Shown: positions 1 to 64,000 of the stretch, one piece after another
Layout of the letters: each line of letters begins with the position of its first letter
Position numbering within the stretch: the stretch's first letter is position 1
From: Methanolobus bombayensis
GTDB taxonomy: Archaea > Halobacteriota > Methanosarcinia > Methanosarcinales > Methanosarcinaceae
DNA: 64,000 nt
Assembly (NCBI RefSeq): GCF_017873415.1
Contig: NZ_JAGGKD010000001.1
Span: forward strand, 62,001 to 126,000
Direction of reading: 5' to 3'
Program-made: the position numbers and the translations under genes
Notes under the pieces: generated by a model
The model's input: only the letters and a program-made list of their open reading frames with translations
Databases searched by the model: none
What the model was told of the DNA's origin: nothing

Positions 1-1
1 T

Positions 2-217
2 CTGGATGCCAGAAAAGAACCCGTAAAAGCAATCATGTCTCTTGTAGTTCCACTTGTCAGGATGTCTCTGAGATCTGTGGATGAAGTTGCTCTTGCAATG
101 GAAAGTCGTTGTTATACAGGTCAGGGGCGCAGTTCAATGCATGTGTTGAATTTTAAAAATATGGATTATGGTTTATTTGTTCTTTTTATTCTGCTTGTTT
201 CATGTCTGGTATTTTGA
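2..217 (+). CDS. ECF transporter T component (EcfT/CbiQ family), C-terminal fragment
   Basis: The reading frame is open from the first bases of the window, so the gene starts upstream and only about 71 C-terminal residues are visible. They carry the typical EcfT tail: the second coupling-helix region with an AMESRCYTG motif, corresponding to the Ala-Arg-Gly-like signature that docks on the ATPase subunits, followed by one hydrophobic helix of about 17 residues. EcfT proteins are the membrane scaffolds of energy-coupling-factor vitamin or metal importers. The substrate cannot be told from this piece. A second, complete T subunit (cbiQ) lies at 18283-19065, so the genome has at least two ECF systems. 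Confidence 0.72.
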   Translation: MDARKEPVKAIMSLVVPLVRMSLRSVDEVALAMESRCYTGQGRSSMHVLNFKNMDYGLFVLFILLVSCLVF

Positions 218-234
218 ATAAGGGTCAAATTAAT

Positions 235-254
235 ATATGAACATGTGTTCATAT
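235..254. promoter_or_regulatory. ArsR/SmtB-type operator overlapping the start of the regulator gene
   Basis: A perfect 9-2-9 inverted repeat: ATATGAACA at 235-243, TG spacer, TGTTCATAT at 246-254. A further TGTTCAT half-site ends at 260. This matches the imperfect 12-2-12 type operators known for SmtB, CzrA and CadC proteins. It sits on the ATG of the ArsR-family gene, so autorepression is the natural reading. Confidence 0.8.
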
Positions 255-609
255 GTTCATGGATAGTTCAGAACATATCTGTGCCGATTCAAAAAGTCTC
301 GATGACAGATTCAGTAATCTTCCATCTGAAGAGTCCATTTCTTCAATGTGCAAGATATTCAATGCACTCCAGTGCACAACCCGGCTGAAGCTCTTATTCC
401 TTTTACTGCAGGGTGATCTTTGTGTAAAAGCAATGGAGGATGCCCTGGGTATCAGCCAGTCTGCAATATCCCACAGCCTGAAAAACCTGAGACAACTTGA
501 TCTTGTGAGGGTGAGAAAAGAAGGAAGGTTTGCAGTTTATTACATTGCGGATGAGCATGTCGAATTGTTAATGTCTATGTGCCGGGAACATGTGGAGGAA
601 AACAAATAA
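253..609 (+). CDS. ArsR/SmtB-family metal-sensing repressor (zinc-type alpha-5 site)
   Basis: A 118-residue winged-helix repressor. The HTH covers about residues 58-80. A Cys57 lies in the alpha-3 region (DLCV), and the C-terminal helix shows D100-x-H102-x10-H113-x2-E116. That spacing is the alpha-5 site that binds Zn(II) or Co(II) in SmtB and CzrA. Metal binding is expected to release the protein from the palindrome at 235-254, which covers its own start. The stop codon overlaps the ATG of the downstream permease (TAATG), so the two form a coupled regulator-exporter pair. The start may be ATG 253 or ATG 259; neither has a clear Shine-Dalgarno site, and a leaderless message is possible. Confidence 0.88.
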   Translation: MFMDSSEHICADSKSLDDRFSNLPSEESISSMCKIFNALQCTTRLKLLFLLLQGDLCVKAMEDALGISQSAISHSLKNLRQLDLVRVRKEGRFAVYYIADEHVELLMSMCREHVEENK

Positions 610-1727
610 TGGCAGTTATTGATTCAATTTTCTCTCTTGTATATGGGATTCTTGCAGAGTCATGGGAACTGCTGAAAGAGGCAGCACCGTATCTTTTTCT
701 CGGATTCGCAGTTGCAGGATTATTGCATGCAATTGTTCCTGATGAAAAGATCTTAAAGTATCTTGGCAAATCAGCAGGAAAAATCAGATCAGCTTTCAAT
801 GCTTCACTAATAGGAATTCCATTGCCTTTGTGTTCCTGTGGTGTGGTTCCAACTGCAATTTCGTTAAAGAACCGCGGAGCTACCAAGGGAGCAACTCTTT
901 CTTTCCTCATATCCACGCCGGAAACAGGTGTGGATTCAATTGCAATAACTTATGCTCTGCTTGATCCTATAATGACTGTTTTCCGTCCCATAGCCAGTAT
1001 GACCACTGCTTTGTTTACCGGAATTACAGAAAACATCATTGGTGAAAGAAGAACTGCAAAAAAATCATTTTCACAATCTCCCGATGGTTCAATTGCTTTG
1101 ATGCAGGCACCTTCATGCAATGATTCATCCTGCTCATGTAATTCGGATATGGCTACAGTTGAGGATGCTTCGGTATTGACCAAAATAAAGGAATCTCTGA
1201 GATATTCTTTTGTAGAGTTGCTTGGAGATATTTCTGGATGGCTGATTGTTGGCATACTGATAGCAGGAGTAATATCTTATGCAATACCTGATGAACTGGT
1301 AGGTGACTATCTTGGAGGAGGAGTTTTCTCCATGCTACTGATGCTGGTAGTAGGTATTCCACTGTACATATGTGCAACAGCCTCAACTCCTCTTGCCGCT
1401 GCTCTGGTGGCAAAGGGAATGAGTCCGGGTACTGCTTTTGTATTTCTACTTGCCGGTCCTGCTACCAATGCAGCAACTATTACTATGGTGACAAAGTTTC
1501 TGGGTAAAAGAAGTGCGGCTATATATCTTTCCATGATTGCCATCTGCTCTCTTGCATTTGGTTTACTACTGGATGCTATCTATTTCAGATTGGGCATTGA
1601 AGCATCGTCTATTGCAGGAACTGCAAGTGAGGTACTGGATCCATGGATAAAAACAGGGTTTGCACTAATGCTGATTCCTTTTATCATCAATGGTATCTAT
1701 AAGCAAAGAAAACAGAAGAAAGCTTGA
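609..1727 (+). CDS. SO_0444/ArsP-type permease, probable divalent-metal (Zn/Cu) exporter
   Basis: A polytopic membrane protein of 372 residues built as two related halves, as in the DUF318/YraQ/ArsP permease superfamily. Half one carries PLCSCG (Cys75, Cys77) and half two carries a PLYICATA segment and LAGPATNAATI. Between the halves is a soluble loop with Cys170, Cys175 and Cys177 (CNDSSCSC), probably metal-binding. The start is ATG 609, which overlaps the stop of the ArsR gene and follows a GGAGG at 594-598; a longer reading from 579 has no such site. Coupling to a zinc-type sensor suggests efflux of Zn, Cu or Co. The family also contains organoarsenical exporters, so the substrate is inferred. 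Confidence 0.85.
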   Translation: MAVIDSIFSLVYGILAESWELLKEAAPYLFLGFAVAGLLHAIVPDEKILKYLGKSAGKIRSAFNASLIGIPLPLCSCGVVPTAISLKNRGATKGATLSFLISTPETGVDSIAITYALLDPIMTVFRPIASMTTALFTGITENIIGERRTAKKSFSQSPDGSIALMQAPSCNDSSCSCNSDMATVEDASVLTKIKESLRYSFVELLGDISGWLIVGILIAGVISYAIPDELVGDYLGGGVFSMLLMLVVGIPLYICATASTPLAAALVAKGMSPGTAFVFLLAGPATNAATITMVTKFLGKRSAAIYLSMIAICSLAFGLLLDAIYFRLGIEASSIAGTASEVLDPWIKTGFALMLIPFIINGIYKQRKQKKA

Positions 1728-1730
1728 ACT

Positions 1731-1952
1731 TTAATGTTTTCTATGGAGTTCTCTTGAGAGTATCTCCGTCATTTTTTCTTTGAACTCATCAATTACGATG
1801 TCTGACTGTTCTTCATGCATCTGTTTTCTACTTGTTTCGTCTAAAGTTTCCGGCTCTGAATCATCCTGGGTGGGAATTGCTACTATCTTCCCCAGAGTGT
1901 CACCGTTTTTTATTTTGCCGTTCTCCCACGAAAAATCATTTTTATTTCTCAT
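1731..1952 (-). CDS. Small hydrophilic protein of unknown function
   Basis: A 73-residue, charged, soluble protein with no membrane segment and no cysteine. I do not recognise a family. An AGGAAG Shine-Dalgarno sequence lies just upstream of the ATG at 1952, and the composition (many Glu, Asp, Lys) is that of a real protein; the opposite-strand reading is serine-rich and hydrophobic, as shadow frames are. It converges on the metal permease gene with only three bases between them. An alternating-strand small protein of this kind could be specific to the genus. Confidence 0.6.
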   Translation of the reverse strand: MRNKNDFSWENGKIKNGDTLGKIVAIPTQDDSEPETLDETSRKQMHEEQSDIVIDEFKEKMTEILSRELHRKH

Positions 1953-2028
1953 GATTTTCTTCCTAAATGGAACAACAAATATCGACTTTTTATTGCAAGA
2001 CTAAATTGTTATTCTAACTTTTAACCAT

Positions 2029-2040
2029 CCATATATATGG
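2029..2040 (-). promoter_or_regulatory. TATA-like palindrome upstream of the small minus-strand gene
   Basis: The 12-base palindrome CCATATATATGG lies about 80 bases upstream of the ATG at 1952. It may serve as the archaeal TATA box for that gene. No start site can be proved from sequence. Confidence 0.35.
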
Positions 2041-2076
2041 GCTGAAAGTATATACGGCTTTTGAAAGGTTGATTCT

Positions 2077-2637
2077 TCAATCCTGGCCTTCTTCTTGCCT
2101 TTTTTTGTCTATTCCGATGAGTACTTCCGTTGACTTGACTATCGCAAATACATTATCGCCTTCTTTTATATCGAGCCTTTCCACTGCCTCTGAAGTTATA
2201 ACTGATGTGAGTGCTGATGGGTTAATCTCCAGTCTGACCTTTGCCACAAGTCCATCTTTCTCAACCTTGATAACCTTTGCAGGGATTTTGTTGCGTGCTG
2301 AGATTACAAGTCCCAGATTTTCCCAGGAACCTTCATCTTCCATTGTATTGTTAATGAATTTCCTGTTCATTTCGTATTCCCTGATGAGCCTTCGTCCTTC
2401 TTCGGTAAGAAATGTTCCCTGGTTTTTCCCTCCCCTTACGGTTGTGACCACATCCTTACCAAGCCTTTCACTTATTTTATTCAGGACGTTCCATGCATGT
2501 TTGTAGGAGATGTCCATTTTCATGCAGGCTTTTCTTAGTGATTTTTCCTCGTCTATAGTTTTGAGAAGTTCTACCTTGCCTTCACCGATAATTGGTTCTC
2601 CGTCTTCTGCAAGCCATACCTTTGTTTTTGTTTCCAT
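2077..2637 (-). CDS. ModE-family molybdate/tungstate-responsive regulator with TOBE-like domain
   Basis: A 186-residue protein. The N-terminal part is the ModE winged helix (SLRKACMKMDISYKHAWNVL region; RGGKNQGTFLTEEGRRLI wing), about residues 15-100. The C-terminal part, about residues 110-180, is a mop/TOBE domain (SARNKIPAKV, LEINPSALTSVIT, DNVFAIVKSTEVLIG) that in ModE and Mop proteins binds molybdate or tungstate. E. coli ModE has two such domains; this one has one. The start is ATG 2637, which follows an AGGAAG; the 18 extra residues of a longer reading have no such site. It follows the Xre gene by 13 bases on the same strand, so they may share a message. Methanogens need Mo or W for formylmethanofuran dehydrogenase. 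Confidence 0.87.
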   Translation of the reverse strand: METKTKVWLAEDGEPIIGEGKVELLKTIDEEKSLRKACMKMDISYKHAWNVLNKISERLGKDVVTTVRGGKNQGTFLTEEGRRLIREYEMNRKFINNTMEDEGSWENLGLVISARNKIPAKVIKVEKDGLVAKVRLEINPSALTSVITSEAVERLDIKEGDNVFAIVKSTEVLIGIDKKRQEEGQD

Positions 2638-2650
2638 GCTAATCTTCCTG

Positions 2651-2857
2651 TCACTCAAGATCTGTTTCCTCAAATATGAACAGCTCATCAATTGTGGTTT
2701 CCAGTGTTTTTGCTACTTTATATGCAAGTTTTAGTGAGGGATTATATTTCCCTTTTTCCAAAAAACCGATTGTTTCCCTCCGGACACCAACTTTGTTTGC
2801 AAGGTCTTCCTGAGTCAGGTCATATCTGGCCCGAAGTTCCTTGATTCTTGTTTTCAT
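2651..2857 (-). CDS. Xre-family HTH regulator (YozG/phage-type, 68 aa)
   Basis: A compact Cro/CI-type helix-turn-helix protein that is little more than the domain: residues 1-60 contain [20 protein letters not shown] with the usual KYNPSLKLA after it, and the end is acidic ([12 protein letters not shown]). Proteins of this form are commonly paired with DUF2178 or other small membrane proteins in archaea and Firmicutes, and here the DUF2178 gene is immediately upstream. The start is ATG 2857 with an AGGA nine bases before it. It probably binds the inverted repeats at 3296-3346 upstream of the pair and so regulates its own operon. Confidence 0.88.
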
Positions 2858-2879
2858 TTGACCATTCCTTTGAAGCTGT

Positions 2880-3275
2880 TTATTCAACATCTCCTTGCCT
2901 GAAAAGGTACCACTGGATTCCCTTTGCTGTAATTATCATGGTAAACATCAGTATCCCAAGTACATGCTTAACATTCATCCGGATAAGCTCTAATTCATCA
3001 ACCCAGAACAAAAGGGCTATTACCATTAGAGTGATAAACCAGGAATATGAGAGCCCGTAAGCACCTATTTTCACAGTCCTTTCATCTTTTACGGGTCCAT
3101 CCCTGTATCTCCTTGCTCTCCATAAAGTAACAAAGATGATTATGGCTCCTATATTTATCAGAGATATACCTGCTTGCTGGTAATTTTGAATGACTGTTAC
3201 CAGTGTAACTCCTGCTAATATTATTATTGCTCCAAGTGTATAGCTCATTTTGATGTATTTTTCTAATTTATCCAT
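2880..3275 (-). CDS. DUF2178-family membrane protein
   Basis: About 131 residues with four predicted membrane helices arranged in two pairs separated by a basic loop ([15 protein letters not shown]). The DERT motif with a following helix is characteristic of DUF2178. Function is unknown. The start ATG 3275 has an AGGA at good spacing; ATG 3284 is three codons upstream and almost touches that site. It is first in an operon with the Xre regulator and probably the ModE-like gene, and behind paired palindromes, so its level is likely controlled by the Xre protein. Confidence 0.78.
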
Positions 3276-3295
3276 ATCATTCATTCCTATCTAAT

Positions 3296-3346
3296 TCTAA
3301 CATAATGTTAGATATTAATCTTATTATGTTAATTATATCTAACATA
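3296..3346. promoter_or_regulatory. Paired inverted repeats, probable operator of the Xre/DUF2178 operon
   Basis: Two palindromic sites share the same half-site. The first is TCTAACAT-A-ATGTTAGA at 3296-3312. The second is TATGTTA at 3325-3331 with TAACATA at 3340-3346. Both are just upstream of the DUF2178 start. They also lie in the divergent promoter region of the WrbA-like gene. Confidence 0.6.
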
Positions 3347-3458
3347 TACTATTTGAAACTTTGTTCTAACCACATATCTGGAAAATTATTTATAATGTAA
3401 TTCGCCCATATAACAGTGTAAATAGCTCTGATTACAACCATTAGAACAGGTGGGAATG

Positions 3459-4076
3459 ATGAAAATAAATGTGATCTTTTACAGTTTGTACGGGCACAAC
3501 TACAAGATGGCTCAGGCTGTTGCCGAAGGAGCCAGTGAAGTAGAAGGCGCAGAAGTCGGACTTTTTCAGGTACAGGAAACCTTCACTCCTGAGATTCTGG
3601 AAAAAATGGGAGCCACAGAATCCAAAAAGAGTTTTGAACACATCCCTGTTGCAACAGTTGATAATCTCACAGAAGCAGATGCCATTATCTTTGGAACTCC
3701 AACAAGATTTGGCATGATGGCTGCACAGATGCGTGCTTTTCTTGACAGAACAGGAGGCATCTGGTCAAAGGGTGAGCTAATCGGCAAGGTGGGTAGTGTT
3801 TTCACATCCAGTAGCACACAGCATGGTGGGCAGGAAGCGACAATACTGAGTTTCCACACGACACTGCTGCATCATGGGATGGTAATAGTTGGTGTCCCAT
3901 ATTCAGAAACAAGACAGTCAACTCTTGATGAGATCACAGGCGGCAGTCCTTATGGTGCTTCTACGATTGCTGGTGGCGGCCCGGATACCAGACAGCCGAG
4001 TGAGAATGAGCTTGGGATTGCAAGGTTCCAGGGCAGGCATGTTGCTGAGATTGCGAAGAAGCTGGTTGGAGTCTAA
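3459..4076 (+). CDS. WrbA-like NAD(P)H:quinone oxidoreductase (flavodoxin fold)
   Basis: A 205-residue flavoprotein of the WrbA family. The FMN phosphate loop is at the N-terminus ([11 protein letters not shown]), the [21 protein letters not shown] motif sits near residue 80-100, [23 protein letters not shown] follows, and [12 protein letters not shown] appears near residue 155. These are all WrbA signatures. WrbA enzymes reduce quinones by two electrons and protect anaerobes from redox cycling. The start ATG 3459 follows AGGTGGG; GTG 3450 and ATG 3456 are alternatives too near that site. The gene is monocistronic and divergent from the DUF2178 operon, with a TATA-like TTATTTATAATG near 3385-3397. 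Confidence 0.9.
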
Positions 4077-4142
4077 CTATATTTGAATTTGATTGATTTT
4101 TCATATTCCATTTTTGCACTTTCCTATATTTTGATTACCAAA

Positions 4143-4180
4143 ATGCATCGATGCATATAACTTCGAACATCTTTGAAGTT
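4143..4180. promoter_or_regulatory. Two successive inverted repeats upstream of the A2M-like gene
   Basis: ATGCATC-GATGCAT is a perfect 14-base palindrome at 4143-4156. It is followed by AACTTCGAA at 4159-4167 and TTTGAAGTT at 4172-4180, a 9-pair stem with one G-U pair and a four-base loop. TATA-like sequences are at 4153-4160 and at 4189-4196. The pair could be operators, or the second could end the preceding transcript, though no T-run follows. Confidence 0.45.
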
Positions 4181-4200
4181 TAAGCAAAGTATATACAGTC

Positions 4201-4252
4201 CCACTCCCAAACTCTGTACTAAGAAACAAAATACTCTCTTAGTTTGGAGTGG
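4201..4252 (+). promoter_or_regulatory. Hairpin that would cover the ribosome-binding site of the A2M-like gene
   Basis: The arms are CCACTCCCAAACT at 4201-4213 and AGTTTGGAGTGG at 4241-4252. They are complementary over 12 pairs with one bulged C, and the loop is 27 bases. The 3' arm contains the Shine-Dalgarno GGAGTGG at 4246-4252 that serves the TTG start at 4259. If transcription begins upstream of 4201, the site is sequestered. If the TATA at 4189-4196 is used, the 5' arm is not transcribed and the repeat would act as DNA. Confidence 0.55.
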
Positions 4253-4258
4253 TTAAAA

Positions 4259-7200
4259 TTGAACTTAAAAGGGAAAAAAACAGGCTCTTTAATAGTTATA
4301 GTATCGTTGTTTGCAGTGATTATTGCAGTGATTATTTCAGGTTGTATTGGGGGTAGTGATGACCTTGCTTCCAATATAGCCGGGCAATGTGGTGGTCAGG
4401 TGGCTTCATCCGGTGATGAGTTCCTGATACTCGCACCTAAAATGCTCTTTTCAGGCGGTGAAAGCTCCGTCACCATGGCAGCTTTCTCAGAAAACCAACC
4501 GGTTGAACGATGCGTGGAATATACGCTAACAGATTCCAATAGCAATGAAATATCTCTTGTTCAGGCATCAACTTCAGATTCAGGAAATGTGGTAGCATCC
4601 TTTGAAGTACCTGATGTTGAAGAAGGCACTTACACACTCACTGCAAAGCCCACAGGTTATGACACTGAATTTGAGGCAACAGTGGAAGTGGTAAATAATA
4701 ATCCTCTTTTCATAGAAACTGACAAACCCATCTACAAACCGGGACAGACAATCCACGGAAGAATTCTCTCCCTGAACAACAACCTTGTACCTGTTCAGGA
4801 GGACATTACCGTTGAGATCACAGATTCCAAAGGTATCAAGGTTTTCAAGAAAGAACTGAAATCCAATGAGTATGGTGTCGCTTCCTTTGACCTTCCTCTT
4901 GCATCGGAACTTAACCTCGGTACATGGAAAGTAACTGCAACAGCAGGTGATTCCTCATCCATGGTCGACATCCAGGTAGATAAATACGTACTTCCGAAGT
5001 TCGATGTTTCACTGGAAACACCACAAGAGTGGTTCCTTGTATCTGACGAGATAACAGGTACTGTTTCAGCCAACTATTTCTTTGGAAAAGAGGTTGAAGG
5101 AGATGTGCTTGTTGAAGCCTCACGTTATGTGGGTGAATGGGAGCAGTACGCAACTTTCTCCGGTACACTTAAGAACGGTTCAGTTGAGTTCGAACTTCCT
5201 GAAGTTGAATATGCAGCCGGAACATACGGGGCAGGTGGTCAGGCAAGTCTGATGCTTAACGTGACTGTCACAGACACGGGCAACCACAGTGAGAGCACAA
5301 ATAAATTACTTACTATATCCCAATCACCTCTTGTTATCCAGCTGATCCCTGAATCAAGTACTATCAAACCTGGAATGCCACTTCAGGTGCTTGTAGTTAC
5401 ACAAGACCCCGGAGGTAATCCTGTTGATACTGAAGTCTCTGTAGAGGCAAGGCTCAGTGATGATTCTTACGAATCCACAAACGACGAGTTCACCGTGAGC
5501 ACTGATGGAGGTGTTGCAATGATCGAACTGGAAATTCCTGTAAACAGTACAAGACTGGACATATCAGCTCATGCAGATGATGTCTGGGCAAATGAGGAGT
5601 TGAATGCAGCTTATTCTCCAAGTGCCAGTTTCATTCATATAACTCAGACAAGTGAAGGAGTGCCCGAAGTTGGAGATACGATTTCCTTCCATGTTTATTC
5701 CACAAATCCGGGAACTGTTTACTATGATGTATTTGCAAACGGCAGGACAGTCTACTCAGCTACCAGTGATGAGAGTGATATCAATATACCTGTAACCCCG
5801 CAGATGAGTCCGCAGGCAAAGATTGTTGTTTACATGATAAATCCCAACAGTGAGGTATCCGTGGATGTGCTTCCATTTGATGTGGAATTCTCTACACGGG
5901 TGGACCTTTCAAGCTCCTTTGACACGGAAACCGCTGAACCCGGGGAGAATGTAACAGTTGGCTTTGATGCCGGCACCAGATCAATGATCGGATTTTCAAT
6001 TGTCGATGAGTCCGTATATGCACTCAGCGAAGGCAGGTTCAATCTCAAGCAGGTATTCGATGAACTGGAAAAGCGTTTCATGGAGCCAATGGCTGAATCA
6101 CATCCATACTGGTATCAGGAGGGTGCTTATGATATCATCGACAATGCCGGTATGGTTGTCATGGCATCTCCCGGAATCGAAGTACCTCGCGCGGAGGTTG
6201 AAGAGTTCGAGGTTGTTGCTTTTGCAGGTGCTGTGGACAAGGCCATGGATGGTATAGTAATGGAAGAAGAAGCTGTGGAAGAAGTTGCTGAAATGCCTAT
6301 GATGGAAGAACCAACCGATTCCGCAGAAGGCGACGATGGTGGGGAACTTGCGGAAGTACAGCGTGTACGTCAGTTCTTCCCGGAGACGTGGGTATGGATG
6401 CCTGAACTTCTAACAGATGATGCAGGCCTTGCAAGCCTTGACCTGACAGCACCGGATAGTATCACCACATGGAGACTTCATGCAGTATCTTCAAGTCCGG
6501 AAGGAATCGGGATTTCCGAATCCAGCCTGACGGTGTTCCAGGACTTCTTTGTTGATCCTGACCTTCCATATTCAGTTACAAGGGGAGAACAGTTTCCTGT
6601 ACAGGTGCAGGTCTATAATTATCTTGATGATGAACAGGATGTCAAATTGACTCTCTCACAGGCAGACTGGTTTGACATAATTGGTGACGATGTGCAGACA
6701 GTTACAGTGGATGCAAATGGTGTGGGATATGCCAGTTTCACAATCAGTCCAACAGAGGTTGGAAAACAAGTCGTTGAGATAACAGGCCAGACCACAGAGA
6801 GGGCCGATGCGGTGAGAAAGGCCATCATTGTTGAAGCTGAAGGTGCAACCCGTGAGGTAGTTGACAACGGAGTGCTCAGCAACGGTTCTGTAGAACTTGA
6901 TGCAACACTGCCTGCAGACATTGTTCCTGATTCAGAGATGATCCTTGTGAGCTTTACCCCGAGTATTGTTGCACAGAGTATAAACGGAGTGGATGACCTG
7001 CTTGGCATGCCTTACGGATGCGGTGAGCAGAATATGATGCTGTTCTCCACTGACGTTGAGGTATTGCGCTACCTGAAAGCAACAGGTCAGGATAATCCTG
7101 AAGTGAGGGCAAAAGCTGAGATGTACATAATCACAGGTTACCAGCGTGAACTGACATACCGCCACAGCGATGGTTCTTTCTCAGCATTCGGTGAGAGTGA

Positions 7201-8485
7201 TGAAAGTGGCAGCCTCTGGCTGACTTCATTCGTGCTTTCACAGTTCAGTGGTGCAAGAGATGTTACAACAATTGACGAGAATATTCTTTCCGAGTCTGCT
7301 GATTGGATAGAGTCCCACCAGCTGGAAGATGGTTCGTGGGAGCCTGTCGGGTTTGTTATTCACCAGGACATGATGGGTGGTGTCAGCGGAACTTACGCAC
7401 TGACAGCATACATAACCCTCGCACTGGAAGAATATGGTTCCGCAAGTCCTGATGTCATGCAAAAAGCCCAGACATATCTTGAGGACAATCTTGCAAGCCA
7501 GGATGATCCGTATGCTCTGGCAATCGGAACTCTTGCATTGCAAAAAATTAACAGCTCCATGGCAGATGAAGCTTTGACAGAGCTGCTGGCAATCTCAAAA
7601 AAGGACGATGACGGCACTTACTGGGGTTATGGTGATGGCGCGGTTCCTGCCCCACATGAAGATTACGGATATGGTTACATGGCTCCATCCAGCAAGAATG
7701 TGGAAACAACAGCCTATGCGACCCTTGCTCTCATTGAGGCAAACAACCCGACTGCAACATCTTCCCTGAAGTGGATAGCTGCACAGCGTAATTCCAACGG
7801 AGGATTCTCCAGTACCCAGGATACTGTCATGGCCTTCAGGGCACTGATGGGTGCAGCAGCTTCTGCAGGAAGGGATATTGATGCAACGGTGCATGTGATT
7901 GCAGATGACACTGAGATCAAGTCGGTTGAAGTGAATCAGCAGAACTTCGATGTCGTCCAGATAATCGAAATTCCTGATGGTGTATCAGATGTCAGGCTTT
8001 CCCTCGAAGGCATAGGCGACCTGAATTATCAGCTTGTCAGGCGTTTTAATGTCATTCTCCCGGATGTAATTGAACAGAATGAGATTGAACTTGATGTAGA
8101 GTATGATTCAACTGATGTTTCAGTTAATGATGTTGTAACAGTGAATGCTCATATCAAGTACAATGGAATCACTGGCATCGATGGCACTACAAGTTCCAGC
8201 GGAATGATGATAGTTGACCTTGCGGTTCCAACCGGTTTCAGTCCTGTAGCATCAAGTCTTGAAGCAACAAAAGCATCTGAGGAAAAGATAACCAGATACG
8301 AGATTGCCGGAAGGAAAGTAATCTTCTATATCGATGATATGCAGCCTGGTGAGGAACTGGATCTCAGTATGCAGGTGCAGGCAAAGTTCCCTGTGAAAGC
8401 GATTGTGTCAGAAAGTAAGGCTTACTCGTACTATAACCCAGAGGTTGTGGCTGAAGCAAAGGGAATGAATGTGACTGTAGTTTGA
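4259..8485 (+). CDS. Alpha-2-macroglobulin/complement-like thioester lipoprotein
   Basis: A secreted lipoprotein of about 1408 residues. The N-terminus has a hydrophobic stretch and the lipobox ISGC (Cys29). Then comes a chain of macroglobulin domains, including MG2 with ETDKPIYKPGQTIHGR, a bait-like acidic Met/Glu-rich stretch around residues 630-690, the eukaryotic-style RQFFPETWVW junction, the A2M domain (TAPDSITTWRLHA), and a thioester domain with YGCGEQNM (Cys921, Gln924). The helical barrel after it has GYQRELTYRH and VIHQDMMGG, whose His1035 aligns with the catalytic histidine of complement C3. A receptor-binding-like domain ends the protein. The start is TTG 4259 with GGAGTGG upstream. 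No pbpC partner is present, unlike many bacterial A2Ms. The likely role is trapping or tagging foreign proteases or surfaces. Confidence 0.93.
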   Translation: MNLKGKKTGSLIVIVSLFAVIIAVIISGCIGGSDDLASNIAGQCGGQVASSGDEFLILAPKMLFSGGESSVTMAAFSENQPVERCVEYTLTDSNSNEISLVQASTSDSGNVVASFEVPDVEEGTYTLTAKPTGYDTEFEATVEVVNNNPLFIETDKPIYKPGQTIHGRILSLNNNLVPVQEDITVEITDSKGIKVFKKELKSNEYGVASFDLPLASELNLGTWKVTATAGDSSSMVDIQVDKYVLPKFDVSLETPQEWFLVSDEITGTVSANYFFGKEVEGDVLVEASRYVGEWEQYATFSGTLKNGSVEFELPEVEYAAGTYGAGGQASLMLNVTVTDTGNHSESTNKLLTISQSPLVIQLIPESSTIKPGMPLQVLVVTQDPGGNPVDTEVSVEARLSDDSYESTNDEFTVSTDGGVAMIELEIPVNSTRLDISAHADDVWANEELNAAYSPSASFIHITQTSEGVPEVGDTISFHVYSTNPGTVYYDVFANGRTVYSATSDESDINIPVTPQMSPQAKIVVYMINPNSEVSVDVLPFDVEFSTRVDLSSSFDTETAEPGENVTVGFDAGTRSMIGFSIVDESVYALSEGRFNLKQVFDELEKRFMEPMAESHPYWYQEGAYDIIDNAGMVVMASPGIEVPRAEVEEFEVVAFAGAVDKAMDGIVMEEEAVEEVAEMPMMEEPTDSAEGDDGGELAEVQRVRQFFPETWVWMPELLTDDAGLASLDLTAPDSITTWRLHAVSSSPEGIGISESSLTVFQDFFVDPDLPYSVTRGEQFPVQVQVYNYLDDEQDVKLTLSQADWFDIIGDDVQTVTVDANGVGYASFTISPTEVGKQVVEITGQTTERADAVRKAIIVEAEGATREVVDNGVLSNGSVELDATLPADIVPDSEMILVSFTPSIVAQSINGVDDLLGMPYGCGEQNMMLFSTDVEVLRYLKATGQDNPEVRAKAEMYIITGYQRELTYRHSDGSFSAFGESDESGSLWLTSFVLSQFSGARDVTTIDENILSESADWIESHQLEDGSWEPVGFVIHQDMMGGVSGTYALTAYITLALEEYGSASPDVMQKAQTYLEDNLASQDDPYALAIGTLALQKINSSMADEALTELLAISKKDDDGTYWGYGDGAVPAPHEDYGYGYMAPSSKNVETTAYATLALIEANNPTATSSLKWIAAQRNSNGGFSSTQDTVMAFRALMGAAASAGRDIDATVHVIADDTEIKSVEVNQQNFDVVQIIEIPDGVSDVRLSLEGIGDLNYQLVRRFNVILPDVIEQNEIELDVEYDSTDVSVNDVVTVNAHIKYNGITGIDGTTSSSGMMIVDLAVPTGFSPVASSLEATKASEEKITRYEIAGRKVIFYIDDMQPGEELDLSMQVQAKFPVKAIVSESKAYSYYNPEVVAEAKGMNVTVV

Positions 8486-8486
8486 A

Positions 8487-8514
8487 TGAGGATTATATCA
8501 TAATCTTCATTTTT
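8487..8514 (+). terminator. Hairpin terminator after the A2M-like gene
   Basis: TGAGGATTAT (8487-8496), loop ATC, ATAATCTTCA (8500-8509): ten pairs with one G-U, followed by a run of five T. It starts one base after the stop codon. Confidence 0.7.
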
Positions 8515-8552
8515 ACAACACCTTTATCTTTTTCAAAATTAATGATTCATCC

Positions 8553-9005
8553 ATGTCTGTAAAGTACCAGAATGTTGTTCCGTGGTGACGCTCTTTTCCG
8601 GAATATGTTGATATGTTCGATCTGACAGATGAAGACCTGAACAAAACCATTCTGGGATGTGGTGACGGTCCTGCAAGTTTTGATTATGAAATGACACGAC
8701 AGGGGAAGTCGGTAGTTTCAGTTGACCCGATTTATAATCAGAACCGGGAATCTGTCAGAAATAGAATTGATGAAAGCTATGTAGAAGTTCTGGAACAGGC
8801 CCGGGAAAATCAGGAATAATTAATCCGGGGGAACATTTCTTCGGCTGAAGAACTGGGCAAGATCCGAATGACTTCCAGAAAATACATACATCTGGATGAA
8901 ATTATAAGTTGGTTAGCTTCACAGGGTTATGTTGTCAGTGAGGAAAAAGTGAACTATGAGTTTCATAAGGGTGGAAATACGATGTTGAAAATTATCCGTG
9001 TGTAG
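8553..9005 (+). pseudogene. Decayed SAM-dependent methyltransferase-like gene
   Basis: One frame from ATG 8553 to TAG 9003-9005 reads as a single family but is interrupted by TGA at 8586-8588 (after NVVPW, where a glycine codon would fit) and TAA at 8817-8819. The readable parts are the N-terminal methyltransferase half with the SAM-loop LGCGDGPASF and VVSVDPIY, and the C-terminal end (VNYEFHKGGNTMLKIIRV). From recall of the family, which is about 220-240 residues long, some 80-90 residues of the middle are missing between KIRM and the C-terminal helix, so there is also an internal deletion. The segment from 8613 is open and could be mistaken for a 68-residue gene. It lies between the terminator of the A2M gene and the mutS promoter. 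Confidence 0.75.
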
Positions 9006-9032
9006 TTTCTTCTAATTTCAGCGATGCAAAAC

Positions 9033-9059
9033 ACAAAAATACTAACAACCCGATATTTT
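9033..9059 (+). promoter_or_regulatory. Upstream element of mutS shared with mutL
   Basis: ACAAAAATACTAACAAC at 9033-9049, two unmatched bases, then GATATTTT at 9052-9059. The same 17+2+8 arrangement is found before mutL at 13104-13130. The GATATTTT part may be the TATA box; it lies about 27-34 bases before the mutS ATG, which has no Shine-Dalgarno site, so mutS may be leaderless. Confidence 0.6.
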
Positions 9060-9085
9060 GCAGCACCAATTTTGTGTGAATTATC

Positions 9086-11737
9086 ATGAGTAAAATAACC
9101 CCTGCCATGAAACAGTATTATGCAGCCAAGGAAGAGCATAAGGACGCCCTCATATTCTTCAGGATGGGGGATTTTTACGAGTCATTCGGAGAGGATGCCA
9201 AAACAATTGCTCAGGAACTTGAGATCACCCTGACAACCCGTGGAAAGAGCAAGGACGGTGAAAAGATGCCACTTGCAGGCATCCCTTATCATGCAATTGA
9301 CAACTATCTTCCCCGACTTATTAAAAAGGGATATAAAGTTGCCATATGCGAGCAGCTTGAGGATCCTAAGAAAGCCAAAGGCGTTGTGAAAAGAGGGGTT
9401 GTAAGAGTTGTAACTCCCGGAACTGCAATGGATTCCTCCATGTTTGCCGACTCGTCAAACAACTATCTCATGGCAATTTATGGCGAAAAGGAAGAATATG
9501 GTCTCTCATTTCTTGACATATCAACAGGAGAGTTCCTGACAACCCAGTTCAAGGACACCGTTCCTTATGATCGAATCGCCAGTGAGGTTGCACGCATGGG
9601 GCCTTCGGAATGTATTTTGCCACCATCACTTATTGAGGATTCACATCTCACAGAGCGCCTGAAAGAGCTTAAGATCATTATTCATGAATTTGACGAGGAC
9701 GCATTTGACCTGAAAATTGCTGAAAAGATACTTCAGGAACATTTCAATGTTTCAACCCTTGAAGGCATGGGGTGCAGTGAACTCCATCGCGCAGTTTCAT
9801 CTGCAGGCGCCGCATTAAAATATGCCACGGATACCCAGATGAGAGAACTTTCACAGGTGCAGTCGCTGAAGACTTATTTTGATTCGGAGTTCATGGTACT
9901 TGATGCAATTACTCTGAGGAACCTTGAAATTGTGAAGAACGTAAGAGGTGAGGGCAATGATTCTTCTCTCATCGGAGTACTTGATGATACTAAAACACCG
10001 ATGGGAAGACGACAGCTCCAGAAATGGCTGCTGAAACCTCTGGTATCTGTTGATGCTATTAATGACCGTCTGGACGCTGTTGCCTGGCTTAGCGATAACA
10101 CACTTATTCGTTTTGATATTCGTTCTCATCTGTCCTATGTGAAGGACATGGAAAGGCTTGTAGGTAGGGTCATGTACGGTAACTCCAATGCTAGGGACCT
10201 TGTGTCATTGAAGAAATCCCTTGAATCCGTTCCTCTTTTACTTGAATCTCTAAGCGGGTGTAAGGATGTGAATTTGCTGAACAGCACTGCATCACAACTT
10301 TCATCTTTTGAGGAACTGAATGAACTTGCAAAGCTGATAGACAGTGCCATTGTTGAGGAACCACCTCTCAGTGTCAGGGATGGAGGAATGATAAAACCAG
10401 GATACAATGAGCAGCTTGATGAGCTGTTCGATCTGTCAAAGAACGGTAAACAATGGATAGCGAAGTTCCAGCAGAAAGAACGTGACAGGACTGGCATAAA
10501 ATCCCTGAAAGTTGGTTACAACAAGGTATTTGGATACTACCTTGAGGTCACAAAGGCCAACATTTCCCAGGTCCCTGATGATTATATCAGGAAGCAGACA
10601 ATGACCAACGCTGAGAGATTCTACACTCCTGAACTCAAGGAACGTGAGAGTGCCATACTCTCGGCTGATGAGAAAATGGTGGCTCTTGAATATGAACTGC
10701 TCAGTGAACTTAACTCTATTGTAGCATCTCATTCAAGACAGCTACAGGAAACTGCTGCCCTGATCGGGACACTGGATGTGCTTTCTAACCTTGCAGAAGT
10801 TGCTGCCAATAATAATTACGTAAGGCCTGCGATGACTCCTGACTGCAGGTTGCTTATCAGGGATGGCAGGCATCCTGTGGTGGAGAACACAGTTCCTGGC
10901 GGTTTTGTTCCAAACGACACCGAAATGGATTGCACTGAAAACCAGTTCCAGCTAATCACCGGACCCAACATGGCAGGTAAATCCACATATATGAGGCAGA
11001 TCGCCATGATAGTCATAATGGCTCAGGCAGGTTCCTTTGTACCTGCATCCTATGCTTCCATAGGAATTGTGGACAGGGTCTTTACAAGGGTCGGTGCTTT
11101 CGATGACCTTGCAAGTGGTCAGAGTACATTCATGGTGGAAATGGTTGAACTTGCCAATATCCTGAACAATGCAACTCCAAAAAGCCTGGTGTTGCTGGAT
11201 GAGATAGGCAGGGGTACCAGCACCTATGATGGTTACAGCATCGCAAAGGCAGTTGTTGAGTATATTCACAATAAAGGGCGCGTGGGTGTTAGGTCACTTT
11301 TTGCCACGCACTACCATCAGCTTACTGAAGTTGCAGCCAAGCTCAAGAGAGTAAGGAACTACCACATCGCTGTAAAGGAGGAAGGCGATGATCTTGTATT
11401 CCTGCGTAAGATCGTTCCGGGCGCAACGGACAGAAGTTATGGTATCCATGTCGCAAGGATAGCAGGTGTTCCGCATGCTGTCACATCAAGGGCTAAAGAG
11501 ATCCTTGAGGACATCGAGGATGAGTGCATGCTTAGTGAAGAGGACCGCAAAGGCAGTAAAAAGAAACAGCGTAGCAGTGCTAAGTATACTCAGGTCGTAC
11601 TGTTCGATCAGGAAGCGACTTACAGTGAAAGCGCGCCTGATCCGGTTGTCGAAGAGCTTAAAAAATTAGATATAAATTCAATGACTCCAATTGAGGCTCT
11701 GAACAAATTAAATGAGATAAAAGGTAAACTTTCATAG
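9086..11737 (+). CDS. mutS: DNA mismatch repair protein MutS
   Basis: Full-length bacterial-type MutS of 883 residues. The N-terminal mismatch-binding domain has the Phe-x-Glu wedge (FFRMGDFYESFG, about residues 25-36). The ATPase has Walker A GPNMAGKST at about residue 626, Walker B LVLLDEIGRGTSTYDG, and the HTH dimer interface near the C-terminus, which ends PIEALNKLNEIKGKL as in bacterial MutS1. It recognises mismatches and loops and, with ATP, recruits MutL. Most archaea lack this pair; methanosarcinas probably got it by transfer from bacteria. The start ATG 9086 lacks a clear Shine-Dalgarno site. mutL is 1.5 kb downstream with one opposite-strand gene in between. Confidence 0.98.
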   Translation: MSKITPAMKQYYAAKEEHKDALIFFRMGDFYESFGEDAKTIAQELEITLTTRGKSKDGEKMPLAGIPYHAIDNYLPRLIKKGYKVAICEQLEDPKKAKGVVKRGVVRVVTPGTAMDSSMFADSSNNYLMAIYGEKEEYGLSFLDISTGEFLTTQFKDTVPYDRIASEVARMGPSECILPPSLIEDSHLTERLKELKIIIHEFDEDAFDLKIAEKILQEHFNVSTLEGMGCSELHRAVSSAGAALKYATDTQMRELSQVQSLKTYFDSEFMVLDAITLRNLEIVKNVRGEGNDSSLIGVLDDTKTPMGRRQLQKWLLKPLVSVDAINDRLDAVAWLSDNTLIRFDIRSHLSYVKDMERLVGRVMYGNSNARDLVSLKKSLESVPLLLESLSGCKDVNLLNSTASQLSSFEELNELAKLIDSAIVEEPPLSVRDGGMIKPGYNEQLDELFDLSKNGKQWIAKFQQKERDRTGIKSLKVGYNKVFGYYLEVTKANISQVPDDYIRKQTMTNAERFYTPELKERESAILSADEKMVALEYELLSELNSIVASHSRQLQETAALIGTLDVLSNLAEVAANNNYVRPAMTPDCRLLIRDGRHPVVENTVPGGFVPNDTEMDCTENQFQLITGPNMAGKSTYMRQIAMIVIMAQAGSFVPASYASIGIVDRVFTRVGAFDDLASGQSTFMVEMVELANILNNATPKSLVLLDEIGRGTSTYDGYSIAKAVVEYIHNKGRVGVRSLFATHYHQLTEVAAKLKRVRNYHIAVKEEGDDLVFLRKIVPGATDRSYGIHVARIAGVPHAVTSRAKEILEDIEDECMLSEEDRKGSKKKQRSSAKYTQVVLFDQEATYSESAPDPVVEELKKLDINSMTPIEALNKLNEIKGKLS

Positions 11738-11784
11738 ATACAAAATGCATCTCTTTAGTTTATTGTACTATCCTTTTTATCTTT

Positions 11785-12972
11785 TTATTGGTGGTTTCCT
11801 GAGCCAAGGCCTTGTTTTTGTAGAATCATCCACGCAATCAGTACGAGAACTCCGCAAACGAGAGTGATGGTTCCCAGTATCTGCATACGTTCCATCCATT
11901 CCTGTGATACCAGCCACATTCCAACTGCACCCAGGGTGAAATATGTGAATATAAGTAAAGAAGATGCAGCACCTGCATCCTTGTGTACCTGTTCAAGTAC
12001 AAGGTGGTTGCTTGGTGGTCTGCTGATGCCTATGGAATATGTGATTAAAGCCATTGGGAGTGCAAAGGTCCATGGGCTATAATGTCCGATTATAAGAATA
12101 AATGCTGCTCCAACAGCTATTCCTGCAAAACCACCTGTCATAAGATGCTTTGGATTTATTCGGTCGGTTAATTTGAGGCATGACATGGATCCTGCCATAA
12201 GTGCAAGGGCGTTGAAGGCGAAGAAGTAACTGAAAGTCTGCTCTGTCATGCCAAATCCATTGATGTACAGGACTGAGGATCCGGCAATGAAACTGTATAA
12301 GGGTAAAAGGCTTACTGACATCACAAGGACCATTACAATATAGTTCCTGTTAAGCAGGAGATCTACGTAGGAATGCATGACCTTTGATATGTGAGCCTTT
12401 GATGGCTCTTTCAATGTTTCAGGTGTTCGGATAACTCCCAGAAGTCCTATCATCCCCATTGCTCCCTGGGCGATGAATATCCAGTGCCATGTCATATATG
12501 CAAGTATCCATCCTCCGACAATTGGGGCAAACATGGGGGCAAGTGCCATGATTATGGCTATATATGCAAGTATCCTCTGTCTCTCATTACCTGAAAAGAT
12601 ATCCTTGGTCATTGCCATGGACAGGGATGCACTGGCGGCTGCTCCTGCTGCCTGAAGTATGCGGAAAGCTATCAATGAATTTACACTACTGGCAAGGGCA
12701 CAGAGTATACTGGCAATTATGTAAAGCACTATACCGGCTATCAGGGGTTTTTTACGTCCGTACCTGTCTGATATGGGTCCGTAAAAAAGAAGTGAGAATC
12801 CGTAGGTTACGAAGAAACCTATTAGTATCAGGTTGACAACTGACAGTGGCCTGTCCCATAAAACCGCAAGTGATGGAATAGCAGGCAATATCATGTCAGT
12901 GGAAAATGCGGGAAAAGCTGTCAAAAGAGCTAATAAAGGAACTATGTTTTTTAGTTTACCGGAATTATCCAT
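11785..12972 (-). CDS. MFS multidrug exporter, Bcr/CflA family
   Basis: A 395-residue major-facilitator protein with 12 predicted membrane helices. The N-terminal helix has the Bcr/CflA pattern FSTDMILPAIPSLA, motif A follows as YGPISDRYGRKKPL between helices 2 and 3, and RILQAAGAAASASLSMAM lies in helix 4 (motif B/C region). Members are proton-coupled exporters for bicyclomycin, chloramphenicol, sulfonamides or dipeptides. The substrate here is unknown. It sits on the opposite strand between mutS and mutL and shares a divergent promoter region with mutL, which may only be chance. Confidence 0.9.
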   Translation of the reverse strand: MDNSGKLKNIVPLLALLTAFPAFSTDMILPAIPSLAVLWDRPLSVVNLILIGFFVTYGFSLLFYGPISDRYGRKKPLIAGIVLYIIASILCALASSVNSLIAFRILQAAGAAASASLSMAMTKDIFSGNERQRILAYIAIIMALAPMFAPIVGGWILAYMTWHWIFIAQGAMGMIGLLGVIRTPETLKEPSKAHISKVMHSYVDLLLNRNYIVMVLVMSVSLLPLYSFIAGSSVLYINGFGMTEQTFSYFFAFNALALMAGSMSCLKLTDRINPKHLMTGGFAGIAVGAAFILIIGHYSPWTFALPMALITYSIGISRPPSNHLVLEQVHKDAGAASSLLIFTYFTLGAVGMWLVSQEWMERMQILGTITLVCGVLVLIAWMILQKQGLGSGNHQ

Positions 12973-13103
12973 GTAAAGCCTTCTTATTTGATGTTCCTTT
13001 CAGATAGCATGAAATGATATAATTCTATTGTTCATTATTCATATCTTTTCATCTGGATTTAATAATAATAGTAGGTAGTAGTTAGGAGTTTTCCAACGAA
13101 AAA

Positions 13104-13130
13104 ACAAAAATACTAACAACAAGATATTTT
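13104..13130 (+). promoter_or_regulatory. Upstream element of mutL shared with mutS
   Basis: Same 17-base block as before mutS (13104-13120), two mismatched bases, then the same GATATTTT (13123-13130). It lies 62 bases before the chosen mutL start, a distance compatible with a TATA box and a leader of about 35 bases. Confidence 0.6.
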
Positions 13131-13192
13131 TGCCGCAAAGGGTTAGATATTGGAATATACTTTTTATACTTGTCGTGGACAGGAAGAGGAAA

Positions 13193-15079
13193 ATGACAGA
13201 GAAATCATGTGACATGAGGAGTTCTAAAATACAATTGCTGGATGAGTCCACAATCAACAAAATAGCAGCAGGAGAAGTTATTGAACGTCCCGCTTCGGTG
13301 GTCAAGGAGCTTATTGAAAACTCCATTGACGCTTATGCAACCGATGTTCGAGTGGAAATAGGGGGGTATGGCACGAAAAGCATGTTAATTGTTGACAATG
13401 GGATTGGTATGAGCCATATGGACGCTTCGCTTGCTTTCAAAAAGCATGCCACCAGCAAAATAAGCAATATAGACGATCTCAATCACATTCTGACAATGGG
13501 TTTTCGTGGTGAAGCTCTTGCATCTATTGCTTCGGTGGCAAAGGTTGAACTGACCACCCGGCAGGAAGGAGATATTGAGGGGACCAGGGTAGTTGTTGAC
13601 AGTACGGGTGTCAAAAACATAAGTTCTGCAGGCACAGCAGTAGGCACCAGCATCCTTGTAAATGATCTATTCTACAGTACTCCTGCACGTAAGAAGTATC
13701 TGAAGAGTGCAAGGACAGAGATTGCACACATTGTTGATGTGGTGTCAAGAAATTGTCTTGCTCACCCCGATGTTTCGTTTACTCTGGTGATAGACGGGAA
13801 AGTTACACTGAAATCTCCGGCATCTGCAAAAATGCTGGATAGCATTGTTCACCTTTATGGTGCTGATGTTGCACGCTCCCTTGTTCCACTGGAATATGAA
13901 TCTGATCTTATCACTATTTCCGGCTATATCTCAAAGCCGGAATTAACACGAAGTGGAAAAGACCTGCAGGTCTTTTTGATCAATGACAGGCCTGTTTTCT
14001 CTAAACAGCTAAGTAACGCCGTAAGGCTGGGTTACTATACACTGCTTCCAAAAGGCCGCTATCCTGCAGCCTTTCTGACCTTTACAATCGATCCTGTGAA
14101 TCTTGATGTGAATGTACATCCTGCAAAGCGTGAAGTACGTCTGAGTCACGAGAAAGAGATTGAGAGGATGATCATTTCTGCAGTGGAAGATGCTCTTGGA
14201 AAGGAGTCACTTGTTCCTGAGGTTCAGGTTAAGAAGAAGGATGTTCCGCTTCAATCACGCTTTTATGAATCTAAAGTAGAACCAGACACCAGTGATTCTG
14301 AAAGTCCAGAGGACTTATCGGCTTCACAAGACAAACCATTTCTGGATACCAGCCCTGAAACGAGGTTAAAGGCTGCAGTCATCAAAGAAGAAAAGGAACC
14401 GTATCATTATCCTGCAAAGGATACTTATCGCCGTCTGAAGAAAAGTGAACGATTGCAGATGAATGTGACTTCCGATGAAGTGCCGGAGCTCAGTACGACA
14501 TTCAGTCCTTCGGATGTGAAGGTTTACGGTCAGCATTCAGACCTTTATATAATCTGCGAAATGGATGGAAAACTCATACTCATTGATCAGCACGCTGCTC
14601 ATGAGCGTATAATGTATGAACAGGTTCTGAGACAACAGGATATGAGCTGGCAGGAACTTATAACTCCGGTGACACTTGACCTTGGCCAGAAGGAGAAAGC
14701 TATTATTGAGGAGTTTATTCCACAACTTGAGGAAATGGGTTTTTCCATCTCTGAGTTTGGTCCTAAAAGCTATGTTGTAACAACAGTTCCCAGCATTTTT
14801 GGAAAGCTGGAGGATACTGATGTTATTCATGATATAATCTCAGACCTTCTTTCAGTTGGCAGAGTTAAGGAGGATACTGAGCGCTATGACCTTCTGTGCA
14901 GTACCATGGCATGCAGGGCAGCTATCAAAGCAGGTGCTGTGTGCAACACAAAACAGATGGAAGAACTCATACGTCAACTCATGAACTGCAACAATCCTTA
15001 CACATGTCCGCATGGCCGTCCAACTATGATTTCTTTCACAATGGACGAGCTGGCAAAGCTCTTCAAAAGGACTGGATAG
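13193..15079 (+). CDS. mutL: DNA mismatch repair protein MutL (endonuclease type)
   Basis: About 628 residues. The GHKL ATPase half has ELIENSIDA, VDNGIGM, GFRGEALASI and LFYSTPARKKYLKS. The linker (about residues 340-440) is acidic and low in complexity. The C-terminal dimerisation half has DQHAAHERIMYE starting near residue 465, the metal-binding endonuclease motif, with the partner motifs ACRAAIKAG and CPHGRP. It should therefore nick DNA, as MutL does in bacteria that lack MutH. The start ATG 13193 follows AGGAAGAGG; the 21 codons before it have no such signal. ATG 13214 is an alternative. Confidence 0.97.
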   Translation: MTEKSCDMRSSKIQLLDESTINKIAAGEVIERPASVVKELIENSIDAYATDVRVEIGGYGTKSMLIVDNGIGMSHMDASLAFKKHATSKISNIDDLNHILTMGFRGEALASIASVAKVELTTRQEGDIEGTRVVVDSTGVKNISSAGTAVGTSILVNDLFYSTPARKKYLKSARTEIAHIVDVVSRNCLAHPDVSFTLVIDGKVTLKSPASAKMLDSIVHLYGADVARSLVPLEYESDLITISGYISKPELTRSGKDLQVFLINDRPVFSKQLSNAVRLGYYTLLPKGRYPAAFLTFTIDPVNLDVNVHPAKREVRLSHEKEIERMIISAVEDALGKESLVPEVQVKKKDVPLQSRFYESKVEPDTSDSESPEDLSASQDKPFLDTSPETRLKAAVIKEEKEPYHYPAKDTYRRLKKSERLQMNVTSDEVPELSTTFSPSDVKVYGQHSDLYIICEMDGKLILIDQHAAHERIMYEQVLRQQDMSWQELITPVTLDLGQKEKAIIEEFIPQLEEMGFSISEFGPKSYVVTTVPSIFGKLEDTDVIHDIISDLLSVGRVKEDTERYDLLCSTMACRAAIKAGAVCNTKQMEELIRQLMNCNNPYTCPHGRPTMISFTMDELAKLFKRTG

Positions 15080-15120
15080 AGTCGGTAGATTTTAAAAGTA
15101 TTACTTACAATTGACCTGAG

Positions 15121-16131
15121 ATGATTGACCCGGTAAACAAATCCAAGATCCCAGAAGAATGGCTGGATCGCTCAAAAATGCCACGTGAAGAGCTTGAAGA
15201 AGGTATTAAGAACGGAACCCTTGTAGTTCTTAGCGATGGTTCTGTACTAAAGAGGGGATATACTACCGGAACTACCGCAGCACTGGCTGCAAAAGCATCT
15301 GTAATGTCTCTTTCAGGGGAAGTGACACATGTTTCCGTACCAACTCCCGTGGGACTACGTGCGGAAATGGATGTAAAGGGCGATAGAGGTCATGCTGTTG
15401 CAGTGAAAATGAATAATGATCATGAATCTGATATTACAAGAGGACTTGAGTTTGTTGCCGATGCTAGAGAGGCGGAAGGCATCACTGTTTATGCCGGTGA
15501 AGGTATTGGAATTGTTACCCGAAGCGGACTCGAATCTAAAAAAGGACACCCTGCTATAAATCCACGTCCCATGGAGCAGATCAAAGCTTCTATTGCCGAA
15601 GCTGTTGAGGAACTTGGACTTAAAGGAGCTGAAGTTACTATTTATCTTCCGAAGGGCAAGGAAATTGCAAAGCAGACTTTAAACAGTCGAATTGGAGTTA
15701 TTGATGGAATTTCAATTCTTGGAACAACTGGTTTTGTAGAGCCATGGAACGACCATCTTGGTGAAATGAAAGGTGATCTAATAAGGTGTTCTGATAAGGT
15801 TGTACTCACAACAGGAAGAATTGGTATAAGGTACTCAACCATGCTTTTCCCTGACCATACCGTTGTGCTTGCAGGAAGTCGAATATCTGAAGCCCTTGAA
15901 TCCGCACATGGTGATGTGGTTATCTGTGGACTTCCAGGTCTTGTTCTGAAATGGGGTAATCCTGATATGTTGAAGGACAGCGGCTTTGCCACAGTAGTAG
16001 AGATGCTTGAGCTTGATCCTGAAAATGATCGTCTTAAACAGGCTTTTAATATGGCTGTTGATAGGGGTAATGGTGCCCGTATTGTAGTTGTTGACAGGGA
16101 TGGCACTGTGTTGATGGACAGTGGTGAGTAA
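15121..16131 (+). CDS. cbiD: Cobalt-precorrin-5B C1-methyltransferase CbiD
   Basis: A 336-residue protein with the CbiD signature [15 protein letters not shown] near residue 42, GVGIVT-like [10 protein letters not shown] near residue 123, AINPRPM, and GTTGFVEPW. CbiD methylates C1 of cobalt-precorrin-5B in the anaerobic (early cobalt insertion) route to the corrin ring. This organism needs corrinoids for methyltransfer. It begins about 40 bases after mutL and precedes cbiE by two bases, so cbiD-cbiE is an operon. The start ATG 15121 is preceded by a weak GAGATG only. Confidence 0.95.
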
Positions 16132-16133
16132 TT

Positions 16134-16715
16134 ATGATTGTAGTGGGCGTTGGTGTCGGTCCGAATATGTTGACGCAGGAAGCGATAGAAGTAATCAGCA
16201 ATGCTCCTGTTGTCTATGGTTCAAAGCGCTCCATTGAAATTGCAGAACGGTTCATCAAATGCAAAGCTAATTTAATTAAAGATTATAAAAGTCTCCATCT
16301 TTTACCGGAGGGTGCGGTTATTCTTTCCACTGGTGACCCAATGTTTTCAGGACTTGGCAAGTTTGCCACGAGCAAGGACAGGATTGTTACGGGTGTATCG
16401 TCCATACAGGCAGCATGTGCTCGTTTCCATGTGGATATGTCTACATTGGCAATAATCACTGCACATGGCAGGGATCCGGCTCCTGCAAAAGAGGCTTTGA
16501 TCAGGGAAGTAGGTCTCGGAAAAAATATTTTCCTGCTTCCTGCTGGTAATTTTGGTGTAAAGGAAGTTGCATCATTACTCCATGAAATGGGTGTAAGCGC
16601 TAAGCTGCATATCTATGAGGACATTGGTTATCCTGATGAACGTGCTGTAAGTGGTACTATAGACGAACCACCTGAGAATAAGTCAGATATGTATTGCATT
16701 TTGGTTGTGCTTTAA
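16134..16715 (+). CDS. cbiE: Cobalt-precorrin-7 (C5)-methyltransferase CbiE
   Basis: A 193-residue tetrapyrrole methylase. It has the N-terminal GVGVGPNMLT loop, VYGSKRSIEIAE, and STGDPMFSGLGKF for SAM binding, then SSIQAACARF. CbiE methylates C5 of cobalt-precorrin-7; the decarboxylating C15 partner CbiT is not fused to it, in contrast with bacterial CobL. The gene follows cbiD by two bases. Its downstream neighbour cbiM lies 326 bases away and has its own leader. Confidence 0.93.
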   Translation: MIVVGVGVGPNMLTQEAIEVISNAPVVYGSKRSIEIAERFIKCKANLIKDYKSLHLLPEGAVILSTGDPMFSGLGKFATSKDRIVTGVSSIQAACARFHVDMSTLAIITAHGRDPAPAKEALIREVGLGKNIFLLPAGNFGVKEVASLLHEMGVSAKLHIYEDIGYPDERAVSGTIDEPPENKSDMYCILVVL

Positions 16716-17024
16716 GTTCTTCAAATTCATTTTTTTATCATAAATCAATTTATTATGTTTTTGTTTATGCCATAGTTTTATCATTGTTGTTGTATCTTTT
16801 AAAGGGGGTTTTTGATGATACAATTTATGGTCTATGTAAATTAGTGTTCTCTGAATATCTATGGTTGTTATCCTATGTGAAAACAGTATTAATCTTATGT
16901 GTGAATCGTTATGTTTATGTACCATAACATATTACACTTTGTATCCAAATCAACTTTAGTTGTTTAAACTATTTGACTTAATTTAGTTGATCAGGTATGG
17001 TTTATAGATAATTATGGTGACAAA
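16716..17024. other. Intergenic region before cbiM
   Basis: AT-rich and without a convincing gene. It holds an inverted repeat ATCAACT (16949-16955) and AGTTGAT (16985-16991) around further TTTAGTTG copies, which could be an operator for a metal regulator. I do not see the conserved core of a cobalamin riboswitch. Confidence 0.4.
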
Positions 17025-17042
17025 ATGGAAGGTGACAAATAA
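17025..17042 (+). CDS. Five-codon leader ORF (MEGDK) coupled to cbiM
   Basis: ATG 17025, five codons, stop TAA 17040-17042, whose last base is the A of the cbiM start (TAATG). A GGTGA at 17016-17020 serves it, and a second copy of the same nine bases (GGTGACAAA) inside it at 17031-17039 holds the cbiM Shine-Dalgarno site. It may couple translation of cbiM to that of the leader. It could also be chance, given its length. Confidence 0.35.
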   Translation: MEGDK

Positions 17043-17737
17043 TGCATGTATTTGAGGGTTTCTTACCATCACCCTGGTGGCAGTTATGGTTTGTATTCTC
17101 TATTCCGGTTATATTGTATGGAATGTACAAACTGAATAAACTTGTAAGCGAAAGAAGGGAAGTTGTACCTCTGCTGGCAGTGGCTGGTGCCTTCATATTC
17201 GTTCTCTCATCTCTTAAACTTCCTTCAGTAACAGGAAGTTCTTCACATCCGACCGGTACAGGAATGGCAGCCATTCTCTTTGGCCCTGCAATCACAGCTG
17301 TGCTCGGTGTAATTGTTCTTCTTTATCAGGCTCTTTTCCTGGCGCACGGTGGGATCACCACACTTGGTGCAAACACTGCATCAATGGCGATCATTGGTCC
17401 TCTTGTTGCTTATCTTTTCTACAGGGCAGCAGCAAAGTCAGGTATGAACTTTTATCTTAATGTTTTCCTTGCGACTGCGATTGCAGATTGGGTGACATAT
17501 GTGGTAACTTCGGCACAACTGGCGCTGGCCTTCCCTTCGGCAGAAGGTGGGATATTGGGATCATTTACAGCATTTGCAACAGTATTTGCAACAACGCAGG
17601 TTCCACTTGCAATAATGGAAGGTGCTCTTACAGCTCTTATCATGAAGTATGTTGTACAGATAAAGAGCGATGTCCTGGTTGATCTTGATGTACTCACTAC
17701 AAGCGCAGTGACAAAACTCAAGGAGGCAATGGAATGA
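17042..17737 (+). CDS. cbiM: Cobalt ECF transporter substrate-binding membrane subunit CbiM
   Basis: A 231-residue polytopic protein that begins MHVFEGFLP. In CbiM/NikM the free N-terminal Met-His-x motif binds the metal, so the start is secure. Further signatures are SSLKLPSVTGSSSHPTGTG and LAHGGITTLGANTASM with metal-site histidines. CbiM with CbiN, CbiQ and CbiO imports Co(II). It overlaps cbiN by four bases (ATGA). A GGTGA lies six bases ahead. The gene set, next to corrin synthesis genes, points to cobalt and not nickel. Confidence 0.95.
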   Translation: MHVFEGFLPSPWWQLWFVFSIPVILYGMYKLNKLVSERREVVPLLAVAGAFIFVLSSLKLPSVTGSSSHPTGTGMAAILFGPAITAVLGVIVLLYQALFLAHGGITTLGANTASMAIIGPLVAYLFYRAAAKSGMNFYLNVFLATAIADWVTYVVTSAQLALAFPSAEGGILGSFTAFATVFATTQVPLAIMEGALTALIMKYVVQIKSDVLVDLDVLTTSAVTKLKEAME

Positions 17738-18018
17738 AGCTGGAATATCTGGTAGCTATTGTTGTTATCTTATTCGCTGCTCAGTTCTTTTATGGTGTAG
17801 CAGCACATCCTGACTCCGAATTCGGTGGTGCAGACGGTGCAGCAGAAGATGTGATCACTGAAATCAATCCAGACTACGAGCCATGGTTTGCAGGAATTGG
17901 CTTTGAACCACCTGGTGGCGAAACAGAAAGTCTGCTCTTTGCACTTCAGGCTGCATTCGGTGCAATTGTAATTGGGTACACCATTGGCTACTATAAAGGC
18001 AAAGGTGATAGTAATTAA
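17734..18018 (+). CDS. cbiN: Cobalt transporter accessory subunit CbiN
   Basis: A 94-residue protein with one N-terminal and one C-terminal membrane helix and an extracytoplasmic loop between. The loop has FGGADGAAEDVITEINPDYEPWF, shortened here to the diagnostic DGAAED and the PDYEPW segment. CbiN binds CbiM loosely and is needed for cobalt loading. It overlaps cbiM by four bases and is followed by a strong hairpin, so the message may often end here. Confidence 0.93.
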   Translation: MKLEYLVAIVVILFAAQFFYGVAAHPDSEFGGADGAAEDVITEINPDYEPWFAGIGFEPPGGETESLLFALQAAFGAIVIGYTIGYYKGKGDSN

Positions 18019-18024
18019 TCTTTG

Positions 18025-18058
18025 ACGTGCTTCTCTTAAGAGGCACGTTTCTCTTTTC
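18025..18058 (+). terminator. Hairpin with T-rich tail between cbiN and cbiQ
   Basis: Outer stem ACGTGC (18025-18030) with GCACGT (18043-18048), inner stem CTCTT-AAGAG, a TT bulge, then a T-rich stretch to 18058. It lies six bases beyond the cbiN stop. The following 220 bases are AT-rich with TATA-like sequences near 18239-18246, so cbiQ and cbiO may have their own promoter. Confidence 0.65.
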
Positions 18059-18282
18059 ATTTCCAGTATGGTTTTTTGGAAACAATTTCTTTTGAGTTAA
18101 TATGCTTGTTTTCAAAGTGATTTATTCAGATTGATTTATTCATCTTTTTTTATTAGTATGCTTGTAAGCTTTAAACTAAACAACGAAATGCTTATGTATA
18201 AAGCTCTATATCGTAATTCATTAAACTTGTACAGCTATTATTTAAACAATTTGTATTGTTTTATAATTGGTTTGATCTAAAA

Positions 18283-19065
18283 ATGGCACATATACTTGAT
18301 GACTATGCGGTACTGAGTCCGCTCAGGTACAAAAACAACTGGCTTAAAATAGCTATTGTGACTTTTGGCCTACTTGCGGGCGTATCTTCCAATTCTCCGC
18401 TGGTGCCCTTTCTTATAGCGATTTGTATGAGTTTTGCAACTCTTTACTTTGCAAAGGTTCCTGCATCCTTCTATTTTAGGATACTTGCAGCTCCTGCTGG
18501 TTTTGTTATAGTCAGCGTGGTCATAATTGCATTCTTCTTTGGTGAAGGTGCCAAATTATTCTCTTTTGATGTATTTGGTCTTACTCTTGGAGTCAGTAAA
18601 GCGGGTCTTGATATGGCTCTTTTAGTTTTTGCACGCACACTTGGCGGTATGTCATGTCTGTTCTTTCTTTCTCTTACAACACCTATGATAGAGCTTTTTT
18701 CAGTTCTTAAAGCAACTAAACTTCCAGATTCATTCCTGGAGATAGCTATGATGATGTATCGTTACATCTTCGTTTTTCTTGATGTTGCAGTAGGTGTGAA
18801 GTATGCCCAATCTGTAAGGCTTGGTTATAAGGATTTTAAGACCTCTTTCAGGTCAATGGTTATGCTGGGAACAAATCTTTTTATTCGTTCATGGGAGCAG
18901 GGTGAGAAGATTTACGTCTCCATGAATGCGCGTTGTTATGATGGAAAATTGATACTGCTGGATGATAAAAGACCTGTGGAAATGCCTGAATTAATGTTGA
19001 CCCTTGCTTATTTTGCATTGGTGGTGCTGACTTTTTACTTTACCCGGACTGTGTCCGTTCTTTGA
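18283..19065 (+). CDS. cbiQ: Cobalt ECF transporter T component CbiQ
   Basis: About 260 residues with five or so membrane helices. The N-terminus (DDYAVLSPLRY) and the coupling-helix motifs, of which the second reads SMNARCYDGK, are those of CbiQ. It joins CbiM to the ATPase CbiO in the membrane. The start ATG 18283 is preferred over an upstream TTG because it follows a GATC-type Shine-Dalgarno and begins with the conserved region. It is separated from cbiN by 264 bases containing a terminator. The next gene, cbiO, starts ten bases after its stop. Confidence 0.92.
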   Translation: MAHILDDYAVLSPLRYKNNWLKIAIVTFGLLAGVSSNSPLVPFLIAICMSFATLYFAKVPASFYFRILAAPAGFVIVSVVIIAFFFGEGAKLFSFDVFGLTLGVSKAGLDMALLVFARTLGGMSCLFFLSLTTPMIELFSVLKATKLPDSFLEIAMMMYRYIFVFLDVAVGVKYAQSVRLGYKDFKTSFRSMVMLGTNLFIRSWEQGEKIYVSMNARCYDGKLILLDDKRPVEMPELMLTLAYFALVVLTFYFTRTVSVL

Positions 19066-19074
19066 GGTGAGATA

Positions 19075-20391
19075 TTGGTTATATTAGAAACAAAACATCT
19101 TAGTTTTTCCTATCCAGATGGCACTCTTGCCCTTGATAATATTAGTGTTGTCATTGAGAAAGGTAAAAAAATAGCCTTTGTCGGACGCAATGGTTCCGGA
19201 AAATCAACATTGTTTCTATCAATGAACGGAACTCACCGTCCTAAAAAGGGTGAAATACTCTTTCATGGAAAACCCATGAAATATGATTCAAAATCCCTGA
19301 GGGAGATCAGAAAGAACATCGGTATTGTTTTTCAGAATTCAGATGATCAGATATTTGCTCCTACTATTTACCAGGATGTTGCATTCGGACCAACAAACCT
19401 TGGTTATTCAAAAGATAAGGTTGAAGATATTGTTAATAAGACGCTTGAATATGTGGGCCTGACACACCTTAAGGACAAACCTCCTCATCATTTAAGTGGC
19501 GGTCAGAAAAAGAGAGTGGCTATTGCTGGAATTGTTGCAATGGACCCTGAGGTTATCATTCTTGACGAGCCACTTGCAAATCTGGATCCTGTGGGTGCTG
19601 ATGAGGTAATGGACCTGCTCAATGAGCTGAACTATTTTGGTAAAACAATCATTATTTCAACACATGATGTGAATCTGGCATATGGATGGGCAGATTATGT
19701 TTTTTTAATGAATGAGCATAAAGTGATCAGTGAAGGTACTCCTGAAGCCATCTTCATGCATGATGATAATTTGAAAGCTGCTTACCTCAGAAGACCCGTT
19801 ACTCTTGAGATCTACGAAGAGATCAAACGAAGAGGTCTTGTAAAGCCACAGTGTTGTCCTCGTGATATTCCTGATCTTGTTCATTCTTTACGTTCACAAC
19901 AATTATTATGGGCAAAGGTGCCATCAGAGGTAAAAGAAGGGGATTACATCAATCTTGGGATCCTTTACGGCGATTATGCACCAGAATCTGGATATGAAGC
20001 TGCAAACTGTAAAGTCCTCCACGTTCATGAGGATGGACTTGCCATTGTTGAGATGGACAGAAAGCCTTACAGGGCTGGTTCCATTGGAATATATGATACC
20101 GAGTATTACTCCAAAGATGAGCTGCTTGATATAATCGACAGGGATGAAATTGAATGCATTGGTGCAATGGGTAAGAGGAGCAAGATACTGGCAGAGGGGG
20201 ATGAGATATATCTTCATATAACTGCCGGGGTTGTGGACCGTTCGATCCTCAATTCACTTGCAGGTCAGCGTTGTCTTATTCTCACGAATGGGGGAATGGT
20301 TGGACACGCACTGGAAAGAATAAAGGATTACATGCAAAAGAGTGGTATCAATATCCCTGTTACTGTTGTAAATCCAAATCAGGAATCCTGA
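19075..20391 (+). CDS. cbiO: Cobalt ECF transporter ATPase CbiO with a C-terminal extra domain
   Basis: 438 residues. The first 270 are a standard CbiO ABC ATPase: Walker [10 protein letters not shown] near residue 39, Q-loop FQNSDDQIF, signature [13 protein letters not shown], Walker [14 protein letters not shown], and STHDVN. Beyond it is an additional region of about 165 residues ([65 protein letters not shown]) that I cannot assign. Ordinary CbiO proteins are about 270-290 long. The start is TTG 19075, four bases after GAGGTGA. A Cys-Cys pair (QCCP, about residue 260) lies at the junction. Confidence 0.92.
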
Positions 20392-20808
20392 TACTTAAAC
20401 ACCATATTCAAGTTTTCTGCTTTAATTTCCTTTCAGTATTTGGTTTATAGACTTTTCTAAAACCAATACAGCTTTAGTACTATTTTTTTATTTAAAAATA
20501 TTACAGATAGCATTCTGAGTTAAAAATGGTATTTTCTGTTTATTATTATGCAGCTTAATTTAAATAAGACTATTATATGCTACTATCAACTGTATTTATC
20601 CTATTTCCAGCATTATATTTGTCTCTATTTTGTTATTTACAATCTCCTGATTTTTATGTATAATTTGCGTTGGGTGATATTGTAATACTATTTTATTCTT
20701 ATGTAACATACTTATTCATAATGTATTTATATAGTCAATATATATTCGTATTACTAATGACTACTAACGTTTATTTGCATTTTCACATTCAACAATTAAA
20801 GGGGAACA
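20392..20808. other. Long AT-rich intergenic region before the Ni/Co permease gene
   Basis: 417 bases with no gene that I can support. Candidate promoter elements are TATA-like runs such as TATTTATATAG near 20723-20733. GTAATAC (20682-20688) and GTATTAC (20748-20754) form a widely spaced inverted repeat that may be incidental. A regulatory leader or a small RNA cannot be excluded. Confidence 0.4.
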
Positions 20809-21501
20809 ATGATCATGGATATACTTTCATTTGGAACACAAACACTTTCTTCGGAATTTAGCTTTTTGATTATCGCATCAGCTTTCCTGCTTGGTGCACT
20901 GCATGCACTTGAGCCCGGTCATGGAAAATCTATCATGGCTGTTTTTGTAATGGGTACAGATGCAAAGCTCAAAGATGCACTTCTCCTTGGGCTAACTATT
21001 GTTGTCTCTCACGTAATAGTGGTGCTTGCAATGGGAGTTGCATCAATTTATCTTGTAGAAGCATTGAATGTCGATACAACTCACGATATCATGAGTGTTG
21101 TAGGAGGAGTTGTTCTAATTGGTGTAGGTGCATGGATCCTGAGAAAATACTTCCATCCTCACGAGCATTCCATAGACACAAAAAAAGGTGTAATTGCAAT
21201 AGGACTTTCAACAGGACTTATTCCATGTCCTGCTGCACTTGCAGTATTGTTGTTCAGCATTGCAAATAACCAGGTATATAACGGTCTGATATATGTGCTG
21301 ATATTCAGTGCAGGTCTGGCAATAGCTATCACTTCACTGTCAGTCGTATTCGTTAAAGGAAAAGGCTTTATTGAGAGTTATGTTAGCAGTACAAAGATAA
21401 ATAGACTTCCACTTGTGAGTGGTTCTGTTATAGTGGCAATTGGTATTTTCACATTGATACATCCATTGATGGAGCATGTAGCGCCATCAATTCACATATA
21501 A
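20809..21501 (+). CDS. NicO/RcnA-family nickel/cobalt transporter
   Basis: About 230 residues and six or seven membrane helices. Helix 1 carries HALEPGHGKS, the histidine signature of the NicO (RcnA/HupE-like) family, and a later segment holds STGLIPCPAALAVLL. A histidine-containing loop (FHPHEHS) follows helix 3. RcnA exports Ni and Co in E. coli, while other members import. Its place after cbiMNQO suggests it balances cobalt or nickel. Start ATG 20809 or 20815, with AGGGG just before. It converges with the next gene. Confidence 0.87.
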   Translation: MIMDILSFGTQTLSSEFSFLIIASAFLLGALHALEPGHGKSIMAVFVMGTDAKLKDALLLGLTIVVSHVIVVLAMGVASIYLVEALNVDTTHDIMSVVGGVVLIGVGAWILRKYFHPHEHSIDTKKGVIAIGLSTGLIPCPAALAVLLFSIANNQVYNGLIYVLIFSAGLAIAITSLSVVFVKGKGFIESYVSSTKINRLPLVSGSVIVAIGIFTLIHPLMEHVAPSIHI

Positions 21502-21503
21502 AG

Positions 21504-21520
21504 AGGGGTTTATAACCCTT
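21504..21520. terminator. Short bidirectional hairpin between convergent genes
   Basis: AGGGGTT (21504-21510), loop TAT, AACCCTT (21514-21520). It begins at the end of the nicO-type gene and covers the stop codon of the opposite-strand gene. Confidence 0.45.
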
Positions 21521-22349
21521 CATATGTTTTTTTCATCAGCAAGGCATCCCCTTCATTATCCGGGCTTTCGCAAATCAGAAGTCCTTTTACTTTAAAATCC
21601 TTAAGGACCTGCATTAGTTCTGCATATTGGAGGTCAGAATCATCAAGGTTCAAATGATTCCTTTCTCCTTTTTTACCATATTCAATTCCTGATACATGCA
21701 TGTGCATATCATGCAGTCCTTCCCGACCAAGTTCATTTTCTATCAATTCCATTGTTGTATAAAACTCATCATAGCTGTTCTCAGCTCCGTTACTTCTTGC
21801 GTGCAGATGGGCAAAATCAATACATGGAAGTACGTTATCTATATCAACACCAAGTCTGACATTTTCTTCAAGGCTTCCGAACTGGGTTCCTTTGCCTGTG
21901 GTCTCCGGTCGAAGTATAACTTCGATTCCCTCATCTGTCAGTCTGGAACTGAGTTCTTTAAGCAGGGTGGCAACCTTATCATACACTTTTTCAGGCCTGT
22001 CTTTATGGTAATAGGCTGGATGGAATACAATATTCCTTGCACCGCAGAGATTTCCTATTCTTGATGATCTATAGATCCTTTCGACACTCGCATCAACCTT
22101 TTCGGATTCAAGGGAGTTGAGATTAATGTAATATGGAGCGTGTACACTGAGTGCTATCTGTTCTTCCTCTGCTTTTTCGAAAATCTTTCCTGCAGTAGCT
22201 TCTCCCATCTTGACCCCACGGACAAATTCAAGTTCCATGCAGTCAAGCCCAAGTTCCTTTACCCTTTCAATTCCGGAGATGCTGTTTCTTTTCTTTGAGC
22301 TTTTCGGAGTACCGGCTGTTCCGAAAAGAAGTCTGGAAGGCTTCATCAT
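21510..22349 (-). CDS. Endonuclease IV-like TIM-barrel protein (AP endonuclease family 2)
   Basis: 279 residues in the sugar isomerase/AP-endonuclease-2 superfamily. Signs are FGTAG near the start, a SVHAPYYINL strand (His for metal), NIVFHPAYY, VILRPETTGKGTQFGS, PCIDFAHLHARS, HMHVSGIEYG and LLICESPDN. These line up with the three-zinc site of endonuclease IV (His, Glu, Asp, His positions). It probably acts on abasic sites, but some family members are sugar isomerases. The ATG overlaps the stop of the upstream conserved gene, so both are translated together. Confidence 0.85.
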   Translation of the reverse strand: MMKPSRLLFGTAGTPKSSKKRNSISGIERVKELGLDCMELEFVRGVKMGEATAGKIFEKAEEEQIALSVHAPYYINLNSLESEKVDASVERIYRSSRIGNLCGARNIVFHPAYYHKDRPEKVYDKVATLLKELSSRLTDEGIEVILRPETTGKGTQFGSLEENVRLGVDIDNVLPCIDFAHLHARSNGAENSYDEFYTTMELIENELGREGLHDMHMHVSGIEYGKKGERNHLNLDDSDLQYAELMQVLKDFKVKGLLICESPDNEGDALLMKKTYEGL

Positions 22350-22678
22350 GCCATTCCGAGCTTTGCCTTGAGTTCCTTCATCTTTTCAGTTGAGAGTTTT
22401 TCCTCAACCAGTTCTATGAAGGTGTCAACATCTTCTTCCTCAAGGGACCTGATGTCTTCTTTTCCTTCCATTGCAAGCTGGAAAAGGTATTCCATCTCAC
22501 CTGTGTCCAGTTTCTCCATCCTGGCTCTAAAATCCTGTGCATCCTCGGCTATCTTATGGGATATTGGTCTGAGGATAAAAGGATAGTTATGTCCGGCATT
22601 TGACATTGTGTTTCCGCTGAGTTCCGGTGCAAGCTTGTTAAATATTTGATTGTCCATTTCGCTGAATACTCGGCCCAT
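22346..22678 (-). CDS. Conserved hypothetical protein, acidic, possible nucleic-acid-repair partner
   Basis: About 110 residues, soluble, mostly helical, rich in Glu and Lys toward the end (DVDTFIELVEEKL, KMKELKAKLGMA). I do not recognise a named family, though it looks conserved among methanosarcinas. It overlaps the endonuclease IV-like gene by four bases, which suggests a functional or stoichiometric link. A TATA-like TTTATAAACTA lies about 24 bases before ATG 22678, so the message may be leaderless from there; ATG 22657 is the alternative. Confidence 0.7.
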   Translation of the reverse strand: MGRVFSEMDNQIFNKLAPELSGNTMSNAGHNYPFILRPISHKIAEDAQDFRARMEKLDTGEMEYLFQLAMEGKEDIRSLEEEDVDTFIELVEEKLSTEKMKELKAKLGMA

Positions 22679-22723
22679 GCAACTTAGTTGTAAAAAATAG
22701 TTTATAAAATTATGTTCTGATAA

Positions 22724-23188
22724 TCAGGAATGAGATCTCAGATGACCATGAATGTCGATTTCTCCCTGCACAATGCGTGTTGATGAGATTGGTTTTTCAT
22801 CATCTGCAAGTACGAATTCCACCCTGACAACATCTATTACCCTCATGTTTTTCTCATGTCTGAGATTATTGATTTTCAGAGCTACGGGATAGGTTTCCGG
22901 AGAAACTACAATATAGTCGTAGTCTTTTTTCAGTGTTTTACCATAAGGATCATTCAATTCAAGTATTGTGTAATTCTGGCCGGGTGCTATCTCATTGATA
23001 TAGTCAATAAGTTTTTTCTTTCGGATATTATAGTCAGGAACCTGACGCGGACGTTTGTTTGCCATCTCATTGGATGTGAGTCCGATATCCAATTCTTCTC
23101 CATTGGCAAGCTCGAATGCTTTTTTTATAAGTTCTTTGTGTCCGTCATGGAGACATTCAAATGTTCCACCTACTACTACTCTGGCCAT
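22724..23188 (-). CDS. coaD: Archaeal phosphopantetheine adenylyltransferase
   Basis: A 154-residue nucleotidyltransferase. The N-terminal GGTFECLHDGHKELI motif holds the T/HxGH catalytic site, and ISSTRI near the C-terminus is the KMSKS-like loop. NKRPRQVPDY is the substrate region typical of the archaeal/eukaryotic-type enzyme. It makes dephospho-CoA from 4'-phosphopantetheine and ATP. The promoter has TATA-like repeats near 23232-23250, divergent from radA. Confidence 0.93.
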   Translation of the reverse strand: MARVVVGGTFECLHDGHKELIKKAFELANGEELDIGLTSNEMANKRPRQVPDYNIRKKKLIDYINEIAPGQNYTILELNDPYGKTLKKDYDYIVVSPETYPVALKINNLRHEKNMRVIDVVRVEFVLADDEKPISSTRIVQGEIDIHGHLRSHS

Positions 23189-23271
23189 TGCTTCCTAATG
23201 ATTTATTTTGCTGATAAGTCTTGTCGTATGTTTTGTATATATATATAATACTTTCACCCCGCTTTCTTCAG

Positions 23272-23280
23272 GTATATATA
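23272..23280 (+). promoter_or_regulatory. TATA box of radA
   Basis: GTATATATA, about 70 bases before the radA start. The predicted start site is near 23303, so the leader would carry two TGTGCACC-type direct repeats (23307-23316 and 23326-23336) and the Shine-Dalgarno AGGAG. Confidence 0.5.
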
Positions 23281-23348
23281 CTCAAAAATCAATTAGGTAA
23301 TCGAATTGTGCACCAGAAGAAAACATGTGCACCCAGGAGTTAAGATAA

Positions 23349-24326
23349 ATGTCAGAAGTGTTATTAGAAGAACTGGACCATGTAGGTCCGGCAACCGCGC
23401 AGAAATTGAAAGATTCAGGATTTACAACAGTTGAGTCAATTGCTGTTTCCTCACCACCAGAACTTGCAACAGCTGCAGAAATTGGTGAATCGACTGCTTC
23501 AAAGATAATTCTTGCAGCCCGTCAGTCTGCAGATATTGGTGGTTTTGAGACCGGTGATGTTGTAATGGAGCGCAGGAAGCTTGTGGGCAAGCTTTCCACA
23601 GGATGTACGGAATTTGACGAAATGATGGGCGGTGGTATAGACACTCAGGCAATTACTGAACTCTATGGTGAATTCGGTTCCGGTAAAACACAGGTTGCGC
23701 ACCAGCTGGCCGTTAATGTACAACTTCCAAGAGAGCAGGGAGGACTTGGAGGTTCTGTTGTAATTATAGATACTGAGAATACTTTCAGACCTGAAAGAAT
23801 AAGACAAATGGTTGATGGTCTGTCTGAAAAATATGGCCAGGAATATGATTATGAAGAATTTCTTAAGCACATACATGTGGCGCGTGCTTATAATTCAAAT
23901 CACCAGATACTTCTTGTTGATTCGGCAATGGAACTTGCCAATGAGCTCAAGGATTCTGAAATGCCGGTAAGGCTTTTTATTGTGGATTCACTTACAGCTC
24001 ACTTCAGGGCAGAATATATCGGTAGAGGGACTCTTGCAGACAGGCAGCAGAAACTCAATAAACACCTACATGGCCTGCAAAAATGTGCTGACCTCTACAA
24101 TGCTTCTGTAATAGTGACAAATCAGGTAATGTCCAAGCCTGATGCATTCTTTGGTGATCCTACAAAGCCAATTGGCGGGCATATTGTAGGGCACACAGCA
24201 ACTTTCAGGCTTTATCTGCGTAAATCCAAGGGAGATAAGAGAATAGTTAAACTTGTTGACTCTCCAAACCTTCCGGACGGAGAAGCAATTATTTCCGTAA
24301 CCACGCCTGGTCTGCGTGATCCATGA
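23349..24326 (+). CDS. radA: DNA repair and recombination protein RadA
   Basis: 325 residues, the archaeal RecA/Rad51 family length. The N-terminal helix-hairpin-helix domain ([15 protein letters not shown]) is followed by the ATPase core with Walker A GEFGSGKT near residue 105, the subunit-contact [15 protein letters not shown], Walker B RLFIVDSL, and L2 loop [18 protein letters not shown]. It forms filaments on single-stranded DNA and drives strand exchange. A Shine-Dalgarno AGGAG lies at about 23335. The gene is divergent from coaD. Confidence 0.98.
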
Positions 24327-24447
24327 TATCACTAAAAATAAATGAATCTCCTTAATGGGGATTATATTTCTTTTTTAAAGATCAAAAATAATCTCTTTTA
24401 TAGTCAACACTGAAAACACTTTTATTTCTAAATGCCTTCTATTGCTT

Positions 24448-25128
24448 ATGAAATTTAAGGCCATTGTTATTGACATCGATGGAACTATTACTCATCATGA
24501 TCGCAAGCTCAGCCTGGAAGCTGCTTCAAAGCTGCGTACCCTTGATATGCCTGTTGTGATAGCTACAGGAAATGTGCTTTGCTATGCCAAAGCCGCCGCC
24601 AAACTTGTTGGTGTGTGTTGTAATATCATAGCAGAGAATGGTGGTGTCATAATTGATGGATTTGATAATGAGCCAATCGTATCCGATGTGATCCATGAAT
24701 GTGAGGAAGCCTTCGAGTTCTTATCCTCTGAGTTTGATATGGAAAAGCTTGATTCTGTTCACAGGAGAACCGAGATTGTTCTCAGGAGCAATTTCGATGT
24801 GGTAAAAGCCGGTGAAATACTGGAATCGCATTTCCCGAACGTTGAGATCATAGACACACATTTTGCTATACACATTAAGAGTAGAAAGATAAACAAAGGA
24901 ACAGGACTTTTGAAAATGGCCGAGTTGATGAGAATTGAAACATCGGATTTCGTTGCTATCGGTGATTCGGTAAATGATCTGGAAATGCTTCAGGAAGCTG
25001 GATTTGCAATTGCAGTTGGAAATGCCGATGATTTTCTGAAAGACATTGCTGACTATGTCAGCACAGAAACTTATGGCAATGGAACTGTGGAAGCAATAGA
25101 ATACCTGCAGTCCAAAGGTCTGATCTGA
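24448..25128 (+). CDS. Phosphoglycolate phosphatase (archaeal HAD type)
   Basis: 226 residues of the HAD superfamily subclass IIB (Cof-like/TA0175 type). Motif I is IDIDGTITHHD, motif II VVIATGN, motif III lysine in IKSRKINKGTG, and motif IV VAIGDSVNDLEML. This archaeal family is known as phosphoglycolate phosphatase, which salvages the 2-phosphoglycolate left by DNA-damage repair or side reactions. The start is ATG 24448, a few bases after a TTG that could also serve. It lies about 120 bases after radA. Confidence 0.9.
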   Translation: MKFKAIVIDIDGTITHHDRKLSLEAASKLRTLDMPVVIATGNVLCYAKAAAKLVGVCCNIIAENGGVIIDGFDNEPIVSDVIHECEEAFEFLSSEFDMEKLDSVHRRTEIVLRSNFDVVKAGEILESHFPNVEIIDTHFAIHIKSRKINKGTGLLKMAELMRIETSDFVAIGDSVNDLEMLQEAGFAIAVGNADDFLKDIADYVSTETYGNGTVEAIEYLQSKGLI

Positions 25129-25225
25129 AAATCCTGTAATCCGGAATTAAAAAAGGAGATGGAGCTGCAATAATTATTTCAGGCTATTTGCAGCTTATCT
25201 ATTGTTTGTATAATTACCTGTAAGA

Positions 25226-25510
25226 TTATATTTCGACAACTGGCTCAGGCTGCATTCCGCGAGCTATGTTCTTGTCAACAACGATATAGTCTTTGATAGC
25301 TCTGACTGATTCGAAAGGCAGCAGTATGTACTGTTCATCAGCCTTGTATTTTGAAGTATCAAGACTCATGTCCGGTTTAACTATCAGATCAATCAGGTCT
25401 CCTGTCTTGATATCCATAACTATATTGTATAGAATCCCAATTTCTGTTCCATCTGTTGCCATTACCTGCTTGCTAGATAGGTTTTTTGCAAAGACATTTG
25501 CCATTTTCAT
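25226..25510 (-). CDS. PRC-barrel domain protein
   Basis: A 94-residue PRC-barrel protein: SKQVMATDGTEIGILYNIVMD is the first strand-turn region, and LPFESVRAIKDYIVVD closes the barrel. Archaeal single-domain PRC-barrel proteins are linked to cell division (CdpB-type) or ribosome work; which type this is cannot be decided here. A GGGG precedes the start at either ATG 25510 or 25504. It lies downstream of cdc48 on the same strand? No: it is upstream in coordinate but downstream in transcription, separated by 42 bases from the cdc48 stop. Confidence 0.85.
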   Translation of the reverse strand: MKMANVFAKNLSSKQVMATDGTEIGILYNIVMDIKTGDLIDLIVKPDMSLDTSKYKADEQYILLPFESVRAIKDYIVVDKNIARGMQPEPVVEI

Positions 25511-25552
25511 TCGCCCCTTGATATAAATGTCACATTTAAATTTTTCATATAT

Positions 25553-27790
25553 TTATCTGTATCCTATATAAGAACTTGCTTCTTCTTTCCTGATGCCACC
25601 CTTGAATTGTGCCTGGATCTTCTCGTAGTAATCAACAAGATTTTCTGACAATGTTGGCCTGACTTTGTTGAGAGCACTTTTGAAATATTTCATGCTTACC
25701 TTTTCTACATCGAAATCCTCTCTAAGTGCCAGCATGACAGCTTCCCTGCACACTGCTTCGATATCTGCTCCCACGAATCCTTCTGTAATGGTTGCAAGAT
25801 CGTCAATGGTCACATCATCTCCCAGTGGTATATTCCTTGCGTGGATCTTGAATATCTCCTTCCTTCCTGCATAGGTGGATTGTCCTACAAGTACCATTCT
25901 GTCAAACCTTCCTGATCTAAGAAGGGCCGGATCAATTATATCCGGACGGTTTGTTGCGGCAACCACTACTATTTCCTTTAATGGCTCAAGACCATCTAGT
26001 TCTGTAAGAAGCTGGTTAACAATCCTTTCTGAGACCTTTGAATCTTCAGATGCTGCACTCCTCATTGGTGCAATGGAATCTATCTCGTCAAAGAATACAA
26101 TACAAGGCGCCACCTGTCTTGCTTTCTTGAAAGTTTCCCTTATTGCTTTCTCGGATTCTCCTACCCATTTGGAGAGCATTTGTGGTCCCTTTACACTGAT
26201 GAAGTTTGCATTTGATTCATTTGCCACTGCCTGTGCCATCAGTGTTTTTCCCGTTCCAGGAGGTCCGAAGAGTAAAACTCCTTTTGGAGGTTTGATGCCC
26301 ATGGTGACAAATCTTTCAGGTCTTGTAAGAGGCCATTCCACAGCTTCTTTGATCTCCTGTTTGGCTTTGTCGAGCCCTCCGATATCATCCCATTTAACAT
26401 CCGGGACCTCAACGAGGACTTCTCTCATTGCAGATGGTTCGATCTCTCTCAGTGCATTCTCAAAGTCATCTTTGCAGACTACAATACTTTCCAGTATTTC
26501 CTGTGGAATATCCTCTTCCTCAAGATTGATGTCAGGTAATGCTCTTCTTAATGAACGCATTGCAGCTTCCTGAACAAGAGCCAGAAGATCCGCTCCCACA
26601 AATGCCTGTGTATGCTTTGAAATATAATCCAGGAAATCTTCATCAATATCATCTGCAAGAGGTACGCCACGTGTGTGTATCTGCATTATTTCAAGACGGT
26701 CATCATTGTCAGGAACTCCTATCTCTATCTCCCTGTCAAATCTGCCGGGTCTTCTAAGTGCAGGATCTATTGCATCAACACGGTTTGTAGCTCCAATCAC
26801 AACGACCTGTCCTCTTTCTTCCAGGCCATCCATCATTGTAAGTAACTGAGCCACAACTCTGCGCTCAACTTCTCCTGTCACATTCTGTCTTTTAGGTGCG
26901 ATAGAGTCAATCTCATCAATGAATATTATGGAAGGTGCGTCATCTTCTGCTTCTTCGAATATCTTACGGATACGTTCTTCACTCTCTCCGTAGTACTTAC
27001 CCATGATCTCAGGACCGGCAATATAAAGGAAATTCGCTCTGGATTCATTTGCCACTGCTTTTGCAATTAATGTTTTTCCCGTGCCTGGAGGTCCGTAGAG
27101 GATAATTCCTTTTGGTGGATCTATATTAAGTCTCTGGAAAAGTTCAGGATGTTTAAGGGGGAGTTCTATCATTTCCCTGACACGCTGTATCTCTGATCCG
27201 AGTCCGCCTATATCTTCATAAGTGACTCCTCTTGTGGCACCGTCATAACCACGAACAGGTTTCTGGCGAAGTTCTATTTCAGTGAACTCTCCGATTATCA
27301 GTATTTCCTCTTTAGGTTCAGTTTCAACAGCAATAAGTGGAATGGCCTGTCCGCCACCCATCTGTGTGGTCATTGGCTGGGTCATTGAACTTATAATAGG
27401 GATGATGTCTCCTTCAACAAGAGGACGCTTCATGATATTACGTTTGATTATCTCACTGATATGGTCTCCGTACTCCATTGTGACGCCTTCCGGAGGTGCC
27501 AGAACGACTTTTGTAGCAGTTACAACTTCTACTTTTCTGATGGTAATCCTTTCTCCAATCCCTACGCCAGCGTTCTGCCTTATAAAACCGTCTATTCTGA
27601 CAATACCCTGTCCCCAGTCCTGCCTTTCAGCTCTCCATACCTTTGCTGCTGTTTTTCTCTTTCCCTCAATCTCAACGATATCTCCGGGAGAGAGTTGAAG
27701 GCTCAGGAGCGTAGTAGGGTCCAGACGTATTATTCCCCTTCCAAAATCATTAGGATGGGCTTTTTCAACTTTAATCTGTACTTCATCCAT
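25553..27790 (-). CDS. Cdc48/VAT-type AAA ATPase (p97/VCP family)
   Basis: About 745 residues: a CDC48 N-domain (residues 1-190), then two AAA modules. Each has Walker A GPPGTGKT and a Walker B ([10 protein letters not shown] in D1, [10 protein letters not shown] in D2) and arginine-finger regions ([26 protein letters not shown]). The protein is a hexameric unfoldase that hands substrates to the proteasome in archaea. The start ATG 27790 follows AGGGATG at nine bases. The promoter has ATTTATATC at 27835-27843. The 42-base gap to the PRC-barrel gene suggests separate or joint expression. Confidence 0.95.
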
Positions 27791-27834
27791 TGTATTCATC
27801 CCTATAATTACTTTGAACAATCTATGAGCTTGTG

Positions 27835-27843
27835 ATTTATATC
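27835..27843 (-). promoter_or_regulatory. TATA box of the cdc48-type gene
   Basis: GATATAAAT on the minus strand, about 45-50 bases before the ATG at 27790. The predicted start site is near 27811, giving a leader of about 20 bases with its Shine-Dalgarno. Confidence 0.5.
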
Positions 27844-28045
27844 TACCTATTTTATTCTAAAGAATAAATAAGATATGGTTTCCGTACTGACCCTGTTTCG
27901 GATTGAGAAAGTTTAAATATATGGCGTGTGTACATATCGCTGTAAGATTTGATACTATTCTGGATTCATTGACATTACGCTTTTATTGCGGTTTTTTTCA
28001 GTATGGTTTTCAGTCTTAACTTTGAATTAAAGGACGTGCATTATT

Positions 28046-28258
28046 TTGTTCGATAACAATGACAGAGAATCAACAGCTCCTGTTGATGTTGGAGAGACCT
28101 ACGAAGTAACAATTGAAGATATTGCAAGAGAAGGAGATGGCATTGCCAGGGTAGAAGGCTTTGTGATCTTTGTGCCTGATACTCAGGTCGGTGACACTGT
28201 AAATATAAAGATCACACGAGTATTGCGCAAATTCGGATTTGCAGAAAAGGAAGAATAA
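28046..28258 (+). CDS. TRAM-domain RNA-binding protein
   Basis: 70 residues that are one TRAM domain: VGETYEVTIEDIAREGDGIARVEG, shown by the pattern GETYEVTIEDI, GDGIARVEGFVIFVP, VGDTVNIKITRVLRKFGFAE. Small TRAM proteins of methanogens bind RNA and act as cold-shock-like chaperones. The start is TTG 28046 behind AAAGGACGTG. A TATA-like TTTAAATATAT lies at 27912-27922, so the leader is about 100 bases. A perfect hairpin terminator follows. Confidence 0.88.
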   Translation: MFDNNDRESTAPVDVGETYEVTIEDIAREGDGIARVEGFVIFVPDTQVGDTVNIKITRVLRKFGFAEKEE

Positions 28259-28265
28259 ACCTTTT

Positions 28266-28291
28266 AAGAATGGTTTTACCATTCTTCTTTA
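28266..28291 (+). terminator. Hairpin terminator of the TRAM gene
   Basis: AAGAATGGT (28266-28274), loop TTT, ACCATTCTT (28278-28286), nine perfect pairs, followed by a pyrimidine-rich CTTTACTTTTG. It begins eight bases after the TRAM stop. Confidence 0.72.
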
Positions 28292-28383
28292 CTTTTGTTC
28301 TATTTTAAGTATTTCTACGTTTTTATTTTATTCTCCAGATGTCAAAGGAAATCTATTTATCTATCGATATCCCATTTTTTTGT

Positions 28384-29034
28384 ATGGGGTTAAAAGCATT
28401 ATTTCTGAATTGTACTTTGAAACGTTCACCTGAAATCTCAAACACAAGAGCTCTTATTGATAAAGCTGTTAAGCTTTTTGAGGAACTTGATGTTGAAAGT
28501 GAGGTTGTCAGGGTTGCAGACTATAACGTTAAGTTTGGCGTATCTTCTGATGAAGGTGAAGGCGATGAATGGCCTTTAATATTGGAAAAGGTAAAAGCCA
28601 GCGACATTCTTGTCATAGGTTCTCCTATATGGATGGGTGTGCGTTCTTCTGTTGCACAGCTGGTTCTGGAGAGACTTGATGGGACCTATGCGGAAAGCGA
28701 TCCTGAAACAGGCCAGTTCCCTTTATACGGAAAAGTGGCTGGTGTAGTTATAACCGGTAATGAGGATGGAGCTCATGATGTTGCAGCCAATACGTTATTC
28801 AATCTTACGCATTTAGGGTGCACAGTTCCTCCCAATGTTGACTCTTATTGGGTAGGCGATGCAGGCCCGGGTCCAAGCTACATTGCTGCCGGAGGAGAGA
28901 GGCATCTCTATACCAACAAGACTGTAAGGTATATGGTTAACAACCTTGCATTCTTTGCAAAATTGCTGAAGGAAAATCCGATTCCCACAAATATAAATCA
29001 GCTCTATGAGGATGCACTGAAAGAAAGCAAATGA
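28384..29034 (+). CDS. Flavodoxin/NADPH-dependent FMN reductase-like protein
   Basis: About 216 residues with a flavodoxin-like fold. LFLNCTLKRSPEISNT is the phosphate loop of the NADPH-FMN reductase family, VIGSPIWMGVRSSVAQLVLERLDGT the second FMN-contact region (GSPIWMG), and AGVVITGNEDGAHDVAANTLF the third. Methanogens use such proteins as quinone reductases or electron carriers. The start is ATG 28384; the longer reading from 28339 adds 15 hydrophobic residues not typical of the family. No Shine-Dalgarno is visible, so leaderless translation is possible. Confidence 0.8.
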   Translation: MGLKALFLNCTLKRSPEISNTRALIDKAVKLFEELDVESEVVRVADYNVKFGVSSDEGEGDEWPLILEKVKASDILVIGSPIWMGVRSSVAQLVLERLDGTYAESDPETGQFPLYGKVAGVVITGNEDGAHDVAANTLFNLTHLGCTVPPNVDSYWVGDAGPGPSYIAAGGERHLYTNKTVRYMVNNLAFFAKLLKENPIPTNINQLYEDALKESK

Positions 29035-29141
29035 TGAATAGAACTTTTTATTATATTGGCATTATTTAACATTTCAACAGTTATATATAATCACAAAACA
29101 AATACGATGTATTGGTAAAGGGGTTAAAGGGAGGTGAAACT

Positions 29142-29345
29142 TTGCCACAAATGAATAGTCTTGACTGGATAGCCATGATACTGGTCATAATAGGAGGTCT
29201 GAACTGGGGTTTGTTTGGTATCTCTTCTAATCTGAATCTGGTAGATATGATCTTCGGATACAGTATCATAGCCAGAATTGTTTATATTCTGGTTGGTCTG
29301 TCTGCATTGTATATGATTTATTTTGCAGTTCAAAATAAAGAATAA
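29142..29345 (+). CDS. DUF378 small membrane protein
   Basis: A 67-residue protein with two membrane helices. SLDWIAMILVIIGGLNWGLFG and the second helix starting at ARIVYILVGLSALYMIY identify DUF378. Function is unknown. The start is TTG 29142, which follows a full GGAGGTGA at 29130-29137. Two upstream in-frame codons would need a weaker site. It stands alone between a flavodoxin-like gene and the convergent purL. Confidence 0.85.
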   Translation: MPQMNSLDWIAMILVIIGGLNWGLFGISSNLNLVDMIFGYSIIARIVYILVGLSALYMIYFAVQNKE

Positions 29346-29401
29346 GTTGTAATTACAATGTATATCGAAAAGTAGTATTTATAAAAAGTATATGATGATG
29401 G

Positions 29402-31549
29402 TTATTCCATCATCAATTTCATGAGGCTTTCTCTTGCCTCTTTTATTTCTTCAAGAGTTAATTCTGTTTTTGACTCTCCTATCCGGATTCTCAGGCTGCT
29501 TCCGCCAGTAGTTCCTATAACTGTGTATGGCACTTCTGCAAGCATTTCCTTCACAGCATCCGGTTCAGAAGTCGCTATGAGTGCTCTTGCGTATGATTCA
29601 GAGAACAGGATATCATCAGCTCTAAAACCTTCTGCTACATTGCTGAGATCAACTTCAGCACCTGTGTTCTCACACATTTCTGCTAATGCAACTGCAATTC
29701 CTCCCATTGATACGTCATGCGATGCGGTAATCTTCCCACTCTCCGCAAGGTTAATTATTGCATCAATAATGGTGGTTACATTTTCAGGAACTTGTGGTGC
29801 CTTACCATACTTTTCTTTTCCTATGATGTTATAGTATTCAGAGCCTCCAAGTTCATCGGATGTTGCTCCTATCAGAATTATTGTGTCACCTTCATTTGAG
29901 AATACGCCTGCAGGTGCTTTAGTTACATCCCTGATGTAACCTGCAAGACCGATAGATGGTGTTGGGACGATTGCGGTATTAAATTCACCACTTTCATTGT
30001 ACAGGGAAACATTTCCTCCGACAACAGGTATTGACAGGTCTCTTGCAGCATCTCCAAGTCCCAGAATTGCGTGCTTGAACTGCCAGTATATGTCAGGTCT
30101 TTCAGGGTTTCCGAAGTTCAGGCAATCTACAATTGCCAACCCGCGCGCACCTTTTACCGCAAGGTTCATTGCATTCTCAACAACTGTTCCTTTACCGCCT
30201 GCATAGGGGTCAAGTAATGTGTGTCTTGGATTGCATCCGCATGAAAGTGCTATTCCTTCATTTCCATCGATTCTTAATATGCCTGCATCATCACCTGGTT
30301 TTGTAACAGTTCTGACCTGTACTTCATGGTCGTACTGCCTGTAGATCCATCTCTTTGATGCTACATTGTGTGATGATAATACATCGTGAATTGCTTTTTT
30401 GAGATTTACAGGAAGTTCTGGTTTTTCTCCGATGTCACGCTCTTCAGGAGCACTTGACGGACGCTCAAAGGTTGGCGCGCCTTCAGTGAGAAGTTTGACC
30501 GGAATATCTGCTGCAATCTCTCCCTTGAATTCAACAGTATAATTAAGTTCCTTTGTGAGCTCTCCGATCATACTTCCGTTAAGATCGTATTTCTTTGCTA
30601 TCTCAAGTACTGCATCAACATTCTCAGGTTCAACTTCAAGGAGCATACGTTCCTGTGATTCTGCAATGAGTATCTCGTATGGTGTCATACCGGTTTCACG
30701 AAGGATGACATTGTCAGCGATGATCTTCATTCCGAGTTCGCCCTTGGATGCCATTTCTGAACTTGCACCTGCAAGTCCTGCTGCACCAAGATCTCTGCAT
30801 GATTTCACGTATCCTTTTCCGATTGCTTCAAGGGTTGCTTCGATAAGGAGTTTCTCTGTGAACGGGTCACCGATCTGAATACTTGGCCTGTCCTCTGCTT
30901 CAGAATCTTCTGAAAGGTCCCTTGATGCGAATGATGCCCCGCCAAGCCCGTCTCTTCCGGTGGTCGATCCCATAAGAATAAGTTTGTTACCTGCTTTCTG
31001 AGCGCATGCGGTCACAACATCTTTTTCGCGTGCAAGACCTACTGCAACCACGTTCACAAGAGGGTTCCCACTGTACGTTCTGTCAAAGAAAGCTTCTCCG
31101 CGTACAACAGGCACACCGATACAGTTTCCGTATCCTGCAATTCCCTCTATGATATGCTCAAAGAGATAGAGGTTCTTGGGGTTGTCAAGAGGTCCGAAAT
31201 AAAGCGGGTCCATAAGTGCTATTGGCCTTGCTCCCATGGAAATAATATCACGCACAATACCACCGACCCCGGTGGCTGCGCCATTGTATGGATCAACGTA
31301 TGATGGGTGGTTGTGGCTCTCCATTCCTATTGCAAGAACCCATCCGTCTCCAAAACCGATAATCGCTGCATCGTCACCAGGTCCGATTATGACCTTGTCT
31401 CCGGTAGTTGTAAAGGTTTTGAGCAGTGGTGCGCTTGAGCGGTATGAGCAGTGCTCACTCCACAGATTAAGGAAGCATCCCTGTTCTACGAGATTAGGTT
31501 CTCTTCCCATTTTCTCTGTTATGATCTTTAAGTCATCTTCAGGTAACAT
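29402..31549 (-). CDS. purL: Phosphoribosylformylglycinamidine synthase subunit PurL
   Basis: 715 residues, the size of the small-type PurL that works with PurQ and PurS. Motifs include EHCSYRSS near the start, [35 protein letters not shown] and [11 protein letters not shown], which are the ATP/FGAR-binding signatures. It converts FGAR to FGAM using ammonia from PurQ. The gene is on its own with the stop convergent to DUF378. The start ATG 31549 has no strong Shine-Dalgarno in the ten bases before. Confidence 0.97.
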
Positions 31550-31681
31550 TCATGTTCCTCGGTAATTGAGTATTATTATAATATGATGATTCTATCAGGG
31601 CTTTAAAGAACCCGGAATGTAATAAACATTTCTTTGAACAGGTTTTAACATCTGTTTCTCTCTGTGTCCCTGATAAGCAAT

Positions 31682-32047
31682 TTATCTTCCTTGGCAGCGA
31701 TTCTCAAAATCAAAAATATCGCCTTTCTCTATTCTCAGTTTTTCGGATTTACCGTGGGATGTTTCTATGATGTATTTCACCTTTTTTGAGCAGGAGCAGG
31801 TTCCTATCCATGCCTTCATACTGGATACTTTTATGACCTTTTTCTCATCATCAAGGAAAATAACATCTATTGGATAATTGACAAATAGCATATGCAACGA
31901 AACTCTCTGGCTTTTTTTCATGACAAATACCAGTGCATAGTTGTCTGGTATTCTCCTGCTGAACATGAGCCCCCTGACCTGCTTTATCATACTACAGGCA
32001 AAATCAACGTCCGTTGCGACCTCTTTACCATTAGATTTTAATATCAT
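31682..32047 (-). CDS. DUF192 family protein
   Basis: 121 residues: a core of RGLMFSRRIPDNYALVFV, LHMLFVNYPIDVIFLDDEKKVIKV, and KYIIETSHGKSEKLRIEKGD, which define DUF192. The family has a beta-barrel fold and no proved role. A CSC motif (residues about 83-85) is additional. It has no signal peptide, in contrast with many bacterial members. Divergent from aIF1. Confidence 0.85.
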   Translation of the reverse strand: MILKSNGKEVATDVDFACSMIKQVRGLMFSRRIPDNYALVFVMKKSQRVSLHMLFVNYPIDVIFLDDEKKVIKVSSMKAWIGTCSCSKKVKYIIETSHGKSEKLRIEKGDIFDFENRCQGR

Positions 32048-32132
32048 CGAAGTTTTACTCTATTCATCTATTTTAATTAAATGCATATGGAGTGTTTAAA
32101 ATAGATAATAATGTCGGAGGAAATACCACAAG

Positions 32133-32441
32133 ATGAGTTCTGAAATGTGTTCGGTCTGTGGCTTGCCAAAAGAGCTTTGTATATGCGAAGAAGTGGCAAA
32201 AGAACAGCAAAGAATAACGGTAAAAGTAAACAGAAGAAGATACGGTAAAGAAGTAACAGTTGTAGAGGGTTTCGATGCCCATGAGATTGATCTTCACGAA
32301 CTTTCAACCTATCTTAAGTCTAAATTTGCATGCGGTGGAACAGTAAAAGGCAGTTCTGTAGAATTGCAGGGTAATCACCTGAACCGTATGAAAGATGTCC
32401 TTATTCAAAAGGGATTTTCTCCAGATCAGATAAAGGATTAA
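32133..32441 (+). CDS. Translation initiation factor aIF1 (SUI1 family)
   Basis: 102 residues with an N-terminal zinc knuckle ([13 protein letters not shown]) and a SUI1 domain ([46 protein letters not shown]). It monitors start-codon choice on the small ribosomal subunit. A terminator hairpin follows at 32454. The start ATG 32133 follows GGAGG at about 32116-32120 with a longer gap than usual. Confidence 0.95.
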
Positions 32442-32453
32442 TATTATTCTTGC

Positions 32454-32480
32454 ATGTGTGGCTCTTCCACACATATTTTT
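32454..32480 (+). terminator. Hairpin terminator after aIF1
   Basis: ATGTGTGG (32454-32461), loop CTCTT, CCACACAT (32467-32474), then ATTTTT. Eight perfect pairs and a T-run, eleven bases after the stop codon. Confidence 0.75.
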
Positions 32481-32565
32481 CCAGCATATGTATTAATTTT
32501 ATTCTTTAGCATACTTGCTGAAGGATATTTATTTATTGAAGTCTTATCTTCTTATTATAGATACT

Positions 32566-33723
32566 ATGAAAAGGATCTATATGGACCACAGTGCAACCAC
32601 TCCTGTTGACCCCTTGGTTGTGGATGCAATGTTACCCTTTTTTTCAGAGACCTTTGGAAATGCTTCAAGTCTGCATTCATTTGGAACTGAGTCTGCAGAA
32701 GCCCTTTCCAGGGCACGCAAACAGGTTGCAGATACCATAGGAGCTCTTCCGGAAGAGATTTTTTTCACATCCGGAGGTACTGAATCAGATAATCTTGCAA
32801 TAAGGGGTGTGGTTCCATTCAATGCCGGAAAAAAGCATATGATAACTTCAGTGATCGAACATCCGGCAGTTCTCAATACCTGCGCTTTTCTTGAAGAACT
32901 GGGGCATGAAGTGACCTATGTTCCTGTGGATACGGATGGCGTGGTTGATGTTGATGAACTTGAGAAATCTGTCAGAGAAAATACTGTTCTTATATCTGTA
33001 ATGCATGCCAATAACGAAGTTGGCACTATCCAGCCACTTGAGATAATTTCAGATATTGCAAAGGAACACAACATTTACTTCCACACAGATGCCGTTCAGA
33101 GTGTGGGGAAGATTCCTGTTAATGTTAATGATCTTGGTGTTGATATGCTTTCTATTTCCTCTCACAAGATACATGGTCCAAAGGGTGTTGGAGCCCTTTA
33201 TGTACGCAAGGGAACAACTATAAGTCCTATAGTGTTTGGGGGAAACCATGAAAAAGGTATACGTTCCGGGACAGAGAATGTTTCCGGTATTGTAGGTTTT
33301 GGAAAAGCATTGGAACTTGCATCTGAACGTCTGGAAGAGGATTCTTTACACATGACTAGGATGCGTGATTCCCTTATCAGCAGTGTATTCGATACAATTT
33401 CCGATGTCCGTTTGAACGGGCATCCTTCACTTCGTCTTCCAAATAATGTTAATATAAGTTTCAAATACGTAGAAGGGGAATCCATGCTCATGATGCTGGA
33501 TATGCAGGGAGTTGCAGTATCAACTGGCTCAGCATGTTCTTCTAAATCACTGAATGCTTCTCATGTACTCAGTGCCCTTAAAATAGAAGATGATTTCATA
33601 CATGGTTCACTTAGGATCAGTCTTGGCAGAGAAAATACAATGGATGATATTGATCATGTGGTGAATGCCCTGCTGGAAACGATTGCTAAATTAAGAGCAA
33701 TGTCTCCGCTTGCTGACAAATAA
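32566..33723 (+). CDS. iscS: Cysteine desulfurase (NifS/IscS type)
   Basis: About 385 residues. MDHSATTPVDP starts the fold; TESDNLAIRG and HANNEVGTIQP follow; the PLP lysine is in SISSHKIHGPKGVG; the catalytic cysteine is in the mobile loop STGSACSSKSL. It takes sulfur from cysteine and passes it to a scaffold. The gene is ten bases before iscU. The start ATG 32566 is family-consistent; the 17 codons before it are hydrophobic and lack a Shine-Dalgarno. Confidence 0.95.
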   Translation: MKRIYMDHSATTPVDPLVVDAMLPFFSETFGNASSLHSFGTESAEALSRARKQVADTIGALPEEIFFTSGGTESDNLAIRGVVPFNAGKKHMITSVIEHPAVLNTCAFLEELGHEVTYVPVDTDGVVDVDELEKSVRENTVLISVMHANNEVGTIQPLEIISDIAKEHNIYFHTDAVQSVGKIPVNVNDLGVDMLSISSHKIHGPKGVGALYVRKGTTISPIVFGGNHEKGIRSGTENVSGIVGFGKALELASERLEEDSLHMTRMRDSLISSVFDTISDVRLNGHPSLRLPNNVNISFKYVEGESMLMMLDMQGVAVSTGSACSSKSLNASHVLSALKIEDDFIHGSLRISLGRENTMDDIDHVVNALLETIAKLRAMSPLADK

Positions 33724-33733
33724 TTAAGGAGGA

Positions 33734-34108
33734 GTGGTTCTGTATTCTAAAAAAGTAATAGAGGAGTTCAGCAGTCCTGCAAATGTCGGGTTTATTGAAG
33801 ATGCCGATGGTGTAGGTGAAATTGGAAGTACGGTGGATGGGGATATAATAAATATATCCATAAAGGTAAAGGACAATATACTTGAAGATGTAAAATTCAA
33901 AACCTTCGGTTGCGTGGTTGCAATTTCAACATCAAGTGCGGTTTCAAGACTTGCAAAAGGAAAAAGAGTGGATGAAGCCATGGCACTTACCAATGAAGAT
34001 GTTATAAATTATCTTGATGGCCTTCCCGAAGGAAAGGACAGATGTTCGGGATTTGCCCTGGATGCACTTAAAATGGCAATTGAAGATTATATTAATAAAA
34101 ATAAGTAA
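33734..34108 (+). CDS. iscU: IscU/NifU-type iron-sulfur scaffold lacking the first ligand cysteine
   Basis: 124 residues of the IscU fold. In the usual protein three cysteines hold the cluster. Here the first motif (normally V-C-G-D) reads TVDGD, so Asp35 takes the place of the cysteine, while Cys60 (FGC) and Cys104 (DRCS) are kept and the usual HCS histidine is Arg103. Substitution by aspartate has been discussed for archaeal IscU2-type proteins, which I recall but cannot check here. The start is GTG 33734, which almost touches AAGGAGG (33726-33732); an unusual CTG at 33740 is ideally spaced and might be used. It is ten bases after iscS. Confidence 0.88.
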   Translation: MVLYSKKVIEEFSSPANVGFIEDADGVGEIGSTVDGDIINISIKVKDNILEDVKFKTFGCVVAISTSSAVSRLAKGKRVDEAMALTNEDVINYLDGLPEGKDRCSGFALDALKMAIEDYINKNK

Positions 34109-34132
34109 CAAAAAAGAAAAAGGTGACTTTCT

Positions 34133-34501
34133 GTGAAAACAACATGTGAGATCATGGTTCAGCGTGTATTGCCTGCCATACGTGCAGAACTTGCAAGGTG
34201 TATGATATGGGAGCATGGCAAGAACCAGCAGGAAGTTGCAGAGATCCTTGAACTCTCCAGGGCTGCAGTGTCTCAGTATCTTAACGATAAAAGAGGTGCT
34301 GAAGTAGATTTTTCCGTAGAGGCCCAGGAGGAGATACAGAGATTTGCAGCGAGATTAATTGAGGGTATGGGTTCCCGGGAACAGGTTGCAGGTATGTGTA
34401 ACGTGTGTAAATTCGTTCAGCGTTCCGGGTGGCTGAACAAAAATGAACCTGATGCCGGATACTGTATTCTTTGCGGAGATAGCGAAATCATTGAGTCCTA
34501 G
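34133..34501 (+). CDS. HTH regulator with C-terminal Cys4 site, in the iscSU operon
   Basis: 122 residues. A phage-type HTH spans about residues 30-52 (QQEVAEILELSRAAVSQYL). The C-terminal half has Cys89-x2-Cys92 and Cys111-x2-Cys114 (MCNVC and CILC), a site for zinc or an iron-sulfur cluster. The start is GTG 34133 with GGTGA six bases before. It is 24 bases after iscU and overlaps nreA. Such a protein in this position would be a candidate sensor of iron-sulfur status, with a role like that of IscR in bacteria but another fold. This is inference from context and cysteines. Confidence 0.82.
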   Translation: MKTTCEIMVQRVLPAIRAELARCMIWEHGKNQQEVAEILELSRAAVSQYLNDKRGAEVDFSVEAQEEIQRFAARLIEGMGSREQVAGMCNVCKFVQRSGWLNKNEPDAGYCILCGDSEIIES

Positions 34502-35714
34502 TCTTTGTATTAAATGTAAGGGTAAAGGTCTGTGTGGAAGACCTTATTGTCCTATTCTGGAAAAATTCAAATCCATAGAATCAGTTGTTTCTGGATCATC
34601 AGGAGAAACATCCATATTTGGAGCTTCCCCACCATCTGTTTTTGTTGGAAGATACAACTATCCTGATGTGATGGCTGGTCCTATGATCCCTCCGCAACTT
34701 TGCGGAGACGATGCAATGAAGCTTGAAGATCCCAGATCATTGCTGAAAATGAATATACAGGATGTGATTTCATCACGTTCCCAGCTTGTGAGGGCAAATA
34801 CAGGAATAAATGTAAAGAAAGCCCGAAAACCTGATAATCCTTTAATTGAAAAATCCCAGGAACTTGCTCTTTCAAAGAAACCGGTGGATTCCGAAGCATG
34901 GTTCAATAAACCTATTAGTAACAAACTGAAATTCGACAATGTGCTGACCCCAATGGGACCTTCCGGTGATCTTAAAAAATTCGATATAGCTGAGAATCCT
35001 ACAGTTCCTAAAAAAGTGGATTACCTTGTCTATGACGATGATGCACTGGCAAAGGATGCAATATCCGAGTTATGGGATGGAAGTGTACCGGCTGAACATA
35101 TATCTCGGTTGCTTTCAATTGGCCTTTTAGGGCAGGAAAGAAAACTTGTTCCAACCCGCTGGTCCATAACAGCAGTTGATGATATGGTGGGAAAAGACCT
35201 CCTGAATGAAATAAAAGACTATCAGCAATTAAGTGAGGTTACTGTATTCAGTGGAGGAGTATTTGGAAATCATTTTGAGATAATTCTTATTCCACGCATG
35301 TTCTCTTTTGAATTGATAGAGGTCTGGATGCCTCGTACGGTCTGGTCAGGTGACAATACCTGGATAGAAGCAGACCACGAAGGTTTAGGTGGGAAAACAA
35401 AGTATTCCAATCTGGCAGGTGGCTATTATGCAGCTCGCCTTGGTGCTCTTGAATATCTCAAGTCCGTTCGAAGGCAGGCTACTATTTTTATGGTAAGGGA
35501 AATTCGTCCCGAATACTGGGCTCCGCTCGGAGTATGGGTTGTCAGGGAAGGCGTAAGGGAAGCTTTCAGCAAAGAACCTGAAAAATTCGGATCAATAGAA
35601 CAGGCAATTGCGAATATTTCCAGCCGTCTGAAAACAGATAAATCAAAATGGATGGCTCAGGCATCCATGTTACCTGATGTGCGCTTCCAGAGAACTCTGG
35701 ACTCGTTCTTCTAA
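34491..35714 (+). CDS. nreA: NreA-family DNA repair protein with PCNA-interaction motif
   Basis: About 407 residues. It opens with a zinc-finger-like CIKCKGKGLCGRPYCPI and ends in QRTLDSFF, a perfect PIP-box for PCNA binding. This pairing defines the archaeal Nre family, which is linked to DNA damage tolerance (mitomycin C repair in haloarchaea). Between them are VFVGRYNYPDVMAGPM and the conserved C-terminal region. The start is set at TTG 34491, just before the finger; ATG 34443 would add 16 residues and overlap the regulator by 59 bases. The regulator stop (34499-34501) overlaps it, so it is in the isc operon. Confidence 0.9.
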   Translation: MSPSLCIKCKGKGLCGRPYCPILEKFKSIESVVSGSSGETSIFGASPPSVFVGRYNYPDVMAGPMIPPQLCGDDAMKLEDPRSLLKMNIQDVISSRSQLVRANTGINVKKARKPDNPLIEKSQELALSKKPVDSEAWFNKPISNKLKFDNVLTPMGPSGDLKKFDIAENPTVPKKVDYLVYDDDALAKDAISELWDGSVPAEHISRLLSIGLLGQERKLVPTRWSITAVDDMVGKDLLNEIKDYQQLSEVTVFSGGVFGNHFEIILIPRMFSFELIEVWMPRTVWSGDNTWIEADHEGLGGKTKYSNLAGGYYAARLGALEYLKSVRRQATIFMVREIRPEYWAPLGVWVVREGVREAFSKEPEKFGSIEQAIANISSRLKTDKSKWMAQASMLPDVRFQRTLDSFF

Positions 35715-35719
35715 ATAGC

Positions 35720-35748
35720 ACTATATATCCAATATAGGTATATATAGT
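35720..35748. promoter_or_regulatory. Inverted repeat in the promoter region of the phosphate transporter
   Basis: ACTATATA (35720-35727) with TATATAGT (35741-35748), followed by repeated TATATAGT/ATAGTAGA sequences until 35805. It covers likely TATA boxes of the pit gene and may hold a phosphate-responsive operator. Confidence 0.35.
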
Positions 35749-35819
35749 ATATAGTAGACATCTTTATGTTACAGCATCTACTTTGGCCTACTAAATCTAT
35801 ATAGTGGAGAATATTGTTG

Positions 35820-36857
35820 ATGAGTTTTTTCGATCCTCTCGTATTGTTACTGGTTGCAGCAGGTCTGTACATGGCATGGAACATTGGCGCCAACGACCTT
35901 GCAAATGCAATGGGAACGTCAGTAGGCAGTGGTGCACTGTCTATAAAACAGGTTATTATCATAGCAGCTCTTTTTGAGTTCGGAGGTGCTGTCCTTTTTG
36001 GAAAAAGAGTAACTTCCACCATCGCCAAAGGAATTGTTCCAATCGATTCAATTAGCCTGATAGATCCTCACCTTGTTACTATTGGTATGCTTGCTGCAAT
36101 ACTTGCTGCAGGTTTCTGGATCACCCTTGCCACATTCTACAACCTGCCAGTATCCACAACACATTCAATAGTCGGAGCTGTTCTTGGTTTTGGATTGATG
36201 GCAGCTTACAATGGGATGATAGGTTATACAGAGATTAATTGGACTGTTCTTGGTAAGATCGTTGGAAGCTGGTTAGTATCTCCTCTTCTCGGAGCTTTCA
36301 TTGCTTATATTATATTTTCTCTTATCAGATATTTCGTACTTCAGAAAACAGATGATCCATATAATATAGAAAAGAAATTTGTTATTTTACAGATCATGAC
36401 TGCCTGTTATATTGCTTTTGCACATGGTTCCAACGATGTTGCAAATGCAGTAGGTCCTCTGTACGCAGGTCTTCATTCACTTGAAATGGCTGATGTTGGT
36501 ATTCCTCTATGGGTAATGGCACTTGGAGGTATTGGAATGGTAATCGGATTGGCCACATGGGGGTACCGTGTTATTGAGACTATCGGTACACGCATCACAG
36601 AGCTTACACCTACCAGAGGTTTTTCAGCAGAATTTGCAACTGCTTCAGTGGTTGTACTTCACAGTTACAGTTCACTGCCGATATCAACCACGCACACTCT
36701 TGTAGGTTCTGTTATTGGTGTAGGTCTTGCAGGCGGTCTTGCAGCGGTTGATTTAAGTGTTATCGGAAAGATAATAGTTTCCTGGATAGTTACTGTTCCT
36801 GTAGCAGCCCTTACGTCTGCATTGATATTCGCAGGACTGTTGGGAGTTGGAATATGA
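35820..36857 (+). CDS. pit: Inorganic phosphate transporter, PiT family
   Basis: About 345 residues and ten or so membrane helices. The two diagnostic motifs are present: [15 protein letters not shown] near residue 25 and [12 protein letters not shown] near residue 200, each followed by [12 protein letters not shown] or [11 protein letters not shown]. PiT transporters carry metal-phosphate with sodium or proton. The DUF47 partner follows with a four-base overlap. The start ATG 35820 is at nine bases from GGAGA; TTG 35814 and 35817 are possible. Confidence 0.94.
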
Positions 36858-37546
36858 TCAAAAAAGAGTATATTCGTTCCGTATTGAATGTATTTGCAAG
36901 TTCGCCGTTCAAACCTCTTGTAATTCATGCCAATAAAGGCGGGGATTGTGTTAGAAAACTCAATGAGTCTTTACAGGCTTACTGTAATGGTGACATGGAA
37001 AAGGTTGAGGCTCTGAACAAAGAGATTGATGTTATAGAACATGAAGCAGATGTTATCAAGCAGACTATCCGCTCAGAGCTATCATCTTCTATTATGCTTC
37101 CTGTGCATGCAAATGACCTGCTTAATTTCCTGAAACCCCAGGACTCAATATCCGATGACTCGCAGGAAGTTGCATTCTGGCTCACAGTAAGGAAATTCGA
37201 AGCTCCTGATGAGATAAGTGAGGGTTTTTGTGAACTTATGAAGAAGACACTTGAGACAGTGGAGCTTTATGAGGATCTCGTATCAACATTAAGTGAGCTT
37301 CTTGAAACATCTTTCAGCAAAAGGGATGTTGAAGATACTCTTGTTCTTGTTACCAGAGTTGAAGAAATGGAACATCAGGTCGATATTATAGAAAAGAATT
37401 TAGTAAAACTGATATTCCAGAATGAAGGTGTTATCGGAGCTCCCGGCGTATATCACCTTTCCCGTCTAGTTAGGGGTATAGGTGACATTGCCGACAAAGC
37501 CGAGCATGCTGCTGACAGATTAAGAACGATGGTCCTGAGAAGGTAA
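36854..37546 (+). CDS. DUF47 family PhoU-like protein, Pit accessory
   Basis: 230 residues of helices in the PhoU/DUF47 fold. It has the pairs of EHEAD and MEHQVDIIE motifs that bind metal in PhoU proteins (about residues 67-72 and 175-183). Such proteins form a set with PiT transporters and regulate phosphate or polyphosphate. The ATG overlaps the pit stop (ATGA). Confidence 0.92.
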
Positions 37547-37550
37547 TTTT

Positions 37551-37583
37551 CCTTCTCATAAACTTCTCTACTATTTATGAAGG
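37551..37583. terminator. Bidirectional hairpin between convergent genes
   Basis: CCTTCTCATAAA and TTTATGAAGG form a stem of ten pairs with two bulged bases around a loop. It lies four bases after the DUF47 stop and covers the last codons of the opposite desaturase-like gene. Confidence 0.5.
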
Positions 37584-39022
37584 CAATTGTCTTCATTCAT
37601 CTTTTTTAGCAGTTCCACAACAGAATAAGCTGCACGGGTAATTCCCATACTTCTTTTATCCGTATCAGTTCCTGCTGCATACAGTCCTTTTATTGGTGTC
37701 CTGACATCTGAGAAATATCCATCAATTGTCACAGCAGCTTTTTCGGGGACTGTAATCTGATTATGTGTCATTTCAATATGATCTTCAATTCCCGGGATTG
37801 CCTTGTATATTGTTTCGTATGCTTTTTTAACCTGCACTTCTTCGCTTTCATTATCATTTATAATAAATGAAAAACCAATAAGTTGCTTTCCTTTAGGTGC
37901 AAGGGAGGTATCATAGTTGCTGATAGGCATTGCCCAGTATGGTGAATCCTTAAACCAGATCTCAGAACCTATGTAGTTGAACTCATCCATTAATGAATCG
38001 AGTCCTGTCCATATTGTAAGGCTATTTGTGTGTGCAATTTTTTTCAGGTCCTGAACATAGGTATTCGGAAGGCTTTCTACCATATGTGGGAGTTCACTGA
38101 CAAATCCTGTATAAATTACTTTGTCAGCTCTGTATACCTCGTCGGCTTCCACACCGATAACTTTCCCTTTTTCTGAGATTATTTTCTTTACTTCACAGTC
38201 AGTTTTTATCTCAACTGTGCTTGGAAGCGAGAATAAAACAGCGTTAAGTATGGATTTCAATCCTTTTCTCGGATACCCCTGTGAATAATTTACTTTATTA
38301 GTTGCCAGTCTTCCGAGTGATGAGAACGGAGTGGACACTTTGTTCATTTTCGTCTGCAGAGAAATATTAAGATTCGGAGGCAGTAATGTTTTTGGCACAG
38401 GCTCAGCACTAATTTTTTCGTTGTGTTTCAATATACTTTCAAGTTGCTCTTCCGGTACACTGTCCCTTACGAAACTGCTTCCTGCAAGAATTCTCTGTGC
38501 AGATGTCTGTTTCATATCCTTGCCTGAAAGGAAATGACAGATAGTATCAATAAAATCGTATGTATCTGCTGTCAGGTTTGCTGGCATGAACTCATATACT
38601 GACTCTTTGGAAAGATCATTCCCAAATGTGGAAAGAGTGAGTGCTTTTGTAATAGCCTGTGTAAGGACGATTCTGTCTTTACGTGGGAGTACATCAAATG
38701 TAACAAATTCTTTCACGTTAGAAGGTACTTTCATAAAGTTATCTTCTGTTCTTACGTAATAGTTTCCATAATCTTCAAAGACAGGCAGATAATCAAAATA
38801 GTTGTCCATAAGCCTTCTAAGAGGTCCTACTTCAAGATGTGTAATCGCATGGGCACCTGTGTCTACCTGGAAACCATCAACCACGTAGCTGTTACAGTTG
38901 CCTCCTACGAATTTACTTTTTTCAAGAACAAGTACTTTGTTTCCGTGTTTGGACAGGGTGAGTGCAGATAAAAGCCCGCTTATACCGGCACCCACAACTA
39001 TTACATCGTAATCTTCCATCAT
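37571..39022 (-). CDS. FAD-dependent desaturase/oxidoreductase, phytoene-dehydrogenase-like
   Basis: 483 residues. The N-terminus has DVIVVGAGISGLLSALTLSKHG and VLVLEKSKFVGGNCNSY, the dinucleotide fold of the phytoene desaturase/amine oxidase family. Near the end GLYAAGTDTDKRSMGITRAAYSV is the second FAD motif. It may reduce or desaturate prenyl chains, as CrtI-like proteins in methanogens do for archaeal lipids (cf. geranylgeranyl reductase relatives); the substrate is open. A GAGGGG precedes ATG 39022 and 39019. It lies 23 bases downstream of purC and could be in its message. Confidence 0.85.
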   Translation of the reverse strand: MMEDYDVIVVGAGISGLLSALTLSKHGNKVLVLEKSKFVGGNCNSYVVDGFQVDTGAHAITHLEVGPLRRLMDNYFDYLPVFEDYGNYYVRTEDNFMKVPSNVKEFVTFDVLPRKDRIVLTQAITKALTLSTFGNDLSKESVYEFMPANLTADTYDFIDTICHFLSGKDMKQTSAQRILAGSSFVRDSVPEEQLESILKHNEKISAEPVPKTLLPPNLNISLQTKMNKVSTPFSSLGRLATNKVNYSQGYPRKGLKSILNAVLFSLPSTVEIKTDCEVKKIISEKGKVIGVEADEVYRADKVIYTGFVSELPHMVESLPNTYVQDLKKIAHTNSLTIWTGLDSLMDEFNYIGSEIWFKDSPYWAMPISNYDTSLAPKGKQLIGFSFIINDNESEEVQVKKAYETIYKAIPGIEDHIEMTHNQITVPEKAAVTIDGYFSDVRTPIKGLYAAGTDTDKRSMGITRAAYSVVELLKKMNEDNCLHK

Positions 39023-39045
39023 TTCCCCTCATTACGATAGTGTTT

Positions 39046-39759
39046 TTATTCGAATATTTCCGGTACTATGCGTTTTGCAACTTCTTCATATGTCTTTGAA
39101 AGGTCTCCTTTGTCAAAGCGGAAAATATCCTTGTCCATGGATTCTCCGGTACTCTTGTCCCAGAATCTGCATGTATCACATGATATCTCATCGGCAACAA
39201 CGATTTTGCCATCTACTCTTCCGAACTCCAGTTTGAAGTCAGGGAGAAGGAATCCTTTCTCACCAAGGTAATTCTTCAATATTTCATTGATCTTAAGAGC
39301 CATTTCCCGTATCTGTGCTATCTCTTCGTATGTGGCAATTCCCATTGCAACAGCAATGTCCTCATTCATCATAGGGTCGCCGTGTTCATCGCTCTTGTAG
39401 TCCATCACAAGTACAGGATTCTCAAAAACAGTTCCTTCCTCAATTGGGTATTTGCGTGTGATGGAGCCTGCTGCAATGTTCCTTGGGATTACTTCGATCG
39501 GTATGATCTCTACAGCGCGGACAAGCATTTCGTTGCCTGATTCCATTCCAATGTAGTGTGTTGGGATTCCTTCTTCTTCGAGCATTTCAAAGATCTTCTT
39601 TGAGATCTGGGCGTTATAATATCCTTTATCCTTAGCCTCGCTCTTTTTCTTTCCGTCAAATGCTGTCAGACTGTCTCTGAATACCGATATAAGTTTTTCT
39701 GGGTCTTCGGTCTTATAGATGGTCTTTGCCTTTCCTGAATACAATTCTTCTTTTTTCAT
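39046..39759 (-). CDS. purC: Phosphoribosylaminoimidazole-succinocarboxamide synthase
   Basis: 237 residues with the PurC signatures [16 protein letters not shown] at the start, [41 protein letters not shown], and [21 protein letters not shown]. It joins CAIR with aspartate in purine synthesis. The start ATG 39759 follows AAGGAAG. Confidence 0.97.
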
Positions 39760-39850
39760 TTTGTATCTTCCTTTTGCCTATATTGTTCTTGATTATTTAT
39801 TATATGGATGTTCTATAATTATTTATGTCTTAATTAATGTATCATTTATG

Positions 39851-39891
39851 TAGTATAACTGCATACTAAATGTTATTATACTAGTGGTATA
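39851..39891. promoter_or_regulatory. Inverted repeats before nikR, possible autoregulatory operators
   Basis: TAGTAT-AACTGC-ATACTA at 39851-39868 and TATAC-TAGTG-GTATA at 39877-39891. Both lie 47-87 bases before the nikR start. The second may overlap the TATA region. No matching site is evident before cbiM; half-sites like AATACTA recur before the NicO-type gene. Confidence 0.45.
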
Positions 39892-39937
39892 GTTATTACG
39901 TTGCTTAGTGCGTTTGATTATTTTACAGGTGAATCAT

Positions 39938-40360
39938 ATGGAACAGGAACTTATGCGTATAGGGGTGTCGCTTCCCGAAAACCTTCTGACTAAATTTGAT
40001 ACTATTATTGAACAGAGAGGCTATTCATCACGCTCTGAAGGTATCAGAGATTCCATCAGGAACTATATTACTCACTATGAGTGGATGAGTGATGTAAAAG
40101 GCAGACGAGTCGGTACCATCACACTGATCTATGACCATACCAAACGTGGCCTATCAAGCGCTCTCACCGACATACAGCATGATTACTCTCATATTATTAA
40201 GTCTTCCGTCCACATTCATCTTGACCATGACAACTGCCTTGAGGTCATTATACTTGATGGTGAAGGTGAAGAAGTAAAAGCAGTTGCAGAAAGGACTATG
40301 TCACTTAAAGGTGTCAATTATGTCAAACTAAATACGGCGCTTCCTGCAGAGAAAATATAA
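39938..40360 (+). CDS. nikR: Nickel-responsive regulator NikR
   Basis: 140 residues. An N-terminal ribbon-helix-helix ([19 protein letters not shown] and [14 protein letters not shown]) is joined to an ACT-type metal domain. The nickel ligands are present: His81, His92, His94 and Cys100 in DIQHDYSH and [13 protein letters not shown]. It represses nickel uptake when nickel is high. The start ATG 39938 follows AGGTGA; a longer reading from 39908 has no such site. No nickel importer gene is adjacent. Confidence 0.96.
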
Positions 40361-40363
40361 ATA

Positions 40364-40723
40364 TTATATGTTTTTTTCAAATGAGGAGTCAATACTCCTC
40401 AATAATTTATCTCCGGTTTCCGTGAGATAATATATCTGGAAATTCTTATCTCTTCTTGAATCCACAAGGCCTGCATCTTTTAACAGTTTCAGATGGTATG
40501 ACAATGCGGAATGTTTGTAGTCTGTGATCTCAACAAGAACACATACACATAATTCACTTACCTGAAGTGCTTTAAGTATTCGTATTCTGACAGAATCAGA
40601 TAGTACTTTGAAAAGAGACACCAGGTTATTCACGTTCTCCTTCATGACGGTGTGAACTTTTAGTGATGTTTCGTCCGGAAGGATATATGGTTCCTGGATT
40701 ATGTCTATATTCTGATCTGTCAT
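40364..40723 (-). CDS. ArsR-family regulator with Cys-x-Cys sensor motif
   Basis: 119 residues: a winged helix with ELCVC (Cys59, Cys61) in the alpha-3 region and ALSYHLKLLKDAGLV as the recognition helix. The Cys-x-Cys in that place binds As(III), Cd or Pb in ArsR and CadC proteins. The alpha-5 zinc site seen in the ArsR protein at 253-609 is absent, so it senses something else. The start ATG 40723 is chosen by family length. TTGATT/AATCAA flank the region at 40727-40749, just upstream. Targets are unknown. Confidence 0.85.
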   Translation of the reverse strand: MTDQNIDIIQEPYILPDETSLKVHTVMKENVNNLVSLFKVLSDSVRIRILKALQVSELCVCVLVEITDYKHSALSYHLKLLKDAGLVDSRRDKNFQIYYLTETGDKLLRSIDSSFEKNI

Positions 40724-40726
40724 ATC

Positions 40727-40749
40727 TTGATTAATTAGGTTTAAATCAA
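40727..40749. promoter_or_regulatory. Inverted repeat upstream of the Cys-x-Cys ArsR gene
   Basis: TTGATT (40727-40732) and AATCAA (40744-40749), spaced by 11 bases, next to the start codon at 40723. Likely operator for autoregulation. Confidence 0.45.
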
Positions 40750-40795
40750 TTAATATGTTTTGCAATAAAAAAGAGGAAATGAAAATCAAGAAGAT

Positions 40796-41203
40796 TTATT
40801 TAACACCTTTTTCTATGAAAAGAGATGCATATTTTTTATCAGTACCCTGTATGTGACCCACAAGCCAGTCCTTAAGGAAGTTCAGGATCTCATAACTGAT
40901 TCCTGCTTTCCCATTCTCATAGTCTTTTTTGAAAGCGAGTACCTTCTCTACGAACTTTTCGTGTTCCATTTTATGTTGTTCATAATCCTGATAGGCAAAG
41001 CGCTTCATGTACTTTTCTTCGGTTGAAAAATGGAATTTTGTGTATTCTGCCATCTTGTTAATAATATCCATTGAAACTTCCTTGCTCTTTGCATTCTTCA
41101 TTGCATCATGAAGATCATTTATCATACCCACAAGGACTTTGTGCTGGTCATCGATTTCTTTGATCTGGATGCTGTATTTGTCTGACCATGTAATAAGTGC
41201 CAT
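40796..41203 (-). CDS. Bacteriohemerythrin
   Basis: 135 residues with the diiron ligands of hemerythrin: His21 in DDQHK, the HFSTEEKYM block, the H-x3-H pair (EQHKMEHEKF), and HIQGTDKK. Such proteins bind oxygen for scavenging or delivery. It is transcribed towards the ArsR gene, 73 bases away, and belongs to a chain of oxygen-protection genes in this part of the window. The ATG 41203 lacks a full Shine-Dalgarno. Confidence 0.93.
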   Translation of the reverse strand: MALITWSDKYSIQIKEIDDQHKVLVGMINDLHDAMKNAKSKEVSMDIINKMAEYTKFHFSTEEKYMKRFAYQDYEQHKMEHEKFVEKVLAFKKDYENGKAGISYEILNFLKDWLVGHIQGTDKKYASLFIEKGVK

Positions 41204-41315
41204 AAATTATCACCATTTAGTAATGGGTACTAAAATATATATACATTATTATAAATCAGAAGACTGCTAAATATTATTGAACCATCTTTGCTATTACTCC
41301 TTAAATTCCAAGTTA

Positions 41316-44003
41316 TCATTGTCTGTTTTTCACCACTTCTGCTGTAATTAGTTTCAACATCTCCGCAAAGACGAATGTCAGAAAAGCCACTGCAATAGGT
41401 ATTATCCATTCGCCTGGTGATAATGGAATCAAGCCGAATGCAACATTCAGTTTTGGAATGTACATGACCGACATTGTTGCAAAGAACGTAGCTGTCACTC
41501 CTGCTATCATTAAGCGGTTGCTGAAAACTCCAATACTGAATACTGATCTTTCAAGTGACCGGAATGCCAGCGGTATGAACAGTATCATACTAACAACGGT
41601 GGCAAATGTCAGGGTTCTTGCCATGGTTGTATCTGATGCCGGATCACTAATGGCAAATACAAGGAATGAAGCAACTCCCATTGCAAGTGCAAGTATGATT
41701 ACCAGGAACAGATTTCGTCTCTTGAGGAAATTATCCTTTGGATCTCTTGGTGGCATTGTCATTATACCAGGTGTTGCAGGATCAAGTCCAAGAGATACAG
41801 CAGGCATTATCTCATTGAACATATTGATGAACAGGATCTGCAGGGCAAGCAGCGGTATAAGTTCAAATCCAAGAAGGCTGATTCCAGCCATGATAAGGAT
41901 AATCAGCATAAGATTTCTTGATATAAGATAAGTTATGAATTTCTCAATGTTATTGTAAATGGTCCTGCCGCCACGAACAGCTTCCACAATAGTTGCAAAG
42001 TTATCATCCTGGAGTATCATGACACTGGATTCTTTCGCAACATCCGTACCTTTAATTCCCATTGCTACGCCGATATCCGCTTTTTTAAGTGCAGGTGCAT
42101 CATTCACACCGTCCCCGGTCATGGCAACTATATGTCCTTTCTTCTGGAGGGCATTCACAATTCTTAGCTTCTGTTCCGGCATTGTTCTGGCGTAAACATT
42201 TATGTTCTCAACAATAATGTCAAATTCTTCATTGTTGAGCTCTTCAAGCTCATCACCTGTGACTGCACAGTCCTCTGCTATACGACGAAGTTTTTCATCT
42301 TCATAAACTCCGCATCCCTTTTTATCATCGAACAGACCGATATTCCTTCCGATAGCCTTTGCAGTTTCCTGGTTGTCTCCGGTTATCATAATTACTTTGA
42401 TACCGGCTTTTCTGCACATTGCAACGGCTTCTTTTGCTTCTTCTCTTGGAGGATCTATCATTGCCACAAGACCAAGGAATATCATGTCCTTTTCAAAATC
42501 ATCAGTGTCAGTTCCAGATGTTTCCTCTTTGCAGGCAACAGCCAGTACTCGATAGGCAGAACTTGCAAATTCCAGGTTCTTTTCAAGTATTATCTCTCTG
42601 TCCTTTTCTGCAAGAGGAAAACGTTCACCATTCTTCTCGATAACGCTGCACTGCGGCAGAACAAATTCCGGCGCACCTTTTGTAAATGAGATAAAACCGG
42701 TTCCTGTTTTATGGATAGTTGTCATTATCTTTCTTTCCGAGGTGAACACTATCTCCTCGGTTGTTTCGTAATCTGTTTCAAGTTCATCTTTCCACAGATC
42801 AGCTTTTGCGGCGGCAACTGTCAGGGCTATCTCTGTAGGATCACCCACTACTTCCCATTTCTCACCTTTCTTTTCAATAACCGAATTGTTACAAAGCGTG
42901 ATTCCCCTTAGCAGATTAAGTGATGTAACATCATTTTTTACGTTGACATTGTTTCCTCGTTTCAGGAACTCTCCTTTTGGGACATACCCTGAACCAGATA
43001 CCTCAACTTCAGTTTCGCTGACAAACAACTTTTCCACCGTCATTTCATTGCGGGTAAGCGTGCCTGTTTTGTCTGTGCATATTATTGTGGTCGAACCCAG
43101 TGTTTCCACTGCAAGCATCTTTCTGATAATGGCATTATGTCCTGCCATTTTTTTCATCCCGTAGGCAAGGGTGATTGTAAGTGTGAGTGGAAGTCCTTCC
43201 GGCACAGCGGCAACCGCAAGTGCCAGTGATATCAGGAGCATATCTGCGAACGGAGCTCCGATGTAAATTCCAATTGCAAATGTAATTGCAGACGCGAGAA
43301 CAGCAAGGAATGCAAGTGTCAGGGAGAGTTTTGTTATCTTTATCTGAAGTGGTGTGTTTTCATCTTTAGTCTGGATGAGACTTGCTATCTGCCCTATTTT
43401 TGTGTTCATTCCGGTGGCTGTGACCAGGGCTTTACATTTTCCATGAACGAGCTGAGTTCCGGCAAATATATTCTCATTTTCAACTTTCCCTACAGGAACA
43501 CTTTCACCGGTGAGAGCTGATTCATCGATCTTAAGGGCAACCGTCTCGAAGACAAAAGAATCGGCAGGAACTTTGTCACCGGTTTCAAGGACAAGAATAT
43601 CTCCGGGGACAACATTGATAGTGGGTATCTTTTGAAGGTGTTTATCTCTTACCACAGTAGTTTCAGGCTGCACTATGCTTTTCAGTGCCTCCATGGCTTT
43701 CTCGGCTCTGTACTCCTGAATGAATCCCAGTATGATCACTACAGCAATTGTGAACATAATTACCCAGAAATCAATAGTTTCTCCGATTACCAGGGAAATG
43801 ACGCCTGCAGCCATTAGCACCCAGACGATAAGATTCACAAATTGTCCTGCAAATACTTTTAGAGCTGTTGTTTTTTCCTGTTCAGTAAGCTCGTTCTTTC
43901 CGTGACTTGCTAATCTTTCCTGTGCTTCCTGCTCGGAGATCCCGTCTTTTGAACTTTTCATTTCAGCGAAAAGTTCTTCGGGAACTACGTTTTCCTGTCC
44001 CAC
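41316..44003 (-). CDS. P-type cation ATPase (type II, Ca2+ pump-like)
   Basis: 895 residues. The domains are in usual order: cation-ATPase N-terminal domain, actuator with LTGESVPVG, phosphorylation site ICTDKTGTLTRNEM, nucleotide domain with FTKGAPEFVL, hinge GDGVNDAPALKKADIGVAMG, and ten membrane helices. The M4 site is VPEGLP. In M6 the usual NxxxDxxPA of calcium pumps reads NMFNEIMPA, with glutamate for aspartate, so calcium or another cation (Na, Mn) remains open. It follows no regulator directly. Confidence 0.94.
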   Translation of the reverse strand: MGQENVVPEELFAEMKSSKDGISEQEAQERLASHGKNELTEQEKTTALKVFAGQFVNLIVWVLMAAGVISLVIGETIDFWVIMFTIAVVIILGFIQEYRAEKAMEALKSIVQPETTVVRDKHLQKIPTINVVPGDILVLETGDKVPADSFVFETVALKIDESALTGESVPVGKVENENIFAGTQLVHGKCKALVTATGMNTKIGQIASLIQTKDENTPLQIKITKLSLTLAFLAVLASAITFAIGIYIGAPFADMLLISLALAVAAVPEGLPLTLTITLAYGMKKMAGHNAIIRKMLAVETLGSTTIICTDKTGTLTRNEMTVEKLFVSETEVEVSGSGYVPKGEFLKRGNNVNVKNDVTSLNLLRGITLCNNSVIEKKGEKWEVVGDPTEIALTVAAAKADLWKDELETDYETTEEIVFTSERKIMTTIHKTGTGFISFTKGAPEFVLPQCSVIEKNGERFPLAEKDREIILEKNLEFASSAYRVLAVACKEETSGTDTDDFEKDMIFLGLVAMIDPPREEAKEAVAMCRKAGIKVIMITGDNQETAKAIGRNIGLFDDKKGCGVYEDEKLRRIAEDCAVTGDELEELNNEEFDIIVENINVYARTMPEQKLRIVNALQKKGHIVAMTGDGVNDAPALKKADIGVAMGIKGTDVAKESSVMILQDDNFATIVEAVRGGRTIYNNIEKFITYLISRNLMLIILIMAGISLLGFELIPLLALQILFINMFNEIMPAVSLGLDPATPGIMTMPPRDPKDNFLKRRNLFLVIILALAMGVASFLVFAISDPASDTTMARTLTFATVVSMILFIPLAFRSLERSVFSIGVFSNRLMIAGVTATFFATMSVMYIPKLNVAFGLIPLSPGEWIIPIAVAFLTFVFAEMLKLITAEVVKNRQ

Positions 44004-44104
44004 TTATCAACCCTCCACTTCAATCCCATTTTATTAGTGGTATATAAATCTCATTTTACAATTGCAATGAAATTGTAATTAGTAACATATATTCAGTTCT
44101 GTTA

Positions 44105-45031
44105 CTATATCTTTTTTAGCCTGTCTGCAAAGCCGGGTGAAATATAATTATCATTGCTCATACACACATGTGATGCAAATTCGATTGCAATGTTAATTAT
44201 CTCATCCCATTGCGATCCGGAAACATTATGCAGGTCTGTGATCTTTCTTTTATGAAGCATGTATACGATACCTGCGTTGAAAGTATCACCTGCTCCGACA
44301 GTGCTTACCGTTTCTATTTCAGGAACAGTATATTCTCTGGAATAAGAAGGAGTTCTAAGGTAAACACCCTGGGAATTTGCGGTGTAAATTAGTACATCAC
44401 ATCCTCTCTGGCAAACAAATTCATATGCTTCATCAGGACTGGTGCACTCGCTTATCTTTCTCATGTCCTCGTCCGAGGCTCTTACGATGTCTGCAAGTGC
44501 AATGTTCTCAGATATTAGCGGTTCAATGTATTCAATTGGACAGAAAAGAGAATCCCTGTAATTCGGGTCATAATACAATAGTGAGCCTGCAATGCCGGCA
44601 GAATTGAGCACCTCCATGAGTTTGTCTCTTGCTTGCCTTGTCACAGAAAGGATTGAGCCAAACATCACGATGTCATCAGGTGCAAAATCCGGAACATCTA
44701 TGTAAAGACGCTTTTCAGGAAAATTCTCATAAAAATGGTATTTTGCATCATTTTTTTCATTTAAGAATGCAAGGGCAAGTGGTGAACTTCCCTCGTAAAG
44801 ATAGAGGCTTTCTGTGGACACATTATTGTCCATCAGGAATTCAAGAATGATGTCGCCTACTTTATCACGCGCGAATTCACTGATGTAGGATACTTCCACG
44901 CCTGCTCTTCCAAGAGATACAGAGCTATTGAGCATAGCTCCTCCCGGACAGGCATAAACAGGTTTGCCTTTGCTGAACAGGATGTCATAGAAAGTCTCAC
45001 TGATGGCAAAGACGCGTGTTATGTTTAACAC
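44105..45031 (-). CDS. PfkB-family carbohydrate kinase
   Basis: 308 residues of the ribokinase fold: GGAMLNSSVSLGRAGVEVSYIS, FLNEKNDAKYHFYENFPEK (substrate lid), YDPNYRDSLF, and the ATP/anion-hole motif STVGAGDTFNAGIVYML. The usual catalytic Asp of GAGD is present. The sugar is not clear; fructose, nucleosides and adenosine are all possible. It starts ten bases downstream of the PAS gene and is presumably co-transcribed. Confidence 0.9.
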   Translation of the reverse strand: MLNITRVFAISETFYDILFSKGKPVYACPGGAMLNSSVSLGRAGVEVSYISEFARDKVGDIILEFLMDNNVSTESLYLYEGSSPLALAFLNEKNDAKYHFYENFPEKRLYIDVPDFAPDDIVMFGSILSVTRQARDKLMEVLNSAGIAGSLLYYDPNYRDSLFCPIEYIEPLISENIALADIVRASDEDMRKISECTSPDEAYEFVCQRGCDVLIYTANSQGVYLRTPSYSREYTVPEIETVSTVGAGDTFNAGIVYMLHKRKITDLHNVSGSQWDEIINIAIEFASHVCMSNDNYISPGFADRLKKI

Positions 45032-45041
45032 CAGCCGTTAG

Positions 45042-45560
45042 TTATTTTCTGTCGGTGACATCTTCAAGGACTCCCTGGTAGAAGATTACCTTTCCATTTT
45101 CATCTCTCATGATGGAAATTCTTTCTTCTACAACTCTTACGTGGTCTTTTTTGGTCCTTATGCGATAGGTCTGAACATGTTCGCCAGCTCCCTCAAGTGC
45201 GTTCTCGGTGAGTTCAAGGAATGCACGGTCTGCATCATCCGGGTGGATAAGGTTTTTAAATGTAACTTTTCCTGAAGTGAAATCCTCTACTTTGTATCCA
45301 AAAGTCTCAATCCCCCTGGAAATAAACTCCAGTGGAGCATCTTCTTTTGGTCTGCGGAGGAATGCTATCACACCGCTGTTGTTCACCAGTCCTTCAAGAG
45401 CCCTGATGCGAAGATCCATCTTTTTCTGCAGGTCCATTTGTCCCATGTCACATTCCAGGTCTTCCTGCTTTTTTTCTTCGTTCAGACGATCCTCTTTCTT
45501 ATCATTATTACTGAATTTACCAAACCCGGCGTTCTGGCCTATAATAACCCCTCCATACAA
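45042..45560 (-). CDS. Single PAS-domain protein
   Basis: About 172 residues. The first 45 are polar and charged (KKEDRLNEEKKQEDLE), probably coiled. The rest is one PAS_3 fold with LEFISRGIETFGYKVEDFTSGKV, IHPDDADRAFLEL and FYQGVLEDVTDRK. No kinase, HTH or output domain is attached. The start is taken as TTG 45560. A GGAGGGG sits at codons 3-5 of that reading and would not serve it, so initiation could be further inside, with no canonical codon at proper spacing. Confidence 0.8.
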   Translation of the reverse strand: MYGGVIIGQNAGFGKFSNNDKKEDRLNEEKKQEDLECDMGQMDLQKKMDLRIRALEGLVNNSGVIAFLRRPKEDAPLEFISRGIETFGYKVEDFTSGKVTFKNLIHPDDADRAFLELTENALEGAGEHVQTYRIRTKKDHVRVVEERISIMRDENGKVIFYQGVLEDVTDRK

Positions 45561-45613
45561 TTGTTGTTAATAATAATCTTATTCAACAATTTAAGTATTT
45601 GTTGTCCTGCTCA

Positions 45614-46798
45614 TCAGGTAGTCATCTGCTCAGGTACTTTCATTCCTTTTTCCTTATATCTGATGGACATTTCCAGCAGTATAGGTGAGATGATGATGGA
45701 CACAAAAACCATCATTACAATTGATGAAAAAACTTCACCACTTATAATTCCCAGTTCTTTTCCAATAGCAATAACCACAAGCTCCACACCTGCACGGGGC
45801 ATCATTCCTATTCCGAATATCAGGCTGTCTTTTGAACCGTATCCAACCAGTTTTGTACCTATGAATCCTCCAATGAGTTTTCCTGTGAGTGCAAGTACTA
45901 TAACAAGTATAGCAAAGGTGCCGGCAGTGTACAGTACTTCAATTTCAACAGATAGCCCGATAAAAGCAAAGAACAGTGGAGTGAAGAACCCATAGGCAAT
46001 TCCGCTAACCTTTTTCTGCACAGCCTCTATCTTTGCTATTGGAAGATCTGAGAGAAGCACTCCTCCGAAAAAGGCGCCAATGACCGCATGCAGTCCAAAG
46101 GATTCTGACAGGTATGCGGAGAATAATGCTATAAGTATCACAAATGAGAACAGTGATTCCTTTGCATGCATCTTCTGGACATAATTAAAAAGAACAGGGA
46201 ATACTTTCCAGCCCAGCACTCCCATAATTATTACAAATGCCAGGATCTTTCCGGCTATCAAGAGTAGTTCTATTCCTGATGGCAGATGATTATATGTGGC
46301 AACTGATATGACAATGGTTAGCAAAAAGAGACCTGCAATATCATCAAAGATTGCCGATGTGAGCATCAGGGAACCCGGTTTGCTTGACAGGTAATCCGTA
46401 TCTATAAGAGTTTTAACCACCACACTGATGCTTGTAGGGCTGAAAGCAACTGCCAGGAAGAGCGATTCAATAAAGCTGAATCCATAAATGCTTCCTAACA
46501 TGAACCCGAATGCGAAAGCAACAAATATTTGAAATAATGTGGGTATGAGTGCATTTAATGATGCTGCTTTCAGGTCCTTTACATGGACTTCCCTGTAACC
46601 TGCCGTGAACAGCAGGAATATTGCTCCGAGCTCTCCCATAAAAGTAAAGGTCTCAATGTCATCCGGTTTGAATGCTATTGCGAAGAGAAAACCTGCTGTC
46701 ATTTCTCCGGTTATGCCTGGTAGTCCTGTTTTTTCAGTGGCCTCACTTAGTATTCTTGCCAGGAACAGTATGGACATTATCTGGAAAAGAGCTTCCAT
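45614..46798 (-). CDS. Cation:proton antiporter (CPA2/NapA-KefB type)
   Basis: 394 residues with 12 or more membrane helices. The family marks are LPGITGEMTAGFLFA, LLFTAGYREV, AFSPTSISVVVKTL and SAIFDDIAGLFLL, with the ion-binding Asp-Asp in the latter. Later HAVIGAFFGGVLLSD and GMMPRAGVELVV. It exchanges Na+ or K+ for protons. The CBS protein gene precedes it by three bases and may regulate it. Confidence 0.93.
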   Translation of the reverse strand: MEALFQIMSILFLARILSEATEKTGLPGITGEMTAGFLFAIAFKPDDIETFTFMGELGAIFLLFTAGYREVHVKDLKAASLNALIPTLFQIFVAFAFGFMLGSIYGFSFIESLFLAVAFSPTSISVVVKTLIDTDYLSSKPGSLMLTSAIFDDIAGLFLLTIVISVATYNHLPSGIELLLIAGKILAFVIIMGVLGWKVFPVLFNYVQKMHAKESLFSFVILIALFSAYLSESFGLHAVIGAFFGGVLLSDLPIAKIEAVQKKVSGIAYGFFTPLFFAFIGLSVEIEVLYTAGTFAILVIVLALTGKLIGGFIGTKLVGYGSKDSLIFGIGMMPRAGVELVVIAIGKELGIISGEVFSSIVMMVFVSIIISPILLEMSIRYKEKGMKVPEQMTT

Positions 46799-46801
46799 TG
46801 G

Positions 46802-47320
46802 TCATTGTCTCCGAAGCTCGTATATTTTCCTGATAAGGTCTGATTTTGACACAACACCTTCAAGCTTTTTGTCCCTGACAACGCATAATCTTTCTATGTG
46901 ATGTTTTATCATAAGGTCAGCAGCTTCACAAAGGCTGGTTTCAGGGGATATTGTCATTGGATGGTGTACCATCAAAGTTGATGCTTCTTCACTCAGAGCT
47001 TTGATAGCCATTAGATGTGTGTGGTGATGTCGGTTACTTCTTTTGAAAAAAAGTAATTCAAGAATGTTATCCTCGTCAATTACGCCAATAAGTTCCTCAT
47101 CTGAGTTAAGCACAGGGTAACTGTGGTATGGCGTCTTTGTCATTAGTTCTATTATATTCTCTATGGATTCAGTTTCCCTTACCACTGTCATCTCTTTTGA
47201 CATAATACTGCTAACGCTGATATCGGCACAGATATCAGATAATCTGGTTCTGTTTCTGGGAACTTCTTCCTCTTCCTGAATTTCCGTTTTTTCCGGGATT
47301 CCTTTTCCAGTTTCTGTCAT
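46802..47320 (-). CDS. CBS-domain pair protein
   Basis: 172 residues. A charged, proline-containing N-terminal 40 is followed by two CBS domains (SSIMSKEMTVVRETESIENI, and MVHHPMTISPETSLCEAADLMIKH). A His-rich loop RSNRHHHTHLM sits between. CBS pairs bind adenosyl nucleotides and often control transporters. Three bases separate it from the antiporter, a strong sign of a functional pair. Confidence 0.9.
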   Translation of the reverse strand: MTETGKGIPEKTEIQEEEEVPRNRTRLSDICADISVSSIMSKEMTVVRETESIENIIELMTKTPYHSYPVLNSDEELIGVIDEDNILELLFFKRSNRHHHTHLMAIKALSEEASTLMVHHPMTISPETSLCEAADLMIKHHIERLCVVRDKKLEGVVSKSDLIRKIYELRRQ

Positions 47321-47392
47321 ACGGATCAGGATTTAGGATATAAAAAAAGATGTTATGAAGCTTAGAGCTTCATTTGTATATGGTTAAAAAGG

Positions 47393-47668
47393 TTATTTTA
47401 TGTAGAGTCCGCACTTGCATGCGCCGCGCATTTCAACATCTCTTGTTCTTGCAGCACATGGGCAGATGATCTTCTTATCTTTTTCCTTGTCTCCGGTTCT
47501 CTTCTGGCAGAAACAGTACCATTCTCCATATTCTCTCTTGTTGTTGCAAATACCTTTTACAGCAGTTGTGATAACATCCCAGTCTGAATTGAGCTTGTAT
47601 CCGGTCTGTTCTGCATTTTTCTTTGACCTTTCATAAAATTCAGCTTCTAGATCATTTTCGAATCTCAT
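47393..47668 (-). CDS. Ferredoxin-thioredoxin reductase catalytic subunit
   Basis: About 91 residues. The cysteine pattern CNNKREYGEWYCFC, CPCAARTRDVE and CKCGLY is the [4Fe-4S] plus redox-disulfide signature of FTR beta subunits. It passes electrons from ferredoxin to thioredoxin-type proteins. The start ATG 47668 is chosen over an upstream one that adds ten unusual residues. It lies 45 bases downstream of the fprA start? No: it is further along the other way, 44 bases below the fprA stop, and is likely in the same redox group. Confidence 0.88.
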   Translation of the reverse strand: MRFENDLEAEFYERSKKNAEQTGYKLNSDWDVITTAVKGICNNKREYGEWYCFCQKRTGDKEKDKKIICPCAARTRDVEMRGACKCGLYIK

Positions 47669-47712
47669 AGTAACACTCTCATATAGTCGAATAAACATTC
47701 ATCTTCACAAAT

Positions 47713-48924
47713 TTAAGAGTTTGCATTCTCCTTTGCCATTTCAGCAAGCTTGAATCCTATTTCTCTGCAAGCTTTTTTATCTTCTTCGTAAGGTCTGAAC
47801 TTTATCTGCATACTTTCCATGGCAAGCTCGAGCTTTGCACTTTCCATCATTTTTTCCATTCCTTTGACAGCACCGCCTCCCCATCCGTAGGAACCGAACA
47901 GGAAGTATTTCTTTCCAATTGGATGCAATCCTTTAAGGTATGTCAGGAATCCGGCGTTAGTAAAGAACATTGCATTATTCATTGTCGGGGAACCTATGGC
48001 AACTATCGGGGCATCCATGAGCTCTTTCATTGTCATGCTCCAGTCGTTCTTTCTCAGGTGTCTCAGGCGTACTTCAACTCCTGCAGATCTTGCTCCCTCT
48101 ACAATTTCCATTGCCATCTTTTCTGTGCTGCCCCACATGGTATCATAGATCACAAGCACTTTTGGCACAGTCTCGCCACGAGCCCATTTTCCGTATTGTT
48201 CTATTACCTTTGAAACATCCTTTCTCCATATCACTCCATGTGCAGGGGCTATCATCTCAGGCTCAACACCCAGTTCATTGAGACGATCTACATATTTCAG
48301 TATCTGTCTTCCGAAAGGTAACAGAATATTGGCATAGTATATACCGGCGTCTTCCATTACGTCTTCCACTTCATCATCAAACCTCTTGGAAGTTGCAATG
48401 TGCTGTCCGAAGGCATCATTTGAGAACAGGAGTTTATCTTCCTTAACAAAAGTCTGCATGCTGTCAGGCCAGTGGAGCATGGTGGCTTCAATGAACATCA
48501 ATGTCCTTTCTCCAAGACTCAGTTCATCGCCTGTTTTTACAACATTTAAATCCCAGTTTTCAAAACCTTCTTCTCTGTAGTATTCGGAAAGACCGGTCTG
48601 GCCTTTTGATGACGCAAATACCTTTGCATTGGGAGCAATCTCCAGAATGCGGGAAATAGAACTTGAGTGGTCCATTTCAACATGGTTGGATATGATGTAA
48701 TCTATCTTTGAAGGGTCAACGATCTGGCTGATGCGCTTGATCATTTCTCCTGCAAAGGGAGCTTTAACCGTATCAATGAGTGCTATTTTCTCATCGACCA
48801 CCAGATATGCATTGTAACTTCCACCTTTTGGTGTTTCATATCCGTGGAAGTCACGCAGATTCCAGTCAACTACACCTACCCAGTAAATGCCTTTTTTGAC
48901 CTCAAGTGGCTTGTAATCATCCAT
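47713..48924 (-). CDS. fprA: Flavodiiron protein FprA (F420H2 oxidase type)
   Basis: 403 residues. A metallo-beta-lactamase-like half has the diiron ligands of NHVEMDHSS (H-x-E-x-D-H), ATMLHWPDS and PAHGVIW. A flavodoxin half begins VLVIYDTMWGSTEKMA and ends in GSYGWGGGAVKGM. In methanogens FprA reduces oxygen to water with F420H2. The start ATG 48924 follows AAGGAGAG. The rubrerythrin-like gene ends 20 bases upstream, so both are in one message. Confidence 0.95.
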   Translation of the reverse strand: MDDYKPLEVKKGIYWVGVVDWNLRDFHGYETPKGGSYNAYLVVDEKIALIDTVKAPFAGEMIKRISQIVDPSKIDYIISNHVEMDHSSSISRILEIAPNAKVFASSKGQTGLSEYYREEGFENWDLNVVKTGDELSLGERTLMFIEATMLHWPDSMQTFVKEDKLLFSNDAFGQHIATSKRFDDEVEDVMEDAGIYYANILLPFGRQILKYVDRLNELGVEPEMIAPAHGVIWRKDVSKVIEQYGKWARGETVPKVLVIYDTMWGSTEKMAMEIVEGARSAGVEVRLRHLRKNDWSMTMKELMDAPIVAIGSPTMNNAMFFTNAGFLTYLKGLHPIGKKYFLFGSYGWGGGAVKGMEKMMESAKLELAMESMQIKFRPYEEDKKACREIGFKLAEMAKENANS

Positions 48925-48943
48925 TATGTTGTCTCTCCTTATA

Positions 48944-49432
48944 TTACGTCTGCATTCTGAACTCGGTTGCATCGGCAAGCAGCTCGTCAATTATCATATA
49001 ATGACCTCTTTCTGCAGCGGCAACTTTTTCAAAGAACTCTTTTTGTTCTTCATCTTCTGCCCTCTTGGCAAGCTCCATGTAGAAATATTCACTCTTGTGC
49101 TCAAATCTCAGGGCAGCAAGCAGTATTCCTATTTCTTCCAGTTTTTCATCTGAGAATTCTTCACTGAAAGATGCTTCGAATTTAGGATAGGTGAACTCAA
49201 CCTCAGGTATATTCTTACTTTCTCTGTATTGCTGAAGGTAACCTGCATGCTTCTTTTCCTCGTCTGCGAGGAATACGTAAAGCCTGCTGGCGGTTTCGTT
49301 CTTCATAACCGATGCTTTTTCACTGTAGTATTCCATTCCCTCTTCTTCAAGTTCAATTGCAAGGCCAATTGCCTCATCAAGTGAATTAAGATGATCAAGC
49401 TCTTCTGCAATCTCCTGTAGTATATCTTTCAT
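48944..49432 (-). CDS. Rubrerythrin-like ferritin-family diiron protein
   Basis: 162 residues in a four-helix bundle. Iron ligands Glu and Glu-x2-His occur as AIELEEEGMEYYSEKA, LADEEKKHAGYL, ALRFEHKSEYFYM and AAERGHYMII. The C-terminal rubredoxin domain of classic rubrerythrin is absent. It likely reduces peroxide or stores iron. It precedes fprA in one operon; AGGAG precedes ATG 49432. Confidence 0.9.
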   Translation of the reverse strand: MKDILQEIAEELDHLNSLDEAIGLAIELEEEGMEYYSEKASVMKNETASRLYVFLADEEKKHAGYLQQYRESKNIPEVEFTYPKFEASFSEEFSDEKLEEIGILLAALRFEHKSEYFYMELAKRAEDEEQKEFFEKVAAAERGHYMIIDELLADATEFRMQT

Positions 49433-49707
49433 TTTAGAATCTCCTTTAAACGCTATTGTTAAAATACAAGCATTTCGTTCTCTGGTCGAACAAAAATAAA
49501 ACCCACTGTTTCAATTATTATTTGATTCTGGCTTAATATATCTTTCGAGCTTAGCTTTCTTCTCCGGGAATGAGTTCAAAATGTCATTTACTTGATATGG
49601 CGACCATTCCATGTTTAGAAAACTTTTTATTTGTATCAATACATTAATTTGGTTATATTTCATCTGTTATTCATTTTCAACAAAATCACTTTCATAGAGG
49701 TAGATTA

Positions 49708-50811
49708 ATGGACAAAATAAAAATCGCAGTTGCAGGCATTGGCAATTGTGCAAGTTCCCTTATTCAGGGTATTGAATACTACAAAAACAAAAATGAGGAA
49801 GATGCAATCGGATTAATGCACTGGGAGATCGGAGGCTACAAGCCATCTGATATTGAAGTGGTAGCAGCTTTTGATATTGATAAGAGGAAAGTTGGCAAGG
49901 ATGTCTCTGAAGCCATTTTTGCACCACCTAACTGTACAGCGGTTTTCTGTCCGGAAGTTCCACCTAATGGTACTATTGTAAAAATGGGTTGTGTTCTTGA
50001 CGGAGTTTCAGAACACATGGTCAACTATAGCGACAACAGGCGTTTTATTCCTTCTGATGAACCGGAATGTACAAAAGAGCAAATAGTAAAAGAGCTACAG
50101 GATTCAGGGGCAGAGATCTTACTGAACTATCTTCCAGTAGGTTCCGAAAAAGCAACCCAATTCTATGCTGAATGTGCTCTTGAGGCAGGAGTTGCATACA
50201 TTAACAACATGCCTGTATTCATAGTTAGCAATCCTGAATGGGCTTCAAAATTTGAGGAAAAAGGAATTCCTATTATTGGTGATGATATAAAAGCCCAGCT
50301 CGGAGCTACTATTACTCACAGGACCCTTGCAGATCTCTTCCATAAACGTGGTGTGAAACTGGAAAGAACTTATCAGCTTAATACAGGTGGTAACACAGAT
50401 TTCCTTAATATGCTTAACAGGAACAGACTTGCTTCCAAGAAAGAATCCAAGACCGAGGCTGTTCAGTCAGTAGTTGGTCAGAGAATGGACGACGATAATA
50501 TCCATGTCGGTCCAAGTGACTATGTTCCATGGCAGAATGATAACAAGTTATGCTTCCTGAGGATGGAAGGTAAGCTTTTTGGTGATGTTCCAATGAATAT
50601 TGAGCTTCGTCTTTCAGTAGAGGACTCTCCTAACTCTGCAGGTGTGGTTATTGATGCCATCAGGTGCTGTAAAATAGCTCTTGACAGAGGCATTGGTGGA
50701 ATTCTTCATTCACCCTCTTCATATTTTATGAAGCATCCACCAAAGCAGTTCACAGATGATGAGGCTTACGTGATGACAAATGCCTTCATCAAAGGTGAGC
50801 GCGACAACTGA
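49708..50811 (+). CDS. Myo-inositol-1-phosphate synthase
   Basis: 367 residues: NAD fold IAVAGIGNCASSLIQGIEYY, GAEILLNYLPVGSEKATQFY, KGIPIIGDDIKAQLGATITHR and NTGGNTDFLNM are the family signatures. It makes inositol-1-phosphate from glucose-6-phosphate, for archaetidylinositol lipids. The Shine-Dalgarno GAGGT lies before ATG 49708. It is divergent from the rubrerythrin gene with 275 bases between and is followed by a DUF429 gene. Confidence 0.95.
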   Translation: MDKIKIAVAGIGNCASSLIQGIEYYKNKNEEDAIGLMHWEIGGYKPSDIEVVAAFDIDKRKVGKDVSEAIFAPPNCTAVFCPEVPPNGTIVKMGCVLDGVSEHMVNYSDNRRFIPSDEPECTKEQIVKELQDSGAEILLNYLPVGSEKATQFYAECALEAGVAYINNMPVFIVSNPEWASKFEEKGIPIIGDDIKAQLGATITHRTLADLFHKRGVKLERTYQLNTGGNTDFLNMLNRNRLASKKESKTEAVQSVVGQRMDDDNIHVGPSDYVPWQNDNKLCFLRMEGKLFGDVPMNIELRLSVEDSPNSAGVVIDAIRCCKIALDRGIGGILHSPSSYFMKHPPKQFTDDEAYVMTNAFIKGERDN

Positions 50812-50826
50812 TCCAGGGTTAAATGC

Positions 50827-51654
50827 ATGGACTTTGCTGCCACTGGAAAAGAACGCCGTATATTTGGTGTTGATTTCAGTGGGGCAAAGGATGCAGGCCG
50901 CAAGATATGGGTAAGTGAAGGCATTGTTCATGGTGATGAACTTCATATCCTGAACTGCTATCCCATTTTTGGACTCGTTCCTGATAAGAGCAAACAGCGG
51001 AGAGCCTGCCTTTCTGCTTTACGTGTTCTTATATTGTCTAACACGAATTCTGTTTTTGGAATGGATTTTCCTTTCAGCCTTCCTGATAAATTAATGTCTG
51101 AAAAAGACTGGTATTCTTTTGTATCTGCGTTTCCTGATGATTTTAATTCAGCGGATGATTTCCGTAATAAAATGCAGCAAATGGGTGGCAAAGCTGAACT
51201 GAAACGCCTTACTGATGTTGAAGTGAAAGCACCATTCAGCATTTATAATCTCTGGGTATACAAACAGACCTATTTTGGAATACGTGATGTTCTGCGTCCA
51301 CTTGTGACACAAGGAAAAGCCTGTGCTCTTCCCATGCAGACCCCCGAATCTGAAAAACCATGGCTAATGGAGGTATGTCCGGCTTCAACTCTGAAAAGTG
51401 AAGGCCTTTATATTGGTTACAAAGGAAGGACAGAAAAAGAAAAGAAAAAAAGGGAGCATATTCTCGATAAGCTTATTGATAACGGAATAGTTGTACCTGA
51501 TAGCATAAAAGAGCAAATCATTAAAAACAAAGATGGTGACGCTCTTGACAGTTTTGTGGCGGCCTATGCCACATACCGTTCGGCCTTAAAAATGAATGAT
51601 ATTATCGGGAAACTTCCCGGCATATATCTTCGTGAAGGGTATACTTTCTTTTAA
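50827..51654 (+). CDS. DUF429-family protein (RNase H-like fold)
   Basis: 275 residues. The beginning IFGVDFSGAKDAGRKIW and later GMDFPFSLP carry Asp residues of an RNase H-type core; DGDALDSFVAAYATYRSAL is the C-terminal helix typical of DUF429. Function is unproven; RNase H-like nuclease or nucleotide-binding activity is plausible. It starts 16 bases after the inositol phosphate synthase. Its stop overlaps the stop of afpA on the other strand. Confidence 0.85.
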   Translation: MDFAATGKERRIFGVDFSGAKDAGRKIWVSEGIVHGDELHILNCYPIFGLVPDKSKQRRACLSALRVLILSNTNSVFGMDFPFSLPDKLMSEKDWYSFVSAFPDDFNSADDFRNKMQQMGGKAELKRLTDVEVKAPFSIYNLWVYKQTYFGIRDVLRPLVTQGKACALPMQTPESEKPWLMEVCPASTLKSEGLYIGYKGRTEKEKKKREHILDKLIDNGIVVPDSIKEQIIKNKDGDALDSFVAAYATYRSALKMNDIIGKLPGIYLREGYTFF

Positions 51655-52196
51655 TCCTTACTGATGCCTACAATGTCGTAGATATCATCAGGGCTGTTAA
51701 TGATATTTATGTTTTCCATCTGGGCGAGTTTCTTTGTGTTGGCCACGTCTACGTCACGCATTTTCAGTACCATTTCTCGTCCTTCCGGGGAATATGTTGT
51801 TACAGTGCCCATTTCCCTGTCAACAGGTAGTATATAGATTGGTGTGCTACCCTTTGCAGTCTGTGCCACAACATTTGTGACAAGTGTGTCTGCGATACCA
51901 TACACCATTTTTGCAACACTGTTGGATGTTGTTGGAGCAATGATTAGTGCATCATAGTATCCCACCTGAAGAGGTCCTGCAATAAATGGTGAATTTGGCC
52001 CGCCTTCTGTCTTGAAATTAGGAAAATCCTTCTGGATATCATTCCACATATGATACCATTTCATAACGGTTTCCCCTTCCTTTGAAAGGAAAACCATTAT
52101 TTCAATATCGCTTTTGTTCTTGATGTCCACCATTGTCTCATATGTCTCTTTTATAAGGTCTCCTGACCCGGTTATTCCCCATGCTATCCTTTTCAT
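51651..52196 (-). CDS. afpA: Archaeoflavoprotein AfpA
   Basis: 181 residues of the flavoprotein (DFP/UbiX-like) fold: AWGITGSGDLIKETYETM at the start, GPLQVGYYDALIIAPTTSNSVAKMVYGIADTLVTN is the FMN site, shown by PTTSNS. AfpA of Archaeoglobus and Methanosarcina takes electrons from ferredoxin and passes them to Isf. Here it ends the cluster that also holds ferredoxin and Isf genes, matching that role. It is 22 bases below the reductase gene. Confidence 0.88.
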   Translation of the reverse strand: MKRIAWGITGSGDLIKETYETMVDIKNKSDIEIMVFLSKEGETVMKWYHMWNDIQKDFPNFKTEGGPNSPFIAGPLQVGYYDALIIAPTTSNSVAKMVYGIADTLVTNVVAQTAKGSTPIYILPVDREMGTVTTYSPEGREMVLKMRDVDVANTKKLAQMENINIINSPDDIYDIVGISKD

Positions 52197-52218
52197 GATC
52201 TGTGCCTTCTGTTTATAT

Positions 52219-52923
52219 TTAGTATCCTATCAGTGATTCCTTGTTGATCTCACTGTCGGGTATTTTCATAGTTTGAAGCATTTCCACCATTGCGTCAACC
52301 ATGGGTGGCGGTCCGCATACGTAGAACGTTCTTTCCGAATAATCCGGTAATTCCCTCAGTATAAGATTCTCACAGATGCGTTCCCTGCATCCTGTCCAGC
52401 TTTCAGAGGCTCTTGTGAGCGTATTTAACACCTTGAGGTTTGGATTTTGTTTTTGCATTTCCTCAAGTTCTTCTGTGAATATCATGTCCTCTTCGGTCTT
52501 GTCACTGCATATCAGCATTATATCCGTATCGAGTTTCATATCAGTACAATATTTGCAAATACTGATCATCGGCGTGATTCCAATACCACCACTAAGGAGT
52601 GCTATCTTATCACGTTCTCCTTCAAATGTTAATTTGCCGAAAGGACCTTTTATCGTTGCTTTGTCTCCCTGCATCATGGTATCAAGCAGGTTTGAGAACT
52701 CGTGTCCGGTGAGTTTCTTTGTAAATTCTATGTGATCCTTTTCAGTGGGGCTGCTGGAAAGTGTAAATGGTTTCCCAACTTTCTTTTCTCCATCAGTTAG
52801 TTTGATTATCACATACTGTCCGGCTTTGTACTCAAAACCATCCGGTCTTTTGAACCTGAAACTCTTTACATTATATGTTCTTTTAATAATCTCAGTAACA
52901 GGTTCTTCAAATTCCAGATTCAC
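52219..52923 (-). CDS. Ferredoxin-NADP+ reductase-like FAD/NAD(P) oxidoreductase
   Basis: 234 residues: an FAD-binding barrel with YVIIKLT and GKPFTLSSSPTEKDHIEF, and an NAD(P) domain with LLSGGIGITPMISI and FYVCGPPPMVDAMVEML. This is the FNR superfamily without a fused iron-sulfur domain. It would connect NAD(P)H or F420-independent electrons to the neighbouring ferredoxin, Isf or cytochrome. Its ATG overlaps the stop of isf by four bases. Confidence 0.9.
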   Translation of the reverse strand: MNLEFEEPVTEIIKRTYNVKSFRFKRPDGFEYKAGQYVIIKLTDGEKKVGKPFTLSSSPTEKDHIEFTKKLTGHEFSNLLDTMMQGDKATIKGPFGKLTFEGERDKIALLSGGIGITPMISICKYCTDMKLDTDIMLICSDKTEEDMIFTEELEEMQKQNPNLKVLNTLTRASESWTGCRERICENLILRELPDYSERTFYVCGPPPMVDAMVEMLQTMKIPDSEINKESLIGY

Positions 52924-53549
52924 TCCTCCTTACGCAGGTCTTTTGTTGCAATTGCCGTTTTCATCATTTTGTTGACGGTCCTGTGAAGACTTCTGATTCC
53001 TTCTGAATCTTCTGCAGCACCTTCAGCACCCCTGTCATGTGACCAGAAAGTACCTCCAAGGTTTGATCCGAATGACCCGCCTGCAACAGGTATCATTTCA
53101 CTGATAACGTAGAAATTGAGAATATTCTGTATGGCTGGTTCCTGTCCGCCCATCCTGTCTCCACCGACCGCAGCAGCAGCACCAACTTTATTCATAAAAG
53201 ACTTAGGATTACGTGCAACAACCGCACGGCATCTGTCCATGATAGTTTTAGTCTGGGCACTTAAAGTACCCTGGTATACCGGAGTGCCAATGATCCATGC
53301 GTCTGCCCAGAGCATTTTATCATAGAGCTCCACAAGGTCATCTTTGTGAATACAGCCCTCTTTCTTGCGGACACAGTAATCACAATGGATGCAGAATTTC
53401 ATCTCTTTGCCACTGGCTGAGAAATATTCGATCTCAGCATCGTATTTTTCCTGTGCGTATCTGAGAGCTTCGTTTACGATATAATCTGTGGATTTCTTCC
53501 TGGGACTTCCAGAGATGCCCAGCAGGCGAATGCTTCTGTCGTCGGACAT
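52920..53549 (-). CDS. isf: Iron-sulfur flavoprotein Isf
   Basis: 209 residues with LLGISGSPRKKSTDYI (FMN phosphate site) and a compact cluster motif CIHCDYCVRKKEGC (C-x2-C-x2-C-x6-C) that is diagnostic for methanogen Isf. GTPVYQGTLSAQTKTIMDR and GGDRMGGQEPAIQNIL complete the flavodoxin fold. Isf moves electrons from ferredoxin and has been linked to oxygen and peroxide reduction. It lies between the ferredoxin and FNR genes. Confidence 0.93.
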   Translation of the reverse strand: MSDDRSIRLLGISGSPRKKSTDYIVNEALRYAQEKYDAEIEYFSASGKEMKFCIHCDYCVRKKEGCIHKDDLVELYDKMLWADAWIIGTPVYQGTLSAQTKTIMDRCRAVVARNPKSFMNKVGAAAAVGGDRMGGQEPAIQNILNFYVISEMIPVAGGSFGSNLGGTFWSHDRGAEGAAEDSEGIRSLHRTVNKMMKTAIATKDLRKEE

Positions 53550-53568
53550 AGTGGCACTCCTTCTTTGT

Positions 53569-53760
53569 TCAGTCCAGTGTTATAGCTTCCTGTGGGCAGG
53601 CATCAACGCAGTTGCCGCATTCCACACAGTCGTCAGGTCGTGCAATAACGGATTTCAGATTTCCGTTCTCGTCTTCCTCTATGTCAATGACGTCTGTTGG
53701 GCATGATTCTGCACAAGCGCCAATTCCTTCGCATTTATCTAAATCTACTTCTGGTGGCAT
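53569..53760 (-). CDS. Ferredoxin with one cluster site altered
   Basis: 63 residues. The second motif C45-x2-C48-x2-C51-x3-C55 is complete. In the first, CEGIGACAESCP gives Cys10, Cys16 and Cys20, but Ile13 replaces the second ligand. The first cluster may thus be [3Fe-4S] or absent. The start ATG 53760 follows AAGGAG; the cytochrome stop overlaps this start. Position in the cluster suggests it transfers electrons between the cytochrome side and Isf. Confidence 0.88.
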   Translation of the reverse strand: MPPEVDLDKCEGIGACAESCPTDVIDIEEDENGNLKSVIARPDDCVECGNCVDACPQEAITLD

Positions 53761-53761
53761 T

Positions 53762-55195
53762 TTAATTTTCTCCTTTACTTCTTTTGAAAATATACATCGT
53801 AATTCCAAGAACCATTAGAGTAGCAAATATCCCAAATCCCGGGGTACTTTCAGATTCCGGCTCAGGCTGGGTTCTTTCATCTGCAGGTGTGGATGGGTCG
53901 TAAATGATCGCGGACATTTCATTCATGTCAACGATTGGAACTTCCGTTTCTTCTCCCAGCAGTTTATCGATAAGTTCCTGTGGAGCTGACCTGTATTTCA
54001 GGGCAGTTTCGACTGTTACAGGATAAACAGCATTTTCAGGAAGAACAAATGAGTGTTGCTCTGTTACAGTTTCTTTCGGCCCTATCCTGTTATCCTCGAG
54101 AATGCTTTCTGCAAGCCAGAAACTCTTTGTTTCCTTGCCGTCACTATCTCCCAGAATATTGTTGTATATCTGCTTCGCATCAACGATGTTTCCATCAATA
54201 TCAACGTTTCCGGCGTTGTATATGCTGTTTCCGTTTGCATCGGTGACTGTAACTTCCAGCCACATTTCCCTTATTTCGGAAACTCCTGTGGGAATATTAT
54301 GCCCGGCTCCGGTATTTGTTATTGATACATCAATAAGGACTTCATCTCCTGCGGATGCAACTTCAGGTGCTGATACTTCCATAGTGGCAGCTTTTTGTAG
54401 TCTCTCAACTGCCATTTCAGCAACATTGTCTGCACCAAACATTGGGGGGATCAGTGTATTTGCACCCACAATATCATGTGAAGATATGTGTTCTCTTTTC
54501 GGAGCACTTGAACTTGCACGTCCGGGGTTTGCTTTGAATTCGGTTATTCCTTCTGTCATGTGACAGTCCTGGCACACTACATCTTCTTCAGCATACTGAC
54601 TTTCTTTCCAGGTGGAATATGTATCGTCAATAACAAGTCCGTTAACAGGATTAATCACCTGATGGCACATTCCACAGTATTCTGACTGAGTGTAAAGCTC
54701 GAGGTATTCAGATTTATGATAGGCATCTCTTGAATCATTGAATGGTCCCCATTTTGTCTCTCCCGGAGTTACTGTGAATGGTGCGTTTCCCGTACCATTG
54801 CTTCCGGATACTACGTGGCAGAAATCACACTGTACTCCAAGTTTTGAAATATCAGACATTTCTGAACCATCAATTGGTGGGATCTCTCCACTGACAACTC
54901 CAATGGGTGTGTGACAGCGTGAGCAGAATTCATCCAGCGCACCATCTGTGTCATCACTTGCGATCTTTACTTCTTCAAGATAGAAAGGGTCAAGATATGC
55001 GTTAAAGTGCATTGTTCCTTCCCAGTCAGCGTAAATGATCGCATGACATTGTCTGCATTTACTTTCATAATCAAAATCTTCTGAACTGAATTCTCCTGCC
55101 TGGGTTGCAGGTGTTGCATTTGCAAAGTTCGCACTGATAAATAATATCATTATAATCGCAAAAAACAAACTACCTTTTACCAAATTCCCCCTCAT
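53762..55195 (-). CDS. Cell-surface pentaheme cytochrome c with PGF-CTERM anchor
   Basis: About 477 residues. A signal peptide (hydrophobic 10-25, ending ANA) is followed by five heme motifs at about C47-H51, C91-H95, C123-H127, C174-H178 and C208-H212, all in the first 215 residues. The middle (about 270-420) is a beta-rich domain with VLIDVSITNTGAGHNIPTG. The end is PGFGIFATLMVLG, then a basic tail, which is the PGF-CTERM sorting signal for archaeosortase A. It is similar in layout to MmcA-type methanosarcinal cytochromes but has five classic motifs. The start ATG 55195 follows GGAGAGGAC; a TTG at 55210 is less likely. Confidence 0.92.
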   Translation of the reverse strand: MRGNLVKGSLFFAIIMILFISANFANATPATQAGEFSSEDFDYESKCRQCHAIIYADWEGTMHFNAYLDPFYLEEVKIASDDTDGALDEFCSRCHTPIGVVSGEIPPIDGSEMSDISKLGVQCDFCHVVSGSNGTGNAPFTVTPGETKWGPFNDSRDAYHKSEYLELYTQSEYCGMCHQVINPVNGLVIDDTYSTWKESQYAEEDVVCQDCHMTEGITEFKANPGRASSSAPKREHISSHDIVGANTLIPPMFGADNVAEMAVERLQKAATMEVSAPEVASAGDEVLIDVSITNTGAGHNIPTGVSEIREMWLEVTVTDANGNSIYNAGNVDIDGNIVDAKQIYNNILGDSDGKETKSFWLAESILEDNRIGPKETVTEQHSFVLPENAVYPVTVETALKYRSAPQELIDKLLGEETEVPIVDMNEMSAIIYDPSTPADERTQPEPESESTPGFGIFATLMVLGITMYIFKRSKGEN

Positions 55196-55308
55196 GTCCT
55201 CTCCTCTCAACTATAATCTTATTTTATGTGCTAAAAGAACTGACTGACATTTATTAGGCAGTTTCTTTCAGCAAATCAGTAAAAGGGACAAAGTCCCTAT
55301 TTATTCGT

Positions 55309-55677
55309 TTACTTCAGTTGTTTTAGTGCATCTCTGCATGCAGCAACTGCAGGAGCTCCGGATGTGATGAAAATAACATCCATTACTTCCATGATCTCTT
55401 CCTTTGTTGCACCGTTCTTCAGTGCGCTCTTCATCTGTGATATTACACAGCGTTCACACTGTTTGGATGCAACTACGGCAAGTGCCATGAGTATCTTTGT
55501 TTTTGCCGGAAGCGCACCATCTTTAAGCAACCTGTGGTTACACATATTGTATTTGTGTAAAAACTCAGGCTCAATTTCTCCAAGTGTTTCTAATATCTGT
55601 GGTGTGAATCCCAGCTTATCGGACATATCATCGATAATCTCTTTGTGTCCGCATTCTTTACCTCTTTCTCCGCACAT
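55309..55677 (-). CDS. Carboxymuconolactone decarboxylase/AhpD-like protein
   Basis: 122 residues with a CERC motif in [24 protein letters not shown], the AhpD/CMD catalytic Cys pair region, and [13 protein letters not shown]. AhpD-like proteins are thiol-dependent peroxidases or reductases. It precedes the cytochrome by about 110 bases, and shares direction with the redox cluster, so may be co-regulated. Confidence 0.88.
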
Positions 55678-55725
55678 CTTCTCTTCTCCTTTTGTTTAAT
55701 AAAATCAGGGATGTTCCCATCCCGA

Positions 55726-55944
55726 TTAATCGAATCCGTCTTCAATTGTCTGGTCAAAACAGTATTTGCAAAGAATTCTTGGTAGTCCCTTTGGAAGCCT
55801 TTGTACGTGAGGTGGCTGTCCGACAGACACAGGGAGCTCAAGTTCTTTGCAGTGATCGCTACAGAGACCTTTTCCGCAGGCTATGCAGATGCATGTTGCT
55901 TCTGTATCGTTTCCATCTTCCATGCAGTCATAACATTTCATCAT
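55726..55944 (-). CDS. DUF2180 family cysteine-rich protein (copy 1)
   Basis: 72 residues with Cys-rich pattern: CYDCMEDG, CICIACGKGLCSDHC and ILCKYCFD. The arrangement suggests a zinc-binding domain of the B-box/treble-clef type. The family (DUF2180) is confined to archaea in my recall. ATG 55944 or 55941 follows AGGTGATAT. It is nine bases downstream of a second copy, and 48 bases before the AhpD-like gene. Confidence 0.85.
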   Translation of the reverse strand: MMKCYDCMEDGNDTEATCICIACGKGLCSDHCKELELPVSVGQPPHVQRLPKGLPRILCKYCFDQTIEDGFD

Positions 55945-55952
55945 GATATCAC

Positions 55953-56192
55953 CTAGTAATTCTCCTTCAGGGCTTCATGACATGGCATACAGAGCACTTT
56001 TTTCCAGTGCTGTACGTCCTTGTAGTCACAGGAAATTCCCATTCCGCATTTCAACTTAATGCTGTATTCACCCTCCCATACAGGTGTTTCTTCTCTTACA
56101 AGGTGGTCCTTGCATACTCCTCTCCCGCAGATTATACAGACAGCAACAGTGTCACTGTCTTTTCCATTTTTTGCACATTCAAAGCATTTCAT
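55953..56192 (-). CDS. DUF2180 family cysteine-rich protein (copy 2)
   Basis: About 79 residues with CFECAKNG, AVCIICGRGVCKDHLV and VLCMPCHEA, a paralogue of the neighbouring DUF2180 protein. The tandem pair points to duplication. The start ATG 56192 follows GTGATC; a GTG at 56201 is the alternative. No function is established. Confidence 0.85.
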   Translation of the reverse strand: MKCFECAKNGKDSDTVAVCIICGRGVCKDHLVREETPVWEGEYSIKLKCGMGISCDYKDVQHWKKVLCMPCHEALKENY

Positions 56193-57547
<1,355 letters not shown>

Positions 57548-57574
57548 ACAAGAAAAGAACGTCGGAGGCAGTTA

Positions 57575-58603
57575 ATGGCCCATCCAAAAATATTAGAGGT
57601 CATTGAGCACGACGTCTGTACTGCTTGTGGGGCATGTGTTTCAGCATGCCCTGCTGGTGCTATTGTTATGAACAAGCATGCAGAAGTCCGTGACCCTGAT
57701 AATTTAGAATACTACGTCAAAGGTGCAGCACCTGATGTATGTGAAGGATGTCTCACATGCGGAAGGCTTTGCCCGGTTATTGACGGATATGTGGAAGACG
57801 AATTCGCAAACGTAAAGGAGTTCTTTGGAGCAAAGAGCACTATACAAGGTCAGGATGGTGGTGTCACCTCTATTCTGGCAAAGGCTTTGCTCGAGACCGG
57901 TACGGTAGATTGCATTGTTGGTATCGCCAAGGATGACAAATGGGGTACTGAACTTATTCTTATGACCAAGCCGGAAGATGTCGACAGGACAACAGGTACA
58001 AAGTATACCTACGATTCCGTGCTTTCAGCACTAAGGGATCCTTTTGAGAAATACGATAAGATAGGCGTAATTGGCGTACCCTGCCAGGCACACGGCGCAC
58101 GTCTCCTTTTTGAGAATAACAACGACAAGATCGTTGTGATCCTTGGTCTGTTGTGCATGGAGAGTTTCTATCATGACACCATGACAGACACTATCGTTCC
58201 TGAAGTAATGGGACTTAACCTTGAAGATGTCGTAAAGATGGACTTCGGCAAGGGTAAATTCTGGAACTACACAAAGGACGGCGAAGCCCACAGCGTGAAG
58301 ATTCCGGAAGTTGCTCACCATGCAAGAAACCCATGTCACCACTGTTGTGATTACACTTCAGTATCCGCTGACATATCACTTGGTTCAGTCGGTACTCCCG
58401 ATGGCTGGAACTGTGTGCTTATACGTACAGATGTAGGCAAGGAGATGTTCGAGCTTATCAAGGACAAGGTCGAGATCATGGAAGATCCGAAACCAGGAAT
58501 GGATCTTGTTAAGAAACTTGCCAAGATGAAACACGATAACAACTCAGGACACTATTTAGAAGTGTGTGAGAAGTTCACATTCGATGAATGTGGCATTCAC
58601 TGA
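57575..58603 (+). CDS. fpoF: F420H2 dehydrogenase subunit FpoF
   Basis: 342 residues. Two ferredoxin-type motifs lie at the N-terminus (CTACGACVSACP and CEGCLTCGRLCP), followed by the FrhB/FdhB-like F420-binding domain with GQDGGVTSILAKALLE, IGVPCQAHGARLL and a Cys-rich ARNPCHHCCDYTSVSADISLG. FpoF feeds F420H2 electrons to the Fpo membrane complex, and can act alone as a ferredoxin-F420 oxidoreductase. In Methanosarcina it lies apart from the fpo operon and beside mer, as here. The start ATG 57575 follows GGAGG. Confidence 0.97.
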   Translation: MAHPKILEVIEHDVCTACGACVSACPAGAIVMNKHAEVRDPDNLEYYVKGAAPDVCEGCLTCGRLCPVIDGYVEDEFANVKEFFGAKSTIQGQDGGVTSILAKALLETGTVDCIVGIAKDDKWGTELILMTKPEDVDRTTGTKYTYDSVLSALRDPFEKYDKIGVIGVPCQAHGARLLFENNNDKIVVILGLLCMESFYHDTMTDTIVPEVMGLNLEDVVKMDFGKGKFWNYTKDGEAHSVKIPEVAHHARNPCHHCCDYTSVSADISLGSVGTPDGWNCVLIRTDVGKEMFELIKDKVEIMEDPKPGMDLVKKLAKMKHDNNSGHYLEVCEKFTFDECGIH

Positions 58604-58615
58604 TGGTTATCACAC

Positions 58616-59143
58616 ATGCACATGAGAAGAGCGTTCTATATCGGACGCTTTCAACCTTTTCATCTTGGACATTACTCTTTAATAAAAGATATTGCACAGG
58701 ATGTAGATGAAGTGGTAATTGGTATAGGCAGTGCGCAGAAAAGTCATGAGCCTAAGAATCCTTTTACCGCAGGTGAGCGCGTAATGATGATCAGGCATGC
58801 TCTTGAGGATGCTGACATCAAACATTACGCGATTCCTCTGGAAGACCTTCAACGAAATGCTGTGTGGGTCTCGCATATTATTTCTATGGCACCACCTTTT
58901 GATGTGGTCTATTCTAACAATCCACTTGTTGTACGTCTTTTTAAAGAATCCGGCACCCCGGTGGAACAACCTCCTATGTATCAGAGGGAAGGCTATTCAG
59001 GTACCGAGATACGTGAAAGGATGCTCAACGATGGTGATTGGCAATCTCTTGTTCCCGAAGCTGTTGTTGATGTAATAGATGAGATAGATGGTGTGAACAG
59101 GCTCAAAAGCGTATCTAAATCCGATAAGGATTACAAGGATTAG
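58616..59143 (+). CDS. nadM: Nicotinamide-nucleotide adenylyltransferase
   Basis: 175 residues. RAFYIGRFQPFHLGHYSLI carries the HxGH site, IGIGSAQKSHEPKNPFTAGER follows, and GYSGTEIRERM is the second ATP-binding motif of archaeal NMN adenylyltransferases. It makes NAD from NMN and ATP. It is twelve bases after fpoF, so may share its message. Start ATG 58616 or 58622. Confidence 0.95.
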   Translation: MHMRRAFYIGRFQPFHLGHYSLIKDIAQDVDEVVIGIGSAQKSHEPKNPFTAGERVMMIRHALEDADIKHYAIPLEDLQRNAVWVSHIISMAPPFDVVYSNNPLVVRLFKESGTPVEQPPMYQREGYSGTEIRERMLNDGDWQSLVPEAVVDVIDEIDGVNRLKSVSKSDKDYKD

Positions 59144-59212
59144 TTTTTCTTATAATTTTATACTCATAATTATTTTTAAATATCATTTTCTCCAATTCGA
59201 AAAGGAAGGAAA

Positions 59213-59854
59213 ATGACAAAGAATAAAGTAGAAGATAATCCGGGTGGTGACTCCGAAAGAAAACTTGTACATGTGGTATCAGGTCTTGCTTATATACCTC
59301 TTGTGTATTTTTTCACAGAATTGTCTCTATATGTATTATTTTTCCTGGAGTTCATTTTCTTCTCGATTGTTGTTTCACTTGTACTCCTGAAGGCATACAG
59401 GTATCAACCGGTTTTTGATATGATACATCGATGGGGACGTAAAAAGGAAAACTATATCCCTTTAAAACCGACTTTGCTGGTCAATACTGGCATCTTAATA
59501 ACATATCTTTTATTTCCTGTTAATGTTGTATGTGCTGCAATTGCAATAACTGCACTTGGAGACGGCATTGCCACTGTGGCAGGAGAGAAACTCGGTAAAC
59601 ACAAGTTGCCCTACTCAAAGAGAAAAACATATGAAGGCACCCTGGCAGGAATTATTGTAGCTTTTGCAGGTGCAGTTATTTTTGTCTCTCATGTTCAGGC
59701 ACTATCGGCTAGTGTCGGTGCATTATTGATTGAGAGTGTTATTGGAAGGGATTTCATAACAGATTCATCCATAAATTCTTTTATCAATCTGCTGAAAAAT
59801 GACAATCTGGTCCTTCCAATAGCTTCAGGATTTATTATGATTGTATTCGGATAA
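59213..59854 (+). CDS. SEC59/DGK1/VTE5-like lipid kinase
   Basis: 213 residues and six or so membrane helices. RKLVHVVSGL begins the first, GDGIATVAGEKLGKHKLP and KRKTYEGTLAGIIVAF are the diagnostic motifs of the CTP-dependent kinases for dolichol, diacylglycerol and phytol. In an archaeon the substrate is likely a polyprenol or an archaeol. A Shine-Dalgarno AAGGAAGG precedes ATG 59213. The next gene is not closely linked. Confidence 0.85.
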   Translation: MTKNKVEDNPGGDSERKLVHVVSGLAYIPLVYFFTELSLYVLFFLEFIFFSIVVSLVLLKAYRYQPVFDMIHRWGRKKENYIPLKPTLLVNTGILITYLLFPVNVVCAAIAITALGDGIATVAGEKLGKHKLPYSKRKTYEGTLAGIIVAFAGAVIFVSHVQALSASVGALLIESVIGRDFITDSSINSFINLLKNDNLVLPIASGFIMIVFG

Positions 59855-59999
59855 TTGAGCTCGAATTCAGAGTACTTCTTTTTTTTTAAAATTATCATCC
59901 GCACTCAAAAATCCCTATATACTGAATCTTAGTATATATCTCTCCAATCAAAATTTAATTCATACACTTATATTATTCTCAATGTTTGGGATGGTCAAC

Positions 60000-61151
60000 A
60001 TGGATGCTAAGAAATTCACACCTCTGGCATTCCTGGCTTCACTCGGGGCTGGGGGTATCGCAGTAATGCCTTTTGTACTGATGCAATATACAATAGAACA
60101 TGGTTCGGGTCTGATAACAAGATCACAGTTATGGGGAATGGACTTTACATCTTCGTATCAGGTATCATATTACTACCTGCTTGAATTTGTAATGGTATTG
60201 TTTACGTTCATACACTTTGCTCTAACCATAATATTTACAATTAAATTGCTAAAGTGGATGAGGACAGATAGTTATCCCACTCTAATAAAGGACCCCTTAA
60301 GGAATACAGGGATTCTCGCACCACTTATATCCTATTTAATGACAATGAATGTCCTCATTGGTCCTATAAGATACTTTTCGCCTTTCCTATCAGCTAATTT
60401 CTCATCCCTCTTTTACCCTGCAATGATATTCTGGTCCCTGTTCTTTTTACTGGTTATGTTCACTGAGATCAGGCTGCTTGAAATATCTTTCAAGAACGGA
60501 TTTGATATCAACAAAATAAACTTTGGATGGCTTTTGCATCCTTTCCTTCTGGGAATGCTCACTGTTGTGGGAACAGGAATATCTGCAATGTCCAGCAATC
60601 CTGATATTGCAAATATAGCAGCTTTTATGTCTCTGATCTCCGGATCCATGGGAATTTTTCTCCTGCTGGTTAAAATGGTAATACTTTTCAAGAGCCACTT
60701 CCAGTCAACAGGTCTTCCGGAAAAACACTTTTTACCAAGCTTCCTGATAGTCATACCAAATATAACTCTTTATGCAATAAGCGGTTTCAGGCTTGGTCAT
60801 TTCCTTGAAAGTACTTATGGATTTGAGCTGGGTGCTTATTTCTATCTTGTAGTAGGACTGTCTTTTGCATTTGAAATATGGTATATGCTGTTTGGTTTTT
60901 CTCTTTTGGTAGACTATTTCAGGAACAACCATTTCAAAGAATTCTATGTAACCCAATGGGGCCTGATATGTCCTCTGGTAGCATTTGCAGTTCTTGGCTC
61001 ATTTGCACACAAGATTGTGTTTACCAACATCGTGCTTTATGTCGGTCTGGTAATTTTTATGCTTTTAACAATTCTGGTCTATTTTGAGTTGTTAAGCAAG
61101 CATATCAAATGCAGTCGCTCAAGCCATGCTAAGTTAAGTTGTGCTGTATAA
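60000..61151 (+). CDS. Polytopic membrane protein, TDT/TsoY-like
   Basis: About 383 residues and ten predicted membrane helices. The N-terminal FLASLGAGGIAVMPFVLMQY resembles the start of the TDT (tellurite-resistance/dicarboxylate transporter) and TsoY-type proteins, from memory; I cannot go beyond that. The regularly placed helices and few charged residues suggest transport of a small anion or of sulfite-like compounds. The start ATG 60000 follows GGGATGGTC; ATG 59991 and 59982 are alternatives. It is monocistronic. Confidence 0.7.
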   Translation: MDAKKFTPLAFLASLGAGGIAVMPFVLMQYTIEHGSGLITRSQLWGMDFTSSYQVSYYYLLEFVMVLFTFIHFALTIIFTIKLLKWMRTDSYPTLIKDPLRNTGILAPLISYLMTMNVLIGPIRYFSPFLSANFSSLFYPAMIFWSLFFLLVMFTEIRLLEISFKNGFDINKINFGWLLHPFLLGMLTVVGTGISAMSSNPDIANIAAFMSLISGSMGIFLLLVKMVILFKSHFQSTGLPEKHFLPSFLIVIPNITLYAISGFRLGHFLESTYGFELGAYFYLVVGLSFAFEIWYMLFGFSLLVDYFRNNHFKEFYVTQWGLICPLVAFAVLGSFAHKIVFTNIVLYVGLVIFMLLTILVYFELLSKHIKCSRSSHAKLSCAV

Positions 61152-61230
61152 TGTCCTGAGAAAAATATGTCGTATTTCCGGTATTTAAGAATTGAAAACT
61201 GGCAGATGCCAGTTTATTTTTATTTTATTA

Positions 61231-62003
61231 TCAAGAGTCCAGTATACTGCCTTCAATTACGGTGACAGCCTTACCTGAGATCAGCACTCTTTCTTTTATT
61301 ACTCTGACTTTCAGGAATCCTCCCCTTTCTGAAGCCTGATATGCAGTAAAACTGTTTTTGTTCAGTTTCTTCATCCAGTAGGGTCCAAGACAGCAGTGAG
61401 TAGAACCAGTTACAGGATCTTCAGGGATCCCTATGGCAGGTGCAAAAAGCCTGGATACGAAATCATATTCATCCGACGAGGAAATAGAAGTCACACAAAC
61501 TCCTCTGGTTGTGATCTTTGCAAGCCGGGAAAAGTCAGGTTTCAAATTTCTGATCTCTTCTTCAGACACAAGTTCTATCAGGTAGTCAAAGGCGTTTCTA
61601 CCTATATAAGCTGTTTTTTCACATCCAGTGCTTCAAGGAGTCCATTAGATGCTTCTGTTTCTTTTACAGGTAGTTCCGGGAAGTCAAGTTCAATCCAGTC
61701 TCCTTTAAGAGTTGCAGTCAACAGTCCGCTTTTTGTGAAGAACTTTACAGTTTCTTCTTTTTCTTCAAATCCTTTTTCCCATAATATGTGTGAACTGGCA
61801 ATTGTTGCATGACCGCACATATCTACTTCTGCATCAGGTGCAAACCACCGCAGCTTGTATCCATCATTTTCGGGATACAGGAATGCGGTTTCTGAGACTG
61901 CCATCTCTTTTGCAACGTTCTGCATCCATTTTTCATCTGCAGGCTTATTAAGAATACAAACTCCTGCTGGGTTACCTATGAATGGTTTATCGGTGATTGG
62001 CAT
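61231..62003 (-). pseudogene. PhzF-family isomerase gene broken by a frameshift
   Basis: The N-terminal half (62003 down to 61602) has KPFIGNPAGVCIL, AVSETAFLYP and RWFAPDAEVDMCGHATIASSH with the catalytic Glu region. The C-terminal half (to 61231) is in another frame and has PAIGIPEDPVTGSTHC and the conserved end. In the minus reading, the frame is lost at a run of six A (T-run 61614-61619 on plus): adding one A would join VKKTAYIGRNAF to the second half. The first dozen residues of the family (up to VDAF) are also absent, and the ATG lies on the stop of the PAS gene. A one-base sequencing error is possible for the run. Confidence 0.78.
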
Positions 62004-64000
62004 TATATTTCATTTATCAGGTCATGAGATATGCCTATCATTACATTCTGTCCTTTCCACTTTCCCCCGCTGAATCTCAAAACCACTGGAACAAGTGATT
62101 GGTCTTTAGCTATTAGTGGAAAATTGAAGTATGATATCTCTTCATCGATTATATTAAAAAAGACACGGGCCGCTTCAAGATACCGTTTATGCGGTATCAT
62201 TGAGATAATGTTTACTCCAATAAGTTCTTCTGCAGAATACCCCAACCTTCTTGATACTGCAGAGTTATAATTCAAAATACAACCCTCTAGATCTACTATT
62301 ATCAGAATATCATCTAAAGCTTCAAAAATACCCTGAAGGTCATTAACATTATTCTGAAGCTCGATCTCAGATATCATGCGATTAATAAATCCACCTATCT
62401 GTGAGGCAACGTTTTCAAGAGAATTCCTGGAATCGTTAGAGATCTCGTTTTGACTGTGGGACATCAGCTTTATCATGGCAATAACATCATCCCCATATTT
62501 CAATGGGATAAGTGCTGTAAAATTCAACATTTCATCTGGTGATTCTGTAGCGGTCATTGCACATATTTCTGAGTGATCTTTGTAGACTATTTTCCCCATC
62601 ATGACCAATTTTGTAAGTAAAGAGTTTGAATTATAATACGATGTATTCTCGATATATTCGGAAGATAATCCCTTGTGTGCTACTATATTCAGGCTTCCTG
62701 TGGATGTATCAACAATATACAGACAACCACAATCAAAAGGATCCATCTGGAGGGTCAGTTCCAGTAACTGTTCATAGGTTTCCTGTATATTTTCATTGAA
62801 TGCGAGGACGTTTCCAAGTTCACATTGAAGTCTCATGAATCCATTTGATTGGATACTGCTGGTGATATCAACAATAATTCCTTCAATGAACTCTATCTTG
62901 CCCTCATCACGTTGAATAAAAGTTCTTTCGTTCACCAGACGAACTTCACCTGATTTTGTCAGGATTCTGTATTCCTGATCAAAGCATGTCTGATCAGATT
63001 CTATGAACTCTGTGGATCTGGCTTGAACTGTTACCAGGTCATCCGGATGGATAATTTCACCGTAAAGAAGTTTACCAGATGTGAAATCTTCTGCAGAATA
63101 TCCGAATTGCCTTATGTTCTCTGACACAAACTCTACCGGCCAATTATGTTCGACCTTCCATAGGAAAACAATCATCGGACTGCTATTAACAATATTTCCA
63201 AGAGCTTGCTGCATTTCATTTGAGTGCTTCAGTTCATCTGTATATTTCTTGAGTGCTTCTTCGGAGTTCTTACGCTCGGTAATATCGCGAACAAAAGAAA
63301 AAATGTATTGAACATCTTCAAATTCCAAATAGCTTAATGAGATCTCTACAGGAAAGATTCTTCCATCTTTTGTGTAGTGTTTAGATTCCATTTGCAATGA
63401 TCCTTGTTGTTTAACTTTATTCCACAGATCATTCCATTTGTTCTCTGGAAAATCCTGACTTATGTCGAAGACTTTCATTGAAAGCAGTTCTTCCCGTGAA
63501 TAACCATAATTATTACAGACAGCTTCATTAACGAACATGAAACTGGCATCAGGAGCTATCCAGAAAGCAGGTTCCATGCTGTGATCAATTGAATGCTGCA
63601 TAAGGCGGAGATTTTTTTCTACCACTTTACGTCTGGTTATATCACGACTAAAAGAGAATACATATTCAAAATCTTTGTACTGCAGATAACTATATGTGAT
63701 CTCTACGGGGATTACATTCCCTTCTTTTGAAATATGGATCGTTTCCACGGTTCCTATCTGCGCTTTTTTCATAAGGTCCCATTGCCCTTTCCACATATTC
63801 TCTGAAAAATAAGGGTCGATATCAAAGACCTTCATTGAAAGCAGTTCTTCCCGTGAATAACCTAATTCATCGCATGTTGCTTCATTGACATATATAAAAC
63901 TAGCATCTGAAGTGATCCATGAAATAGAATCAATACTATGATCAATTGAATATTTTGAGAAAAACAAAGCGTTTTCTTCATCTATATGTTCTATAGTGCT
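62003..64000 (-). CDS. Multi-PAS/GAF sensor protein without kinase domain, 5' end outside window
   Basis: At least 665 residues, open to the window edge. Order of domains: PAS (VNEATCDELGYSREELLSM), PAS (VNEAVCNNYGYSREELLSM), a coiled linker, PAS_3 (ENIRQFGYSAEDFTSGK; IHPDDL), a GAF domain (about residues 370-530 of the visible part), and a last PAS (NYNSAVSRRLGYSAEELIG). It ends in GISHDLINEI right after this PAS, where a histidine kinase would normally begin. PAS 1 and 2 are a recent duplication: 32 identical bases at 63474-63505 and 63831-63862. It may act with a separate kinase, or its kinase may have been lost. Confidence 0.85.
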   Translation of the reverse strand, partial: STIEHIDEENALFFSKYSIDHSIDSISWITSDASFIYVNEATCDELGYSREELLSMKVFDIDPYFSENMWKGQWDLMKKAQIGTVETIHISKEGNVIPVEITYSYLQYKDFEYVFSFSRDITRRKVVEKNLRLMQHSIDHSMEPAFWIAPDASFMFVNEAVCNNYGYSREELLSMKVFDISQDFPENKWNDLWNKVKQQGSLQMESKHYTKDGRIFPVEISLSYLEFEDVQYIFSFVRDITERKNSEEALKKYTDELKHSNEMQQALGNIVNSSPMIVFLWKVEHNWPVEFVSENIRQFGYSAEDFTSGKLLYGEIIHPDDLVTVQARSTEFIESDQTCFDQEYRILTKSGEVRLVNERTFIQRDEGKIEFIEGIIVDITSSIQSNGFMRLQCELGNVLAFNENIQETYEQLLELTLQMDPFDCGCLYIVDTSTGSLNIVAHKGLSSEYIENTSYYNSNSLLTKLVMMGKIVYKDHSEICAMTATESPDEMLNFTALIPLKYGDDVIAMIKLMSHSQNEISNDSRNSLENVASQIGGFINRMISEIELQNNVNDLQGIFEALDDILIIVDLEGCILNYNSAVSRRLGYSAEELIGVNIISMIPHKRYLEAARVFFNIIDEEISYFNFPLIAKDQSLVPVVLRFSGGKWKGQNVMIGISHDLINEI
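63474..63862. repeat. Tandem duplication of a PAS module
   Basis: The 32-base identical segments at 63474-63505 and 63831-63862 are 357 bases apart (119 codons) and encode the same PAS helix (SREELLSMKVFDI). Flanking bases are also similar, so the whole module was copied in phase. Confidence 0.75.

Follow-up and report, generated by a model that had tools for sequence, protein, structure and literature searches.

A candidate CD109/A2ML1-type thioester-containing protein of Methanolobus bombayensis and its putative prokaryotic family

The window analyzed here, a 64,000-nucleotide stretch of the Methanolobus bombayensis genome, carries a CDS for a thioester-containing/alpha-2-macroglobulin (A2M) protein at positions 4259-8485; this and every feature given below lie on the forward strand. 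The reading frame is unbroken from a TTG at 4259 to the stop codon at 8483-8485 and encodes 1408 amino acids. The sequence contains a Shine-Dalgarno-like GGAGTGG (4246-4252) 6 bases 5' of this TTG, and an alternative in-frame TTG at 4244 gives an ORF of 1413 amino acids. The first codons (4259-4345) specify a predicted signal peptide with the lipobox ISGC, which ends in Cys29. The lipobox (SGC or AGC) is retained across nearly all Methanosarcinaceae orthologues. The surface-anchored thioester protein proposed in an earlier sequence-only reading of this DNA is supported.

We found seven A2M-family Pfam domains, each scoring above its curated cut-off, in the order MG2, MG3, MG4, BRD, A2M, TED, and A2M_recep, which agrees with the animal-like layout that had been claimed for the protein. 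The MG2 domain (residues 150-235, 4706-4963; PF01835, E 2.8e-23) includes the motif KPIYKPGQT and the A2M_BRD domain spans residues 460-589 (5636-6025; PF07703, E 7e-24). They are followed by a hypervariable, acidic bait region (residues 641-697, 6179-6349) and by the putative plug RQFF (residues 704-707, 6368-6379), which is assigned from the conservation of Arg704 and Phe707 and from the role of its A2ML1 counterpart (PMC9156758). The FFPETWVW motif starts at residue 706, ahead of the A2M/MG7 domain (residues 710-799, 6386-6655; PF00207, E 2.3e-30). The thioester domain (TED; residues 903-1196, 6965-7846; PF07678, E 5e-79) matches the folds of CD109 and C3d and contains the thioester motif GCGEQ (residues 920-924, 7016-7030), invariant among relatives. 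The alignment places the catalytic histidine at His1035 (codon 7361-7363, within VIHQDMMGG), 114 residues after Cys921. A MG8/receptor-binding-type domain (residues 1313-1398, 8195-8452; PF07677, E 6.8e-16) completes the protein. The earlier numbering of the ORF, Cys29, Cys921, Gln924, His1035, and the 114-residue spacing was correct throughout. Cysteines occur only at positions 29, 44, 85, and 921, so Cys921 should be free for a thioester. A Pfam scan of the protein at E values up to 1 revealed neither an anaphylatoxin nor a C345C/NTR domain. The ORF is a genuine and complete member of the A2M/thioester-containing superfamily, of CD109/A2ML1 type.

We compared the whole protein with the PDB using phmmer and obtained 417 bits for A2M, 403 for CD109, and 381 for A2ML1, followed by mosquito TEP1 (308), C4 (301), and C3 (270). 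By these scores, its similarity to the animal members is far beyond chance. When only the TED is considered, CD109 is closest (184 bits) while C3 reaches approximately 96 bits. Human CD109, a GPI-anchored protein (native structure 8s3o), shares with the archaeal protein the domain order, GCGEQNM, a histidine at the same spacing, the plug Arg and Phe, and membrane anchoring. The two proteins differ in that the archaeal one has a lipobox rather than a GPI anchor, the four cysteines listed above, and an acidic bait of 42-65 amino acids, and they are 25% identical overall and 37% identical in the TED. Human A2ML1 and A2M share the architecture and the bait logic; A2ML1 is a monomer bearing the catalytic histidine (PMC9156758), while A2M is tetrameric and has Asn in place of His; the archaeal protein is membrane-anchored. 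Complement C3 shares the TED fold and the histidine segment, for which the wording VIHQEMIGG given earlier was verified. However, the missing C3 domains, together with the lower scores, led us to drop C3 orthology, and the label complement-like was therefore overstated. The GYQRELTYRH segment is indeed similar to GYQRQLNYKH of human A2M (7 of 10 positions), which makes an almost word-for-word match a generous description.

Structure prediction was one of the checks proposed with the original claim. The model of 1200 residues (pLDDT 77.6) has a pTM of only 0.52; the bait and the inter-domain placement are uncertain, and low pLDDT is found at model residues 440-505 (residues 648-713 of the window protein), in the bait area. 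Its best match is native human CD109 (E 1.3e-73, 25% identity) with A2ML1 next, and E. coli A2M (ECAM, also called YfhM) is far behind (E 1.9e-51, 14% identity). The structural model of the TED alone (pLDDT 84, pTM 0.85) superimposes on the native CD109 TED with a TM score of 0.85 and on C3d with approximately 0.77; the human C3d sequence used for comparison is fully identical to the PDB entry. Since the spacing is gapless and the same as in CD109 and A2ML1, His1035 is likely to reach the thioester.

We next consider the conservation of individual residues in an alignment of 121 distinct prokaryotic sequences with human CD109 and A2M (123 rows). Gly920, Cys921, Glu923, and Gln924 are invariant in all 123 rows, partly by construction since loci were picked by the GCGEQN pattern. 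At positions 704 and 707, the 120 rows with coverage, among them CD109 and A2M, show Arg and Phe without exception. A histidine occupies position 1035 in 119 of the 123 rows (118 of the 121 prokaryotic ones). CD109 and A2ML1 also have a histidine at the spacing of 114, while the spacing in C3 is 116. A catalytic histidine is therefore present, as had been noted, and to judge from the alignment it is a general feature of the prokaryotic class and of CD109/A2ML1 rather than a C3 signature. In A2ML1, Arg730 and Phe733, the equivalents of Arg704 and Phe707, do not vary among the human members of the family; Tyr732 and Phe733 form a plug that couples bait cleavage to conformational change, and the histidine yields an acyl-imidazole that can react with both amines and hydroxyls (PMC9156758). 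By the same chemistry His1035 would permit ester formation, and together with the surface anchor this could fit an opsonin or tag, in which the activated protein or a fragment binds nearby surfaces such as rival cells or viruses through hydroxyls and not the cutting protease. We regard such a complement-like role as unlikely: the anaphylatoxin and C345C domains are absent, a lipid anchor is ill-suited to diffusion to other cells, convertase-like or receptor genes were not found nearby, and the nearest structures are inhibitors and CD109, not C3.

The bait behaves differently from the rest of the protein. It is the sole hypervariable, indel-rich segment in Methanosarcinaceae orthologues, with a mean pairwise identity of 32% among archaeal orthologues compared to 54-82% in all other domains; among bacterial members the bait is also at 32%, compared to 41-66% elsewhere. 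The dN of the bait is 0.47 while that of the MG, TED, and MG8 domains is 0.04-0.19 (TED 0.057, approximately 8-fold below the bait), and omega values of 0.03-0.13 in these domains indicate strong purifying selection. Positive selection in the bait was considered and dropped because its average omega is 0.29, and its diversification need not mean an arms race but could stem from relaxed constraint. In archaea the bait consists of 26% Asp and Glu and 5% Lys and Arg. Since it is acidic with few Lys or Arg, trypsin-like enzymes seem unlikely to be the main trigger. The acidic bait-like stretch recognized earlier thus varies like a bait, and it lies between conserved MG6 halves, a criterion of the A2M superfamily. 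These data bear on the idea that the thioester cross-links the cell's own envelope, for instance its S-layer or a biofilm, independently of proteases. The surface anchor and the predicted reactive bond would suit such a structural or adhesive role, for which the thioester adhesins of Gram-positive bacteria are a precedent. Yet a hypervariable bait beside an invariant plug Arg and Phe implies protease gating, and the model resembles native CD109/A2ML1 in its fold; we consider this role improbable.

From the observed architecture, residue conservation, bait evolution, and tree position we infer thioester formation, cleavage, conformational change, and target as follows. The protein is probably a membrane-anchored, protease-triggered covalent trap of CD109/A2ML1 type. 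Attached as a lipoprotein via Cys29, it would sit on the outside of the archaeal membrane. At rest, the thioester between Cys921 and Gln924 would be buried, with the MG ring locked by the Arg704/Phe707 plug. Cleavage of the exposed bait (approximately residues 641-697) by a foreign or stray endopeptidase would free the plug and allow the thioester domain to swing out. His1035 would then attack the thioester to give an acyl-imidazole, which may couple to the protease, or to its carrier, at a hydroxyl or amine, resulting in inactivation or tethering. Covalent attachment as such was a fair suggestion of the sequence-only reading, while viruses and rival cells as targets found no support. We counted against the trap that the gene is absent from the listed genomes of several other genera of the family, that it has no known protease partner, and the modest bait omega and long-chain pTM given above.

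Our data indicate that the gene is ordinary, intact, and old in these methanogens. Of 24 congeners sampled, 22 have it, as do other Methanosarcinales; among the genomes listed in the phylum sample, all eight from another genus of the family carry it, and none from several other genera does. Named close relatives are Methanococcoides and Methanomethylovorans, and two relatives carry split copies. The gene has been vertically retained in Methanosarcinaceae. Within the genus of the window it usually lies between a WrbA-like flavoprotein gene and mutS, and in Methanococcoides-like genomes it lies upstream of mutS. A dedicated partner gene was sought by clustering 98 neighborhoods, which gave only housekeeping synteny (mutS/mutL, WrbA-like, and ABC genes). 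YfhM-type A2Ms, such as that of E. coli, are typically paired with pbpC (PMC3328433). The genome contains no peptidoglycan transglycosylase and hence no pbpC, as had been pointed out, which is trivial for an archaeon.

We scanned 84,980 species genomes with a sequence pattern and obtained 169 loci of the GCGEQNM type that were confirmed by tblastn. The best 80 of the 169 are mostly from Chloroflexota (many Dehalococcoidia), with some from Actinomycetota and archaea, so the protein is not peculiar to one methanogen: it occurs in Methanosarcinaceae, in Chloroflexota, in some Actinomycetota, and in a few other archaea. TED scores in a sample of 301 Chloroflexota genomes are bimodal. Fifteen genomes (approximately 5%) have E below 1e-80 and ORFs of approximately 1400-1500 amino acids, one (locus L167, genome G632) is intermediate, and the others are weak, many with ORFs of approximately 2000 amino acids. 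Among Actinomycetota, 2 of 246 genomes gave a strong match, one of them the starting genome. Members of the prokaryotic class share the same Pfam layout. Viral carriage was also considered and dropped, as no relative was found in IMG/VR.

Thioester-domain proteins in archaea have already been reported, and a homologue in Methanolobus psychrophilus was placed near bacterial A2Ms and attributed to probable horizontal transfer (PMC8416519). This homologue, WP_015053894.1, is in all likelihood an orthologue of the window gene, judged at the genus level. The placement would favor an ordinary YfhM-type bacterial A2M gained by the methanogen, and YfhM is likewise a thioester-bearing lipoprotein A2M (type I). 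We consider this highly improbable. A TED tree with YfhM-type outgroups, the phylogeny proposed as a check, sets YfhM, the Chloroflexota YfhM-like proteins, and the haloarchaeal A2Ms far outside the clade of the window protein; a position inside the YfhM type, which would have refuted the sequence-only reading, is not seen. Moreover, Chloroflexota contain both classes with clearly bimodal scores, a TED model scores E. coli YfhM at 15 bits compared to 476 for the window protein, and the histidine and motif differ. The methanogen gene represents one clade of a family of animal-type thioester proteins in prokaryotes that is separate from YfhM. The passages on archaeal homologues in PMC8416519 do not separate this class from YfhM and mention neither the histidine nor the plug, and a search of openly accessible literature yielded no paper describing the class in Chloroflexota.

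In the YfhM-rooted TED tree the window protein falls in a Methanosarcinales clade, opposite the animals, the bacteria, and a small number of additional archaea. A more careful TED tree supports Methanosarcinales at 100/100 and resolves the rest poorly. In a careful near-full-length tree rooted on L167, Methanosarcinales are supported at 99/99 and all others at 100/100, and the animals (human CD109 and A2M) lie within the bacterial set (91/94). A clade of Methanosarcinales and animals was rejected (AU p=0.0018), as was the placement of animals outside all prokaryotic members (AU p=0.0016); for bacteria without animals the AU p value is 0.019. The arrangement is stable when the outgroup or the animals are removed, while the exact attachment point of the animals shifts. 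The sampled bacteria do not enclose the methanogen clade, so these trees do not support a recent transfer from Chloroflexota to methanogens; an ancient transfer may have taken place, in one direction or the other.

The prokaryotic family appears older than the animal one. Subject to caveats (vertebrates as the only eukaryotes, with insect TEP1, C4, and C5 left out; long animal and outgroup branches; heterogeneous composition; several MAG-derived archaeal loci), the placement suggests that the animal family originated in prokaryotes. We tentatively entertain, at somewhat under even chances, that animal complement, A2M, and CD109 derive from a prokaryotic thioester protein, with nearest relatives in Chloroflexota and Actinomycetota, that an early animal, or its ancestor, acquired with bait, plug, and catalytic histidine ready, and that the methanogens represent a separate archaeal line of the same invention that branched off earlier. 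An earlier hypothesis reportedly derived bacterial A2Ms from metazoans. A recent structural study argued for an animal beginning of the A2M family, in the form of a CD109-like protein (PMC9156758). A diverse prokaryotic class with the full trigger machinery that encloses the vertebrate sequences points in the opposite direction. The main value of the finding lies in this underlying class and its bearing on the origin of complement-type proteins, which becomes testable through bacterial and archaeal biochemistry; small, disulfide-poor prokaryotic members could serve as handy trap models.

The exceptions at residue 1035 are Asn in L107, L120, and human A2M, and Asp in L102. The latter, the lone locus labeled Deltaproteobacteria, clusters with a sequence from SAR202 and is possibly misbinned. 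Human C4A carries Asp at the catalytic histidine position. The SAR202-type bacterial His-to-Asn and His-to-Asp variants parallel human A2M and C4A, respectively.

We found that the catalytic His of the thioester protein is replaced in three Chloroflexota/SAR202-type thioester proteins, by Asp in L102 and by Asn in L107 and L120. Human A2M has the same change to Asn, and human C4A the same change to Asp. Another Chloroflexota protein, L167 (G632; 1659 aa), lies between the animal-type and YfhM-type classes and possibly represents a third class; it is suitable as an outgroup.

In most Methanosarcinaceae loci examined, the thioester gene is followed downstream by mutS. In two congeners (L161 in G012 and L162 in G015), a stop codon or a disrupted reading frame divides the thioester gene, which may be a pseudogene or the product of an assembly error. 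Within the window, archaeal mutS and mutL are present (9086-15079), with an MFS transporter gene on the opposite strand between them. A small methyltransferase-like gene remnant (8557-9004; ILGCGDGPASF...), interrupted by in-frame TGA and TAA stops, sits between the thioester gene and mutS. Elsewhere, positions 53762-55210 encode a predicted secreted, multiheme cytochrome-like protein with several CxxCH motifs and a predicted membrane anchor at its C-terminal end.
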